DNA of 37,746 nucleotides from Acidobacteriota bacterium (GCA_014894455.1 JADBLN010000104.1:1-37746), one strand, 5' to 3'. Positions 1 through 37,746 are shown, counted from the first letter of the stretch. Numbers and translations are program-made. The notes: generated by a model not told the origin, from the sequence alone.

Positions 1-26
1 GTCCTCATCGGCGCGACGGCGGCTAT
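1..26. repeat. terminal direct repeat (circular contig junction)
   Basis: Bases 1-26 are identical to 37721-37746. The fibre gene reads through the junction without interruption, so the overlap is a circularisation overlap of an assembled circular or circularly permuted genome. It is unlikely to be a biological terminal repeat. Physical ends (cos or headful) cannot be told from this. Confidence 0.9.
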
Positions 27-108
27 CGGGAGCGAGAAGTTCCGCTGTGACGGTGACGCCTATTTTGACCATGACGTTTCCGCCCTGACCTTCACCGATC
101 GGCCATAA
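1..108 (+). CDS. tail fibre C-terminal end (continues from 36218)
   Basis: Open from base 1 to the TAA at 106-108. The first 26 bases equal the last 26 of the window. The reading frame here (GTC CTC ATC...) is the same as that of the fibre gene at 37721, so these 35 codons are the end of the gene starting at 36218; the joined protein has 536 residues. The end is Asp/Phe-rich and closes with TFTDRP. Base use resembles the distal fibre region rather than the rest of the genome. It would be lost by any linear annotation because it has no start here. Confidence 0.9.
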   Translation, partial: VLIGATAAIGSEKFRCDGDAYFDHDVSALTFTDRP

Positions 109-117
109 GGAAATAAA

Positions 118-315
118 ATGTTTTATAAAGGCGACGCCATCGCGGAAATTAAAAAGATAAAAACAAAACCAAACGGTCATCTCGACATGGACTCCATGCC
201 CCCATTCGCCGTCACCCCAAGCGGTGACCGGAACCTTGGAGCCATGGTTTCGATGCTGACGGTTGCGGTTCAACAGCTTTTGAACCGACTTGAGAAATTA
301 GAGAAAAAACAATAG
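118..315 (+). CDS. small protein with C-terminal helix, unknown function
   Basis: 65 residues, ATG preceded by AAGGA eight bases upstream, starting 9 bases after the fibre stop codon. The N-terminal half is basic and mixed. The C-terminal third (about residues 40-65) is a leucine-rich helix ending in a Lys/Glu run that could form a short coiled coil. It lies directly downstream of the tail fibre and upstream of another helical protein and a secreted glycosidase, so a fibre-assembly or adsorption-related role is possible by position only. No family is recognised. No signal peptide or membrane segment is seen. Confidence 0.6.
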   Translation: MFYKGDAIAEIKKIKTKPNGHLDMDSMPPFAVTPSGDRNLGAMVSMLTVAVQQLLNRLEKLEKKQ

Positions 316-338
316 ACTCTTCAAAGGGAGATATCATC

Positions 339-602
339 ATGAAAAAAAAACCGGCTGTTTTGAAAACAAAAATCGGGAAGGATTTCGACACGATGATCCG
401 TGAAACGGAAGGGAAATTTACTCAACTCGATCAACTCGAAAAAGAGGCTGCCACCAAATTAAACGAAATCCATATGGAGATAAATCGTCTCCAAGGCGAA
501 TACCGCCTCCTTCGAAGAATGAAAAATGAAAAGATCGAGGCGGAAAAAAAGAAGGGAAAAATTACGTCTCAACCCGAACCGCCAAATCCAAAAGAAAAAT
601 GA
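339..602 (+). CDS. small coiled-coil protein, unknown function
   Basis: 87 residues, highly charged and almost entirely helical. Heptad-like hydrophobic spacing runs from about residue 14 to 68, followed by a Lys/Pro-rich tail. A good ribosome site (AAGGGAG) lies about 10 bases before the ATG. The stop codon overlaps the start of the next gene (ATGA, 599-602), so it is translationally coupled to the glycosidase-like lipoprotein. No membrane segment is present, so it is neither a spanin nor a holin by sequence. Function unknown; it may be a structural or chaperone-like partner of a neighbour. Confidence 0.65.
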   Translation: MKKKPAVLKTKIGKDFDTMIRETEGKFTQLDQLEKEAATKLNEIHMEINRLQGEYRLLRRMKNEKIEAEKKKGKITSQPEPPNPKEK

Positions 603-2095
603 GCCTCCGTTTTCGGGGGGCGATCCATAGGGCGATCTCGGCCGTTTCCCTCGTCGCTCTTTTTCTCGCGGCCTCTTGTCCCGGCCCGGTAGTCAAGCCT
701 CCCGATCCTCGGCCGACGATACTCGCCCGCGTTTGTCTCGTCTCGAACGATCTCGCCGGCCTATTTTGTCCGGACGAGACGGTCACCGATCGGCGCTTTT
801 ATACCTCGCCGCTCCCGGGCGAGCCCGTCGCTCCATCGATCCTTTGCCGGACTCATGGCGATCCGGATCCGCTCGTTTCCGCCGAAGTTTGCTCCGTCTC
901 CCGGTTAACGCCGAATCCTTTTTGTCCCGAAAAAACGACGATCGAGATCCGGAGCTCCTCGCTCCCGCTCGCCGTTTGCTCGACTCATAAAGATCCGGAT
1001 CCGCTCGTCGCGGTCGACGCTTGCTCGGCCTCGTCCCTCTCTCCCGGGCCCTATTGCGTCGACCGAAAGACGATCGAGGTCCGGACGTCGGCCCTCCCGC
1101 TCGCGCCTTGCGGGATCCATACGACGCCGCGGCTCCGCGTTTACATGGGCCCTTATGATCTCATGGGCTCCGTTGGCGATCTCCGGATTTATCTCAAGGG
1201 GATCCGCGCGGCCGGCGCTTTTGGGATCCGATTTTTTATCTGTTATTCCTGGCAAGGGTCCGCGCCTCTCTCCCCTTATCAAATCGTTGGCGTCTGGACT
1301 CATGAAAGCGGGCGGACGTTTCCGCTCTATCGACTCGGGAATCCGTTGGCGCCGGCATGGAATAAAGAATTTTGGGACAAGCTCTCCATCGTCCTTCAAA
1401 TATGTCGCGAGTTCGGCCTCGAAGTTTGGCTCGTCGCCGAGGACTTTGTCTCGCTCAAGGGAGATCAACGAGTAAAATATTTCAATCCTTTTTATTGTTC
1501 AGAGGAGGCGCTCGGGCCCTCGACGCCGGGCGGAGTTTGGGGCGATGCTCTCAAGCCCTATCACCTCGCACTATTTCAAAAGACGATCGAGACGGCTCAA
1601 GCTTCCGGCGCGACTTGGAGCTTCGAGGTTATGAACGAGGCCGACGCGATCGATTTCTCGGAGAGCGATTTCATCGATTGGATGAAATGGGCGATCGGAT
1701 CCGTCGAGGGGCTCGGAGTCCCTCGCTCGAAAATGATCCTGACGACGGGACGCGCGGCCGCGGCGCTCGCGGCTGAGGTCGGATATTTCTCTCCCCATGG
1801 GATCGGCCGGCCGGGAGATATCCGGGCGATCGCCGGGATCCCGATCGAGAAAACAATTTTTTCCTCGGATGGTTTCGGACAAGGGACCGGGCCGGCGGAT
1901 GAATCCGGGAGGCCGGGCGTCGGCCTCGACGTCGCGGACGAGCTCGCGCGCGAGGTTCTCCGGATCGGAGCCGTTTCTTTTGAGCTCCTCGATCGTGGGA
2001 TCTGGAGAAACACGCCGGCGGGCGGATCGAATAATCGGGCGGACCTCTCGCTCTCGTCGACGGCGGTCCTCGATCGAATGACGCGCGGGCGATAA
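599..2095 (+). CDS. secreted lipoprotein-like glycoside hydrolase with three Cys/His repeats
   Basis: 498 residues. The N-terminus is basic, then hydrophobic, ending in LAASC with Cys27 as a possible lipidation site (imperfect lipobox). Residues 44-175 hold three tandem copies of a C-x10-C...C-x2-H motif (C46/C57/C83/H86; C98/C109/C127/H130; C142/C153/C171/H174). These look like the short C-terminal repeats of some penicillin-binding proteins. Residues about 177-498 look like a TIM-barrel glycosidase of clan GH-A type: the FEVMNEAD motif gives a candidate acid/base Glu347, and Glu462 in SFELLDRG is a candidate nucleophile. The substrate is unknown; peptidoglycan or surface polysaccharide is plausible. 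It is coupled to the upstream gene by ATGA and followed by a terminator. It could be a lytic enzyme, an exopolysaccharide depolymerase, or a host-surface-modifying factor. The fold call is from motifs only. Confidence 0.7.
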   Translation: MSLRFRGAIHRAISAVSLVALFLAASCPGPVVKPPDPRPTILARVCLVSNDLAGLFCPDETVTDRRFYTSPLPGEPVAPSILCRTHGDPDPLVSAEVCSVSRLTPNPFCPEKTTIEIRSSSLPLAVCSTHKDPDPLVAVDACSASSLSPGPYCVDRKTIEVRTSALPLAPCGIHTTPRLRVYMGPYDLMGSVGDLRIYLKGIRAAGAFGIRFFICYSWQGSAPLSPYQIVGVWTHESGRTFPLYRLGNPLAPAWNKEFWDKLSIVLQICREFGLEVWLVAEDFVSLKGDQRVKYFNPFYCSEEALGPSTPGGVWGDALKPYHLALFQKTIETAQASGATWSFEVMNEADAIDFSESDFIDWMKWAIGSVEGLGVPRSKMILTTGRAAAALAAEVGYFSPHGIGRPGDIRAIAGIPIEKTIFSSDGFGQGTGPADESGRPGVGLDVADELAREVLRIGAVSFELLDRGIWRNTPAGGSNNRADLSLSSTAVLDRMTRGR

Positions 2096-2105
2096 GCGGC
2101 CGGCC

Positions 2106-2127
2106 GCGGGCCCATGGCGGGCCCATG
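2106..2127. repeat. 11-bp tandem duplication
   Basis: GCGGGCCCATG occurs twice back to back just after the stop codon at 2095. Each copy contains the palindrome GGGCCC. No function is evident. Confidence 0.7.
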
Positions 2128-2172
2128 GCGAGGCGATCTCCGGGATCCCGGGAGGACGGACCGCCCGGATCC

Positions 2173-2201
2173 GGGCCGGGATCTCCGGCCCTTTCGCTTT
2201 T
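2173..2201 (+). terminator. rho-independent terminator after the glycosidase gene
   Basis: Stem GGGCCGG (2173-2179), loop GATCT, stem CCGGCCC (2185-2191), then TTTCGCTTTT. It lies about 80 bases after the stop at 2095 and would end the rightward tail/glycosidase transcript. Confidence 0.65.
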
Positions 2202-2373
2202 CCCCTTAAAAACGACGCTCTAGGATCGCGTACAATCGACGATCTCGGGCCGGCCGGGGGGATGGGAGCGGGAGATCGGGCTCCCTCCCGGGCGGAGGAG
2301 CGGGCCGGCAAGGGACCGGCTCCCGGTGATGAGATCGGGCGGATCCCGACGATCAGGGCGAAAAATCCCAGGT

Positions 2374-2410
2374 AAAACAAAAAGCCCGCCGGCTTTTATC
2401 CCGGCGGGCT
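2374..2410 (-). terminator. rho-independent terminator of the leftward operon
   Basis: A perfect 10-bp stem, AGCCCGCCGG (2383-2392) with CCGGCGGGCT (2401-2410), and an 8-base loop. On the minus strand it is followed by TTTTGTTTT. It sits 23 bases beyond the stop of the last leftward gene. There is no T tract on the plus-strand side, so it works leftward only. Confidence 0.85.
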
Positions 2411-2433
2411 CTCGGCCCGGAGCTCGGCGACCT

Positions 2434-2652
2434 CTAGCGCCGGCGGGCGAAATGCTCCCGGAGCGCCTCGCGGACGATTGCGGAGGAGCTCATATCCCGG
2501 CGGAGGGCCTCGGCCCGGAGCTCGGCGTCGACCTCGGGCGGGAGGACAAACGAGGCCCGGACGAAAGCCTCGGAGCTCCGCCGGCGAGTCGCGCCGGCAA
2601 TCGTCCCGAGGAGACGGCCGTCCGCGTCGACGGCTCGACGGGCGTCGCTCAA
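2434..2652 (-). CDS. ribbon-helix-helix DNA-binding protein
   Basis: 72 residues from a TTG start whose last two bases begin the TGA of the upstream gene (TTGA overlap). GAGGGA sits at normal distance before it, which decides this start over longer readings. The C-terminal half has the ribbon-helix-helix pattern: a short hydrophobic strand (FVRASFVLP), then two helices with the turn around SSSAIVREAL, as in CopG/Arc-type repressors. It is the last gene of the leftward early operon, before the terminator. It may act on the divergent control region at 5119-5311, but this is inferred. A second RHH protein is encoded on the other side of that region (5312). Confidence 0.7.
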   Translation of the reverse strand: MSDARRAVDADGRLLGTIAGATRRRSSEAFVRASFVLPPEVDAELRAEALRRDMSSSAIVREALREHFARRR

Positions 2653-2906
2653 AGGATCCCTCGGCGCGGAGGTTTCTTGTCGTCGACGACGAGAGCGAGG
2701 GCAACCTTGAGGGCGGCAATTCCTCCAGAATACCAAGACAAAAGATTGGTATCTCGGGGATGTTCGTTTTTAATCGCGGTGTGACGGGCCTCATTGCGGG
2801 TGATCAGGTGGGATATCGCGCGCCTGGTCCGCCGGCGGCGGAGCGTTTGAGCGATCCCGATCGCGACGAGGATTATGATCGTAAGGATAAATATCCAGTT
2901 TGACAT
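2649..2906 (-). CDS. small membrane protein, unknown function
   Basis: 85 residues, one clear N-terminal transmembrane helix (about residues 4-20, Ile/Leu-rich) followed at once by an Arg cluster (RRRRTRR). This predicts a cytoplasmic C-terminal domain. A second moderately hydrophobic stretch (GGIAALKVALALVV) lies near residues 61-74. The ATG lies one base after the stop of the preceding gene, with GGGAG upstream. No family is recognised. Its place in an early leftward operon with a repressor-like gene fits a host-interaction or superinfection-type role, but nothing in the sequence shows it. Confidence 0.6.
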   Translation of the reverse strand: MSNWIFILTIIILVAIGIAQTLRRRRTRRAISHLITRNEARHTAIKNEHPRDTNLLSWYSGGIAALKVALALVVDDKKPPRRGIL

Positions 2907-2907
2907 T

Positions 2908-3660
2908 TTAAAAAGCTCCCGGGAAGTCGATTTTTTCGAGAGTTCTCTCGGCCGCGAGGACGGCCGCGCGCGGGCTCATCCGGATCGAGCGCGCCTCTTT
3001 CGGGACGATCTCGTCGTAAAGTTTCGCGTAAACGCGAGCCCAAATCAGGACGGCGCGGAGGCGCTCGGCGAGCTCGCCGGCGAGGACCTCGACCGGCAAG
3101 GGCGAGAGCGGCCGGAAGTCCGCGGGATCCTGGAGGGCCGGCGCGACGGGACGCGCGAGGAGCTCGTCGAGCTTGAGGAGCTCGGCCTCGGAGTCCGGAC
3201 CAGGCTTGCGGGCGAGGTCGACCGCGGTCCGGAGGGCCTCGCGGAGCTCGGCGATTTCGGCGTCGGCCTTAAAACCGGCGTCGACTTTTTTCGCGAAAGC
3301 GGAAAAGTATTCCCGGACTTCATCCTCGGAGCCCGTCGGCGCGTTATCCTCGACGAGCGAGATCGCGAGATCCGCGTCATCGTTCGCCGCGTCAAACTCC
3401 CGGGCGATCCGGCCGAGGAGCTCCTCGGGAACGGAGCATTTCCTCGACTCCAGGACGGCGGACTTTAAAGCCCGGAGAGCGAGGTAAAGAAAAGGGGAAG
3501 CGACCGCGAGCTCATGGTTTCTTTTCCACGCTTGTTTTTTGGGATCGAGGCGGATCCCGCAAGGCCGGCCGTCGCGGTCGAGGACTTGGACGGATCCGTC
3601 GGGCTCGACGCGCTCGGCGGGCCTCCAGGGAAAAGGGGAAAAGCTAAGGGATTGATACAT
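2908..3660 (-). CDS. hypothetical early protein with PW...D.DG N-terminal motif
   Basis: 250 residues starting MYQSLSF. This ATG has AAGGAGG seven bases upstream; the longer reading begins inside the upstream gene and is rejected. Residues 5-40 read as a short beta-rich element with a Pro-Trp and a DRDGRP turn, a layout seen in many uncharacterised phage early proteins. The rest (about 50-250) is mostly helical and acidic, with repeated Glu/Ala/Leu segments. No enzyme motif, zinc site or membrane segment is visible. It is the longest gene of the leftward operon. Function unknown. Confidence 0.65.
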   Translation of the reverse strand: MYQSLSFSPFPWRPAERVEPDGSVQVLDRDGRPCGIRLDPKKQAWKRNHELAVASPFLYLALRALKSAVLESRKCSVPEELLGRIAREFDAANDDADLAISLVEDNAPTGSEDEVREYFSAFAKKVDAGFKADAEIAELREALRTAVDLARKPGPDSEAELLKLDELLARPVAPALQDPADFRPLSPLPVEVLAGELAERLRAVLIWARVYAKLYDEIVPKEARSIRMSPRAAVLAAERTLEKIDFPGAF

Positions 3661-3662
3661 GA

Positions 3663-3947
3663 TTAAGCCTCCTTTGGCTTGCAATCGGCCTCGCCTTGGA
3701 CGGCCTCGGCCGCGGCGTAGTCGCTTATAAGTAAAAAAAGATTTCCCGGGCTCGGAACGAAAGCATGAGGCGGGAGAAAAAAAAGACGACCGTCATTTAA
3801 TCTGACTTCGATATTTAAAATTGACGGGCTCATCCCGATCCGAACAATTTTTCCAAACGCTCCAGGATCGAGAGGTCCCGTCCCTTTATAGTGAAGCTCC
3901 ATTCCCTCGGAGAGGAGTTTTGAATAAAAATAAACGTCCCTTTTCAT
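3663..3947 (-). CDS. FVPxPG-domain protein A (paralogue of 4410-4811)
   Basis: 94 residues from the ATG at 3945-3947, with AGGAGG seven bases before it. The core, roughly residues 18-75, is beta-rich: FGKIV, then a stretch ending in LNDGR, then FVPSPGNLFLL. The same order occurs in the gene at 4410-4811 (FGEIV, MDDGR, FVPGPGRRFML), so the two are paralogues separated by two unrelated genes. The DGR-F-x-P pattern suggests a small SH3-like barrel, but this is inference. The C-terminus is acidic. Function unknown; it may be an early host-takeover protein. Confidence 0.65.
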   Translation of the reverse strand: MKRDVYFYSKLLSEGMELHYKGTGPLDPGAFGKIVRIGMSPSILNIEVRLNDGRLFFLPPHAFVPSPGNLFLLISDYAAAEAVQGEADCKPKEA

Positions 3948-3949
3948 AA

Positions 3950-4216
3950 TCAAACCTCCTCGGGCTTGAGATCGGCCGAGTCCTTCGGGCTCTCGGCCGT
4001 TTTCGACTTTTTTAAAAGAGCTTGTCCGCAAGTCTCGCATTTAAAAACCTTCGGATCGAGGCCGGTCGAGAGGACGTCGGCGATCCGGAGCTCCTCGACC
4101 TTTTGACCGCTCAAATCGCGGTTGGTATAGAACGCGGTCGAGCCCGCGCATTTCGAGCGGCCGCAAAAACAGCGGCCGTTATCGCCGAGATAAAGCTCCG
4201 TCTCTTTGAGTCTCAT
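3950..4216 (-). CDS. small zinc-ribbon-like protein
   Basis: 88 residues starting MRLKETEL. The ATG overlaps the upstream stop by one base (TAATG). It has Cys16, Cys18 and Cys23 (CFCGRSKC) and, after about 35 residues, Cys60 and Cys63 (CETCG). This arrangement could hold one zinc ion in a ribbon fold. The tail is Lys/Glu/Pro-rich and probably disordered. Zinc ribbons of this kind often bind nucleic acid or protein partners, but the target here is unknown. The longer reading with 14 extra residues runs into the upstream gene and has no ribosome site. Confidence 0.65.
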   Translation of the reverse strand: MRLKETELYLGDNGRCFCGRSKCAGSTAFYTNRDLSGQKVEELRIADVLSTGLDPKVFKCETCGQALLKKSKTAESPKDSADLKPEEV

Positions 4217-4407
4217 TAAACGTACTCGCCCGGGCGAGGTCCGCCAATGGCGACACAAATTATTTTTGCGTCGCTTTCATGGCCGGCCTCGTCGCGGAGC
4301 GTCATGCAATAGGGCATATTTTTCGCTCGATTAATTTCGAGCGTGAATCCATCGGCAACGTAACGCTCGCTTTTAGCGTCCCATGTAAAAATAATTTTTT
4401 TTCTCAA
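4216..4407 (-). CDS. small hypothetical protein (TTG start)
   Basis: 63 residues from a TTG at 4405-4407. AGGAGG lies seven bases upstream and contains part of the previous gene's last codons (GAG GAG GTT TGA), the same arrangement used by the gene at 3947. The upstream in-frame extension lies wholly inside the neighbouring gene. The protein opens with a basic strand (RKKIIFTW), has a central YVADGF...INRAKNMPY region and is probably a small alpha/beta domain. No family is recognised. The weak start codon suggests translation coupled to the preceding gene. Confidence 0.55.
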   Translation of the reverse strand: MRKKIIFTWDAKSERYVADGFTLEINRAKNMPYCMTLRDEAGHESDAKIICVAIGGPRPGEYV

Positions 4408-4409
4408 GG

Positions 4410-4811
4410 TCAAACCTCCTCGGATTTTTTCGCCGATCGGACGAGGCTTTCCAAATAGGATTGATTGAAAGAGGCGATCCGCTCGGCGCGCTCGGCGTCG
4501 GCCTCGCTCTTGAGCATAAACCGCCGGCCCGGGCCCGGGACGAAAGAAGCCGGCGAGATCCAAAAAGAGCGGCCGTCGTCCATCTTGATTTTGACTTGAG
4601 TCCCGAAGCGGCCCGAAGAGTCGACGAGGACGATCTCGCCGAAACCGTCGGCGTTTGCCATGTCGCCGGTATAATAAATTTTCTCGCCGGCGACGAGGAT
4701 CCCGCCCTCATGTTTGGGATCCTGGACGGCGCGCTCCGCGACCTTACGATCGCGGATTTCATTCCGGGCCCGGAGGCCGAGACGAAGGATTTTTTTATCG
4801 AGATTAGTCAA
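4410..4811 (-). CDS. FVPxPG-domain protein B (paralogue of 3663-3947)
   Basis: 133 residues from a TTG start (4809-4811) with GGAGGG upstream, overlapping the preceding gene by 8 bases. Residues 1-35 form a basic helix not present in the paralogue. Residues about 40-105 match the gene at 3663-3947 in order: FGEIV, MDDGRSF, FVPGPGRRFML. The C-terminal 25 residues are helical and charged, ending KKSEEV. Two copies of one domain with different end regions suggest duplication followed by specialisation. No known function. Confidence 0.65.
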   Translation of the reverse strand: MTNLDKKILRLGLRARNEIRDRKVAERAVQDPKHEGGILVAGEKIYYTGDMANADGFGEIVLVDSSGRFGTQVKIKMDDGRSFWISPASFVPGPGRRFMLKSEADAERAERIASFNQSYLESLVRSAKKSEEV

Positions 4812-5055
4812 GGGATCCCTCCATGCGAATGATTTTTGACGGGACGTTTTCGAGGCCGGCGATCGCGACCTCGAAGCTCCCGGATTGCCGGATGCAGAGC
4901 GGCCCGCCGATAACCGGATCCTCGCGCTCGGCGTCGAGGACGAGGTAAACGATCGATCCGAAGCGATCGCGACAACGATCGATCCGATACCGATTAAATT
5001 CGCCGAACGTCGTCCGATCGAGGATCTCGAATTTCCCCTCTTTGTGAATCGTCAT
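4804..5055 (-). CDS. first gene of the leftward operon, unknown function
   Basis: 83 residues from the ATG at 5053-5055, which has GAGGAG eight bases upstream. A longer reading begins at 5118, but the TATAAT box of the leftward promoter ends at 5125. That puts the expected transcript start at about the 5118 ATG, so that ATG could be used only as a leaderless start. The protein has a charged, mixed alpha/beta pattern with an FGSIVYLVLDA strand, a possible small barrel. No family is recognised. As the promoter-proximal gene it is probably among the first expressed. Confidence 0.6.
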   Translation of the reverse strand: MTIHKEGKFEILDRTTFGEFNRYRIDRCRDRFGSIVYLVLDAEREDPVIGGPLCIRQSGSFEVAIAGLENVPSKIIRMEGSLD

Positions 5056-5124
5056 TTTTGAAACTCCTCGGCCGTCGCGGGTCCCGGCCTCGATCTCGTC
5101 TCTCATCTCGTTTTTCATACCTCA

Positions 5125-5153
5125 ATTATATTATTAAAAATTATTAATAGCAA
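5125..5153 (-). promoter_or_regulatory. leftward sigma-70-type promoter
   Basis: On the minus strand: TTGCTA (-35, 5148-5153), exactly 17 bases, then TATAAT (-10, 5125-5130). The -10 box is perfect and the region is AT-rich in a GC-rich genome. The expected start, about seven bases on, is near 5118. It drives the leftward early genes at 5055-2434. Confidence 0.75.
5131..5147. promoter_or_regulatory. candidate operator: paired TTATTAA direct repeats
   Basis: TTATTAA occurs at 5131-5137 and 5141-5147, ten bases apart, filling exactly the 17-base spacer of the leftward promoter. Direct repeats at one helical turn are typical of ribbon-helix-helix repressor sites, and two such proteins are encoded nearby (2434 and 5312). 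Binding there would block the promoter. The pairing is inferred. Confidence 0.4.
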
Positions 5154-5214
5154 GTTTTCGGCCTCTTTACCTGGTCAACCCATCCTTGCAAGTCGTTTGT
5201 TTTTAATGAGATAA

Positions 5215-5233
5215 AAAATCTTTGAAAATCTTT
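5215..5233. repeat. AAAATCTTT direct repeat in the control region
   Basis: AAAATCTTT at 5215-5223 and again at 5225-5233, one helical turn apart, in the AT-rich 5119-5311 region between the divergent promoters. It could be a second operator or a binding site for a host protein. Confidence 0.45.
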
Positions 5234-5265
5234 ACTTTCTACTCCATTATTTTATACAAATTTTC

Positions 5266-5293
5266 TTGTTTTTTTAAACAAATCTCATATAAT
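5266..5293 (+). promoter_or_regulatory. rightward sigma-70-type promoter
   Basis: TTGTTT (5266-5271), 16 bases, then a perfect TATAAT (5288-5293). The start would be near 5300, just at the GGAGG ribosome site of the gene at 5312, giving a leader of about a dozen bases. A weaker second candidate (TTTACT, 16 bases, TATACA ending 5258) lies upstream. It drives the recombination genes. Confidence 0.65.
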
Positions 5294-5311
5294 AGCCGCG
5301 GAGGTAAAATC

Positions 5312-5533
5312 ATGGCGAAAAAAAAGCGACCGCCGCGGCGAGCGGTCCAGGTCCTTTTGACAGAGGACGAATTTATCGCCGTCTCGGAACAAGCCCGCCG
5401 AAATAACCGATCCATCGGCGGACAAGTTCGCGAGATCGTTGATATTTGGCTCGGGCTCAAGTCCCGGGCCGAGCTCGCGTCCGGATCCCGGAGCGAGGGC
5501 GCAACCCCGAACGAAACGCGACCGCGGGCGTAA
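5312..5533 (+). CDS. ribbon-helix-helix regulator
   Basis: 73 residues, ATG at 5312 after GGAGG. A very basic N-terminus (KKKRPPRR) leads into RAVQVLLTEDEFIAVSEQAR, the strand and first helix of an Arc/CopG ribbon-helix-helix fold, then the turn RNNRSIGGQVREIV. The last 20 residues are Ser/Glu/Pro-rich and disordered. It is the first rightward gene from the divergent control region, the classic place for an autoregulating repressor. Probable targets are the direct repeats between the two promoters; that link is inference. No integrase or CI-like gene is present, so it need not mean lysogeny. Confidence 0.75.
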   Translation: MAKKKRPPRRAVQVLLTEDEFIAVSEQARRNNRSIGGQVREIVDIWLGLKSRAELASGSRSEGATPNETRPRA

Positions 5534-5556
5534 CACGCGGGAAAGGGAAAAAACAA

Positions 5557-5895
5557 ATGCCGATGACGAAGCTCGGAGCCTTTTGGTTTAAAAAGCTCCC
5601 GGATGGGCGCGAATTTACGAATGGAGAGATCACGATAAACGGGGTTAAAACTCCGATCTCTCTCATTTCTAACAAATTCAAAACCGAGGATAAGCATCCC
5701 GATTGGATTATTATTCTCGACGAGTTTCGCGCTCAACAGGCAAGCTCGGGGGGGCAACCTATAAAACAAGTTGGGCGGTTTGGGCGTCCCGCCTCCGCTC
5801 CCGCCCAGGCAAACAATGAGGATGAATATCCCGTCTACGATCCGAGCAATCCCGGATCCAATTTTCCACCCCCTAACGACGAGTGTCCTTTTTAA
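5557..5895 (+). CDS. SSB-like single-stranded DNA-binding protein
   Basis: 112 residues starting MPMTKLGAFW, with AAAGGG upstream. The longer in-frame reading overlaps the previous gene and lacks a ribosome site. Residues 1-60 form a compact beta-rich domain (LGAFWF...GREFTNGEI...DWIIILDE) like small phage ssDNA-binding proteins. From about residue 65 the chain is Gln/Gly/Pro-rich and disordered. It ends in an acidic tip, PPPNDECPF, closely resembling the DDIPF-type tail by which bacterial SSB recruits partners. It precedes ERF and an exonuclease, a usual recombination neighbourhood. The domain does not show the classic SSB motifs, so the call rests on tail and context. Confidence 0.6.
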   Translation: MPMTKLGAFWFKKLPDGREFTNGEITINGVKTPISLISNKFKTEDKHPDWIIILDEFRAQQASSGGQPIKQVGRFGRPASAPAQANNEDEYPVYDPSNPGSNFPPPNDECPF

Positions 5896-5909
5896 GGGGC
5901 GAGCCACCA

Positions 5910-6842
5910 ATGACAAACGAAATAAAAAAAAGCTCCGCTCCGCTCACTCGGCCTCGCGCGGCCGTAACCGTCGCGGCCGGCGCGCCGCTCATCTATGCGG
6001 CGATCAATGCGATCATGTCCGAAATCCCGGCGATCGCGAAAACGAATAAAAATAAGGATCAAGGCTTTATCTTCCGCGGGATTGACGACGTTTATTTCGC
6101 GGTCAATCCCGTTTTCGCGGCCCATAATGTTTTCATGCGGGCCGAGGTCCTCGATATAAAACGCGAGGAGCGGCCCTCGAAGTCCGGCGGTGTCCTTACT
6201 TTTGTTCAAGCTCGCGTCCGATATCATTTTGTCACGACCGACGGCTCCTCTCTCTCGACGGATTCCATGGGCGAGGGAATGGACTCGGCCGACAAAGCGA
6301 CGGCGAAGGCCATGGCGATCGCGCATAAATACGCGATTATACAAATGTTTTGTATCCCGACGGCCGAGCAAAAGGATCCGGATTTTGACAACCCGGAGCC
6401 CGCGGCCGCTCGGCCCACGACTCCGCCGGCAAGCGCGCCGGGACCCAGGCTCCCGGGATCCGATCCGCGGCCGGCCGGCCCTCCGCCGGCGACCAGGCCC
6501 TCGGCGGCGCTTCCCTCCGGCTCCCAAGCTCAGGCCTCCCTCCCGGGAAGCGCTCCCGCTCTTCCTCCCGCGGCCGTACCTCCCCCGGCTCCTCCGGCGC
6601 AAGATTTGCTAATCTCCGAGGCGACTCAAACCGAAATTTCCGACCTCGCGACCGCGATCATTGGCGAAGGAAAAGAAACGGAAGAATCGCTCTGGCTCCG
6701 GATTCAAAATTTTTGCGTCTTTCAATTTAAGGGAGCTCCCCCGAACGCTCTCGCGGATCTAACCGAGCGCGAAGGAAACGGGGTCGTTTATCGATTGAAA
6801 ATGCTCGCCGCGGCCGGCCCGAATAAAGGCGGCGTAAGATGA
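5910..6842 (+). CDS. ERF family ssDNA-annealing recombinase
   Basis: 310 residues from the ATG at 5910 (AAGGGG upstream); a GTG at 5883 inside the SSB-like gene is the alternative. Residues about 25-155 match the ERF core: an AINAIMSEIPAIAK helix, GFIFRGIDDVY, then strands around VRYHFVTTDGSSLSTDSMGEG and the helix DKATAKAMAIAHKYAI. ERF proteins anneal complementary single strands, in P22 as part of genome circularisation. Residues about 165-225 are a Pro/Ala/Gly linker. The end (about 235-305) is a helical domain of unknown role. It overlaps the next gene by ATGA. The PDDEXK nuclease downstream is its likely 5'-3' resection partner. Confidence 0.85.
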   Translation: MTNEIKKSSAPLTRPRAAVTVAAGAPLIYAAINAIMSEIPAIAKTNKNKDQGFIFRGIDDVYFAVNPVFAAHNVFMRAEVLDIKREERPSKSGGVLTFVQARVRYHFVTTDGSSLSTDSMGEGMDSADKATAKAMAIAHKYAIIQMFCIPTAEQKDPDFDNPEPAAARPTTPPASAPGPRLPGSDPRPAGPPPATRPSAALPSGSQAQASLPGSAPALPPAAVPPPAPPAQDLLISEATQTEISDLATAIIGEGKETEESLWLRIQNFCVFQFKGAPPNALADLTEREGNGVVYRLKMLAAAGPNKGGVR

Positions 6843-7540
6843 GCTTCCCAAAAAGAACCCCTTCGTCGGCCGAAGCGAATATCCGAAACGGAGCCCGGGC
6901 TCATACCGTTTATAAGCTCCAGAACGGGACGCGCGTCCCGGGAGTTACAACGATCCTCGGCGTCCTCAGCAAGCCGGCGCTCGTTCCTTGGGCGAATCGG
7001 ATGGGCCTCCAGGGGATCGATACTACAAAATACGTCGACGCGCTCGCGGCTGTCGGGACCGCGGCCCATGCCGCTTGTATTGCGGACCTCCGCGGCGAGG
7101 ACGTCGACGCCGTCTTTAAGCCACTCGGCGCGGATACGCGGACGCTTGCGGAAAACTGTTACCTCTCTTTTTGTTCCTGGTTGAAAAATCATATAGTCGA
7201 GCCTATCGCGCTTGAGCTCCCGCTCGTTTCAGAAAAATACGGGTACGGCGGGACGCTCGATATCCTCGCCCGCGTAGATGGCCGGATCGAGATCGTCGAT
7301 CTTAAAACAGGCAAGGCGATTTATCCGGATTATTTCCGGCAAGTCGCCGGATATTGGAATCTCGTTATTGAAAACGGGATCGTCTCGGATCCGATCGATC
7401 AATTTCGGATCCTGAATATCCCGCGGGCGGAGACGGAGGCCTTTGACGAAAAAATCAAAGCCTCGCTCCGGACTCAATGGGATATTTTCGTCCGGTGTCT
7501 CGACGTCTATAAATTAATGAAGCTCGAAGGGGCCGAATAA
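6839..7540 (+). CDS. PD-(D/E)XK exonuclease, recombination partner of ERF
   Basis: 233 residues, coupled to ERF by ATGA. It has the RecB/Cas4-like nuclease layout: GTAAHA with His77 (motif I), GGTLDIL with Asp141, IVDLKTGK with Asp154 and Lys156 forming the D-x-K triad, and a helix QVAGYW with Gln at the expected place. No four-cysteine Fe-S cluster is seen, so it is not a typical Cas4. It probably resects double-stranded ends to give single strands for the ERF protein. It overlaps the next gene by one base (TAATG). Confidence 0.85.
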   Translation: MSFPKRTPSSAEANIRNGARAHTVYKLQNGTRVPGVTTILGVLSKPALVPWANRMGLQGIDTTKYVDALAAVGTAAHAACIADLRGEDVDAVFKPLGADTRTLAENCYLSFCSWLKNHIVEPIALELPLVSEKYGYGGTLDILARVDGRIEIVDLKTGKAIYPDYFRQVAGYWNLVIENGIVSDPIDQFRILNIPRAETEAFDEKIKASLRTQWDIFVRCLDVYKLMKLEGAE

Positions 7541-8352
7541 TGAGCGACCTCGCGGGCGATGTCAAAAAAGACGGGGCCTCGGTGATCGAGGCCCTTGTTC
7601 CGAAAGCCTCCGCGCTCGTCGCGCGGATTGTCGGCTTTGTTATCAAGAGTCAAGGGGACCTCGCGGTCGTCAATTGCGCTTACCTGGACGCGCGGCAGAT
7701 CGAAAAGGCTGTCGCGCTCCATTTCGACGCGCGGGAGGCTCCGTTCAAGGTCGATCTCGACAAGGTCCGGCGCGAGCGAAAGGCGATCGAGATCCCGCTT
7801 CACGGCGCGGTTGTCGCTTGTAAGTTGAAAATGGACGGGTACATCCGGGATCAAACGCGGATCCGCGAGGAGGCGGAGCGCGAGGCTTTTCTCGCCGATC
7901 AAAAAAGACGGATCGAGGAGGTCGCAAAAAAACGGGAGGCCGACGCGCTCCTCGCGAAGGCCGAACAAGCGGCCGCGGACGGAAACCTCGTCGGCTCCGA
8001 GGCGCTCCTCCAAGCGGCCGCAAAAAGCGAGGACGCGGCCGTCGAGCTCGTCCGGACGCCGCTTCCGGCTCCTCGATCGATCCCTCTCCCGGTCCTGGAG
8101 GGCATGACAAAGCGGAAAAATTGGGAGGTCCGGCTCGATTCGAAGCTCTCGCCCGAGGAGGCCGAGGCTCGGATCCCGCTCAAATATCGCCCGATCGATT
8201 GGCCGGCGATCAAGAGCGACGCGAATAAAACGGAGGGCCGGATTGAGATCCCGGGCGTTGAGATTACGCGCGATGACAAGCTCCAGGCAAAGCCCGGGCG
8301 GGCCTCCGCCGGCGACGAGCTCCCGGAGTCCTCGACAATCTCCCGCGGGTGA
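7540..8352 (+). CDS. coiled-coil phage protein of the recombination operon
   Basis: 270 residues. N-terminal globular part (about 1-105), long charged coiled coil (about 105-165, Glu/Arg/Ala-rich), then a C-terminal domain. The C-terminal KYRPIDWPAIK...EIPGVEI pattern recurs in uncharacterised phage proteins that accompany annealing recombinases. The chemistry is unknown. It is translationally coupled to the exonuclease (TAATG) and is the last gene before the terminator at 8401-8474. It may hold the recombination proteins together or bind DNA; neither is shown by the sequence. Confidence 0.65.
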   Translation: MSDLAGDVKKDGASVIEALVPKASALVARIVGFVIKSQGDLAVVNCAYLDARQIEKAVALHFDAREAPFKVDLDKVRRERKAIEIPLHGAVVACKLKMDGYIRDQTRIREEAEREAFLADQKRRIEEVAKKREADALLAKAEQAAADGNLVGSEALLQAAAKSEDAAVELVRTPLPAPRSIPLPVLEGMTKRKNWEVRLDSKLSPEEAEARIPLKYRPIDWPAIKSDANKTEGRIEIPGVEITRDDKLQAKPGRASAGDELPESSTISRG

Positions 8353-8400
8353 GGTATGCTCCGGAGATAAGGGCCTCCGAAAAATGAGAGAAAAACCGAT

Positions 8401-8474
8401 CGCGGGTCGTCTCGCTCGCTCCGGCGCGAAAGTGTCTCGGGGGCCCTTCGAGCGAGCGGCCCGCGTTTTTTTTT
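8401..8474 (+). terminator. rho-independent terminator / attenuator before the replication gene
   Basis: Arms CGCGGG...CTCGCTCG (8401-8418) and CGAGCGAG...CCCGCG (8449-8465) pair around a 30-base loop, followed by nine T residues (8466-8474). It separates the recombination operon from the replication initiator (8487), whose ribosome site follows the T tract directly. Read-through would therefore set initiator expression. Confidence 0.8.
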
Positions 8475-8486
8475 AAGGGAGAAAAA

Positions 8487-9407
8487 ATGGAGCATAACGG
8501 CCGCGAAGAAAAAAATCCATGGTCAAAATGGTATTGGGCCGATTGGCTCGCGGATCCGGCGGTCCGCGTTTCAAGCCTCGCGGCGCAAGGGCTTTGGATT
8601 AACGTCCTCGCCCTCCTCGCGACGAGTAAAATCCGCGGAATTCTCCTCATTCCCGAAAAGCAAAATTCCCCTATTTTCGGAAAAGATGTCGATTTCGGAA
8701 AGCAAAAGAAAAGCAAAATCGAAGCAAAATATTTATCAAAAATTGTAAGCGAAAAACCGGAGACGGTCGAGATCCTCCTCTCCGAGCTCGAAACGAACGG
8801 CGTCTTTTCTCGCGATAATCAGGGGAGAATTTATAACCGGCGGATGATCAGGGAGAAAGAGATCTCCGAGATCCGATCGGAGGCCGGCCGTCGAGGAGGC
8901 CGTCCTAAGACAAAGCAAACGGTAAGCAAGCTAAGCAAACGGAAAGCAAGCTCTGCTTCTGCATATGCATATGCTTCTAATTCTTCTTCTCTTAAAGAGG
9001 GGAGGTCCGGAGGGGAGGCCTCGGAGTCTCCACTTATTTCTATCCCTGAGCTCGGGGAGATAATTAAAAAGGGACAAGCAGCCGTCCAGGTCCCGCTCGA
9101 TAAAATCCCTCCCTGTTTTGTCAATGACGCGCGAAAAGAGATCCCGCGGATTTTTGAGGAGGGCGGCCATTCAGACCTTTTAAAGGATCCTGTTTTTTCC
9201 GATTACCTCGTCGCCCTCGCATGGGAATTTAAGGACGTCGAAACGGAGGACACGATCAAGGGAAAATTTGCCCATTGGATAAAGGTCCCGCTTACAAAAA
9301 AATCGAATATCTGTTTACAGTTCCGAAATTGGTTTCGGAACGAGCGGCGCTTCGAGGCGGAGCGAGCGAAAGAGCGCCTCGTCGGAAAATATAAACCGGA
9401 GAAATAA
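8487..9407 (+). CDS. replication initiator, lambda O / DnaD-like organisation
   Basis: 306 residues, AAGGGAG before the ATG. Residues about 10-135 are a winged-helix replisome-organiser domain: the KWYWADWLADPAVRVSSLAAQGLW opening is typical of phage initiator proteins, as is NRRMIREKE...SEAGRRGGRP at its end. A Ser/Lys-rich linker (about 140-180) separates a C-terminal helical domain (about 195-300) that may contact a host helicase loader. Two clusters of AAGCAA repeats lie within the gene, in the wing and in the linker, and are read in different frames; this recalls the origin inside lambda O. No phage helicase, primase or polymerase is seen, so the host replisome must be recruited. Confidence 0.75.
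   Translation: MEHNGREEKNPWSKWYWADWLADPAVRVSSLAAQGLWINVLALLATSKIRGILLIPEKQNSPIFGKDVDFGKQKKSKIEAKYLSKIVSEKPETVEILLSELETNGVFSRDNQGRIYNRRMIREKEISEIRSEAGRRGGRPKTKQTVSKLSKRKASSASAYAYASNSSSLKEGRSGGEASESPLISIPELGEIIKKGQAAVQVPLDKIPPCFVNDARKEIPRIFEEGGHSDLLKDPVFSDYLVALAWEFKDVETEDTIKGKFAHWIKVPLTKKSNICLQFRNWFRNERRFEAERAKERLVGKYKPEK
8658..8729. repeat. iteron-like AAGCAAAA cluster inside the initiator gene
   Basis: AAGCAAAA at 8658-8665, 8700-8707, 8711-8718 and 8722-8729. The last three are spaced exactly 11 bases apart. They are read in all three frames (KQN, KQK, SKI, EAK), so the conservation is in DNA rather than protein. AT-rich sequence follows (8724-8745), suitable for strand opening. Confidence 0.7.
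8913..8952. repeat. 20-bp tandem iteron pair in the initiator linker
   Basis: Two adjacent 20-base units (8913-8932, 8933-8952) differ at one base. Each holds two AAGCAA elements, giving starts at 8913, 8924, 8933 and 8944. A 20-base period cannot keep the reading frame, so the protein sequence does not repeat. An AT-rich run with two ATGCATATGC-like elements follows. Candidate origin of replication. Confidence 0.75.
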
Positions 9408-9410
9408 AAA

Positions 9411-10169
9411 ATGAATATTTTAGAAACCTTTACGGCTTATAAGTATCTCGACGAGGTCCTCTCTCGCCTTCCGAGTCAAGGCTCGACTCTAGAGGACTTC
9501 ATCCTCGTCGACTTTTGGAAAGCGATCAAGGCCGAGGCTCCGCGGGCCCACCGGCGCGCGGCGCTTGTCCGGCTTTTCGGGCCGGTGGTTTTTATCCTTA
9601 TCCTCGCCGGATACCTCCTCGGCCTCGGGATTGGAGAAGTTCAGGGTCGGAAGGCAGTTCAAGTGGCCGAGGACGGAGCGGGACGGGCCCGCCACAGGGC
9701 GACCGTCTCCCGGGCCGGCCTCCGGGAGGCCCGGATCGAGATCGACCTCCTCAAGGCCGAATACGCGACCCTCCAGGATCGAGCGATCGCGATCATCGAT
9801 GAGCTCACGACGGAGGGCCGCGCGTCCTTTTATGCTTATCCTTTCCATGGCCGGCCGACGGCAAGCGGCGAGATCTTTGATAAAGATAAAATATCCGCGG
9901 CGTCCCGGTGGCTCCCCTTTGGCTCGTCTTGGAGAGTAACGCGACTCGATACCGGCGCGAGCATCGTTGTCCCGATAACCGATCGAGGGCCTTATGCGGA
10001 GCGGATTTTCGGGCCGATCCGCGTCCATGTCGGAAACGAGCGGATCCTCGACCTCTCGGAGGCCGCGGCGCGAGCTATCGGGATGATCGACGCCGGCGTT
10101 GTCCGGGTCCGGATCTCGCCCGCGATTTTTGGAGGATCGCCGGCGGATCGGCGGGAGGTTTCTCAATGA
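9411..10169 (+). CDS. membrane-anchored RlpA-like double-psi beta-barrel protein
   Basis: 252 residues. The first 54 are cytoplasmic-looking, residues about 55-75 are a transmembrane helix, 80-130 is a coiled coil, and 140-235 match the RlpA domain: GRASFYAYPFHGRPTASGE, LPFG, ITDRGPY with Asp191, and LDLSEAAARAIGM. RlpA proteins of some Gram-negative bacteria are lytic transglycosylases that cut stem-peptide-free peptidoglycan. The catalytic His found just before LPFG in such enzymes is Ser165 here (SAASRWLPFG), so activity is doubtful or altered. It may be a lysis or ejection-related wall protein. It overlaps the next gene by ATGA. Sitting next to the replication gene is unusual. Confidence 0.8.
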   Translation: MNILETFTAYKYLDEVLSRLPSQGSTLEDFILVDFWKAIKAEAPRAHRRAALVRLFGPVVFILILAGYLLGLGIGEVQGRKAVQVAEDGAGRARHRATVSRAGLREARIEIDLLKAEYATLQDRAIAIIDELTTEGRASFYAYPFHGRPTASGEIFDKDKISAASRWLPFGSSWRVTRLDTGASIVVPITDRGPYAERIFGPIRVHVGNERILDLSEAAARAIGMIDAGVVRVRISPAIFGGSPADRREVSQ

Positions 10170-10363
10170 GGCCCGAGAGGATCGCTCCGGTTTCGGTCGG
10201 CGAGAAAAAGGGTCACTCCGCTTGCTTATTCTGGAGCGGCGCGTTTAATTTTAATCCGGAGTCCGGAAAATTCGAGATCACTTGTCGGAAAATGAATGGC
10301 GCGAGGATTGATCCTCGAATTTGTGTTAAATGTATTTTGATCGATCGAAAAAAACTATCATGA
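10166..10363 (+). CDS. small four-cysteine protein
   Basis: 65 residues, ATG overlapping the RlpA-like stop (ATGA), with GGGAGG upstream. Cys20, Cys40, Cys53 and Cys56 (CVKC) could bind a zinc ion; the spacing matches no family I recognise. The stop overlaps the next gene's start (ATGA), so it is embedded in a coupled run of three genes. Function unknown. Confidence 0.6.
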   Translation: MRPERIAPVSVGEKKGHSACLFWSGAFNFNPESGKFEITCRKMNGARIDPRICVKCILIDRKKLS

Positions 10364-10827
10364 AGCAAAAACAAGAATCACTTCTTCCCACGGCGGGCCC
10401 GGAATTAAGGCTCATCCGCGTCGCCGCAAACGTCGGCGCCAAGTCTGTCGCTAAGCTCGCGGGTGTCCATATAACGATTCTTTGTGCATTCGAGCGCGGG
10501 GACTTAAAGCATCCCGGAAAGATTGCGGAGATCCTCGCGGCTTATAAGAGGCTCGACGAGATGCCAAAGCGGAGAAATCCTCCTTATCATCTTGGGGGAT
10601 CTCGGGCCGCTCGGCCGAAAATTAATCCTCCGGTCCGGGATAAAGAGACAAAGGATCTCTGGACGGCCGAGCGCCTCCAGGCTCATATCCGCGCCTTTAT
10701 TTCCGAAAACGATCTCACGATTTTAGAGCGCGGAAAAACGGGGCAACGCCAAATCCTCATTAGTCCGGATCAAGTCTTTGAGCTAGGCGCGACGCTCCTT
10801 TTAGCTTGCGGTCATAATGTAAGGTGA
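10360..10827 (+). CDS. HTH-domain protein, unknown role
   Basis: 155 residues from the ATG at 10360 (ATGA overlap with the previous stop). Residues about 14-65 resemble a lambda-repressor-like helix-turn-helix: ELRLIRVAANVG, AKSVAKLAGVHITILCAFERGDL, then a helix ending AAYKRLDEM. The middle is basic and Pro-rich. Residues 100-155 are a separate helical domain with an ISPDQVFELGATLLL stretch. It could be a transcription regulator of the downstream genes. There is no autonomous promoter next to it, so it is expressed with the replication genes. Confidence 0.55.
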   Translation: MKQKQESLLPTAGPELRLIRVAANVGAKSVAKLAGVHITILCAFERGDLKHPGKIAEILAAYKRLDEMPKRRNPPYHLGGSRAARPKINPPVRDKETKDLWTAERLQAHIRAFISENDLTILERGKTGQRQILISPDQVFELGATLLLACGHNVR

Positions 10828-10837
10828 AAGGTGAAAC

Positions 10838-11431
10838 ATGAGTGAAGAAAAAAAACAGGATGAGCTCGACGCGATCGCGCGCCGGATCCGGGCGGTCTTT
10901 GACGAGTTTTCGGAGGCCCTAAAAAGAGCGGCCGATCAAATCGGCGAGGCTGTCGCTCCACTCGGCGAGCTCCTCATCGCGCTCGAAAAAATCGACGCCG
11001 GCCGGGAGGTCCTCGAAGCGCCGCTCGTCCTCCTCGGGGAGTATCCGTCTTTCAATAAATGGAAGGGCCGGCATTGGGGCGGATATTCAAAGCGAAAAAA
11101 TAAAATGGAAAACGATATCGCAAACCTCGCCTTGTTACAGGGGATCGGACCGATTGTCCCGATCCCGCCGAAAACGCGGGCGCGCGTCGAGATCTTCGTC
11201 TATCAAAAAACGCGCCGGCTCGACGAGGACAACCTCGCCGGACAAGTAAAGCCCGTTTTTGATTCCCTCCGCGGGCTCGGATTAATATATCAAGACTCTC
11301 CGAAATGGATCCGGCGCGTCCTCGATCAAGGGATCGATCGGGATAATCCGCGGATCGAGATCCGCTCGATTAAATGGCTCTTAACTCTTGCGAGAAAAAA
11401 CGGAATGTTACGAAAGGAGGTCAAGAAATGA
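10838..11431 (+). CDS. rusA: RusA-like Holliday junction resolvase
   Basis: 197 residues. The N-terminal 60 are a helical extension not found in standard RusA (about 120 residues). The C-terminal part has the RusA signature: RRLDEDNL with Asp129 and Asp131, QVKPVFDSL with Lys138, and GLIYQDSPKW with Asp153. These correspond to the metal-binding acidic residues and lysine of E. coli RusA; the usual D-D pair is Q-D here. It would resolve branched DNA from replication or recombination before packaging. Two AGGTGAA copies precede the ATG. The end overlaps the next gene by ATGA. Confidence 0.85.
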   Translation: MSEEKKQDELDAIARRIRAVFDEFSEALKRAADQIGEAVAPLGELLIALEKIDAGREVLEAPLVLLGEYPSFNKWKGRHWGGYSKRKNKMENDIANLALLQGIGPIVPIPPKTRARVEIFVYQKTRRLDEDNLAGQVKPVFDSLRGLGLIYQDSPKWIRRVLDQGIDRDNPRIEIRSIKWLLTLARKNGMLRKEVKK

Positions 11432-11775
11432 TTACCTCTCGAAAAACTTGGCTCTTGATTTTCGCTTTCCTCGGAGCGGTCCTCGGCGTTATCTCGAAAG
11501 CTTTCGAGTTAACGATTAATCCTGTCGCTCTTATGGCCGGCCTTGGATCGATCGTCGTTTATGTCGGCCTCGAAGCAAAGGCGGACCGCGAGCGCCTCCG
11601 CGCTCAAGCGAGCAAATGGAAGGATCCGAAATTTATCGCGGAGCTCGTCGCGGCGATCGTCGCGGCGCTCGGGACGGCCGGCGTCGTCCTCCCGCTCCCG
11701 CCCGAAATGATCGTCGGGATCCTGACCGCGATTATCGCGATCCTTTTCAAAGCGAAACCGTCGCTCCCGGCGTAA
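11428..11775 (+). CDS. holin-like membrane protein
   Basis: 115 residues from the ATG at 11428 (AAGGAGG seven bases upstream, ATGA overlap with the resolvase). Hydrophobic segments lie at about 8-28, 32-50 and 72-110, the last long enough for one or two passes. Between them lies a charged KADRERLRAQASKWKDPKF loop. The WKDPKF element before the last hydrophobic region recurs in small phage membrane proteins annotated as holins. It lies three genes upstream of the M15 endolysin. Holin is the best guess; no test is possible from sequence alone. Confidence 0.6.
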   Translation: MITSRKTWLLIFAFLGAVLGVISKAFELTINPVALMAGLGSIVVYVGLEAKADRERLRAQASKWKDPKFIAELVAAIVAALGTAGVVLPLPPEMIVGILTAIIAILFKAKPSLPA

Positions 11776-11782
11776 GGCGCAA

Positions 11783-11819
11783 GGGGGAGTGGGCTCGTCG
11801 ATCTCGGGCCCGCTCCCTC
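11783..11819 (+). other. strong RNA hairpin without T tract
   Basis: GGGGGAGTGGGC (11783-11794) pairs with GCCCGCTCCCTC (11808-11819) allowing two G-U pairs, around a 13-base loop. No T run follows, so it is not a simple terminator. It lies in the gap between the holin-like gene and the ribosome site of the next gene and could be a processing or stability element. Confidence 0.5.
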
Positions 11820-11849
11820 GACTCGGCAAAGGAAAAAGAAAGGGAAAAA

Positions 11850-12788
11850 ATGAGAAAAGAAAAAAGTCCGATCTGGATCCCTCACGACCGCGCGAGATGG
11901 GCCCGGAGTCTCAAGGCCGCGGCCGTCGCGGTCGTCAATCGCGCTTACCTGGAGCTCGTTTCCCCGGGACGCGCAACGCGCTTCTCTCACGACGAGGCGC
12001 TCGCGGAGATCGCGGGCGTCGCCGGCGTTACGAAAAACGGCGTCCGAAATTGGCTCTCGAACACAAACCGCCCGGGCCGGCGCTCGGCCGAGGCGATAAT
12101 CCTCGCTTACGATCGGGACCTCTCGGCGCGTTACGGCCTCCTCCCGCTCGATCGGCCGGTCGAGGATCACGCCCCAAAGAAAGACAAGGCGACGACGGCT
12201 AAAGGGCTTGGATGTTTAATTTTTGAATGGCTTACCGATCTTCGCTTACACATCGATGATCGGATCCTCGTAATTTTAAACGAGCTCTTCGAAGTCAAGG
12301 GTTATGCAATGCCATATTGTCGCGATCAGAGGCCCGTTAAAGTATCGATCCAGAAAAGGGAGGATGGCTTTTGGCTCTCTCTCGAAAGCGAGACGGGAAA
12401 GTCCGGCGCGATCCATATCGAGACGGGCCTCCCTCTTTTGCGGGAGCTCCTCGCGCGCGCCGCGGATCCCGGGCCTCAATCGATCGACGATCGGAGCCTC
12501 TCGATCCTTGTCCGGAAAGAACAAGAGGAGCTCCGGAAGTCCTTCGGGCTTCAGGCCGGCGCGACGGATCCCGGGATCCCGGAGCCCGTCCCGGCCGAGC
12601 TCGCCTCGTCCTTCGTCCCGGACGGCCGGACCGTTCAAATCTACCAGGAAGAAAAAGAAAATCCCGTCGGCGAGATCCCGCTCCATGGGCCGGCCGGCCC
12701 TCCGCCGGCGAATGGGAGCGACCGTTCCGAGCCAGGACTTGCCGAAGAAAACCGGAGCTCGATCTCGCTCGACGAGTTCGAGTTCTGA
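11850..12788 (+). CDS. putative DNA-binding protein, unknown function
   Basis: 312 residues from the ATG at 11850, which follows AAAGGG. The longer in-frame reading lies inside the holin-like gene in another frame and is rejected. Residues about 35-90 look like a helix-turn-helix: DEALAEIAGVAGVTKNGVRNWLSN, then an Arg-rich helix. A mixed region around residues 140-200 includes paired strands (VKVSIQKREDGFWLSLE). The end is Pro/Glu-rich and disordered, finishing acidic (DEFEF). It could be a regulator of the lysis/late region that starts right after it, since the promoter at 12846 is 58 bases downstream of its stop; that is inference. Confidence 0.55.
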   Translation: MRKEKSPIWIPHDRARWARSLKAAAVAVVNRAYLELVSPGRATRFSHDEALAEIAGVAGVTKNGVRNWLSNTNRPGRRSAEAIILAYDRDLSARYGLLPLDRPVEDHAPKKDKATTAKGLGCLIFEWLTDLRLHIDDRILVILNELFEVKGYAMPYCRDQRPVKVSIQKREDGFWLSLESETGKSGAIHIETGLPLLRELLARAADPGPQSIDDRSLSILVRKEQEELRKSFGLQAGATDPGIPEPVPAELASSFVPDGRTVQIYQEEKENPVGEIPLHGPAGPPPANGSDRSEPGLAEENRSSISLDEFEF

Positions 12789-12845
12789 TTATGAAAAACG
12801 CTTCGGCCCTCGACCGCGTCCGATCCGCGGCCGAATTCCTTCCAC

Positions 12846-12875
12846 TTGACAGGGCGGGAATATTCAGGCTACTCT
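12846..12875 (+). promoter_or_regulatory. candidate rightward promoter before the endolysin
   Basis: A perfect TTGACA (12846-12851), 18 bases, TACTCT (12870-12875). It sits in the 183-base gap before the endolysin. The sequence ACTTGACAG around the -35 is repeated at 36184, before the fibre gene. Expected start near 12882. The -10 box is weak, so activation may be needed. Confidence 0.5.
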
Positions 12876-12882
12876 CTAAACT

Positions 12883-12975
12883 ATGCGAGGGCTCCGGGCT
12901 TCACTTGAAAAGAACGTCGACCGCGGCCCTCTCCCTTCTTTTCCCTTCTTTCGTTTCAAGGGAGCTCGATCTTGA
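12883..12975 (+). CDS. possible 30-residue leader peptide
   Basis: An ATG at 12883 opens 30 codons that end in a TGA overlapping the endolysin's TTG (TTGA, 12972-12975). There is no ribosome site before it, but the promoter at 12846-12875 would start a transcript at about this ATG, so leaderless translation is conceivable. Ribosomes finishing here would open the hairpin that masks the endolysin start. The peptide is Arg/Phe/Pro-rich with no known match. Speculative. Confidence 0.25.
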   Translation: MRGLRASLEKNVDRGPLPSFPFFRFKGARS

Positions 12976-12992
12976 TCGGGGATCGGGCTCCC
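12960..12992 (+). promoter_or_regulatory. hairpin masking the endolysin start
   Basis: GGGAGC (12960-12965) pairs with GCTCCC (12987-12992). An inner stem CGAT/ATCG (12967-12970 with 12975-12978) places the TTG start in its loop. The outer left arm is the ribosome site itself (AAGGGAG). Translation of the endolysin should therefore be low unless the structure is opened. Confidence 0.5.
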
Positions 12993-13364
12993 TCCTCTCC
13001 GCCGGCTCCGGTCGCGACTCTCTCTCTTACTGAAAAACAAATCCTTTTCGAGCGTCTCTCCGCGCGCCTTATCCTTGCTTGTAAAGACGACGGGATCGAG
13101 CTCGTTTGTTTTCGATTTATCGCGACGCTCGACGAGGAGCTCGCGCATTTCCTCTCCGGCCGATCTCAAATCGATCCGCGCCTCAAGGTAACATCCCATA
13201 TGAAACGACTCGCGAAAGATTTCGCGATCGTCGTCGACGGTGCTTTACTTTGGGACCGCTCTCCGGCTTACGAGAAAATGGGATCCCTCGCCGAGGCCCT
13301 CGGGCTTTTTTGGGGCGGACGATGGGCGAGTTTAAGCGATATTTATCACGTCGAGTTTCGATAA
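12972..13364 (+). CDS. M15-family endolysin (L-Ala-D-Glu peptidase type)
   Basis: 130 residues from a TTG start with AAGGGAG eight bases upstream. It carries the M15/VanY-like zinc site: His76 and Asp83 in TSHMKRLAKDFAI (H-x6-D) and His126 in DIYHVEF, with Glu128 probably catalytic. GLFWGGRW lies before it, as in phage endolysins that cut the peptide stem of peptidoglycan. The size fits a single catalytic domain without a separate wall-binding domain. No signal peptide is seen, so it needs the holin. The usual Gly after the zinc His (H-x-x-G) is Arg here. The start lies in a hairpin, which may delay lysis. Confidence 0.85.
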   Translation: MIGDRAPSSPPAPVATLSLTEKQILFERLSARLILACKDDGIELVCFRFIATLDEELAHFLSGRSQIDPRLKVTSHMKRLAKDFAIVVDGALLWDRSPAYEKMGSLAEALGLFWGGRWASLSDIYHVEFR

Positions 13365-13380
13365 TGAGGAGGCTCGAACA

Positions 13381-13560
13381 ATGGCCGCATTTTGGACGAT
13401 CTTCGGGAATTTAATCGCGCTCGGGCGCGAGGGGATCCCGCTCATTAAAGAGGCGCTCGCCGCTTATAAGAGGGCTCAAGATGAAAAAGAAAAACTCGCG
13501 ATCCTGGAAGCTTGCCGCGCTCATGATCTCGACAAGCTTCGCGGTCTTATTTTCGGTTAA
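13381..13560 (+). CDS. small lysis-region protein, overlaps next gene
   Basis: 59 residues: an ATG at 13381 after GAGGAGG, and a TAA at 13558-13560. The N-terminus (AAFWTIFGNLIALG) is hydrophobic but short; the rest is an amphipathic, Lys/Glu-rich helix. Its last 80 bases are read in another frame as the start of the next gene (13481). The excellent ribosome site and helical pattern support it as real. Position next to the endolysin suggests a lysis or membrane role, but no family is recognised. Confidence 0.6.
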   Translation: MAAFWTIFGNLIALGREGIPLIKEALAAYKRAQDEKEKLAILEACRAHDLDKLRGLIFG

Positions 13561-13756
13561 CTGTTTCCGCGGTCCTCACGTCGTTATTATCCCGGCCGGC
13601 GTCGACGTCCTCGGCTTTGTCCAGGACGGCGCGATCGTCCCGCTTGCCGGCTTGCCTCCGATCAAATACGGGGTTATTGTAACAGAGGGCTTTGTCCTTG
13701 ATTACCGCCGGCTCCTTAAATTGGAGCGCGACGGAAAATTAATAAAAGGGAATTAA
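13481..13756 (+). CDS. exported or membrane-anchored small protein, spanin candidate
   Basis: 91 residues, AGAGGG six bases before the ATG. A basic start is followed by a hydrophobic segment (about 11-27) ending at Cys28; the residues before it (S-V-N) are a poor lipobox, so lipidation is uncertain. The mature part is beta-like with an IKYGVIVTEGF strand and a basic tail. It begins inside the previous gene in a different frame. Overlapping small membrane genes beside an endolysin recall Rz/Rz1 spanins, but the first partner lacks a clear transmembrane helix, so this is only a suggestion. Confidence 0.55.
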   Translation: MKKKNSRSWKLAALMISTSFAVLFSVNCFRGPHVVIIPAGVDVLGFVQDGAIVPLAGLPPIKYGVIVTEGFVLDYRRLLKLERDGKLIKGN

Positions 13757-13758
13757 TT

Positions 13759-14124
13759 ATGATTCTCGAAACACTCCAGGCCGTCGGCGGGATCCCGGCC
13801 GCGGATCCGTCTCATGTTTATTTGAGCGCTCCATTGATCGGGCTCATCGTCGCAAACGTCGCTCAAATCTCCCTCGGGGCGGTAAGCTTTTTTACGAAAA
13901 AAAAACGGGCCCGACATATTCATTCCGCGGCCGAGATCGTCGGCCTCGATTGCGCCGCGATCGCGAGAAACGCCGCGCGCGTCGAGGACCTCGATCCGCG
14001 CGTCCGGATCCTGGAGGCCGCTTATTCGGCGCTCTTGAAAGCGAACGAGGACGGCCGGCGCGAAAACCGCGAGGATCATCAATTGATTTTTAAGCTCCTC
14101 CGAGGCGGACCGGATCCTGAATGA
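13759..14124 (+). CDS. single-pass membrane protein of the lysis region
   Basis: 121 residues, AAGGGA before the ATG. One transmembrane helix at about 22-46 is followed by KKKRAR, predicting a cytoplasmic helical C-terminal domain (about 50-115) with heptad-like spacing (VRILEAAYSALLKAN). It could be a holin/antiholin or a tail/lysis accessory; the orientation argues against a periplasmic spanin. It overlaps the ParB-like gene by ATGA, linking the lysis and packaging regions in one transcript. Confidence 0.6.
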   Translation: MILETLQAVGGIPAADPSHVYLSAPLIGLIVANVAQISLGAVSFFTKKKRARHIHSAAEIVGLDCAAIARNAARVEDLDPRVRILEAAYSALLKANEDGRRENREDHQLIFKLLRGGPDPE

Positions 14125-14708
14125 AATTAATCAAAGTCTCGATCGACCTCCTCGACGTCTGGAAAGATAATCCGCGCGATATAAAAACGGTCGATTACGC
14201 GAGGCTCAAAAAACAAATCCTCCGGCTCGGGCTTTATAAACCGCTCGTTTGTTTTCTCGAAAAAGGTCGATACATTGTCCTCGGCGGAAATATGCGGCTC
14301 CTCATCCTCCGCGAGATCGGGATCCGCGAGGTCGAGATCTCCGTCGTCGACGCGAAAACAAAAGCGCGCCGGCTCGAATACGCGCTCTCGGATAACGATC
14401 GCGCCGGCGAATATATCGAGGACAAACTTGTCGAGCTCGTCTTCCCCTTTCAAAAAGAGATCGAGCTCCAGGATTACAAGGTCGACCTCCTCTCTCCGAT
14501 CGGTCTCGATCAATTATTAAACGGCCGGCAACCGACGGAGGATTTCGATCAAGAGCTCGCTGACGGCGAGGGCGACGAGGATGTTTCGATCGAGATCGTC
14601 GTTCCGGTAAAACATGAAAAGACGGTCCTCGATTGGCTCCGGAACGGTGAAGCAAACTCGGCCGCGGGCCGCGGGATCGGAGTCCTCCGAAGATGCGAAT
14701 TGCTTTAA
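14121..14708 (+). CDS. ParB-like N-domain protein
   Basis: 195 residues. Residues 1-90 match the ParB/Srx-like domain of phage proteins found near terminases: LLDVWKDNPRDI, then LKKQILRLGLYKPLVCF, LGGNMRLLILREIG, and EYALSDND. The LGGNMR element replaces the GERR motif of chromosomal ParB, and no DNA-binding helix-turn-helix of true ParB is clear. The C-terminus is acidic. Phage ParB-like proteins may act as nucleases, NTP-binding switches or base-modifying enzymes. The gene overlaps the radical SAM gene by 16 bases, so the two may work together. Confidence 0.75.
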   Translation: MKLIKVSIDLLDVWKDNPRDIKTVDYARLKKQILRLGLYKPLVCFLEKGRYIVLGGNMRLLILREIGIREVEISVVDAKTKARRLEYALSDNDRAGEYIEDKLVELVFPFQKEIELQDYKVDLLSPIGLDQLLNGRQPTEDFDQELADGEGDEDVSIEIVVPVKHEKTVLDWLRNGEANSAAGRGIGVLRRCELL

Positions 14709-15871
14709 TTGACTCACGCGCGACGAGGTCGATCTATCCTCTCGCCCTCTTAAAGCTTGGCGCTTGGAGAAAACGACTCGGCGATAAATGTAAACTATTC
14801 GCCCGGGAGATACCGCGCCGCGGCCTTTATGATGAAATATGGATCTCGACTCTTTTCACGTTCGAGATCCCGGAGGCCCTCGCCCTCGTCCAGGCCGCAA
14901 AAAAAACCGGGGCCCGCGTCGTCGTCGGCGGGATCGCCGCGTCGCTTATGCCGGAGCCTTTCGAGCGCGCCGGCGCCAAGGTCCGACGCGGACTCATCCC
15001 GGAGGCCGAGCTCGGGATCCCGGATTATTCGCTCCTCCCGGATCCGCCGACGATCGTCATATCTCATACCTCGCGCGGGTGTGTTCGGAAATGCGGCTTC
15101 TGCATGGTTAAAGACTTGGAGCCCGAATATAAAAACATCCCGGATTGGCCGCGAACTATCCCGGCCGGCGCGAAAAAAATAATCTTCTTTGATAATAATT
15201 GGCTCGCGAAACCGATCGAGGCGATCCGGGCCGACGTCGACGAGATAAAAAAACTCCAGGCCCGCGGCCTCCGGAAAATAGATTTTAATCAAGCGCTCGA
15301 TTGCCGGCTCTTGACGGAGGAGCTCGCGGATCTCGTCGCGACGCTTCCTCACGATCCGATACGATTCGCCTTTGACGGTTTACATGAGGACGGATATTTT
15401 CAAAGGGCGATCGAGCGGATCGTCAAGCGAAAACGTCAAACGATCGTTTCGGACGTCCTCTATAATTTTACGGACTCGCCCGAGGATTTTTATTATCGGA
15501 TCCGGGAGATCGCGAAGCTCGAAGAAAAATATAAATGTCATATTGTCGCTTTTCCCATGCGATATCAACCGATCCTCTCGTCGGATCCGAACCGAGAATA
15601 TACAGGCCCAAAATGGACGCCTCGCGAGCGCTCGATCACTCAAAAAATCGTTTCAAAGCATAGCGGCGGCCGCGGGACGTTTTCGTTTACCGGCGGGCCC
15701 GAGCGGAGCCCGCTCGCCGAGCTCGAATATTGGCTCGGAAAAACGCCGGCGGACTTTCGCCGGCTCCTCAATTATCCGAACGTCCGAAAACTTATAGACG
15801 TTCGAGTCGCGCGCCTCCGGATCAAGCGGGCTAAGCTCCGGATCGCGACGCGAGCGGAGGCGATCGGATGA
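14693..15871 (+). CDS. radical SAM enzyme with N-terminal Rossmann (B12-binding-like) domain
   Basis: 392 residues. Residues 1-115 resemble the cobalamin-binding-like domain of such enzymes: MRIALIDSR, an ALLKLGAWRKRLG helix, DEIWISTLFTF, and GARVVVGGIAAS. No DxHxxG is present, so cobalamin binding is doubtful. The [4Fe-4S]/SAM motif is intact: C130-x3-C134-x2-C137 (RGCVRKCGFC). A TIM-barrel-like part follows (FFDNNWL, DFNQALDCRLLT, RFAFDGLHED). The C-terminal 100 residues are basic, perhaps for nucleic acid. The substrate is unknown: a nucleotide, DNA, tRNA or a protein are all possible. It is rarely seen between ParB-like and terminase genes. It overlaps both neighbours, so it is made with the packaging genes. 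Confidence 0.8.
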   Translation: MRIALIDSRATRSIYPLALLKLGAWRKRLGDKCKLFAREIPRRGLYDEIWISTLFTFEIPEALALVQAAKKTGARVVVGGIAASLMPEPFERAGAKVRRGLIPEAELGIPDYSLLPDPPTIVISHTSRGCVRKCGFCMVKDLEPEYKNIPDWPRTIPAGAKKIIFFDNNWLAKPIEAIRADVDEIKKLQARGLRKIDFNQALDCRLLTEELADLVATLPHDPIRFAFDGLHEDGYFQRAIERIVKRKRQTIVSDVLYNFTDSPEDFYYRIREIAKLEEKYKCHIVAFPMRYQPILSSDPNREYTGPKWTPRERSITQKIVSKHSGGRGTFSFTGGPERSPLAELEYWLGKTPADFRRLLNYPNVRKLIDVRVARLRIKRAKLRIATRAEAIG

Positions 15872-16560
15872 AAAAAGCAAAACGAAAGCAAAAGCGGCCG
15901 AGCTCCAGGATCCCGGGATCCCGGGCCGGCTCCGGGTCGACCGCGGCCGGCGAGCGGACGGCCTCCAAGCCGCGCGCGTACAAGGCCCAAGGTAAGGCGA
16001 TCGCCGGCGGGCTCGGGGAGTCGGCCGGGGTCGGCCTCGGCGACCTCCTGGCGGGGCGGCGCGACGGATCCTCTCGGGATCCAGGGAAACACGCCGGCGG
16101 GAGGCCCTCGAAATTCGGCGAGCTCGACCTCGATCAAGTCGAGGCGATCGCGGCTTTCGGACATACCGAGGAAGAGATCGCCCTCATCCTCGGGATCGCG
16201 GCGTCGACGCTCTCGCTCTATAAGAAAAATCATCCCGATTTTCTGGAGGTCCTCCGGCGCGGCAAACTCCGGGCCGACGTCAACGTCGAGCGATCCCTTT
16301 ACTCGAAGGCGCTCGGGCGATACGCTTGTCCTCATTGCGGAAAGCCCGTCCCGGGGCCGGCCGCGGATACAACGTCAATTATTTTTTGGCTCAAGAATAG
16401 ACTCCGCCGAGCATGGCGGGACCGGCAAGAGGTCGACGCGCCGGAGATCGAAAAGGCGCTTTACGAGCTCTCCGAGAAATTCCTCCCGGCCTCCATGACC
16501 GAGAAAAAACCGGCCTCCGAGGTCGAGAAAAATAAAAAGCCCAGGCATGATAAAAAATGA
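15868..16560 (+). CDS. terS: terminase small subunit
   Basis: 230 residues. The first 75 are a basic, Gly/Ser/Arg-rich, disordered arm that is longer than usual. Residues about 78-135 hold the DNA-binding helix-turn-helix typical of small terminases: GGRPSKFGELDLDQVEAIAA, TEEEIALILGIAASTLSLYKK. The end of that region, TSIIFWLKNR..RAWRDRQE, is a common feature of this family. A CPHC motif (Cys154, Cys157) between them may be part of a half zinc site. It recognises the packaging site and directs the large subunit. It overlaps both neighbours by ATGA. Confidence 0.8.
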   Translation: MKKAKRKQKRPSSRIPGSRAGSGSTAAGERTASKPRAYKAQGKAIAGGLGESAGVGLGDLLAGRRDGSSRDPGKHAGGRPSKFGELDLDQVEAIAAFGHTEEEIALILGIAASTLSLYKKNHPDFLEVLRRGKLRADVNVERSLYSKALGRYACPHCGKPVPGPAADTTSIIFWLKNRLRRAWRDRQEVDAPEIEKALYELSEKFLPASMTEKKPASEVEKNKKPRHDKK

Positions 16561-17867
16561 ATCGGATCGGCCGGCCCCTCGTCGCGATCCTCGCGGTCGT
16601 TATGCTTAACGCCGCGGCCGGATCCGCCGGCGGAGATCGCCCGAGGATAAATCTTAATAATATTTTAAATCCTTTTCATACGGAAATTTTTCAGAGCGAG
16701 GATCCCGAGCTTTGGGTTTATGGCGGGGCCGGCGCGGGAAAATCTTATTCGATCGCTGATAAAATCCTCCTCAAATCAATCCTTAATCCTGGGCGTCAAA
16801 AGGGAGTCATCGTCCGAAAGACGCTCGCGAGCCTCCGAAAGACGACGCTCGATATCCTGGAGCGGCGGGCCGAGGCCCTCGGCCTTAACCTTTTCATCGA
16901 TCGTCAAAATTGGATCGCCCGCGTCGGAAACCTCTCGATCATTTTGACCGGGATGAATAACAAGGACGATCATTTAAAAATAAAATCCTTAACCGATGTT
17001 GATTTCGTTTGGGCGAACGAGCTAACAGAGCTCCGGGAGGACGATTATCGCGAGCTCCTCCTCCGGATCCGCGGCGGGGAGACCAAGCTCGGGCGGCAAA
17101 TGATCGCCGATTTTAATCCGATCGGAAAAACATCTTGGATTTATGATCGAGGATGGGCCCGCGGCCTCGATCGGACCGCGCGAAAGCTTCGATATACGGT
17201 CCTTGATAATCCATGGGCTCAAAAAGAATATGTCGAGCATTTAAAATCAACGGCCTCGGATGATCCGAATTTTTATAAAATATATTTCCTCGGCGAATGG
17301 GGCGAGCTCAAGGGAATTATTTTTAATTGGGACGTCGTCGACGAACTCCCGGCGATCGGATTCGATGAGATTATCTTCGCTGGCGATTTTGGATATAGCG
17401 TTGATCCCGCGGCCGTCGTCCGGATCTATCGGCGCGCGGATGAATACTGGATCGAGGAGCTCGTCTATACAACCGGCCTCACAAATCGGGATCTCGCGCG
17501 GGCCGCGATCGCCGCGGGAGTCCCGGCGTCCTCGGAAAATTTTTGGGACTCGGCCGAGCCTAAGTCGATCGAGGAGCTCCGCCTCGACGGGCTCCGCGGC
17601 GCGAAGCCCGCGACAAAAGGGCCCGGGAGCGTTAAATTTGGGATCGATTTCCTCCTCTCAAAAAAAATACATATGCTCGGAAATTCGCCGAATCTCATTA
17701 AAGAGGTCCGGTCCTATGTCCGGAAAAAGGACCGGGACGGGAAAAGCCTCCCGGAGCCCATGGAATACAACGATCACGCGATCAAGGCGGCAACGTATGG
17801 TATAGTTAGCGCGGCCCATAGAGGCGGGCAAGCTTTCGTCGGACAATCCGGCGGGGAGGTTTATTGA
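16557..17867 (+). CDS. terL: terminase large subunit
   Basis: 436 residues. ATPase: Walker A GGAGAGKS with Lys62, a Walker B-like strand VDFVWANE, and coupling residues after it. Nuclease: Asp277 in FAGDFGYS, an Asp in WDSAEPKS, and Asp406 in YNDHAIKA, the usual three acidic residues. The pattern matches the PBSX/Terminase_3 group. The first about 28 residues (PLVAILAVVMLNAAAGSAGG) look like a signal peptide, which is abnormal. The ATGA overlap supports the start, but the ribosome site is weak and a later start (ATG at 16602 or beyond) is possible. Confidence 0.9.
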   Translation: MNRIGRPLVAILAVVMLNAAAGSAGGDRPRINLNNILNPFHTEIFQSEDPELWVYGGAGAGKSYSIADKILLKSILNPGRQKGVIVRKTLASLRKTTLDILERRAEALGLNLFIDRQNWIARVGNLSIILTGMNNKDDHLKIKSLTDVDFVWANELTELREDDYRELLLRIRGGETKLGRQMIADFNPIGKTSWIYDRGWARGLDRTARKLRYTVLDNPWAQKEYVEHLKSTASDDPNFYKIYFLGEWGELKGIIFNWDVVDELPAIGFDEIIFAGDFGYSVDPAAVVRIYRRADEYWIEELVYTTGLTNRDLARAAIAAGVPASSENFWDSAEPKSIEELRLDGLRGAKPATKGPGSVKFGIDFLLSKKIHMLGNSPNLIKEVRSYVRKKDRDGKSLPEPMEYNDHAIKAATYGIVSAAHRGGQAFVGQSGGEVY

Positions 17868-17868
17868 A

Positions 17869-19224
17869 ATGTTTAATAAAAAGAAACAGCAAATCCAGGC
17901 GCTTGAGGGCGAGCTCTCCGGGATCCGGCAAGTCGCCGCGCTCCAGGCCCTTGCGATCGATACCTTTTCGACGGCTCAATCGAAGCGATACGCCGGCAAC
18001 GAGTACCGCGATTATAAAACGACGATTGCCGAGATCGCGAAAAAATACGACGGGTCCGCGGAATGGGGCGTCCTCCAGACCGGGAACATCATCGACGTCC
18101 GGGCCGCGTTCATCATCGGGCAAGGTGTCGCCGCGATCCCGCTTGAAAAAAAGGACGTTGAATCGAATGAGGTAAACTTCACCCGGGACTTTTTCGCGTT
18201 CAATAAATTAAGTCGAAACATGGCGCTCGAAATGGCGAAAGAGGCCGAGATCGAAGGATGTTTTCTTGGGCAATTAAATTATGCCCCGAAAGAGAAACAA
18301 GTCTCGCTCCGATTTAAATCGAGGATAGAAACGCCGTACACAATAAAAACCGCGGCCGGAGATTATCTCGACTATACCTCCGCCGAGTTTGACGCGAGCG
18401 GGTCCGCCAGCGCGTCGACGCTCGCGGCCGAGGTTTTCATTTACGCGCGCTTCGGTGGCCGGCTCTCGAAGCTCAATGAGCCTATGCCTAAAGTCGGAAA
18501 ATGCTTAACTCAAATCGAGGCGATCGACAAGGCGCTGCGGGATCTTCGGGAGATTAATCATTTATTCGCCGCGCCGATCCCGACGATCGAATGTGCGACG
18601 GCCGAGGATGCAGAAAAAATGGCGGGCGAGGCGGCAAAAATAAACTGGGCCCTCCGGAAATTAATCGCGATCTCCGGGAGGTTTGTTTTTGCCGCGCCGA
18701 ACCTCCAGTACGGGAGCGAGTCGCTCGATAAAGAGATCACGACAAACGCGAAGATGATCTCCGGGACGACCGGGACGCCTCCTCATTTTCTCGGATTTCC
18801 CGAGCTCTTGAGTAATCGCTCGACCGCCGACAATTTAATGGAGAGCGTCGCGGCCTCGACCTCAAAAGAGCGCGGGACTTGGCTCGACGCTTACGAGGAG
18901 ATCCTCCGAAAGGCTTTCGCGATTTACAATGAAAATTCCGGACTTACGCCGCTCGATCCGAAGAAAATAAAAATCGTTATTCCATTCGTTACCGCGGAAG
19001 CTTGGAAGCGGATCTCGGATATTTATCTCCCGCTTTTCTTGGCCGACGGGCTCTCCCTTTCGACGCTCCTCTCCCAAATTCCCGAGCTCGACGTCGACCG
19101 GGAGATCGAGGCGATCGACGCAAAAAATAACGAGGCTCTCGATCGTTTTTCAAAGGGCGGACTTGACAGGGATAAAAAAGACGTTCAGGATAAGGCCGTA
19201 AACAATTCGGAGGAGGGCGAATAA
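17869..19224 (+). CDS. portal protein
   Basis: 451 residues, GGGGAGG upstream, one base after the terminase stop. Position directly after the large terminase, the length, and the pattern of a beta/alpha core with a conserved end fit an SPP1/PBSX-type portal: the helix-rich stretch EAIDKALRDLREINHLF, the strand and loop GRFVFAAPNLQYGSESLDKEI, then GTTGTPPHFLGFPELLSNRSTADNLMES. The dodecameric portal forms the DNA channel and docking site for terminase. The C-terminus is charged and probably disordered. It overlaps the next gene by one base (TAATG). Confidence 0.8.
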   Translation: MFNKKKQQIQALEGELSGIRQVAALQALAIDTFSTAQSKRYAGNEYRDYKTTIAEIAKKYDGSAEWGVLQTGNIIDVRAAFIIGQGVAAIPLEKKDVESNEVNFTRDFFAFNKLSRNMALEMAKEAEIEGCFLGQLNYAPKEKQVSLRFKSRIETPYTIKTAAGDYLDYTSAEFDASGSASASTLAAEVFIYARFGGRLSKLNEPMPKVGKCLTQIEAIDKALRDLREINHLFAAPIPTIECATAEDAEKMAGEAAKINWALRKLIAISGRFVFAAPNLQYGSESLDKEITTNAKMISGTTGTPPHFLGFPELLSNRSTADNLMESVAASTSKERGTWLDAYEEILRKAFAIYNENSGLTPLDPKKIKIVIPFVTAEAWKRISDIYLPLFLADGLSLSTLLSQIPELDVDREIEAIDAKNNEALDRFSKGGLDRDKKDVQDKAVNNSEEGE

Positions 19225-19652
19225 TGAAAGACGAAAACTCTCGGCCGCTCATCATGGGCGCGATCAACCCGATCCCTCGCGGCGTCCCGCTCTCCGGACC
19301 CGGGCTCTCGATGGATACGATAAAGCCTCGGGCGATCACTCGGCCGGCCGGCGTCAAACCGAAACGGATCGGCGGGCCGGCGATCACAAGTGAGACGGCA
19401 AAGCCTCCGGTCCGGATCCCGCGTCCCGAGACGCTCTTTAATCCCGAGGCCGCGCCGGTCGCTCCCGCGCCGGCTCCCGTCCCGGCTCCTCGGTCCGCCT
19501 CCAGGCCGGCGGATCCAGGGATCCCGCCCGCGGCCGCTCCCGCCGGCGTCCAGGCGAAAACGTCCACAAAGCCCATGGCGAGGCGATCGTCCAGGCCGGC
19601 GACCTCCCGGGCCGGCGCGCGTCGATCGACGAAACGGACCTCGGAAAAATGA
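19224..19652 (+). CDS. Pro/Ala/Arg-rich disordered protein
   Basis: 142 residues, GGAGGG upstream, TAATG overlap with the portal gene and ATG overlap with the next. It is low-complexity throughout: Pro/Ala/Val repeats in the middle (about 70-115) and a strongly basic Ser/Arg/Thr tail. No folded domain is evident. It might be an internal head protein that binds DNA, or a linker/scaffold accessory. Good coupling signals argue for translation; the sequence itself supports no function. Confidence 0.5.
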   Translation: MKDENSRPLIMGAINPIPRGVPLSGPGLSMDTIKPRAITRPAGVKPKRIGGPAITSETAKPPVRIPRPETLFNPEAAPVAPAPAPVPAPRSASRPADPGIPPAAAPAGVQAKTSTKPMARRSSRPATSRAGARRSTKRTSEK

Positions 19653-19846
19653 TGAAAGTAAAACGGCTCCTCCGCCGGCTCGTCTGGAGACGACGAGCCC
19701 GGGCCGTCGGCCGAACGCTCGACCGTTTGGAGCTCGCGTTTAAGGCCGGCAATTATTCGCGGACGGAAAGAAAAACGATCCTCCACGGATTTTTATCGTC
19801 GAATGAATTTCGGGCCGATATAATCAAGCTCCTCTCCCGGGTGTAA
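19649..19846 (+). CDS. small basic helical protein
   Basis: 65 residues, start overlapping the previous stop (ATGATG). The first 20 residues are Arg/Lys-rich (MKVKRLLRRLVWRRRAR), then an amphipathic helix and a folded-looking end (ILHGFLSSNEFRADIIKLL). It lies between the portal and the protease/scaffold gene. It could be a head-assembly accessory or DNA-binding protein. No family is recognised. Confidence 0.5.
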   Translation: MMKVKRLLRRLVWRRRARAVGRTLDRLELAFKAGNYSRTERKTILHGFLSSNEFRADIIKLLSRV

Positions 19847-19848
19847 AA

Positions 19849-21021
19849 ATGAAAATCTCCGCGCGCATTCTTGCCATGGCCGAGGATGAGCTCCTCGCCT
19901 TGATCTCTCCGCGGGCGATTCGCGATATCAAACGCGAGGATCCTTCTCCCGTTTTCAAGGCCTTCATTGTCGGGCAAGAGGGCGAAGCTCGGCCGAAGAT
20001 CGTCGGCCTCGGCGCGACCGTTCAACGGTGGTATTATTCCGCGATCGAAAAGCTTGTTGAAAAACTCGGGCTTGGGACGCCGGCGTATCATAATCATGGG
20101 GCCGAAAATGGACCGGCCGGCCGGCAACCGATCGGCGAGATCGTCGGGAAAGCCTTTAAAAAGCTCGGAGACGTTGCCTCCGCGATTGCGGTTGCTTATA
20201 TTTATCCGCCCTTTAAGGATCTCTCGCTCGATATCGCGTCGATCGAGGCCGATATCCTTGCTCCCGCGGCCAACATTAAGGATTTCGAGGTCCGGGATCT
20301 CGACGTTTTAGGAGTCTCCGGAATCGCCTTCGGCAATTCCGCTCTCAATAGTCCGGCGTTTCCTGGCGCGACGCTCCTCGCGCAAGTCCAGGCTTTCGCC
20401 GAGCAATCCGTTTTAATTCAAGGAGGAAACGAGAAAATGTTAACCGTCGAACAAATCAAGGCCGCGATCGCGGAGGGTAAATTCAAACCGTCCGACATTT
20501 TTGCCGGACGCGAGCTCTCCTCGGATCCATTGGTTGCCGAGCTCGTCGACGAGAAAACGCATGACCTCAGAGGTTTTCAAATCCGAAAGCTCAAGGACGC
20601 GGATGATAAAGTCGCGTCTCTCTCGAAGGAAAACGATGAGCTCATAGGGAAGATGAAAATCTTTGAGAGCAAAGAAACAAAGGGCCGGGCCCGGGAGGTT
20701 TTCGACGCGGCTCTCGCGGAGAGGCCCAAAGTCAAAGGCGACGATCGTCTCGTTAAGTTTCTCCAGAAAAATTACGAGAGAAGCTTCACGCCTTCGGGCG
20801 ACGCCGGCAAGCTCAAGGACGAGATCAATAAATTCCTGGACGAGGGCGTCCAGGATTTTGCGGAGATCGTCGCGCCGGCCGGCGGCTCAAACGGGGCGGG
20901 CTCCGGATCCGCGGGATCCGGGGGGGCCGGCAAGTCCGGCGACGGATCGATCGACGCCGGCGGCGGGACCTCGAAAAACCTCCAGGATCCAAAAAACAAC
21001 GACCTTATTCCGACGGATTAA
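19849..21021 (+). CDS. head maturation protease / scaffold fusion
   Basis: 390 residues. Residues about 30-190 form an alpha/beta domain with AYHNH, GRQPIGEIVG and DIASIEADIL elements, seen in putative phage prohead protease/assembly proteins. Residues 197-350 are a charged, coiled-coil region with a basic C-terminal patch, as in scaffolds. A Gly/Ser-rich linker (350-375) and an acidic end follow. A strong internal ribosome site and in-frame ATG at 20437 start the scaffold part alone. It stands where protease and scaffold genes stand in many phages, just before the decoration and capsid genes. The serine-protease triad is not certain by eye. Confidence 0.6.
   Translation: MKISARILAMAEDELLALISPRAIRDIKREDPSPVFKAFIVGQEGEARPKIVGLGATVQRWYYSAIEKLVEKLGLGTPAYHNHGAENGPAGRQPIGEIVGKAFKKLGDVASAIAVAYIYPPFKDLSLDIASIEADILAPAANIKDFEVRDLDVLGVSGIAFGNSALNSPAFPGATLLAQVQAFAEQSVLIQGGNEKMLTVEQIKAAIAEGKFKPSDIFAGRELSSDPLVAELVDEKTHDLRGFQIRKLKDADDKVASLSKENDELIGKMKIFESKETKGRAREVFDAALAERPKVKGDDRLVKFLQKNYERSFTPSGDAGKLKDEINKFLDEGVQDFAEIVAPAGGSNGAGSGSAGSGGAGKSGDGSIDAGGGTSKNLQDPKNNDLIPTD
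20437..21021 (+). CDS. nested in-frame scaffold protein
   Basis: 194 residues starting MLTVEQIKAAIAEGKFKPSD, in the same frame as the gene at 19849 (its residue 197). AGGAGG at 20421-20426 lies ten bases before the ATG, as good as any site in the genome, and in coding DNA where it has no other reason to be. The product would be the coiled-coil scaffold alone, the same arrangement as lambda C/Nu3. This explains how scaffold could be made in excess of protease. Confidence 0.65.
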   Translation: MLTVEQIKAAIAEGKFKPSDIFAGRELSSDPLVAELVDEKTHDLRGFQIRKLKDADDKVASLSKENDELIGKMKIFESKETKGRAREVFDAALAERPKVKGDDRLVKFLQKNYERSFTPSGDAGKLKDEINKFLDEGVQDFAEIVAPAGGSNGAGSGSAGSGGAGKSGDGSIDAGGGTSKNLQDPKNNDLIPTD

Positions 21022-21043
21022 AAACTCAAGGAGGTTTTCAAAA

Positions 21044-21403
21044 ATGATTACCGGGATTCAAATGCGATCGGACAAATATCGCTCAATGACGATTACCGTC
21101 CCTTCGGGCGGAGTCGTCGGCGGAGCGATGAACCTTATCGGGGCGACCGTCGTCGTCTATTTCGAGACGAAAGCGGTCGGGCTCCTTGTCGCCGGCGTTA
21201 TCGGATGCGACAAAATTCTCCTCCCCAAAATCGCGGGCTCCGCGCTCGCGATGGCGCAAGGATCGAAAGTCTATTACGACAATTCCGCGAAGGCGGTCAC
21301 GCCGACGATCGGCGCGAATACGCTTTGTGGCCGGGTTATCGAGGCGGCTCTCGGCCCGGACGCGACGGTCCTTGTCGACTTCAACGGGACGGTCCAGGCT
21401 TAA
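21044..21403 (+). CDS. DUF2190-type capsid decoration protein
   Basis: 119 residues from the ATG at 21044, AAGGAGG upstream. The longer in-frame reading lies inside the scaffold gene. It has the DUF2190 pattern: GGVVGGAMNLIGATVVVYF, a GVIGCDKILLPKIAGSALA stretch, then GSKVYYDNSAKAVTP and LCGRVIEAALGPDATVLVDFNG. Proteins of this type are small beta-barrels that cement the outside of HK97-fold capsids. It comes immediately before the major capsid gene, as is usual. Its leader (AAGGAGGTTTTCAAAA) is nearly the same as that of the tail-tube gene at 29138. Confidence 0.8.
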   Translation: MITGIQMRSDKYRSMTITVPSGGVVGGAMNLIGATVVVYFETKAVGLLVAGVIGCDKILLPKIAGSALAMAQGSKVYYDNSAKAVTPTIGANTLCGRVIEAALGPDATVLVDFNGTVQA

Positions 21404-21436
21404 CGGCCGGTCCGAAAAAAACGAAGGAAACGAACC

Positions 21437-22441
21437 ATGAGAAAAATATTTTCGGATCTCTCGAAACTCGATTTCTCCTCGCCCTCGGGACGGGAGAAAA
21501 TCTTCGCGGCCGTTCAATACTTCGCCTCCGGCGGGCCCGCAAAGGCCGAGGCCGAGCGTTATCGAAAAGCGCTCCAGGCTTTCGGCGCAAGCGGAGACTT
21601 CCCGGCCGCGGCACTCCAGGTCCTTGAAAAATTCCACGCGACGCCGGCCTACGACATGGGCTATGAGGAAATTTTCGATATCCGCGACTTTAACGGGACG
21701 ACCGAAAGCGGATTCGAGATCCTCGACGTCGAGGACGGCCTCACTTTCCGCGAGGTCCCGAACGGCGAAAAGGCCCATATCTTCAAAATGGCGGGCTCGA
21801 AAACGACCGTCAATTTTGGGCTCTATGGCGGCGGGCTCGGATGGCTCCGGACCTTGATCGATGATAAAAAGTTCTGGACGCTTGAGGACTCCGCGATCGC
21901 CTTTGTCAATAAGGCCGCGGCTCACAAAGCGGAATGTTTTTATGCCCTTGTCGACGCGCTCGGCGTCGGGCATAACGTCGCGTGGCAATTGCCGGATCCG
22001 GCGGCTCTCGCGAACACGGCCGAAACCTATACGGCGAACCGCGACGCGCAAACCTTGAACCTCGCCGCTCAAACGATCCTCCTCGCGATCGCCGACAAGG
22101 GCTATGGAGTCACGCCGGCGAATGCTCAACTCGTTGTTCTGACTCCTCTCCAAATGGTCGGCCGGCTTAACCGCGCGCTCTCGCTCATGCTCCAATCGGT
22201 TTCCGGCTCGGCGACTTTTGCGTCCTATAAATTCCGACTCGTCCCGACGACGATGCTCTTGTCGGCCGCGGACTATTATGTCGGGATCCCGAAGCTCAAA
22301 GCGAAGGGCGGGACGCGGATGAACCTCACGATTTTCAACCAATTCGACGCGACCGCTTACGCGGATATCGCCGTCGGATGGTCCCGCTTCGGCGGAGCTC
22401 TCGCGGATCAGGATCAATTCGCGCGGTGTAAATCCGTCTAA
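21437..22441 (+). CDS. major capsid protein
   Basis: 334 residues, GAAGGAAAC upstream. It lies between the decoration protein and a terminator, in the position and length range of a HK97-fold shell protein. The N-terminal helix (1-60) is charged, then a beta-rich domain (about 70-130, FDIRDFNGTTESGFEILDVEDGLTF, KTTVNFGLYGGG) and a helical/strand core ending in VGIPKLKAKGG and an acidic DQDQF close. No cleavage site is evident. The family is not named with certainty; the role is inferred from order and pattern. A terminator right after it would favour high expression of the capsid over downstream genes. Confidence 0.75.
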   Translation: MRKIFSDLSKLDFSSPSGREKIFAAVQYFASGGPAKAEAERYRKALQAFGASGDFPAAALQVLEKFHATPAYDMGYEEIFDIRDFNGTTESGFEILDVEDGLTFREVPNGEKAHIFKMAGSKTTVNFGLYGGGLGWLRTLIDDKKFWTLEDSAIAFVNKAAAHKAECFYALVDALGVGHNVAWQLPDPAALANTAETYTANRDAQTLNLAAQTILLAIADKGYGVTPANAQLVVLTPLQMVGRLNRALSLMLQSVSGSATFASYKFRLVPTTMLLSAADYYVGIPKLKAKGGTRMNLTIFNQFDATAYADIAVGWSRFGGALADQDQFARCKSV

Positions 22442-22463
22442 TCCTGACAATGACTTTTTCGCG

Positions 22464-22503
22464 CGGGCGAGGGGGGGAGACGCCTCCTCGCCCGTTTCTT
22501 TTT
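22464..22503 (+). terminator. rho-independent terminator after the capsid gene
   Basis: CGGGCGAGG (22464-22472) pairs with CCTCGCCCG (22486-22494) around a 13-base loop, followed by TTTCTTTTT. It separates the abundant head proteins from the glycosyltransferase cassette, whose first ribosome site follows directly. Read-through must occur, since I see no promoter between them. Confidence 0.8.
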
Positions 22504-22513
22504 AAGGTGGAAA

Positions 22514-24031
22514 ATGGATAACGAAGTCCTTACGATGCGATCCTGTCGCGTCCGGCAAATCATGGAACACTCGAAGGCGGTCCGCGAGGCCGCGGCCGCG
22601 TCGAGGACTTGGGCCTCGCTTGTCCGGCAAGGATCGGACCTCCCTCAAGTCCGATCGTTTACCGGAGTCCAGGACGGCGCTTGGAAAGGTCGCCGATGTT
22701 TCATTATCGCCGGCGGGCCCTCGCTCCGAGGCTTTGATTATTCCCGGCTCCAGGGCGAGCGGACGATCGCGATTAATAAAGCGATTCGCGAGGTCCCTTT
22801 TGCGGATATCCTTTTCGGGATGGATTATCAATTTATCGAATGGATCCAAAAGGGCGACCTCGGAGAGGATTACCGTCGGGCTTATTCTAATTTTACCGGG
22901 GAGAAAATTTGGCTCAATTTAACCGGCGCGCCTTACGCTTATCCGCCCGACGTCCGCGTCCTCCTCGGCGCGGGAGAGATCGGATGGACGCGACGCCTCG
23001 CCGACGGCCTCTATCATGGAAACAATTCTGGTTACGCGGCGATTAATCTCGCCCTCGTCCTCGGCGCGGATCCGATCATCCTCCTCGGATACGACATGAA
23101 GCTCGGCCCGAATGGAGCCTCTCATTATCACAAGGGATATCCGACTCCGATGTTTCCGGACGCGCTCCCGACGTTTAAAAGCTCGATCGAGGCCGGCGCT
23201 CGCGAGCTCCCGGCCGGCGCGCCGCAAATCTTGAACGCGAATAAGGACTCCGCCCTCCGATGCTTCCCTTTTGTCTCGACCTCGAAGATCCTCCCGCGGA
23301 CGAAAACTCCCGGGACGGAGCCCGCTTGGAAGGTCGTCTCTTTTTATACGACCGGGACCGGATATGAAAACGAGATAAAAAAATTACAAGCCTCGCTCGA
23401 TCGCCTCTCGATCCCGTATCATTTTTTCCCGGTCGAGCCTCGCGGATCCTGGAGGGCGAACCTAAATTATAAAAGCGAGATTATCCTCCAGGCTTTCGAT
23501 ATGTTTCCGAAAAAGGATATTGTTTTTATTGACGCGGACGCGGTCGTCCGGAGATATCCGGAGCTTTTCGACAAGCTCTCCGAAGATCATCAATACGACG
23601 TCGCCGCTCATTTTCATCCTTATCGAGGAAACGAGATCCCGGGCGGATCGCTTCTTTCCGGGACGCTTTGGTTTCAAAATTCAGAGCGCGGGCGGGAGCT
23701 CGTCCGGACTTGGAACGAGATCGGCGCCGAAAACAAAACGATCCGTCATCAACATTGTTTGAGGCTCGCGATCGAAAAGCTCTCGGGCGAGGGTCGATAC
23801 GTTTTTATCTGTCGCCTCCCGCGCGAGTATACTTTGATCTTCGATTATTATCGGGGCGAGGAAGTCCTCGCCGTCGTCGAGCATTTCCAAGCGTCGCGCC
23901 GGCTCCGAGCTCAAGTCGGGACGGGCGAGCCTCTCGTCGACTCTAATTTCACGACGATCCCGAAGCCCGAAATAAAAACAAAAACGAGCAAGGGAAGAAA
24001 AACAAAGACCGAAAGGAAAAATCGGAAATGA
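22514..24031 (+). CDS. DUF115-like / glycosyltransferase fusion
   Basis: 505 residues. Residues about 57-240 resemble DUF115 (MptE/Maf-like, found in flagellin glycosylation): GRRCFIIAGGPSLRGFD, AINKAI, and NNSGYAAINLALVLGA, ILLGYDMK with HYHKGY following. Residues about 275-450 look like a GT-A glycosyltransferase: WKVVSFYTTGTGYENEIKKL, a DIVFIDADAVVRR strand with a DAD metal motif, and SGTLWFQNSERG. The tail is Lys/Thr-rich. The likely role is transfer of a sugar, perhaps nonulosonic-type for the first domain, onto a virion protein or glycan. The start follows AAGGTGG. It overlaps the next gene by ATGA. Confidence 0.75.
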   Translation: MDNEVLTMRSCRVRQIMEHSKAVREAAAASRTWASLVRQGSDLPQVRSFTGVQDGAWKGRRCFIIAGGPSLRGFDYSRLQGERTIAINKAIREVPFADILFGMDYQFIEWIQKGDLGEDYRRAYSNFTGEKIWLNLTGAPYAYPPDVRVLLGAGEIGWTRRLADGLYHGNNSGYAAINLALVLGADPIILLGYDMKLGPNGASHYHKGYPTPMFPDALPTFKSSIEAGARELPAGAPQILNANKDSALRCFPFVSTSKILPRTKTPGTEPAWKVVSFYTTGTGYENEIKKLQASLDRLSIPYHFFPVEPRGSWRANLNYKSEIILQAFDMFPKKDIVFIDADAVVRRYPELFDKLSEDHQYDVAAHFHPYRGNEIPGGSLLSGTLWFQNSERGRELVRTWNEIGAENKTIRHQHCLRLAIEKLSGEGRYVFICRLPREYTLIFDYYRGEEVLAVVEHFQASRRLRAQVGTGEPLVDSNFTTIPKPEIKTKTSKGRKTKTERKNRK

Positions 24032-24675
24032 ATTTATCCGCCGTCGTCGTTACTTATCGCCGGCTCGCCTCGATCGATCGGATCCTTGCCGCTTGGCTCG
24101 CCGAGACTCCGGACGTTTGGCTTTGCGATTGCTCGGCCGCGGGCGTCAAGACGGCGCTCCCGGTCAACATTATTCGGGCCGTCCCGGATCCCGGAAACCG
24201 CCTCCGCCATGCGGTCGCGCTTTTAACCGCCGGCGACTTCGTCGTCAAGGCCGACGACGACGTCCTCCCGCGGCCCGGGATTGGAAACGACTTCGTTCGC
24301 TTTCAACTGTCGAGCGGGCCGGCGATCCTCGGGATCCATGGCCGAGTATTTAAGGGGCCCGGATATTATAATCAAACGAAGCTTTACGGATCGAAGGAAA
24401 TAGCGGACGTCCAGGCGGTCGACTTTGTCGGCGTCATGACTTGCGCTCCGCGGGCCCTCCTCCCGCTCGACCTCCGCGGGTGTGCCTCCGCGATCGAAGA
24501 TCTCTTTTGGCAAATGGGGGCCGCTCGGTCCGCGAAAAAGTTTGTTATCCCGACGGATAAATTTCAACATTTATCCGAGAGCAAGGACTCCGGCCGGCTT
24601 TGCGGGACGCCGGAGCAAAAGCAATTTCGGGCCGATTATTACGAGAAAATGTTTCGGAAATATTATACGAAATGA
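24028..24675 (+). CDS. GT2-like glycosyltransferase
   Basis: 215 residues, shorter than most. MNLSAVVVTYRRLASIDRILAAW is a typical GT-A N-terminus and KADDDVLPRP carries the DDD/DxD metal-nucleotide motif (about residues 72-75). The later part has an acceptor-side pattern with AIEDLFWQMG, a possible catalytic E-D pair. It probably transfers one sugar from a nucleotide donor. It is coupled by ATGA to both neighbours. Donor and acceptor are unknown. Confidence 0.75.
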   Translation: MNLSAVVVTYRRLASIDRILAAWLAETPDVWLCDCSAAGVKTALPVNIIRAVPDPGNRLRHAVALLTAGDFVVKADDDVLPRPGIGNDFVRFQLSSGPAILGIHGRVFKGPGYYNQTKLYGSKEIADVQAVDFVGVMTCAPRALLPLDLRGCASAIEDLFWQMGAARSAKKFVIPTDKFQHLSESKDSGRLCGTPEQKQFRADYYEKMFRKYYTK

Positions 24676-25604
24676 AGAAAATAACGATCGTTACAAACCG
24701 GCTCGACAATCGCCATAATCCGACGAACGGGATCCGCGTCGGCCGAGCGATCGAGCGGCTCGGATATCTCGTCTCCGTCGTCGAGCATGACGCTTTGAGC
24801 GCCGGCCTCTCGGAGATCGCCGCGGCGGATCTCGTCCTCGCTTTTGGGACTTTGCTTTATCCTCGGAATATTGAGCAAGCGGATATTATCGCGCGATCGA
24901 AACGGCCGCGGACGCCTTTCGCGCTCTGGTATTTCGACGCCGCAAATCCCGACTTTGATCATAGTCGTCGAAAATTCGAGGCGCTCCTCGCGGTCGCTCC
25001 GTCGCTCGATTGGCTCTTTACAACCGATCACTCTTTCCCCTGGGAAAAATATGTTCCGAAATATAAACATTTACTCCAGGGCGTCGACCTCTCGGATTAT
25101 CGGGCGATCCCGCCGGCGTCCGGCCGGCCTTCCGTCGACGTCGTTTTCTCTGGAGGATGCCGCGGCTCTTTTTTAAATCGTCGAAAAATGCTCGACTTAA
25201 TCGCGGCTCGTTTTTCTCTTGTAACTTACGGGAGCGACTCGCCCGAGTATGTCCACGGCCGAAGATTTATCGAAGCTTATCAGGACGCGCGCGTCGCGTT
25301 TGTCCCTGCTCCTCCGATCGAGGTCCCGAATTATTGGAGCAATCGAATTTACCTCGCGGCCGGGACCGGGATCCCTTGCGTCGTCGGATGGGCTCCCGGG
25401 CTCGAAGCTCATTACGCCGGCGGCTCCGAGGTCGTCTATTTTCACGACTCGGCGGAAATGCTTCGGGAGATCGACCTCCTCCTCAAGAGTCCCGGGGCCC
25501 GGGCCCGGATCGGAGCGGCCGGCCGAGCGCGAACGCTTCGAGATCACACTTACGAGGCCCGAGCTCGCGAGCTCATCGCCTCGATCGGAGGGCCCACGAT
25601 ATGA
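24672..25604 (+). CDS. GT-B glycosyltransferase, CgeB/GT1-like
   Basis: 310 residues from the ATG at 24672 (ATGA overlap). The N-terminal Rossmann half (KKITIVTNRLDNRHNPTNGIRVGRAIERLGY) and a DWLFTTDHSF region precede the donor-binding half. The C-terminus has the PF13524-like pattern: YWSNRIYLAAGTGIPCVV, a GG..VVYFHDSAEML stretch, and GAAGRARTLRDHTYEARARELI. This family includes CgeB of spore coat maturation. It probably transfers a nucleotide-activated sugar. Third gene of the cassette. Confidence 0.8.
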   Translation: MKKITIVTNRLDNRHNPTNGIRVGRAIERLGYLVSVVEHDALSAGLSEIAAADLVLAFGTLLYPRNIEQADIIARSKRPRTPFALWYFDAANPDFDHSRRKFEALLAVAPSLDWLFTTDHSFPWEKYVPKYKHLLQGVDLSDYRAIPPASGRPSVDVVFSGGCRGSFLNRRKMLDLIAARFSLVTYGSDSPEYVHGRRFIEAYQDARVAFVPAPPIEVPNYWSNRIYLAAGTGIPCVVGWAPGLEAHYAGGSEVVYFHDSAEMLREIDLLLKSPGARARIGAAGRARTLRDHTYEARARELIASIGGPTI

Positions 25605-26164
25605 CGGCCGACGAATATTTAAAACATTGGAAGGGCCGCGAAATTTGGAAGCGCCTTGTCCTCCCTCATCATCAAGAGCGGCTCGGGCGGTGTGCCTCTT
25701 ATCTCCCGGATCCGGCCGGCAACGTCGAGGGCTTCGTCGACGTCGGGAGCGCCTTCGGGCATTCAACCTCGATCCTCCGAGGCTTTCATCCTGGACGATG
25801 GACGGGCGTCGACTTTTCCCGGGAGGCGATCGATCGAGCGGCCCGGACCTTTGCGGATATTATTTTTGTCTATCTTGAAAAGGTCGAGGACCTCGCCCTC
25901 CTCCCGCGTTTCGCCGGCGTCGTTTGCTCTGAAGTTATCGAGCACGTTCCGGACGACGCGGCGCTCATCCGCGGACTTTGGGCGATAACCGGCGGGACGC
26001 TTGTCATCACGACTCCGAAACGGGCCGTTGACGATCCGGGCCATTTGAGATTATATTCAAGGGAGGCGCTCGATAAGCTCCTCCAGGACGCCGGCGTCCG
26101 GGATGTTCGGATCGAGACGAGTTCGCGATTTTATTTCGTCGTCGCTCGACGAGGGGAGGCTTAA
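25601..26164 (+). CDS. class I SAM-dependent methyltransferase
   Basis: 187 residues from the ATG at 25601 (ATGA overlap with the GT-B gene). Motif I is FVDVGSAFGHST, motif II is WTGVDFSREAIDRA, and SEVIEHVPDD matches motif IV/post-motif of small-molecule and sugar methyltransferases. TPKRAVDDPGHLRLYS is also typical of such enzymes. There is no DPPY/NPPF, so it is not an adenine- or cytosine-N DNA methylase. In this cassette it probably methylates the transferred sugar. Confidence 0.8.
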   Translation: MTADEYLKHWKGREIWKRLVLPHHQERLGRCASYLPDPAGNVEGFVDVGSAFGHSTSILRGFHPGRWTGVDFSREAIDRAARTFADIIFVYLEKVEDLALLPRFAGVVCSEVIEHVPDDAALIRGLWAITGGTLVITTPKRAVDDPGHLRLYSREALDKLLQDAGVRDVRIETSSRFYFVVARRGEA

Positions 26165-26166
26165 TT

Positions 26167-26628
26167 ATGGCGATCGGATGGATCTCAAACCTCGCGGAGG
26201 CCGTAACCTATTTTCGGACGGAGCGCCTTGAGTCAACTTTTTGGGACGCTTTAACTCACGTCTCCGGCGGAAAGGACGAGCGCGTCGCGGCGCTCCTCCA
26301 GGCTTACAACCGGATCCGGACCGCGGCCGGCGTCGCGATCCCGACGTCGCCCTCGGCCGCGGAGCTCGCGGAGCTCAAACTCGCTCAATTGGAAATGGCT
26401 TATTATCTCGCGGGTCACGCGGAGGATGAGGATAAGCGCCTCGGCCTCCAGGCTCAAAACGTCGTCTCCGCCGGATACGTTCAAGAAACATACAAGCTCG
26501 ACCGGCCCGGGACGCTCCCGCCGGCGATCCTCGCGCTCCTCGCGAGCTTTATTTCGGCGCGGTCGATCATCGCGGTCGATCTCCGGCGCGACGAAAATCT
26601 CGACGTCGACGGGATCCCGAACGAATAA
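26167..26628 (+). CDS. head-tail connector / adaptor candidate
   Basis: 153 residues, two bases after the methyltransferase stop, GGGGAGG upstream. It is mostly helical, with FRTERLESTFWDAL, EMAYYLAGHAEDEDKRLGLQAQNVVSAG and PPAILALLASF, like the small helical adaptor proteins that dock under the portal. It resumes the virion order broken by the sugar cassette: connector, minor capsid, stopper, completion. The assignment is by position and pattern. Confidence 0.6.
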   Translation: MAIGWISNLAEAVTYFRTERLESTFWDALTHVSGGKDERVAALLQAYNRIRTAAGVAIPTSPSAAELAELKLAQLEMAYYLAGHAEDEDKRLGLQAQNVVSAGYVQETYKLDRPGTLPPAILALLASFISARSIIAVDLRRDENLDVDGIPNE

Positions 26629-26633
26629 ATAAA

Positions 26634-27569
26634 ATGGCGACGAAAGCTCTCGGCCTCATCCCGGTAAAAAATCGGGTGAAGCTTATCGAGACGGCTTACG
26701 GGCGGGCCGGCGATCGGCTCGTCGGGATCCTCTCGGAGCTCAATCCGGCGACCTTTACCGCGGCGATCGGCGGGCGGGCCCGCGGCCGCGTCAATGCGAT
26801 CGTCCGGGATCTCGACGCTTTCGCCGGCAAATGGGCCCGGGCCGCGGTCCGCGAGGCTTACGCGGAGGGATCGACCTTCGCCCGGACGAGGCTTGAAAAT
26901 ATCGGAGCAGAGAAAAAACCGCCGGCGAAATTCAATCCGGGCCGACATGAGCGGGCGATTGCGGCGCTCGTCTCCAGAACGGCCGGCGACCTCCTCAAGG
27001 CAAATCGAACGATCGCGACCTCGGCCGGGAAATATCTCTCCCTCCTCTCGCTCGCGGCCGCGGAGGTCCGAAAGGTCGAGGCTTTCGAGGAGGTCGAGGT
27101 CGAGGCCTTCGCCGACGCGACGCTCGGGAAAGGGATCAAGCGGATCGTTAAGCGCTCGATCGGCGGCGGGCCCGACGCCGTTTCCTCGCTCGCGCGCGGG
27201 ACGATCTCCCGGATGATAAAATCGTATCTCTTGAAAAAAATCGCCGGCGCGGATTTCATAACGATTAAGGATCGACATTATTCTTTAAAGAGTTATTCGG
27301 AAATGCTCGCGCGGACTGGCCTCCGGGAGGCCCAAACGAAAGCGACGAAAGAGCTATGCGATCAATACGATAACGACCTCGTCCAATTTTCGCAACATGA
27401 CGAGCCTTGCGGCGATTGCGAACAATACGAGGGCGAGGTTTTTTCGATCTCCGGAAAGTCCGATAAATATCCGGAGCTCCCGCCCGAGGCCGAGCCTCCC
27501 GTTCATCCGAATTGCGAACATAATTTAAATCCGACCTCGGAAAATGCTTTATCCTGGAGGTCGCGGTAA
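26634..27569 (+). CDS. phage minor capsid protein (Mu F / type 2-like)
   Basis: 311 residues. The first 200 are helical and basic. The C-terminal part has the familiar pattern of minor head proteins: SYSEMLARTGLREAQTKATKE, DNDLVQFSQHDEPCGDCEQYEGEVFSISG, and a VHPNCEHNL Cys/His end that probably binds zinc (CGDC with HPNCEH). Proteins of this type are in few copies inside or on the head near the portal. It overlaps the next gene by TAATG. Confidence 0.8.
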   Translation: MATKALGLIPVKNRVKLIETAYGRAGDRLVGILSELNPATFTAAIGGRARGRVNAIVRDLDAFAGKWARAAVREAYAEGSTFARTRLENIGAEKKPPAKFNPGRHERAIAALVSRTAGDLLKANRTIATSAGKYLSLLSLAAAEVRKVEAFEEVEVEAFADATLGKGIKRIVKRSIGGGPDAVSSLARGTISRMIKSYLLKKIAGADFITIKDRHYSLKSYSEMLARTGLREAQTKATKELCDQYDNDLVQFSQHDEPCGDCEQYEGEVFSISGKSDKYPELPPEAEPPVHPNCEHNLNPTSENALSWRSR

Positions 27570-27871
27570 TGATTAAAATTTATTTAACGGATCCGGTCGT
27601 CTATCGCCGGCGGACCGGGATCTCCGATTATCAAACGTCGACTTACGTCGATCTTCTCGTTATGGGAAAGGTCCGCCTCGGGACGAAGCTCGTCCGGGAT
27701 ATCAAGGGTGAGCTCGTCGCCTCCGGCGCGAGCGTCCTCCTCCCGCTCTCCGTCGGCGCGATAACTCACGACGATTTAATCCAGGTCGTCGCCGGCGTCG
27801 ACCGCTCGATCATAACGATCAATCCCGTCGGCGGGTGGAGGCCGGATCATTGGGAGGTTTTCCTTCAATGA
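27569..27871 (+). CDS. head-tail joining (stopper-like) protein
   Basis: 100 residues. It is beta-rich: IKIYLTDPVVYRRRTG, DLLVMGKVRLGTKL, GASVLLPLSVGAITHDDLIQV, and HWEVFLQ at the end. Length and strand-rich make-up match SPP1 gp16-type stoppers, and it stands between the minor capsid and tail-completion genes. Assignment by position and pattern only. It overlaps the next gene by ATGA. Confidence 0.6.
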   Translation: MIKIYLTDPVVYRRRTGISDYQTSTYVDLLVMGKVRLGTKLVRDIKGELVASGASVLLPLSVGAITHDDLIQVVAGVDRSIITINPVGGWRPDHWEVFLQ

Positions 27872-28065
27872 TTAAAACGGGCTCGATCCTCCTCGCGGCG
27901 ATCGCTCTCGGCTCGACCGAGGCGCTCGAAGATCTCTCGAAGATCTCCGCCCGGGAGGATCTCGTCCGCCCGGATCCCGCCGGACGGACTCCTCTCCGGC
28001 GCGAGCGGATCCGCGAAAATGAGCGCCGGGCCAGGGCGCGATATAAATCGAGGCTTGTCCGATGA
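27868..28065 (+). CDS. small protein between connector genes
   Basis: 65 residues, GGGAGG before the ATG, overlapping the stopper's stop (ATGA) and the next gene's start (ATGA). A short hydrophobic N-terminus (GSILLAAIALG) is followed by an acidic helix and an Arg-rich tail. Coupling on both sides supports translation. No family is recognised. Confidence 0.55.
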   Translation: MIKTGSILLAAIALGSTEALEDLSKISAREDLVRPDPAGRTPLRRERIRENERRARARYKSRLVR

Positions 28066-28553
28066 GCGGCGCGCTTGAGGGCGGCGGATATGCGGTTGAC
28101 TTTAAGGCTTTTGATACGAAATTTTTTAATGTCGCTCTCGTAAAATGTCCCGAGGCCCTGGAAAAAGGATTATTCGAGGCGCTCTCGGAGCTCAAAAACG
28201 ACGCCGACAACGTCCCTCCGAGGACGCCTCACCTCGAAGGGAACCTCCGCGGCGATTATACTTTCATCCTGGACGGAATAACGACGACGCGAGTCGTCGA
28301 AAAATCCGGAGGCAAGGGATCGGCCCATTATCCCGGCGGCGAAAAGCCCGTCCTCCGGCCGAACGCGAAAAATATTATCGTTAAGCTTATTTTCCGAATG
28401 CCTTACGCGGCGCGGTGGCATGAGACGACCGCGGATATAAATTGGAGCGAGGACGGCGTCGGCCCGAAATATGTCGAGAGCAAGCTCTCCATGTTTGGGG
28501 AAAAATATATAGGGATCGCCGCGGCTCCCGTCCGCGCCGTCCTCGGGGGATAA
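28062..28553 (+). CDS. tail-completion / HK97 gp10-like protein
   Basis: 163 residues. It carries VPPRTPHLEGNLRGDYTF, then MPYAARWHET and WSEDGVGPKYVESKLSMFGEKY, the pattern of neck proteins of the HK97 gp10 / minor tail type that join the tail tube to the head. It overlaps the previous gene by ATGA. The gp10-like pattern and its place before the tail terminator support the call. Confidence 0.7.
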   Translation: MSGALEGGGYAVDFKAFDTKFFNVALVKCPEALEKGLFEALSELKNDADNVPPRTPHLEGNLRGDYTFILDGITTTRVVEKSGGKGSAHYPGGEKPVLRPNAKNIIVKLIFRMPYAARWHETTADINWSEDGVGPKYVESKLSMFGEKYIGIAAAPVRAVLGG

Positions 28554-28556
28554 AAA

Positions 28557-28958
28557 ATGCTTATGGAAATAGGTCGCTTTATCGTTACAAAAATCCCGGG
28601 ACTCGTCCTCGGCGGAAATTTTCAATTTGGATTTCGGCCGACGACGGCGCCAATCCGATGCTCCGTTATTCAAGAGGCGAGTCCGTCGCCGGCTAATTTT
28701 TTTCTCCGCGATCGCGTCGACTATATGCTTCAAATAATTTCCAGAGCGGCCGATTACGAAACGGCGAGCGCGGATAATTGGAAATTTTACAACGCGCTCG
28801 GCGGTACGGCCGGATGGGAGATCCCGGCGCTCGTCTCCGGAGGACAAGCTTATCGGGCCGAAGTCGTCGAGGCGATCGCGATCCCTCAATATATCGGGAT
28901 GGACGGGAAAAATCCGGAATTCTCGATAAATTTTATTTTCAGGATGGAAAAAGCGTGA
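28557..28958 (+). CDS. tail terminator candidate
   Basis: 133 residues, three bases after the previous stop. It is alpha/beta with strands such as VLGGNFQFGFRP and a C-terminal strand, PEFSINFIFRMEK, matching small tail-terminator or minor capsid proteins at this place. It sits between the tail-completion and tail-tube genes. The overlapping GTG start of the next small gene (GTGA) couples them. Confidence 0.6.
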   Translation: MLMEIGRFIVTKIPGLVLGGNFQFGFRPTTAPIRCSVIQEASPSPANFFLRDRVDYMLQIISRAADYETASADNWKFYNALGGTAGWEIPALVSGGQAYRAEVVEAIAIPQYIGMDGKNPEFSINFIFRMEKA

Positions 28959-29125
28959 TTTCTCCAGGCGGGACGGCGAGGATCCAGGCCGGCGCGAGGC
29001 TTTCGAGCCCTCCTCCGGGCCCTCGGAGCCTCGAAAACCGTTCGCCGCTTGTACGCGATCCTGGAGCGATTTCCATTTTCGCCGAAAAGGGAATAAAATC
29101 CCTTGCGGATATCGAAACTCTTTAG
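28955..29125 (+). CDS. possible 56-residue protein (GTG start)
   Basis: GTG at 28955 overlaps the stop of the previous gene (GTGA), with AGGA about eight bases upstream. The peptide is Pro/Arg/Ser-rich at first, then a short helix (FAEKGIKSLADIETL). No domain or hydrophobic segment is present. The gap before the tail-tube gene would otherwise be 179 bases without function. It is probably translated; its role is unknown. Confidence 0.45.
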   Translation: MISPGGTARIQAGARLSSPPPGPRSLENRSPLVRDPGAISIFAEKGIKSLADIETL

Positions 29126-29137
29126 GAGGTTTTCAAA

Positions 29138-29647
29138 ATGGCAAGTCCAAACAAGGACCTCGGGCCCTGCGGGGCCTATTGGAACGGAGTCCACGTGGGC
29201 CCGACGCTTGGTGGGATTAAGTTCAAAGATGACCTCAATTCGGAGGACATTTTCGAGGACGGGCACGGGAAGACGCCGGTTGATACCGTTTCCGTCGGCC
29301 GAATAACGTCCGTCGAGGTCCCTTTGACGCGCGTTTCCTGGGCTCAACTGAAAGCGATGATCCCGGGATCGATCGGCGGATCGACAAACCTCGAAGTTTA
29401 CAATTCGGTTGGGCTTGATTTCTTCGCCCTCGCGAAGTCACTCGTTCTGAAACCGCTTGTAAACAATATCGCGAGCGCCATTCAATCTCAATGGCTCACG
29501 CTTTATCGGGCTTATCCGGTCGCCGCGGTCGAGTTCACTTATGACAACTCGACACAACGGGGCGTGAAAGTAGTCTTTAAGGTTTATCCCGATGACGCCT
29601 CGGGCAACATCGGCCGAACCTGGAGAATGGGCCCGGTCACGCCGTAA
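29138..29647 (+). CDS. major tail tube protein
   Basis: 169 residues, AGGAGG seven bases before the ATG with almost the same leader as the decoration gene. It is beta-rich with a central helix, GRITSVEVPLTRVSWAQLKAMIPGS, as in SPP1/lambda-type tube proteins, and an EFTYDNSTQRGVKVVFKVYPDD strand pair near the end. It is followed by the tail-assembly chaperone with frameshift, as in most siphoviruses. Pattern and order agree. Confidence 0.8.
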   Translation: MASPNKDLGPCGAYWNGVHVGPTLGGIKFKDDLNSEDIFEDGHGKTPVDTVSVGRITSVEVPLTRVSWAQLKAMIPGSIGGSTNLEVYNSVGLDFFALAKSLVLKPLVNNIASAIQSQWLTLYRAYPVAAVEFTYDNSTQRGVKVVFKVYPDDASGNIGRTWRMGPVTP

Positions 29648-29665
29648 CCGGCGAAAAGGAGCAAA

Positions 29666-30091
29666 ATGGCTATACGGATCCGTCTCGATAAAACACTTTA
29701 CGAACCTCTTGAATGCGAGCTCCCGGACGGTCGCGTCTTGACGACCGTCCCGTTTACGCCTCCCGTTCTCCGGGCCGTCCAGGAAATTGAACGGGCCCGG
29801 AAAGAAAAAGAGCTCGATTCGCCGCGAGCGGTCGTTAAACAAATCTCGCTCCTTTTTGGGGCGGAGGAAACCGAAGTCGAAACAATTGACTCCCGGATCC
29901 TCAATGATATTTTAACGCTCGCGTCTGAGAGAATGTCCATGGGGAAAGTAAAAGCTTCGCCGGCGGACGTCCCGTTGGCGGATGTCCCGGCGAACGCGGC
30001 CGGCCTCCAGGATCCCGCAACGGATCCCGGGCCGGCTCCGGATCCCGCCGGAGACGAAAAAAACGAGTCGAGGGCCGCGTCCACGCAATAG
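29666..30091 (+). CDS. tail assembly chaperone, gpG-like
   Basis: 141 residues, AAAGGAG upstream. It starts with a beta element (AIRIRLDKTLYEPLECELPDGR), then helices, and an Ala/Pro/Asp-rich tail. It lies between the tube and the tape measure, where gpG-type chaperones that hold the tape measure lie. Near the end of the gene an A AAA AAC slippery site (30058-30064) allows a -1 shift into the next open stretch. The zero-frame product ends at the TAG at 30089-30091. Confidence 0.8.
   Translation: MAIRIRLDKTLYEPLECELPDGRVLTTVPFTPPVLRAVQEIERARKEKELDSPRAVVKQISLLFGAEETEVETIDSRILNDILTLASERMSMGKVKASPADVPLADVPANAAGLQDPATDPGPAPDPAGDEKNESRAASTQ
30058..30064 (+). promoter_or_regulatory. -1 ribosomal frameshift site A AAA AAC
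   Basis: In the chaperone frame the codons are GAA AAA AAC, so A AAA AAC stands in the correct phase for a tandem -1 slip (AAA AAA). From 30064 the -1 frame is open to 30366. The stop of the zero frame follows nine codons after the slip site. Both features are those of the gpG-gpGT switch. Confidence 0.85.
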
Positions 30092-30366
30092 CAAAAATTG
30101 CCGCGGCCTTTCCCGGACTCTTTTCCTTCGAGGCTATCCTTAACCTCGACTTTCGCGACTTCGAAGCGTTCTATCGAGAGGCGCGAAAGTCGGCGCTCCA
30201 GAACCGGAGAGATCATTTGACCGCCTTGAGGACCGCGCAAGCGAACGACGCCGTTTTCGGCGATTCGATCGACCTCATCGATGATGCGCTCGGCGACCTT
30301 GACGGAACGCGCGAGAAAAAAATCCTCGATAATTGGGCCGAGCTCGCGGAGCTCGGAAAGGGATAA
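30064..30366 (+). CDS. gpGT extension made by -1 frameshift
   Basis: The -1 frame from the slip at 30058-30064 runs 100 codons to the TAA at 30364-30366. Joined to codons 1-133 of the chaperone, it makes a protein of 233 residues. The extension is helical and acidic (FPGLFSFEAILNLDFRDFEAFYREARKS, DSIDLIDDALGDLDG, WAELAELGKG), like T-domain extensions that bind the tail tube. It has no start codon of its own with a ribosome site, so it should not be annotated as a separate gene. Confidence 0.85.
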   Translation, partial: RVEGRVHAIAKIAAAFPGLFSFEAILNLDFRDFEAFYREARKSALQNRRDHLTALRTAQANDAVFGDSIDLIDDALGDLDGTREKKILDNWAELAELGKG

Positions 30367-30371
30367 CGCCT

Positions 30372-33185
30372 ATGTTTGACGTTGGCGCGATCGTCGCTCG
30401 AATGGACCTCGCCCTCGATGGATGGAATAAATCCGTTGAAAAAGTCAAGGGTGATCAAAGTACTCTTGGTGGCGGGATAACCGGCGTCGGGAAACAATTC
30501 ACCTCTGCCGGTACGGTTATGGTTGCCGCGGGAGCGGCGGTCGCCGGCGGGCTTTTTGCGATGACAAAGGCAACGGCAAACGCCGGAGACGAGGTCGCGA
30601 AGCTATCGGATCGAACCGGAACATCGACGGAAACCCTGTCGTCATACTCCCGAGTGCTCAAGCTCGGAGATTCCTCCCTCGCGGATTTCGCGAAGGGAAT
30701 GAAAAGCCTTTCGACCACGATGGCTGACGCGGCGGCCGGAGACGCTCTCGCGACCGAAAAGCTCGATGCCTTGGGGATTTCGGCCGTTGACGTAAACGGG
30801 AATCTTCGCCCACTTAATGATGTTTTCCTCGAAGCAGCCGACAAGATATCTAAGTTCGAGGCTGGAGCAAAAAAGTCGGCGATCGCGGCGGATATTTTCG
30901 GAAAGGCCGGGATCGGATTAATTCCGACGTTAAACCTCGGGAGGGAGGGTTTAGAAAAAGAAGCAGATGCCGCTCATCGGATGGGCCTTGTTTTTACAAA
31001 TGACGCCGCAAAAGCTTCTGAATTATTTAATGATACGCTCGCGGATCTCGGGCTCTCGATAAGCGGAGCGAAAAATCAATTATCTCTCGCCCTCATGCCG
31101 GCGATCACGGCGATCACGGCGAAAATTACTGAGGTCGTCCAAAAATTTACGGCTTGGACTCAAGCAAATCCCGGACTCGCGGCGGCAATAACGAAGGTTG
31201 TCGCCGGCGCGGGCGCGCTCCTCGTTATCCTCGGGACCGGATCCCTTGTTATTGGAAAAATTATCGGCCTTTTTGGGAGTTTGTCGACGGCGATCGCCGG
31301 CGCGACCGCGGCGAAGATCGCTTCCGGGGCTGCTTGGACCGTCCTCATCGCGCTCGTCGCGAAATATGCCGTTACTCTCCAGCAATTAAGCGACGCCGAG
31401 GATTATGAGATCGAGGCCGAAAAGCGGCTCCATGATGTCCAGGAGCGGTCGATCGACAACCTCTCGAAAGCGGCGGTCGCGGCCGGATTCCACTATGGAC
31501 AAATGTCGAGATTGATCGATGCTTATGATGGAAATCTCGCGGCCTTAACTCATGCAATCCGCGCGGGAAAAGAGGGCGTTGAAATTCAAACGGCGCTTGC
31601 GAACGTCGGAAAGGAAAATGAGGCTGTAATTATAAAAAATAAAGAAGCGCTTGAAGGTGCGACTCTTGCGACTAAAAACGCGGCGGAAGCTCAACAAGCT
31701 TGGCTTGACTTTCTCAAGAACGAGGGACTCCAGACGATCGCGCAAAAATCCGAAAGTATCCTGACTCTTCGAGGTCGCCTCAAGGATCTAGATATCGCTT
31801 ATAAGACGCAAGATATTGACCTCGATACTTATTTGACCGGCGTTAAAAAGGTAAACGAGGAGCTCGGGAAATATTGGGTTACGACAAATGCGGCCCTCGG
31901 AAAAACTCGCGACTTCTCCGGCGTCCTTGAAAAAGCCCTCCCGATTTTGGAGGATAATTATCAAGACTGGAGTTTATTTGACGATGAATTAACCGAAACC
32001 ACCGATCAAATGGGGAAAGGGTCCATGTCGAGTATGCTTTTGACTCATGAAATGGCGAGACTCGACGCGGCGACAAAGGGAATAATGCTTCCGGATCTTG
32101 TCTTCCCTTCCGCGAAAAAGGAGGCGGTCCGGAAAGATGTTGACGACTTCAAACATTATTGGGACGGATTTTTTAACGACGTTTCCTCGAAGTGGGGGGA
32201 TACGATAAACGATTTCGCCTCCGGAAATACCTCGATTGTTACCGCTTGGAATCGACTTTTTAAAAACCTCGGGGAAACGATAACCGATTTCGTCGGGAAA
32301 TTTATTACAGAAAAATTAATCGGCGCGATTCAAGGGATCGTCGGGCCGGCTAAAACGGCCGCGGAAGGGGCCGGCAGCGCGATCGGGGGAATCGGAACCG
32401 TAGTCGCCAATGTTGCGAAAACAGTAGGATCCGCGATTGCTGACATTGCCGGGGGGATATTGGACGTCATCGAAGATATTGCGACCACGGTCGTTGACAT
32501 TGTGTCCTATGCGATAAAGGAATTAGCGGAGGCAATCGCGGCGGCGGCTCATTCGCTTGCCGCGGCCGCGCCGGACTTGGTCATAGTTGGTTTAGCCGCG
32601 GCTGCGATTTTCCTTGCCTTTGGGTTGGCCGCGGCTCTCATTGACGCGGCCCGGAAAGTCCTCGGGGTTGGCGGAGGGGGGGGCGACGATGCCGCGAATT
32701 GGCTCCGCCTCATTCATCCTCTTGTTCAAGAAATGCACGATATGTTCAGGGACTTGATCGCAATCCAGGTCTACCGCCAAGGCCAAGGGGATACCCAAAT
32801 CGACCGCCTCGATACGATTGGGAGCTTGCTCCAGGGGGTCTTAAACTCTGTTATAGATTTCGGATCGCAAACGATCGAGGCGATTAATAAGGTTCGCGAT
32901 GCGATTGCAAGCGTTCCGGCCGCGGCCGGCGGCGGGGTATTCATGCGGCCGACGTTTGCTCTCATCGGCGAAAGGCCCGAGGCCGCGATCCCTCTTGAGC
33001 GTCTAAACGAGTTCCGCGGCAAAGGGGAGGCTCCGGCGGCTCAACCGACGACCTCTCCGGCAAAAATCGAAGTCAATATCGCCTCGATTTTGATCGACAA
33101 AGGCGATAAATGGATGATTAAATTTGTGCAAGAAACCATGAATCACGGCGGACTTACTGTTCCCTTATCTATTGTTGGGGGATGA
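30372..33185 (+). CDS. tape measure protein
   Basis: 937 residues, the longest gene. The ATG at 30372 follows AAGGGA. Residues 1-30 are a compact start, then hydrophobic helices at about 40-60, a strongly hydrophobic region at about 260-340 and another at about 725-770, with long helical charged stretches between. The C-terminus has PAAAGGGVFMRPTFALIGERPEAAIPLE, a motif common at the ends of tape measures. It sets tail length and is ejected into the host envelope. The GATC/CAG bias of the genome is weaker here. No lytic domain is apparent. Confidence 0.85.
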   Translation: MFDVGAIVARMDLALDGWNKSVEKVKGDQSTLGGGITGVGKQFTSAGTVMVAAGAAVAGGLFAMTKATANAGDEVAKLSDRTGTSTETLSSYSRVLKLGDSSLADFAKGMKSLSTTMADAAAGDALATEKLDALGISAVDVNGNLRPLNDVFLEAADKISKFEAGAKKSAIAADIFGKAGIGLIPTLNLGREGLEKEADAAHRMGLVFTNDAAKASELFNDTLADLGLSISGAKNQLSLALMPAITAITAKITEVVQKFTAWTQANPGLAAAITKVVAGAGALLVILGTGSLVIGKIIGLFGSLSTAIAGATAAKIASGAAWTVLIALVAKYAVTLQQLSDAEDYEIEAEKRLHDVQERSIDNLSKAAVAAGFHYGQMSRLIDAYDGNLAALTHAIRAGKEGVEIQTALANVGKENEAVIIKNKEALEGATLATKNAAEAQQAWLDFLKNEGLQTIAQKSESILTLRGRLKDLDIAYKTQDIDLDTYLTGVKKVNEELGKYWVTTNAALGKTRDFSGVLEKALPILEDNYQDWSLFDDELTETTDQMGKGSMSSMLLTHEMARLDAATKGIMLPDLVFPSAKKEAVRKDVDDFKHYWDGFFNDVSSKWGDTINDFASGNTSIVTAWNRLFKNLGETITDFVGKFITEKLIGAIQGIVGPAKTAAEGAGSAIGGIGTVVANVAKTVGSAIADIAGGILDVIEDIATTVVDIVSYAIKELAEAIAAAAHSLAAAAPDLVIVGLAAAAIFLAFGLAAALIDAARKVLGVGGGGGDDAANWLRLIHPLVQEMHDMFRDLIAIQVYRQGQGDTQIDRLDTIGSLLQGVLNSVIDFGSQTIEAINKVRDAIASVPAAAGGGVFMRPTFALIGERPEAAIPLERLNEFRGKGEAPAAQPTTSPAKIEVNIASILIDKGDKWMIKFVQETMNHGGLTVPLSIVGG

Positions 33186-33186
33186 A

Positions 33187-33957
33187 ATGAAAAAGATTCG
33201 GATCCTCGGAACGAACCTTGCCGCGCTCGCGGGAACGATCGTAACCGCCTCATCTTCGGCGACGGATTGGCCGATCGCAAACTTAAAAACCATATGGCCA
33301 AAATATGTCCATCGGACGTTGAATCTCGGAACGCCCGATTTTTGGGAATGGGACTTCGGGGTCGCGCCGAGTATTAATTATATTATTCTTTGGAATCATA
33401 ATTTTCAATCGACGGCGACGGTTAAGCTTCAGGCCGACGTTCATTCGGGACATTGGGCGGATGTCGATCTTCCTCTCCAGTATGGAGTTCATTGGAACGA
33501 TCACGTTCTTGTTTATTTTTTTCGGAGGCCGATCGCGAATTGTTTATATTGGAGAGTGACAGCTGACGATTCGGCTCCGGCAAATCCGGCCGGATACCTT
33601 CAAGCGGGATATGCTTATCTCGGAGGATTTCTTCAGCCGGCCTATTCTTTCAAAGAAAAAGGGGGCGGTGTCATTGATCCTTCGACCATCCTCCTTTCTG
33701 ACGGAGGTCAACCATCGACGAATGAAAAGGACGCTTACGAAACATATGATTACGATTTTTCGGCGGCGACGCCGGCGGATCTCGTTACCTTAATCACCTA
33801 TTTCAAAAGCCTTAAAAAAGGTTGGCCGTTTTTCATTATCGAAGATGACTCCTATCCGTTAAATGTTCGCTTTGTTCGATTTCGGACGGACTTTAATTAC
33901 CGTCCATTTGTCGCGGGATATAAGAGCTATCGACTCGAAGTCGAGGATGCGAGGTAA
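33187..33957 (+). CDS. distal tail / minor tail protein
   Basis: 256 residues from the ATG at 33187, just after the tape-measure stop. It is beta-rich throughout, Trp/Tyr/Phe-rich (DFWEWDFGVAPSINYIILWNHNF, VYFFRRPIANCLYWRVT). The C-terminal FFIIEDDSYPLNVRFVRFRTDF and LEVEDAR patterns fit a tail-tip component following the tape measure. Base use is more AT-rich than earlier genes. Assignment by position and pattern. Confidence 0.65.
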   Translation: MKKIRILGTNLAALAGTIVTASSSATDWPIANLKTIWPKYVHRTLNLGTPDFWEWDFGVAPSINYIILWNHNFQSTATVKLQADVHSGHWADVDLPLQYGVHWNDHVLVYFFRRPIANCLYWRVTADDSAPANPAGYLQAGYAYLGGFLQPAYSFKEKGGGVIDPSTILLSDGGQPSTNEKDAYETYDYDFSAATPADLVTLITYFKSLKKGWPFFIIEDDSYPLNVRFVRFRTDFNYRPFVAGYKSYRLEVEDAR

Positions 33958-33960
33958 TAA

Positions 33961-34620
33961 ATGCCTTTTACTCCCGATGGACAACGCGCTCATTTAATAT
34001 TTTTAATTGATATTGAGGTTTGCCGGCGAATCGATACGGCAACGTGGACGATCGATCCGATCAATAATTTAGTTTGGAGCACGCCTTGTCCCGAAGGAAT
34101 TCCCTCGAAGGTTGAAGCGAACGGCACACAAATGGTTGACGAGGGCTCCCGGGCCGGCGTCCAGGCGAACGACAATTCTTTTTGTTATATTGCCGGGACG
34201 CCAAATCTTTTATATGTTCACGTTCTCGGGGATGGGGAGCCGATCGATGAGGATCCGTATCTCGGCGTTTTTCATTGGAGGCGATATGGAACGGAGGTTG
34301 TAGAATATTCGGGACATTCTTATCGGCCCGTTCTTGATTCATCTTCTATCCCGAATGTCTCAAGCGAGATTGGCGGATATCATGAGGGCGGGACAAGTTT
34401 TTCTTTTGGATCCATTAAGCTCTTGAACGGAGACGGACATTTCGACGCTCTCTTGGATCTGTATATTTGGGAGGCGAAACGGATCGTGGTCCGGGTAGGA
34501 GAAAAGGACAAGGGCGACGCGAATTATGAAATAATTTTTGACGGTTGGACTGGAAATGTTGGATGGGGAGATGAGGTTGTCGAGATAAATACCGAGGACG
34601 CGCGGACGATGGTTTCCTAA
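33961..34620 (+). CDS. tail tip protein, unknown family
   Basis: 219 residues, three bases after the previous stop. It is beta-rich with VEANGTQMVDEGSRAGVQ and FGSIKLLNGDGHFDALLD, EIIFDGWTGNVGWGDEVVEINTEDA, patterns seen in baseplate/hub-associated proteins. It may form part of the tail tip hub with the next gene. No enzyme motif is seen. Confidence 0.6.
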   Translation: MPFTPDGQRAHLIFLIDIEVCRRIDTATWTIDPINNLVWSTPCPEGIPSKVEANGTQMVDEGSRAGVQANDNSFCYIAGTPNLLYVHVLGDGEPIDEDPYLGVFHWRRYGTEVVEYSGHSYRPVLDSSSIPNVSSEIGGYHEGGTSFSFGSIKLLNGDGHFDALLDLYIWEAKRIVVRVGEKDKGDANYEIIFDGWTGNVGWGDEVVEINTEDARTMVS

Positions 34621-34621
34621 A

Positions 34622-36205
34622 ATGATGAAATTTACGCTCCCGAGATATCGATTTTCGGCGGCGGATCCGAGCGGCGATTATGTAAACATGGATCCCTCGG
34701 CCGAGGGGCTCGTCATTCCCGAGCGATATGGAACGATCCTTAATCTCAAGCCCGTCTGTATGAACCTTTTGACCGGACGATGGAAATTAAATCGGCGGGG
34801 GATGCACGCGATTACGGAGATTCGGGAGGCCGGGATCATTCTTGACCCGGCGACGGAATATTCAACGGATCTCTTGCTCGGGGAATTTACCATCGGGACG
34901 ACGCCGGCTTTGATCGGCGGGACGCCTTATTATTTCGTTCTCGAATCGGACTATGTCGAGAACGGCGTTGATTATCTAGGAATCGGTCAACAAACGGACG
35001 GGGCTTTATACCTGGACGGAACCTGTTATTTTATCAATGCGGCCGATGTTTGGACCGATACGTTTTGTGATATTCAATTCCGAATTTATGTGAAAGATAC
35101 GATGGATGGTCCGGAGTTTGTTTTAATCGATAATTGGATATGGAGCCCGGGATGGAATTATCAGGCTTATTTACGAAAAGCGGTCGCCGGCGATCAACGG
35201 CGGCTCGCTCAATCATTTTTAACGCCGGCGGGAGGCCCATGGTTCCTCTCGCGGATTCAAGTTGAGGCCTATGAATACGGGGCTCCGGATCCGGCCCGGA
35301 CAACAAAGACAACGCTCCTTTCTTCTTATAATCCGGATGTTCAAGTCGGAACAAAATCCTATCGGATGGAGAATTATTCCGGGATCGCGGATTGGTCTTA
35401 TTTTCCACAACGGGCCGCGGCCGCGGATTTAACCGTCGATATCGAAGGGATCGAGGACGGCGGCGGAAATCTTATGACTCAACTCGCCGACGTCGTCGCG
35501 GACATTTATGTCAATATTCTTGGGGGCACGCTCGCTAAGCTAAACGCCCAGGACTTGCTCGACCTAGCGGCGGCTCGAACGCAAATCCTAGCGCTTAATA
35601 TAGAGTCTGAGATCGACATGGAATCGTTGATGAAAACTTTTGAGGCGGGGCAATTGTGGAAATTTATTCCGCTTACGGACGGGACCTTCGGGTTGAAATT
35701 TGCGGCAACCGGAGAGCCTCCCGGAACGCCTCATTATTTCGACCCGCATTTGAAAAATTTTAGAATGACCCGATCTTGGGAATCGATTTTCCAAAGAGTC
35801 AAGATTAAATATGCAAAGGACGGCGGCGATAATTTATGGTTGGCAGTCGAGGAGGAGTCGGAGATTGCCCGATATTTTTATAAAAATCAAAAGCTCCTGG
35901 AGATCGAAACATATTTAACGGATCAGGCCGACGCCGTTTTACTTGCTAAAGATTATTTAGGGACAACCGGGTCCGGCGGTCGTCGGCAATATCTTCAAAC
36001 GCCGAAAATCCTTGCTGAATTTGATTTAAAGGGGGGCCAGGGATGGGACCGATTGCCGATGAATAAGGTTAAAATTACGAGGGCGCGGGGGATGAGCGCA
36101 ACCGGAGCTTTGACCGGAGTTTTATTCCGAGTTCTTTCCGTTTCAAAAAAACAGGCCGACGGATCCGTCCATATCGGGGCTATACTTGACAGCCAAACCT
36201 ATTGA
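34622..36205 (+). CDS. tail hub / baseplate protein
   Basis: 527 residues, next to the previous gene (ATG two bases after its stop). Beta-rich first part, then helices (LMTQLADVVADIYVNIL, LDLAAARTQILALN). A C-terminal region has LPMNKVKITRARGMSATGALTG, FRVLSVSKKQADGSVHI, typical of tail-hub proteins that connect the tube to fibres. Its position before the fibre gene agrees. No peptidoglycan-cutting motif is seen. It ends at 36205; the fibre promoter overlaps its last codons. Confidence 0.7.
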   Translation: MMKFTLPRYRFSAADPSGDYVNMDPSAEGLVIPERYGTILNLKPVCMNLLTGRWKLNRRGMHAITEIREAGIILDPATEYSTDLLLGEFTIGTTPALIGGTPYYFVLESDYVENGVDYLGIGQQTDGALYLDGTCYFINAADVWTDTFCDIQFRIYVKDTMDGPEFVLIDNWIWSPGWNYQAYLRKAVAGDQRRLAQSFLTPAGGPWFLSRIQVEAYEYGAPDPARTTKTTLLSSYNPDVQVGTKSYRMENYSGIADWSYFPQRAAAADLTVDIEGIEDGGGNLMTQLADVVADIYVNILGGTLAKLNAQDLLDLAAARTQILALNIESEIDMESLMKTFEAGQLWKFIPLTDGTFGLKFAATGEPPGTPHYFDPHLKNFRMTRSWESIFQRVKIKYAKDGGDNLWLAVEEESEIARYFYKNQKLLEIETYLTDQADAVLLAKDYLGTTGSGGRRQYLQTPKILAEFDLKGGQGWDRLPMNKVKITRARGMSATGALTGVLFRVLSVSKKQADGSVHIGAILDSQTY

Positions 36206-36213
36206 GATAAAAA
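36186..36213 (+). promoter_or_regulatory. candidate promoter of the tail fibre gene
   Basis: TTGACA (36186-36191), 16 bases, TAAAAA (36208-36213), over the end of the hub gene. ACTTGACAG also begins the promoter at 12846. The expected start is at about the fibre ATG (36218), and no clear ribosome site precedes that ATG, so the mRNA could be leaderless or the gene is reached by read-through. Confidence 0.45.
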
Positions 36214-36217
36214 AATA

Positions 36218-37746
36218 ATGGGAAAAACTTTTGTCGAAACCCGGCCCTTCGAGGAAACGGTCCGAAAAATTCGAGGAGAGATTACCGCCATAAAACAAGG
36301 GACAAGCACGGCCGCGCCAACGCCCTCCGGAGAGCCGGTTATCGTTCCCGGAACGACCTCCGACTTTTGGAGAGGCGATAAATCCTGGCAACCTCTCACG
36401 AAAGAAAATGTCATCGATTTAAAACTCGCGAGTAGTCCGAAATTTACCTCCGTAAAAATCGCCGACTCAAACGCCTCTCATCACTTGGGGTTTGTTTGGA
36501 ATGAGGACCGGACGGCCGATCAGACCTTGAATTTGATAACCGGAGCGGCGGATCGAATAATCACGCTTCAAGGAAATCCGACACTCGCGGATTGGTTTGA
36601 TCAAACGGTCAAGATTGCCTCCGGGCCGTCGTTCGATCACCTCCATTTGATCTCTGGAGGGGCCGGCCTTTCGTTGACCCCGTATTCGAGTGCTTCGGAG
36701 GGATCTCTTCACCTCCAAAGTTCCGTCGCAAATTCAATGACGGCCCTTCGGATCTCGCCAAACGGGACATCTGCATATGGTTCGAGTTTTGAATTTTTTG
36801 CAACGGGGCATCCCGGAGATGCCGCTTATACAAGGCTCATCCATGTCGCCACTTCAACGGCGATGGTCATTGCCTCGGATAGCCTCGTAACGGCCGGGAA
36901 ACCGATTGGAATACGAAGCGGAACGGGGGCTTGGACTGCACTCGCGGACGCAATAACGATTAGCGCGGCCTCGCCGAGCCTTGTCACGATCCCAAATCTT
37001 GCCGTTCCCACGGCCTACACTTTGGCCGGAAATTTAAGTGGGAATTTGACTCATACCTGGGCCACTTGGTCTGCACAGACTAGTTATAATGCTTTTTGGT
37101 ATTGGGGGATTTATTTCGACGAGCCGACAAGAAAATTGACGATCCAAAACCAAAGCAACGATTCGGGTGGAAATATTTATATTCTTCCGAGTCTCACCCC
37201 GGCGGTGGGGGCGGTTTATCTTGGACTTTTAAAAATGCCGGTTGGGGGAACCGCTTTCAGGATGCCGGTTTACTCGGCCGCGAATGTTATGACCGAGCTC
37301 GCGGCCGTCGGCGCGACCGGCGAATATTTAAAAGGGAATACGGGCGCTATTCCGTCTTGGGCGACGCTGAATCAAGCGGCGGTTGCGGGACTGACGACCG
37401 GATCGAGCCCTGAATTTGTCACCGTCAAATGCTCCGCCCTGACCGATGGATATATTCCCTACCACGTTTCCGATGCGGTGGGGTTGGCGAATAGTATCAT
37501 ATCCCAGAACGCTACGGGCATCGGCATTGGGGCGGCGAGTCCGGGGGCGAAGTTGCACCTTGCATCCGATGCTGGCGGCAACTTGCGGCTTGAACGGACG
37601 AACGCAATTTACTTATCCAAGTGGGACATCGTACCAGCGCAGAACGCCGCTGGTGACCTATCATTTGTTGACCGTCTTTCTGGGGATGCAACACGGTTGA
37701 CTATTCTGGCGAGCGGCGCTGTCCTCATCGGCGCGACGGCGGCTAT
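36218..37746 (+). CDS. tail fibre / receptor-binding protein (continues at 1-108)
   Basis: Open from the ATG at 36218 to the window end and, through the 26-base junction, to the TAA at 106-108: 536 residues. The N-terminal 60 are helical, probably for attachment to the tail. The middle is a beta-rich, Gly/Ser/Thr-rich stalk-like region. Near residues 440-470 come LTDGYIPYHVSDAVG and GIGIGAASPGAKLHL, a pattern widespread in phage fibres and spikes. No autocatalytic chaperone domain is seen at the end. From about 37380 onward base use changes (CAG/CTG common, GATC rare), suggesting an acquired tip. It probably determines host range. Confidence 0.85.
   Translation, partial: MGKTFVETRPFEETVRKIRGEITAIKQGTSTAAPTPSGEPVIVPGTTSDFWRGDKSWQPLTKENVIDLKLASSPKFTSVKIADSNASHHLGFVWNEDRTADQTLNLITGAADRIITLQGNPTLADWFDQTVKIASGPSFDHLHLISGGAGLSLTPYSSASEGSLHLQSSVANSMTALRISPNGTSAYGSSFEFFATGHPGDAAYTRLIHVATSTAMVIASDSLVTAGKPIGIRSGTGAWTALADAITISAASPSLVTIPNLAVPTAYTLAGNLSGNLTHTWATWSAQTSYNAFWYWGIYFDEPTRKLTIQNQSNDSGGNIYILPSLTPAVGAVYLGLLKMPVGGTAFRMPVYSAANVMTELAAVGATGEYLKGNTGAIPSWATLNQAAVAGLTTGSSPEFVTVKCSALTDGYIPYHVSDAVGLANSIISQNATGIGIGAASPGAKLHLASDAGGNLRLERTNAIYLSKWDIVPAQNAAGDLSFVDRLSGDATRLTILASGAVLIGATAA
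37721..37746. repeat. terminal direct repeat, right copy
   Basis: Identical to bases 1-26; the fibre reading frame is kept across the join. See the left copy. The unique genome length is 37,720. Confidence 0.9.

Follow-up and report, generated by a model that had tools for sequence, protein, structure and literature searches.

To our knowledge, few systems with demonstrated glycosylation of phage virions exist, mainly in actinobacterial phages, and the description in mycobacteriophages reportedly goes back to Freeman et al. 2023. Two reports describe mycobacteriophage virions with glycans on the capsid and the tail tube, together with tandem glycosyltransferases and an O-methyltransferase (PMC12619734, PMC11600133). 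In PBCV-1, capsid glycosylation is virus-encoded and involves A64R, which includes a methyltransferase domain (PMC4691112). The Maf flagellin nonulosonic-acid transferases, such as CbMaf, are single enzymes that O-glycosylate Ser/Thr residues of a self-assembling surface protein (PMC11339370). Here we analysed a stretch of 37746 bp (the window) that carries a cassette of four genes behind its major capsid protein (MCP) gene. With a probability of about 0.7, we read this cassette as an operon for virion glycosylation that occupies a variable slot in the head module, with the capsid or the cement protein as the probable acceptor.

The window is a whole contig, and its ends share an identical 26-bp sequence, in line with a complete phage genome assembled as a circle. 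Two MCP relatives were found in contigs of 189 kb and 415 kb that belong to a single Aminicenantes MAG from the order of the phage's bin, and further relatives in an Aminicenantes MAG from its genus, indicating that the bin groups with Aminicenantes. The cassette's carrier is a virus whose hosts are uncultured Aminicenantes bacteria. Upstream of the terminase gene, the window has a radical SAM gene and a ParB-like gene.

The initial annotation had placed four overlapping ORFs between the MCP gene and the head-tail genes, directly after a terminator. This layout was confirmed (Table 1), with the MCP gene on the 5' side, the adaptor-like and Phage_min_cap2 genes on the 3' side, and three exact ATGA overlaps, at 24028, 24672 and 25601. 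Such overlaps are common across the whole phage and thus indicate an operon but do not set the cassette apart. The reading of the four products as a DUF115-GT fusion, a GT2-like enzyme, a CgeB/GT-B enzyme and a methyltransferase was borne out by matches to PF01973/phrog_4603, GT-A models, PF13524 and Methyltransf_23.

Table 1. Cassette genes and flanking head genes in the window.
Feature	Coordinates	Strand	Evidence and remarks
Head cement (decoration) protein, possible glycan acceptor	21044..21403	+	PF09956 Phage_cement_2, 2.7e-11; just before MCP in nearly all relatives
Major capsid protein (MCP), 334 aa, likeliest acceptor	21437..22441	+	phrog_24071 5e-12, weak Phage_capsid_4; relatives 28-72% identical
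Intrinsic terminator between MCP and cassette	22463..22503	+	13-bp stem 22463-22495, then T-rich tail
Cassette gene 1, DUF115/GT42-like domain fused to GT-A domain, 505 aa	22514..24031	+	Profile matches, predicted fold
Gene 1 N-terminal domain, DUF115/GT42 (sialyltransferase-like)	22682..23293	+	Motifs GGPSL, IAINKA, HGNNSG, LLGYDM, HYHKGY
Gene 1 C-terminal domain, GT-A fold	23321..23923	+	Best solved match PBCV-1 capsid glycosyltransferase; encoded on its own in many relatives
Cassette gene 2, GT-A glycosyltransferase, 215 aa	24028..24675	+	Model fold, invariant DDD motif
Cassette gene 3, GT-B-like glycosyltransferase, 310 aa	24672..25604	+	PF13524; no homologue detected in related slots
Cassette gene 4, class I SAM methyltransferase, 187 aa	25601..26164	+	Methyltransf_23; follows gene 2 in several relatives
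Head-tail adaptor-like protein, far end of variable slot	26167..26628	+	phrog_4931, weak
Minor capsid protein 2, Phage_min_cap2	26634..27569	+	1.2e-11

Residues 65-260 of gene 1 match phrog_4603 'alpha-2,3-sialyltransferase' (9.9e-29). The same residues match PF01973 (MptE-like), the former DUF115/MAF model, at 4.2e-5 with 23.8 bits, and a second comparison gave 26.2 bits for the window domain; both scores are under the curated cut-off of 34.6. PF01973 was matched at E 0.001 or better by 35 of the 41 members of the DUF115 domain, which by its profile matches appears at best to be a relative of the Maf/DUF115 (PF01973) family. When a profile of the 41 members was compared with the PDB, the only significant matches were CstI/CstII-type sialyltransferases (2p2v, 1ro7, 1ro8 and others, 2e-5 to 8e-5), and a lipooligosaccharide sialyltransferase was also matched weakly. 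Cst enzymes act on lipooligosaccharide. The comparison with flagellin glycosylation drawn in the initial annotation stood as a family link, through the weak PF01973 match, and was sharpened to a GT42-like sialyltransferase profile, but its host side did not hold, as no flagellin gene was found when the host MAG (96% complete) was searched with Flagellin_N. This MAG also had no NeuB, which together makes a host-flagellin target unlikely.

Structure prediction, suggested earlier as a check, gave GT-A folds for the C-terminal domain of gene 1 and for gene 2. Searches of solved structures with the single proteins of genes 1-3 gave no matches. The model of gene 1 residues 270-470 (from 73 sequences, pLDDT 87) best matched PDB 2p6w/2p72 (E 8e-8, TM 0.68-0.72 when normalised to target length), a glycosyltransferase whose description gives it a part in PBCV-1 major capsid glycosylation; the predicted resemblance is at the superfamily or fold level. 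This GT-A domain is fused to DUF115 in 13 loci and forms its own gene in about two dozen. The family scan of gene 2 returned no match; its model (pLDDT 90) matches GT-A enzymes (e.g. KfiA, heparosan synthase, E 7e-10), and its DDD motif is invariant in the family alignment. Gene 3 matches Glyco_trans_1_2 (PF13524) at 5.4e-20; no homologue of it was detected in the related slot loci, and its relatives in related host genomes are weak partial matches only. Searches of phage records with genes 2 and 3 returned nothing. Gene 4 matches Methyltransf_23 at 1.5e-10. One related locus (L106) contains homologues of DUF115, the GT-A domain, gene 2 and gene 4 in the window's order.

Single-protein scans detected few or no relatives, and it was the MCP alignment that found them. 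MCP searches yielded seven genome loci and 80 viral contigs, from which we compiled an informative set, mostly IMG/VR contigs and Aminicenantes MAGs, of 59 non-redundant loci (the window included) whose sequence runs on for 800 bp or more behind the MCP gene, setting aside L037 and L039. We found that DUF115 starts no more than 700 bp from the MCP stop in 57 of the 59 loci. One exception (L082) has DUF115 at 744 bp, with one cupin gene inserted before it, and the other (L035) is a gapped contig with runs of N and an over-extended MCP frame. The two loci set aside, from MAGs labelled Deltaproteobacteria, encode a related MCP without DUF115, indicating that DUF115 behind MCP is not universal in the wider MCP family.

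The remainder of the slot showed a different pattern. The closed slots (n = 30) contained 2-13 ORFs between MCP and adaptor, and a Pfam scan of 236 slot ORFs, with DUF115 left out, identified GT2 enzymes (35), cupins (13) and many methyltransferases, as well as Nucleotid_trans proteins, nucleotide-sugar epimerases, sulfotransferases, radical SAM proteins, and collagen and PKD proteins. Proteins of no clear function also occur in the slots. In two prophages of a single Aminicenantes genome, different enzymes lie behind a DUF115/GT-A fusion; one of these prophages has a Pfam-confirmed polysaccharide deacetylase there. The downstream slot is hypervariable, with a different set of sugar genes in almost every one of about sixty related viruses. 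The same-site search proposed earlier recovered the DUF115 gene at a near-constant position, with the rest of the slot varying while staying largely carbohydrate-related. A slot led by the same first gene and otherwise filled with different sugar genes suggests that these phages probably coat their particles with variable sugars.

Coupling to the capsid was measured as the rank correlation of pairwise divergence with MCP divergence. The head genes gave 0.65 (cement), 0.64 (portal) and 0.61 (adaptor), with a range of 0.61-0.69 when gene 19849 was included. DUF115 gave 0.46, a value reached in none of 300 label permutations, and the GT-A domain and gene 2 gave 0.12 and 0.29; related sequences inflate these values and TerL gave only 0.06, so the coupling serves as supporting evidence only. 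By this measure of the sequences, DUF115 divergence tracks MCP better than the GT-A genes do. A strong terminator (stem of at least 9) follows MCP in 29 of 64 loci, with differing sequences, and follows nine other head genes in 2 of about 390 tests. Its recurrence suggests regulated expression, and the terminator likely holds enzyme levels below those of MCP.

Four outgroup loci (L115, L116, L118 and L119) with distant MCPs carry DUF115 behind a minor capsid gene in the head operon. All four contain relatives of NeuB (Pfam matches of 6e-42 to 7e-49 in the three loci examined) and of cytidylyltransferase, and three contain NanE-like genes, the tested NanE match being below the Pfam cut-off. NeuB and cytidylyltransferase beside DUF115 suggest a CMP-nonulosonate donor in these outgroup phages. 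The window's phage has no NeuB, cytidylyltransferase or NanE-like gene, and the near-relative loci yielded no NeuB relative; with NeuB missing from the host MAG as well, the usual CMP-nonulosonate donor is not evident here. A sialic-acid pathway of the host as the origin of the donor was rejected on the same ground for the MAG at hand, in which the cytidylyltransferase match was weak. Another CMP-sugar is possible as donor, since acceptance of KDO by a Maf enzyme has been reported (PMC11339370). A literature search for nonulosonic acid pathways encoded next to phage capsid genes returned nothing directly relevant.

Modification by the phage of its own virion, as the initial annotation had proposed, is the best-supported reading of the conserved place of DUF115 behind MCP, the largely carbohydrate-related slot, the linked divergence of DUF115 and MCP, and the gene assignments of the window, which include no base-modification synthesis genes. 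Further points in its favour are the recurrent terminator, the sialyltransferase matches of the DUF115 profile, the outgroup NeuB and cytidylyltransferase genes, the fold match to a PBCV-1 capsid glycosyltransferase, the host MAG without a flagellin gene, and the recurrence of DUF115 beside structural genes in other phages, between MCP and connector in Pseudomonas phage D3 and behind a tail gene in CcrColossus. The PF01973 match under the cut-off, the missing NeuB and the two MCP loci that lack DUF115 count against it. From what was directly observed, namely the identities and folds of the genes, their conserved place, the turnover, the terminator and the DUF115-capsid divergence association, we infer expression level, acceptor, order of action, sugar identity and purpose as follows. 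During late expression, readthrough of the MCP terminator would yield less cassette mRNA than MCP mRNA, from which four translationally coupled enzymes would be made. The DUF115/GT42-like domain of gene 1 would probably add the first sugar to a head protein, MCP or cement; the GT-A domain of gene 1, gene 2 and gene 3 would probably extend the glycan; and gene 4 would probably methylate it. The first enzyme would be conserved and largely inherited with the capsid and the downstream enzymes swapped between phages, so that each phage may bear a different surface glycan, like a serotype. The gain suggested in the initial annotation, evasion of host receptors or immunity, would be a possible purpose. 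The MCPs of some relatives have C-terminal tails of 25-52 residues; as an acceptor such a tail is ruled out here, being absent from the window's MCP.

The acceptor could instead be a tail-tube or fibre-like protein, a version of the virion reading whose probability overlaps with that of the head-protein version and which we consider rather unlikely. Both capsid and tail tube are glycosylated in mycobacteriophages (PMC12619734), DUF115 lies behind a tail gene in CcrColossus, and collagen-like or PKD proteins occur in some slots; however, the position of DUF115 is tied to MCP across relatives, and the window's slot encodes no such surface protein. Those same collagen and PKD proteins fit the particle surface and not DNA chemistry, which counts against a role of the enzymes in adding and methylating sugars on modified bases of phage DNA. 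Phage glycosyltransferases acting on DNA are established (PMC12619734), and the radical SAM and ParB-like genes upstream of terminase would suit that role. Nevertheless, the assigned window genes, beside which many have no assignment, include no hydroxymethylase, thymidylate-synthase-like, base-kinase or TET-like gene, in agreement with the earlier remark on hydroxymethyl-base synthesis, and we regard DNA modification as highly improbable.

Late in infection or during lysogeny, the cassette could instead alter the host surface glycan and so block superinfection or the re-adsorption of progeny to debris; we judged this improbable. It would be in keeping with the presence of relatives inside the long (189-kb and 415-kb) Aminicenantes contigs, which makes lysogeny likely in the group, with the resemblance of hypervariable sugar cassettes to serotype-conversion loci, and with the weak match of the DUF115 profile to the lipooligosaccharide sialyltransferase. 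Yet the genes lie behind MCP in the head operon, the divergence of DUF115 parallels that of the capsid, a shift of DUF115 to another place, as in the outgroup loci, has not taken it out of the head operon, and the families shown for the slot include no flippase, polymerase or membrane-anchored glycosyltransferase. The very high gene turnover, which extends to proteins of no clear function, might also mark a recombination hot spot that collects miscellaneous 'moron' genes with no common function. We give this scarcely any credence, because the slot opens with the same gene, whose divergence goes with the capsid's, the assigned ORFs are dominated by carbohydrate-related enzymes, and the recurrent terminator points to regulated expression.

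If virion glycosylation is the correct reading, a GT42-kind anchor transferase inherited with the capsid, together with hypervariable enzymes, might define a phage-specific capsid glycan 'serotype' in a lineage of mostly uncultured viral contigs, some of them from Aminicenantes, whose distant relatives would make their own sialic-acid-like sugar with genes of the head operon; this fuller picture is tentative. A near-constant anchor behind the capsid gene in dozens of phages, with a variable sugar cassette after it, suggests strong diversifying selection on capsid glycans outside any animal immune system. The DUF115-behind-capsid pattern also offers a concrete, sequence-based way to find other glycosylated phages, and the anchor enzyme and its linked capsid gene are a pair small enough for testing by co-expression. 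The kind of system is already known, since mycobacteriophage virion glycosylation has been described, but within the literature searched the anchored, hypervariable, capsid-linked slot with its GT42-like anchor appears to be a new variant.

Compared with these known systems, A64R of PBCV-1 (PDB 2p6w, 2p72, 2p73; PMC4691112) shares the GT-A fold predicted for the C-terminal domain of gene 1, with fold-level similarity only at 15-19% identity, but belongs to a eukaryotic virus with an unrelated capsid and has its methyltransferase fused, whereas that of the cassette is a separate gene. The Maf enzymes are linked to the cassette through PF01973, but the match of the phage domain is weak and the host MAG contains neither a flagellin gene nor NeuB. 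CstI and CstII (GT42) score best when the DUF115 profile is compared with the PDB, and the GxGPSL and LxGxD motifs align. Pseudomonas phage D3 has DUF115-like frames (orf6.5/orf7) between MCP and the head-tail connector; its DUF115 is short and spread over two annotated ORFs, no extra glycosyltransferase cassette is annotated, and its MCP is not detectably related. The mycobacteriophages are alike in encoding glycosyltransferases together with an O-methyltransferase. Their enzymes presumably differ from those of the cassette and their hosts are other bacteria, whereas here a DUF115/GT42-like first gene stands right behind MCP in nearly every relative and what follows it in the slot is hypervariable.

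Comparison of the major capsid proteins (MCPs) showed that those of the relatives L091, L097, L098, L102, L103, L074 and L090 carry C-terminal tails, ~37-52 residues long, in which an SGSCP motif recurs; such tails with SGSCP were found neither in the MCP of this phage nor in the outgroup MCPs. The variable slot of L091 and L097 also contained, ahead of the adaptor gene, collagen-repeat proteins, which are possible glycan acceptors or fibres. NeuB and cytidylyltransferase genes lie beside the DUF115 gene in the head operons of the outgroup phages L115, L116, L118 and L119, three of which contained NanE-like genes.

In the window, a radical SAM/B12-binding-like gene matching phrog_9298 (1.5e-38) contains a CxxxCxxC motif and is directly followed by the terminase small subunit gene. 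The 26-bp contig ends are identical, consistent with a circular assembly.

Coordinates of features in the window and in phage D3
Feature	Sequence	Position	Remark
Contig ends	Window	1-26 and 37721-37746	
ParB-like gene	Window	14121-14708	Adjoins radical SAM/B12-binding-like gene
Radical SAM/B12-binding-like gene	Window	14693-15871	
orf6.5 + orf7	Pseudomonas phage D3 (L124)	5691-6409	

In phage D3, the overlapping orf6.5 and orf7 jointly match one DUF115 domain and possibly represent a frameshifted or split gene.
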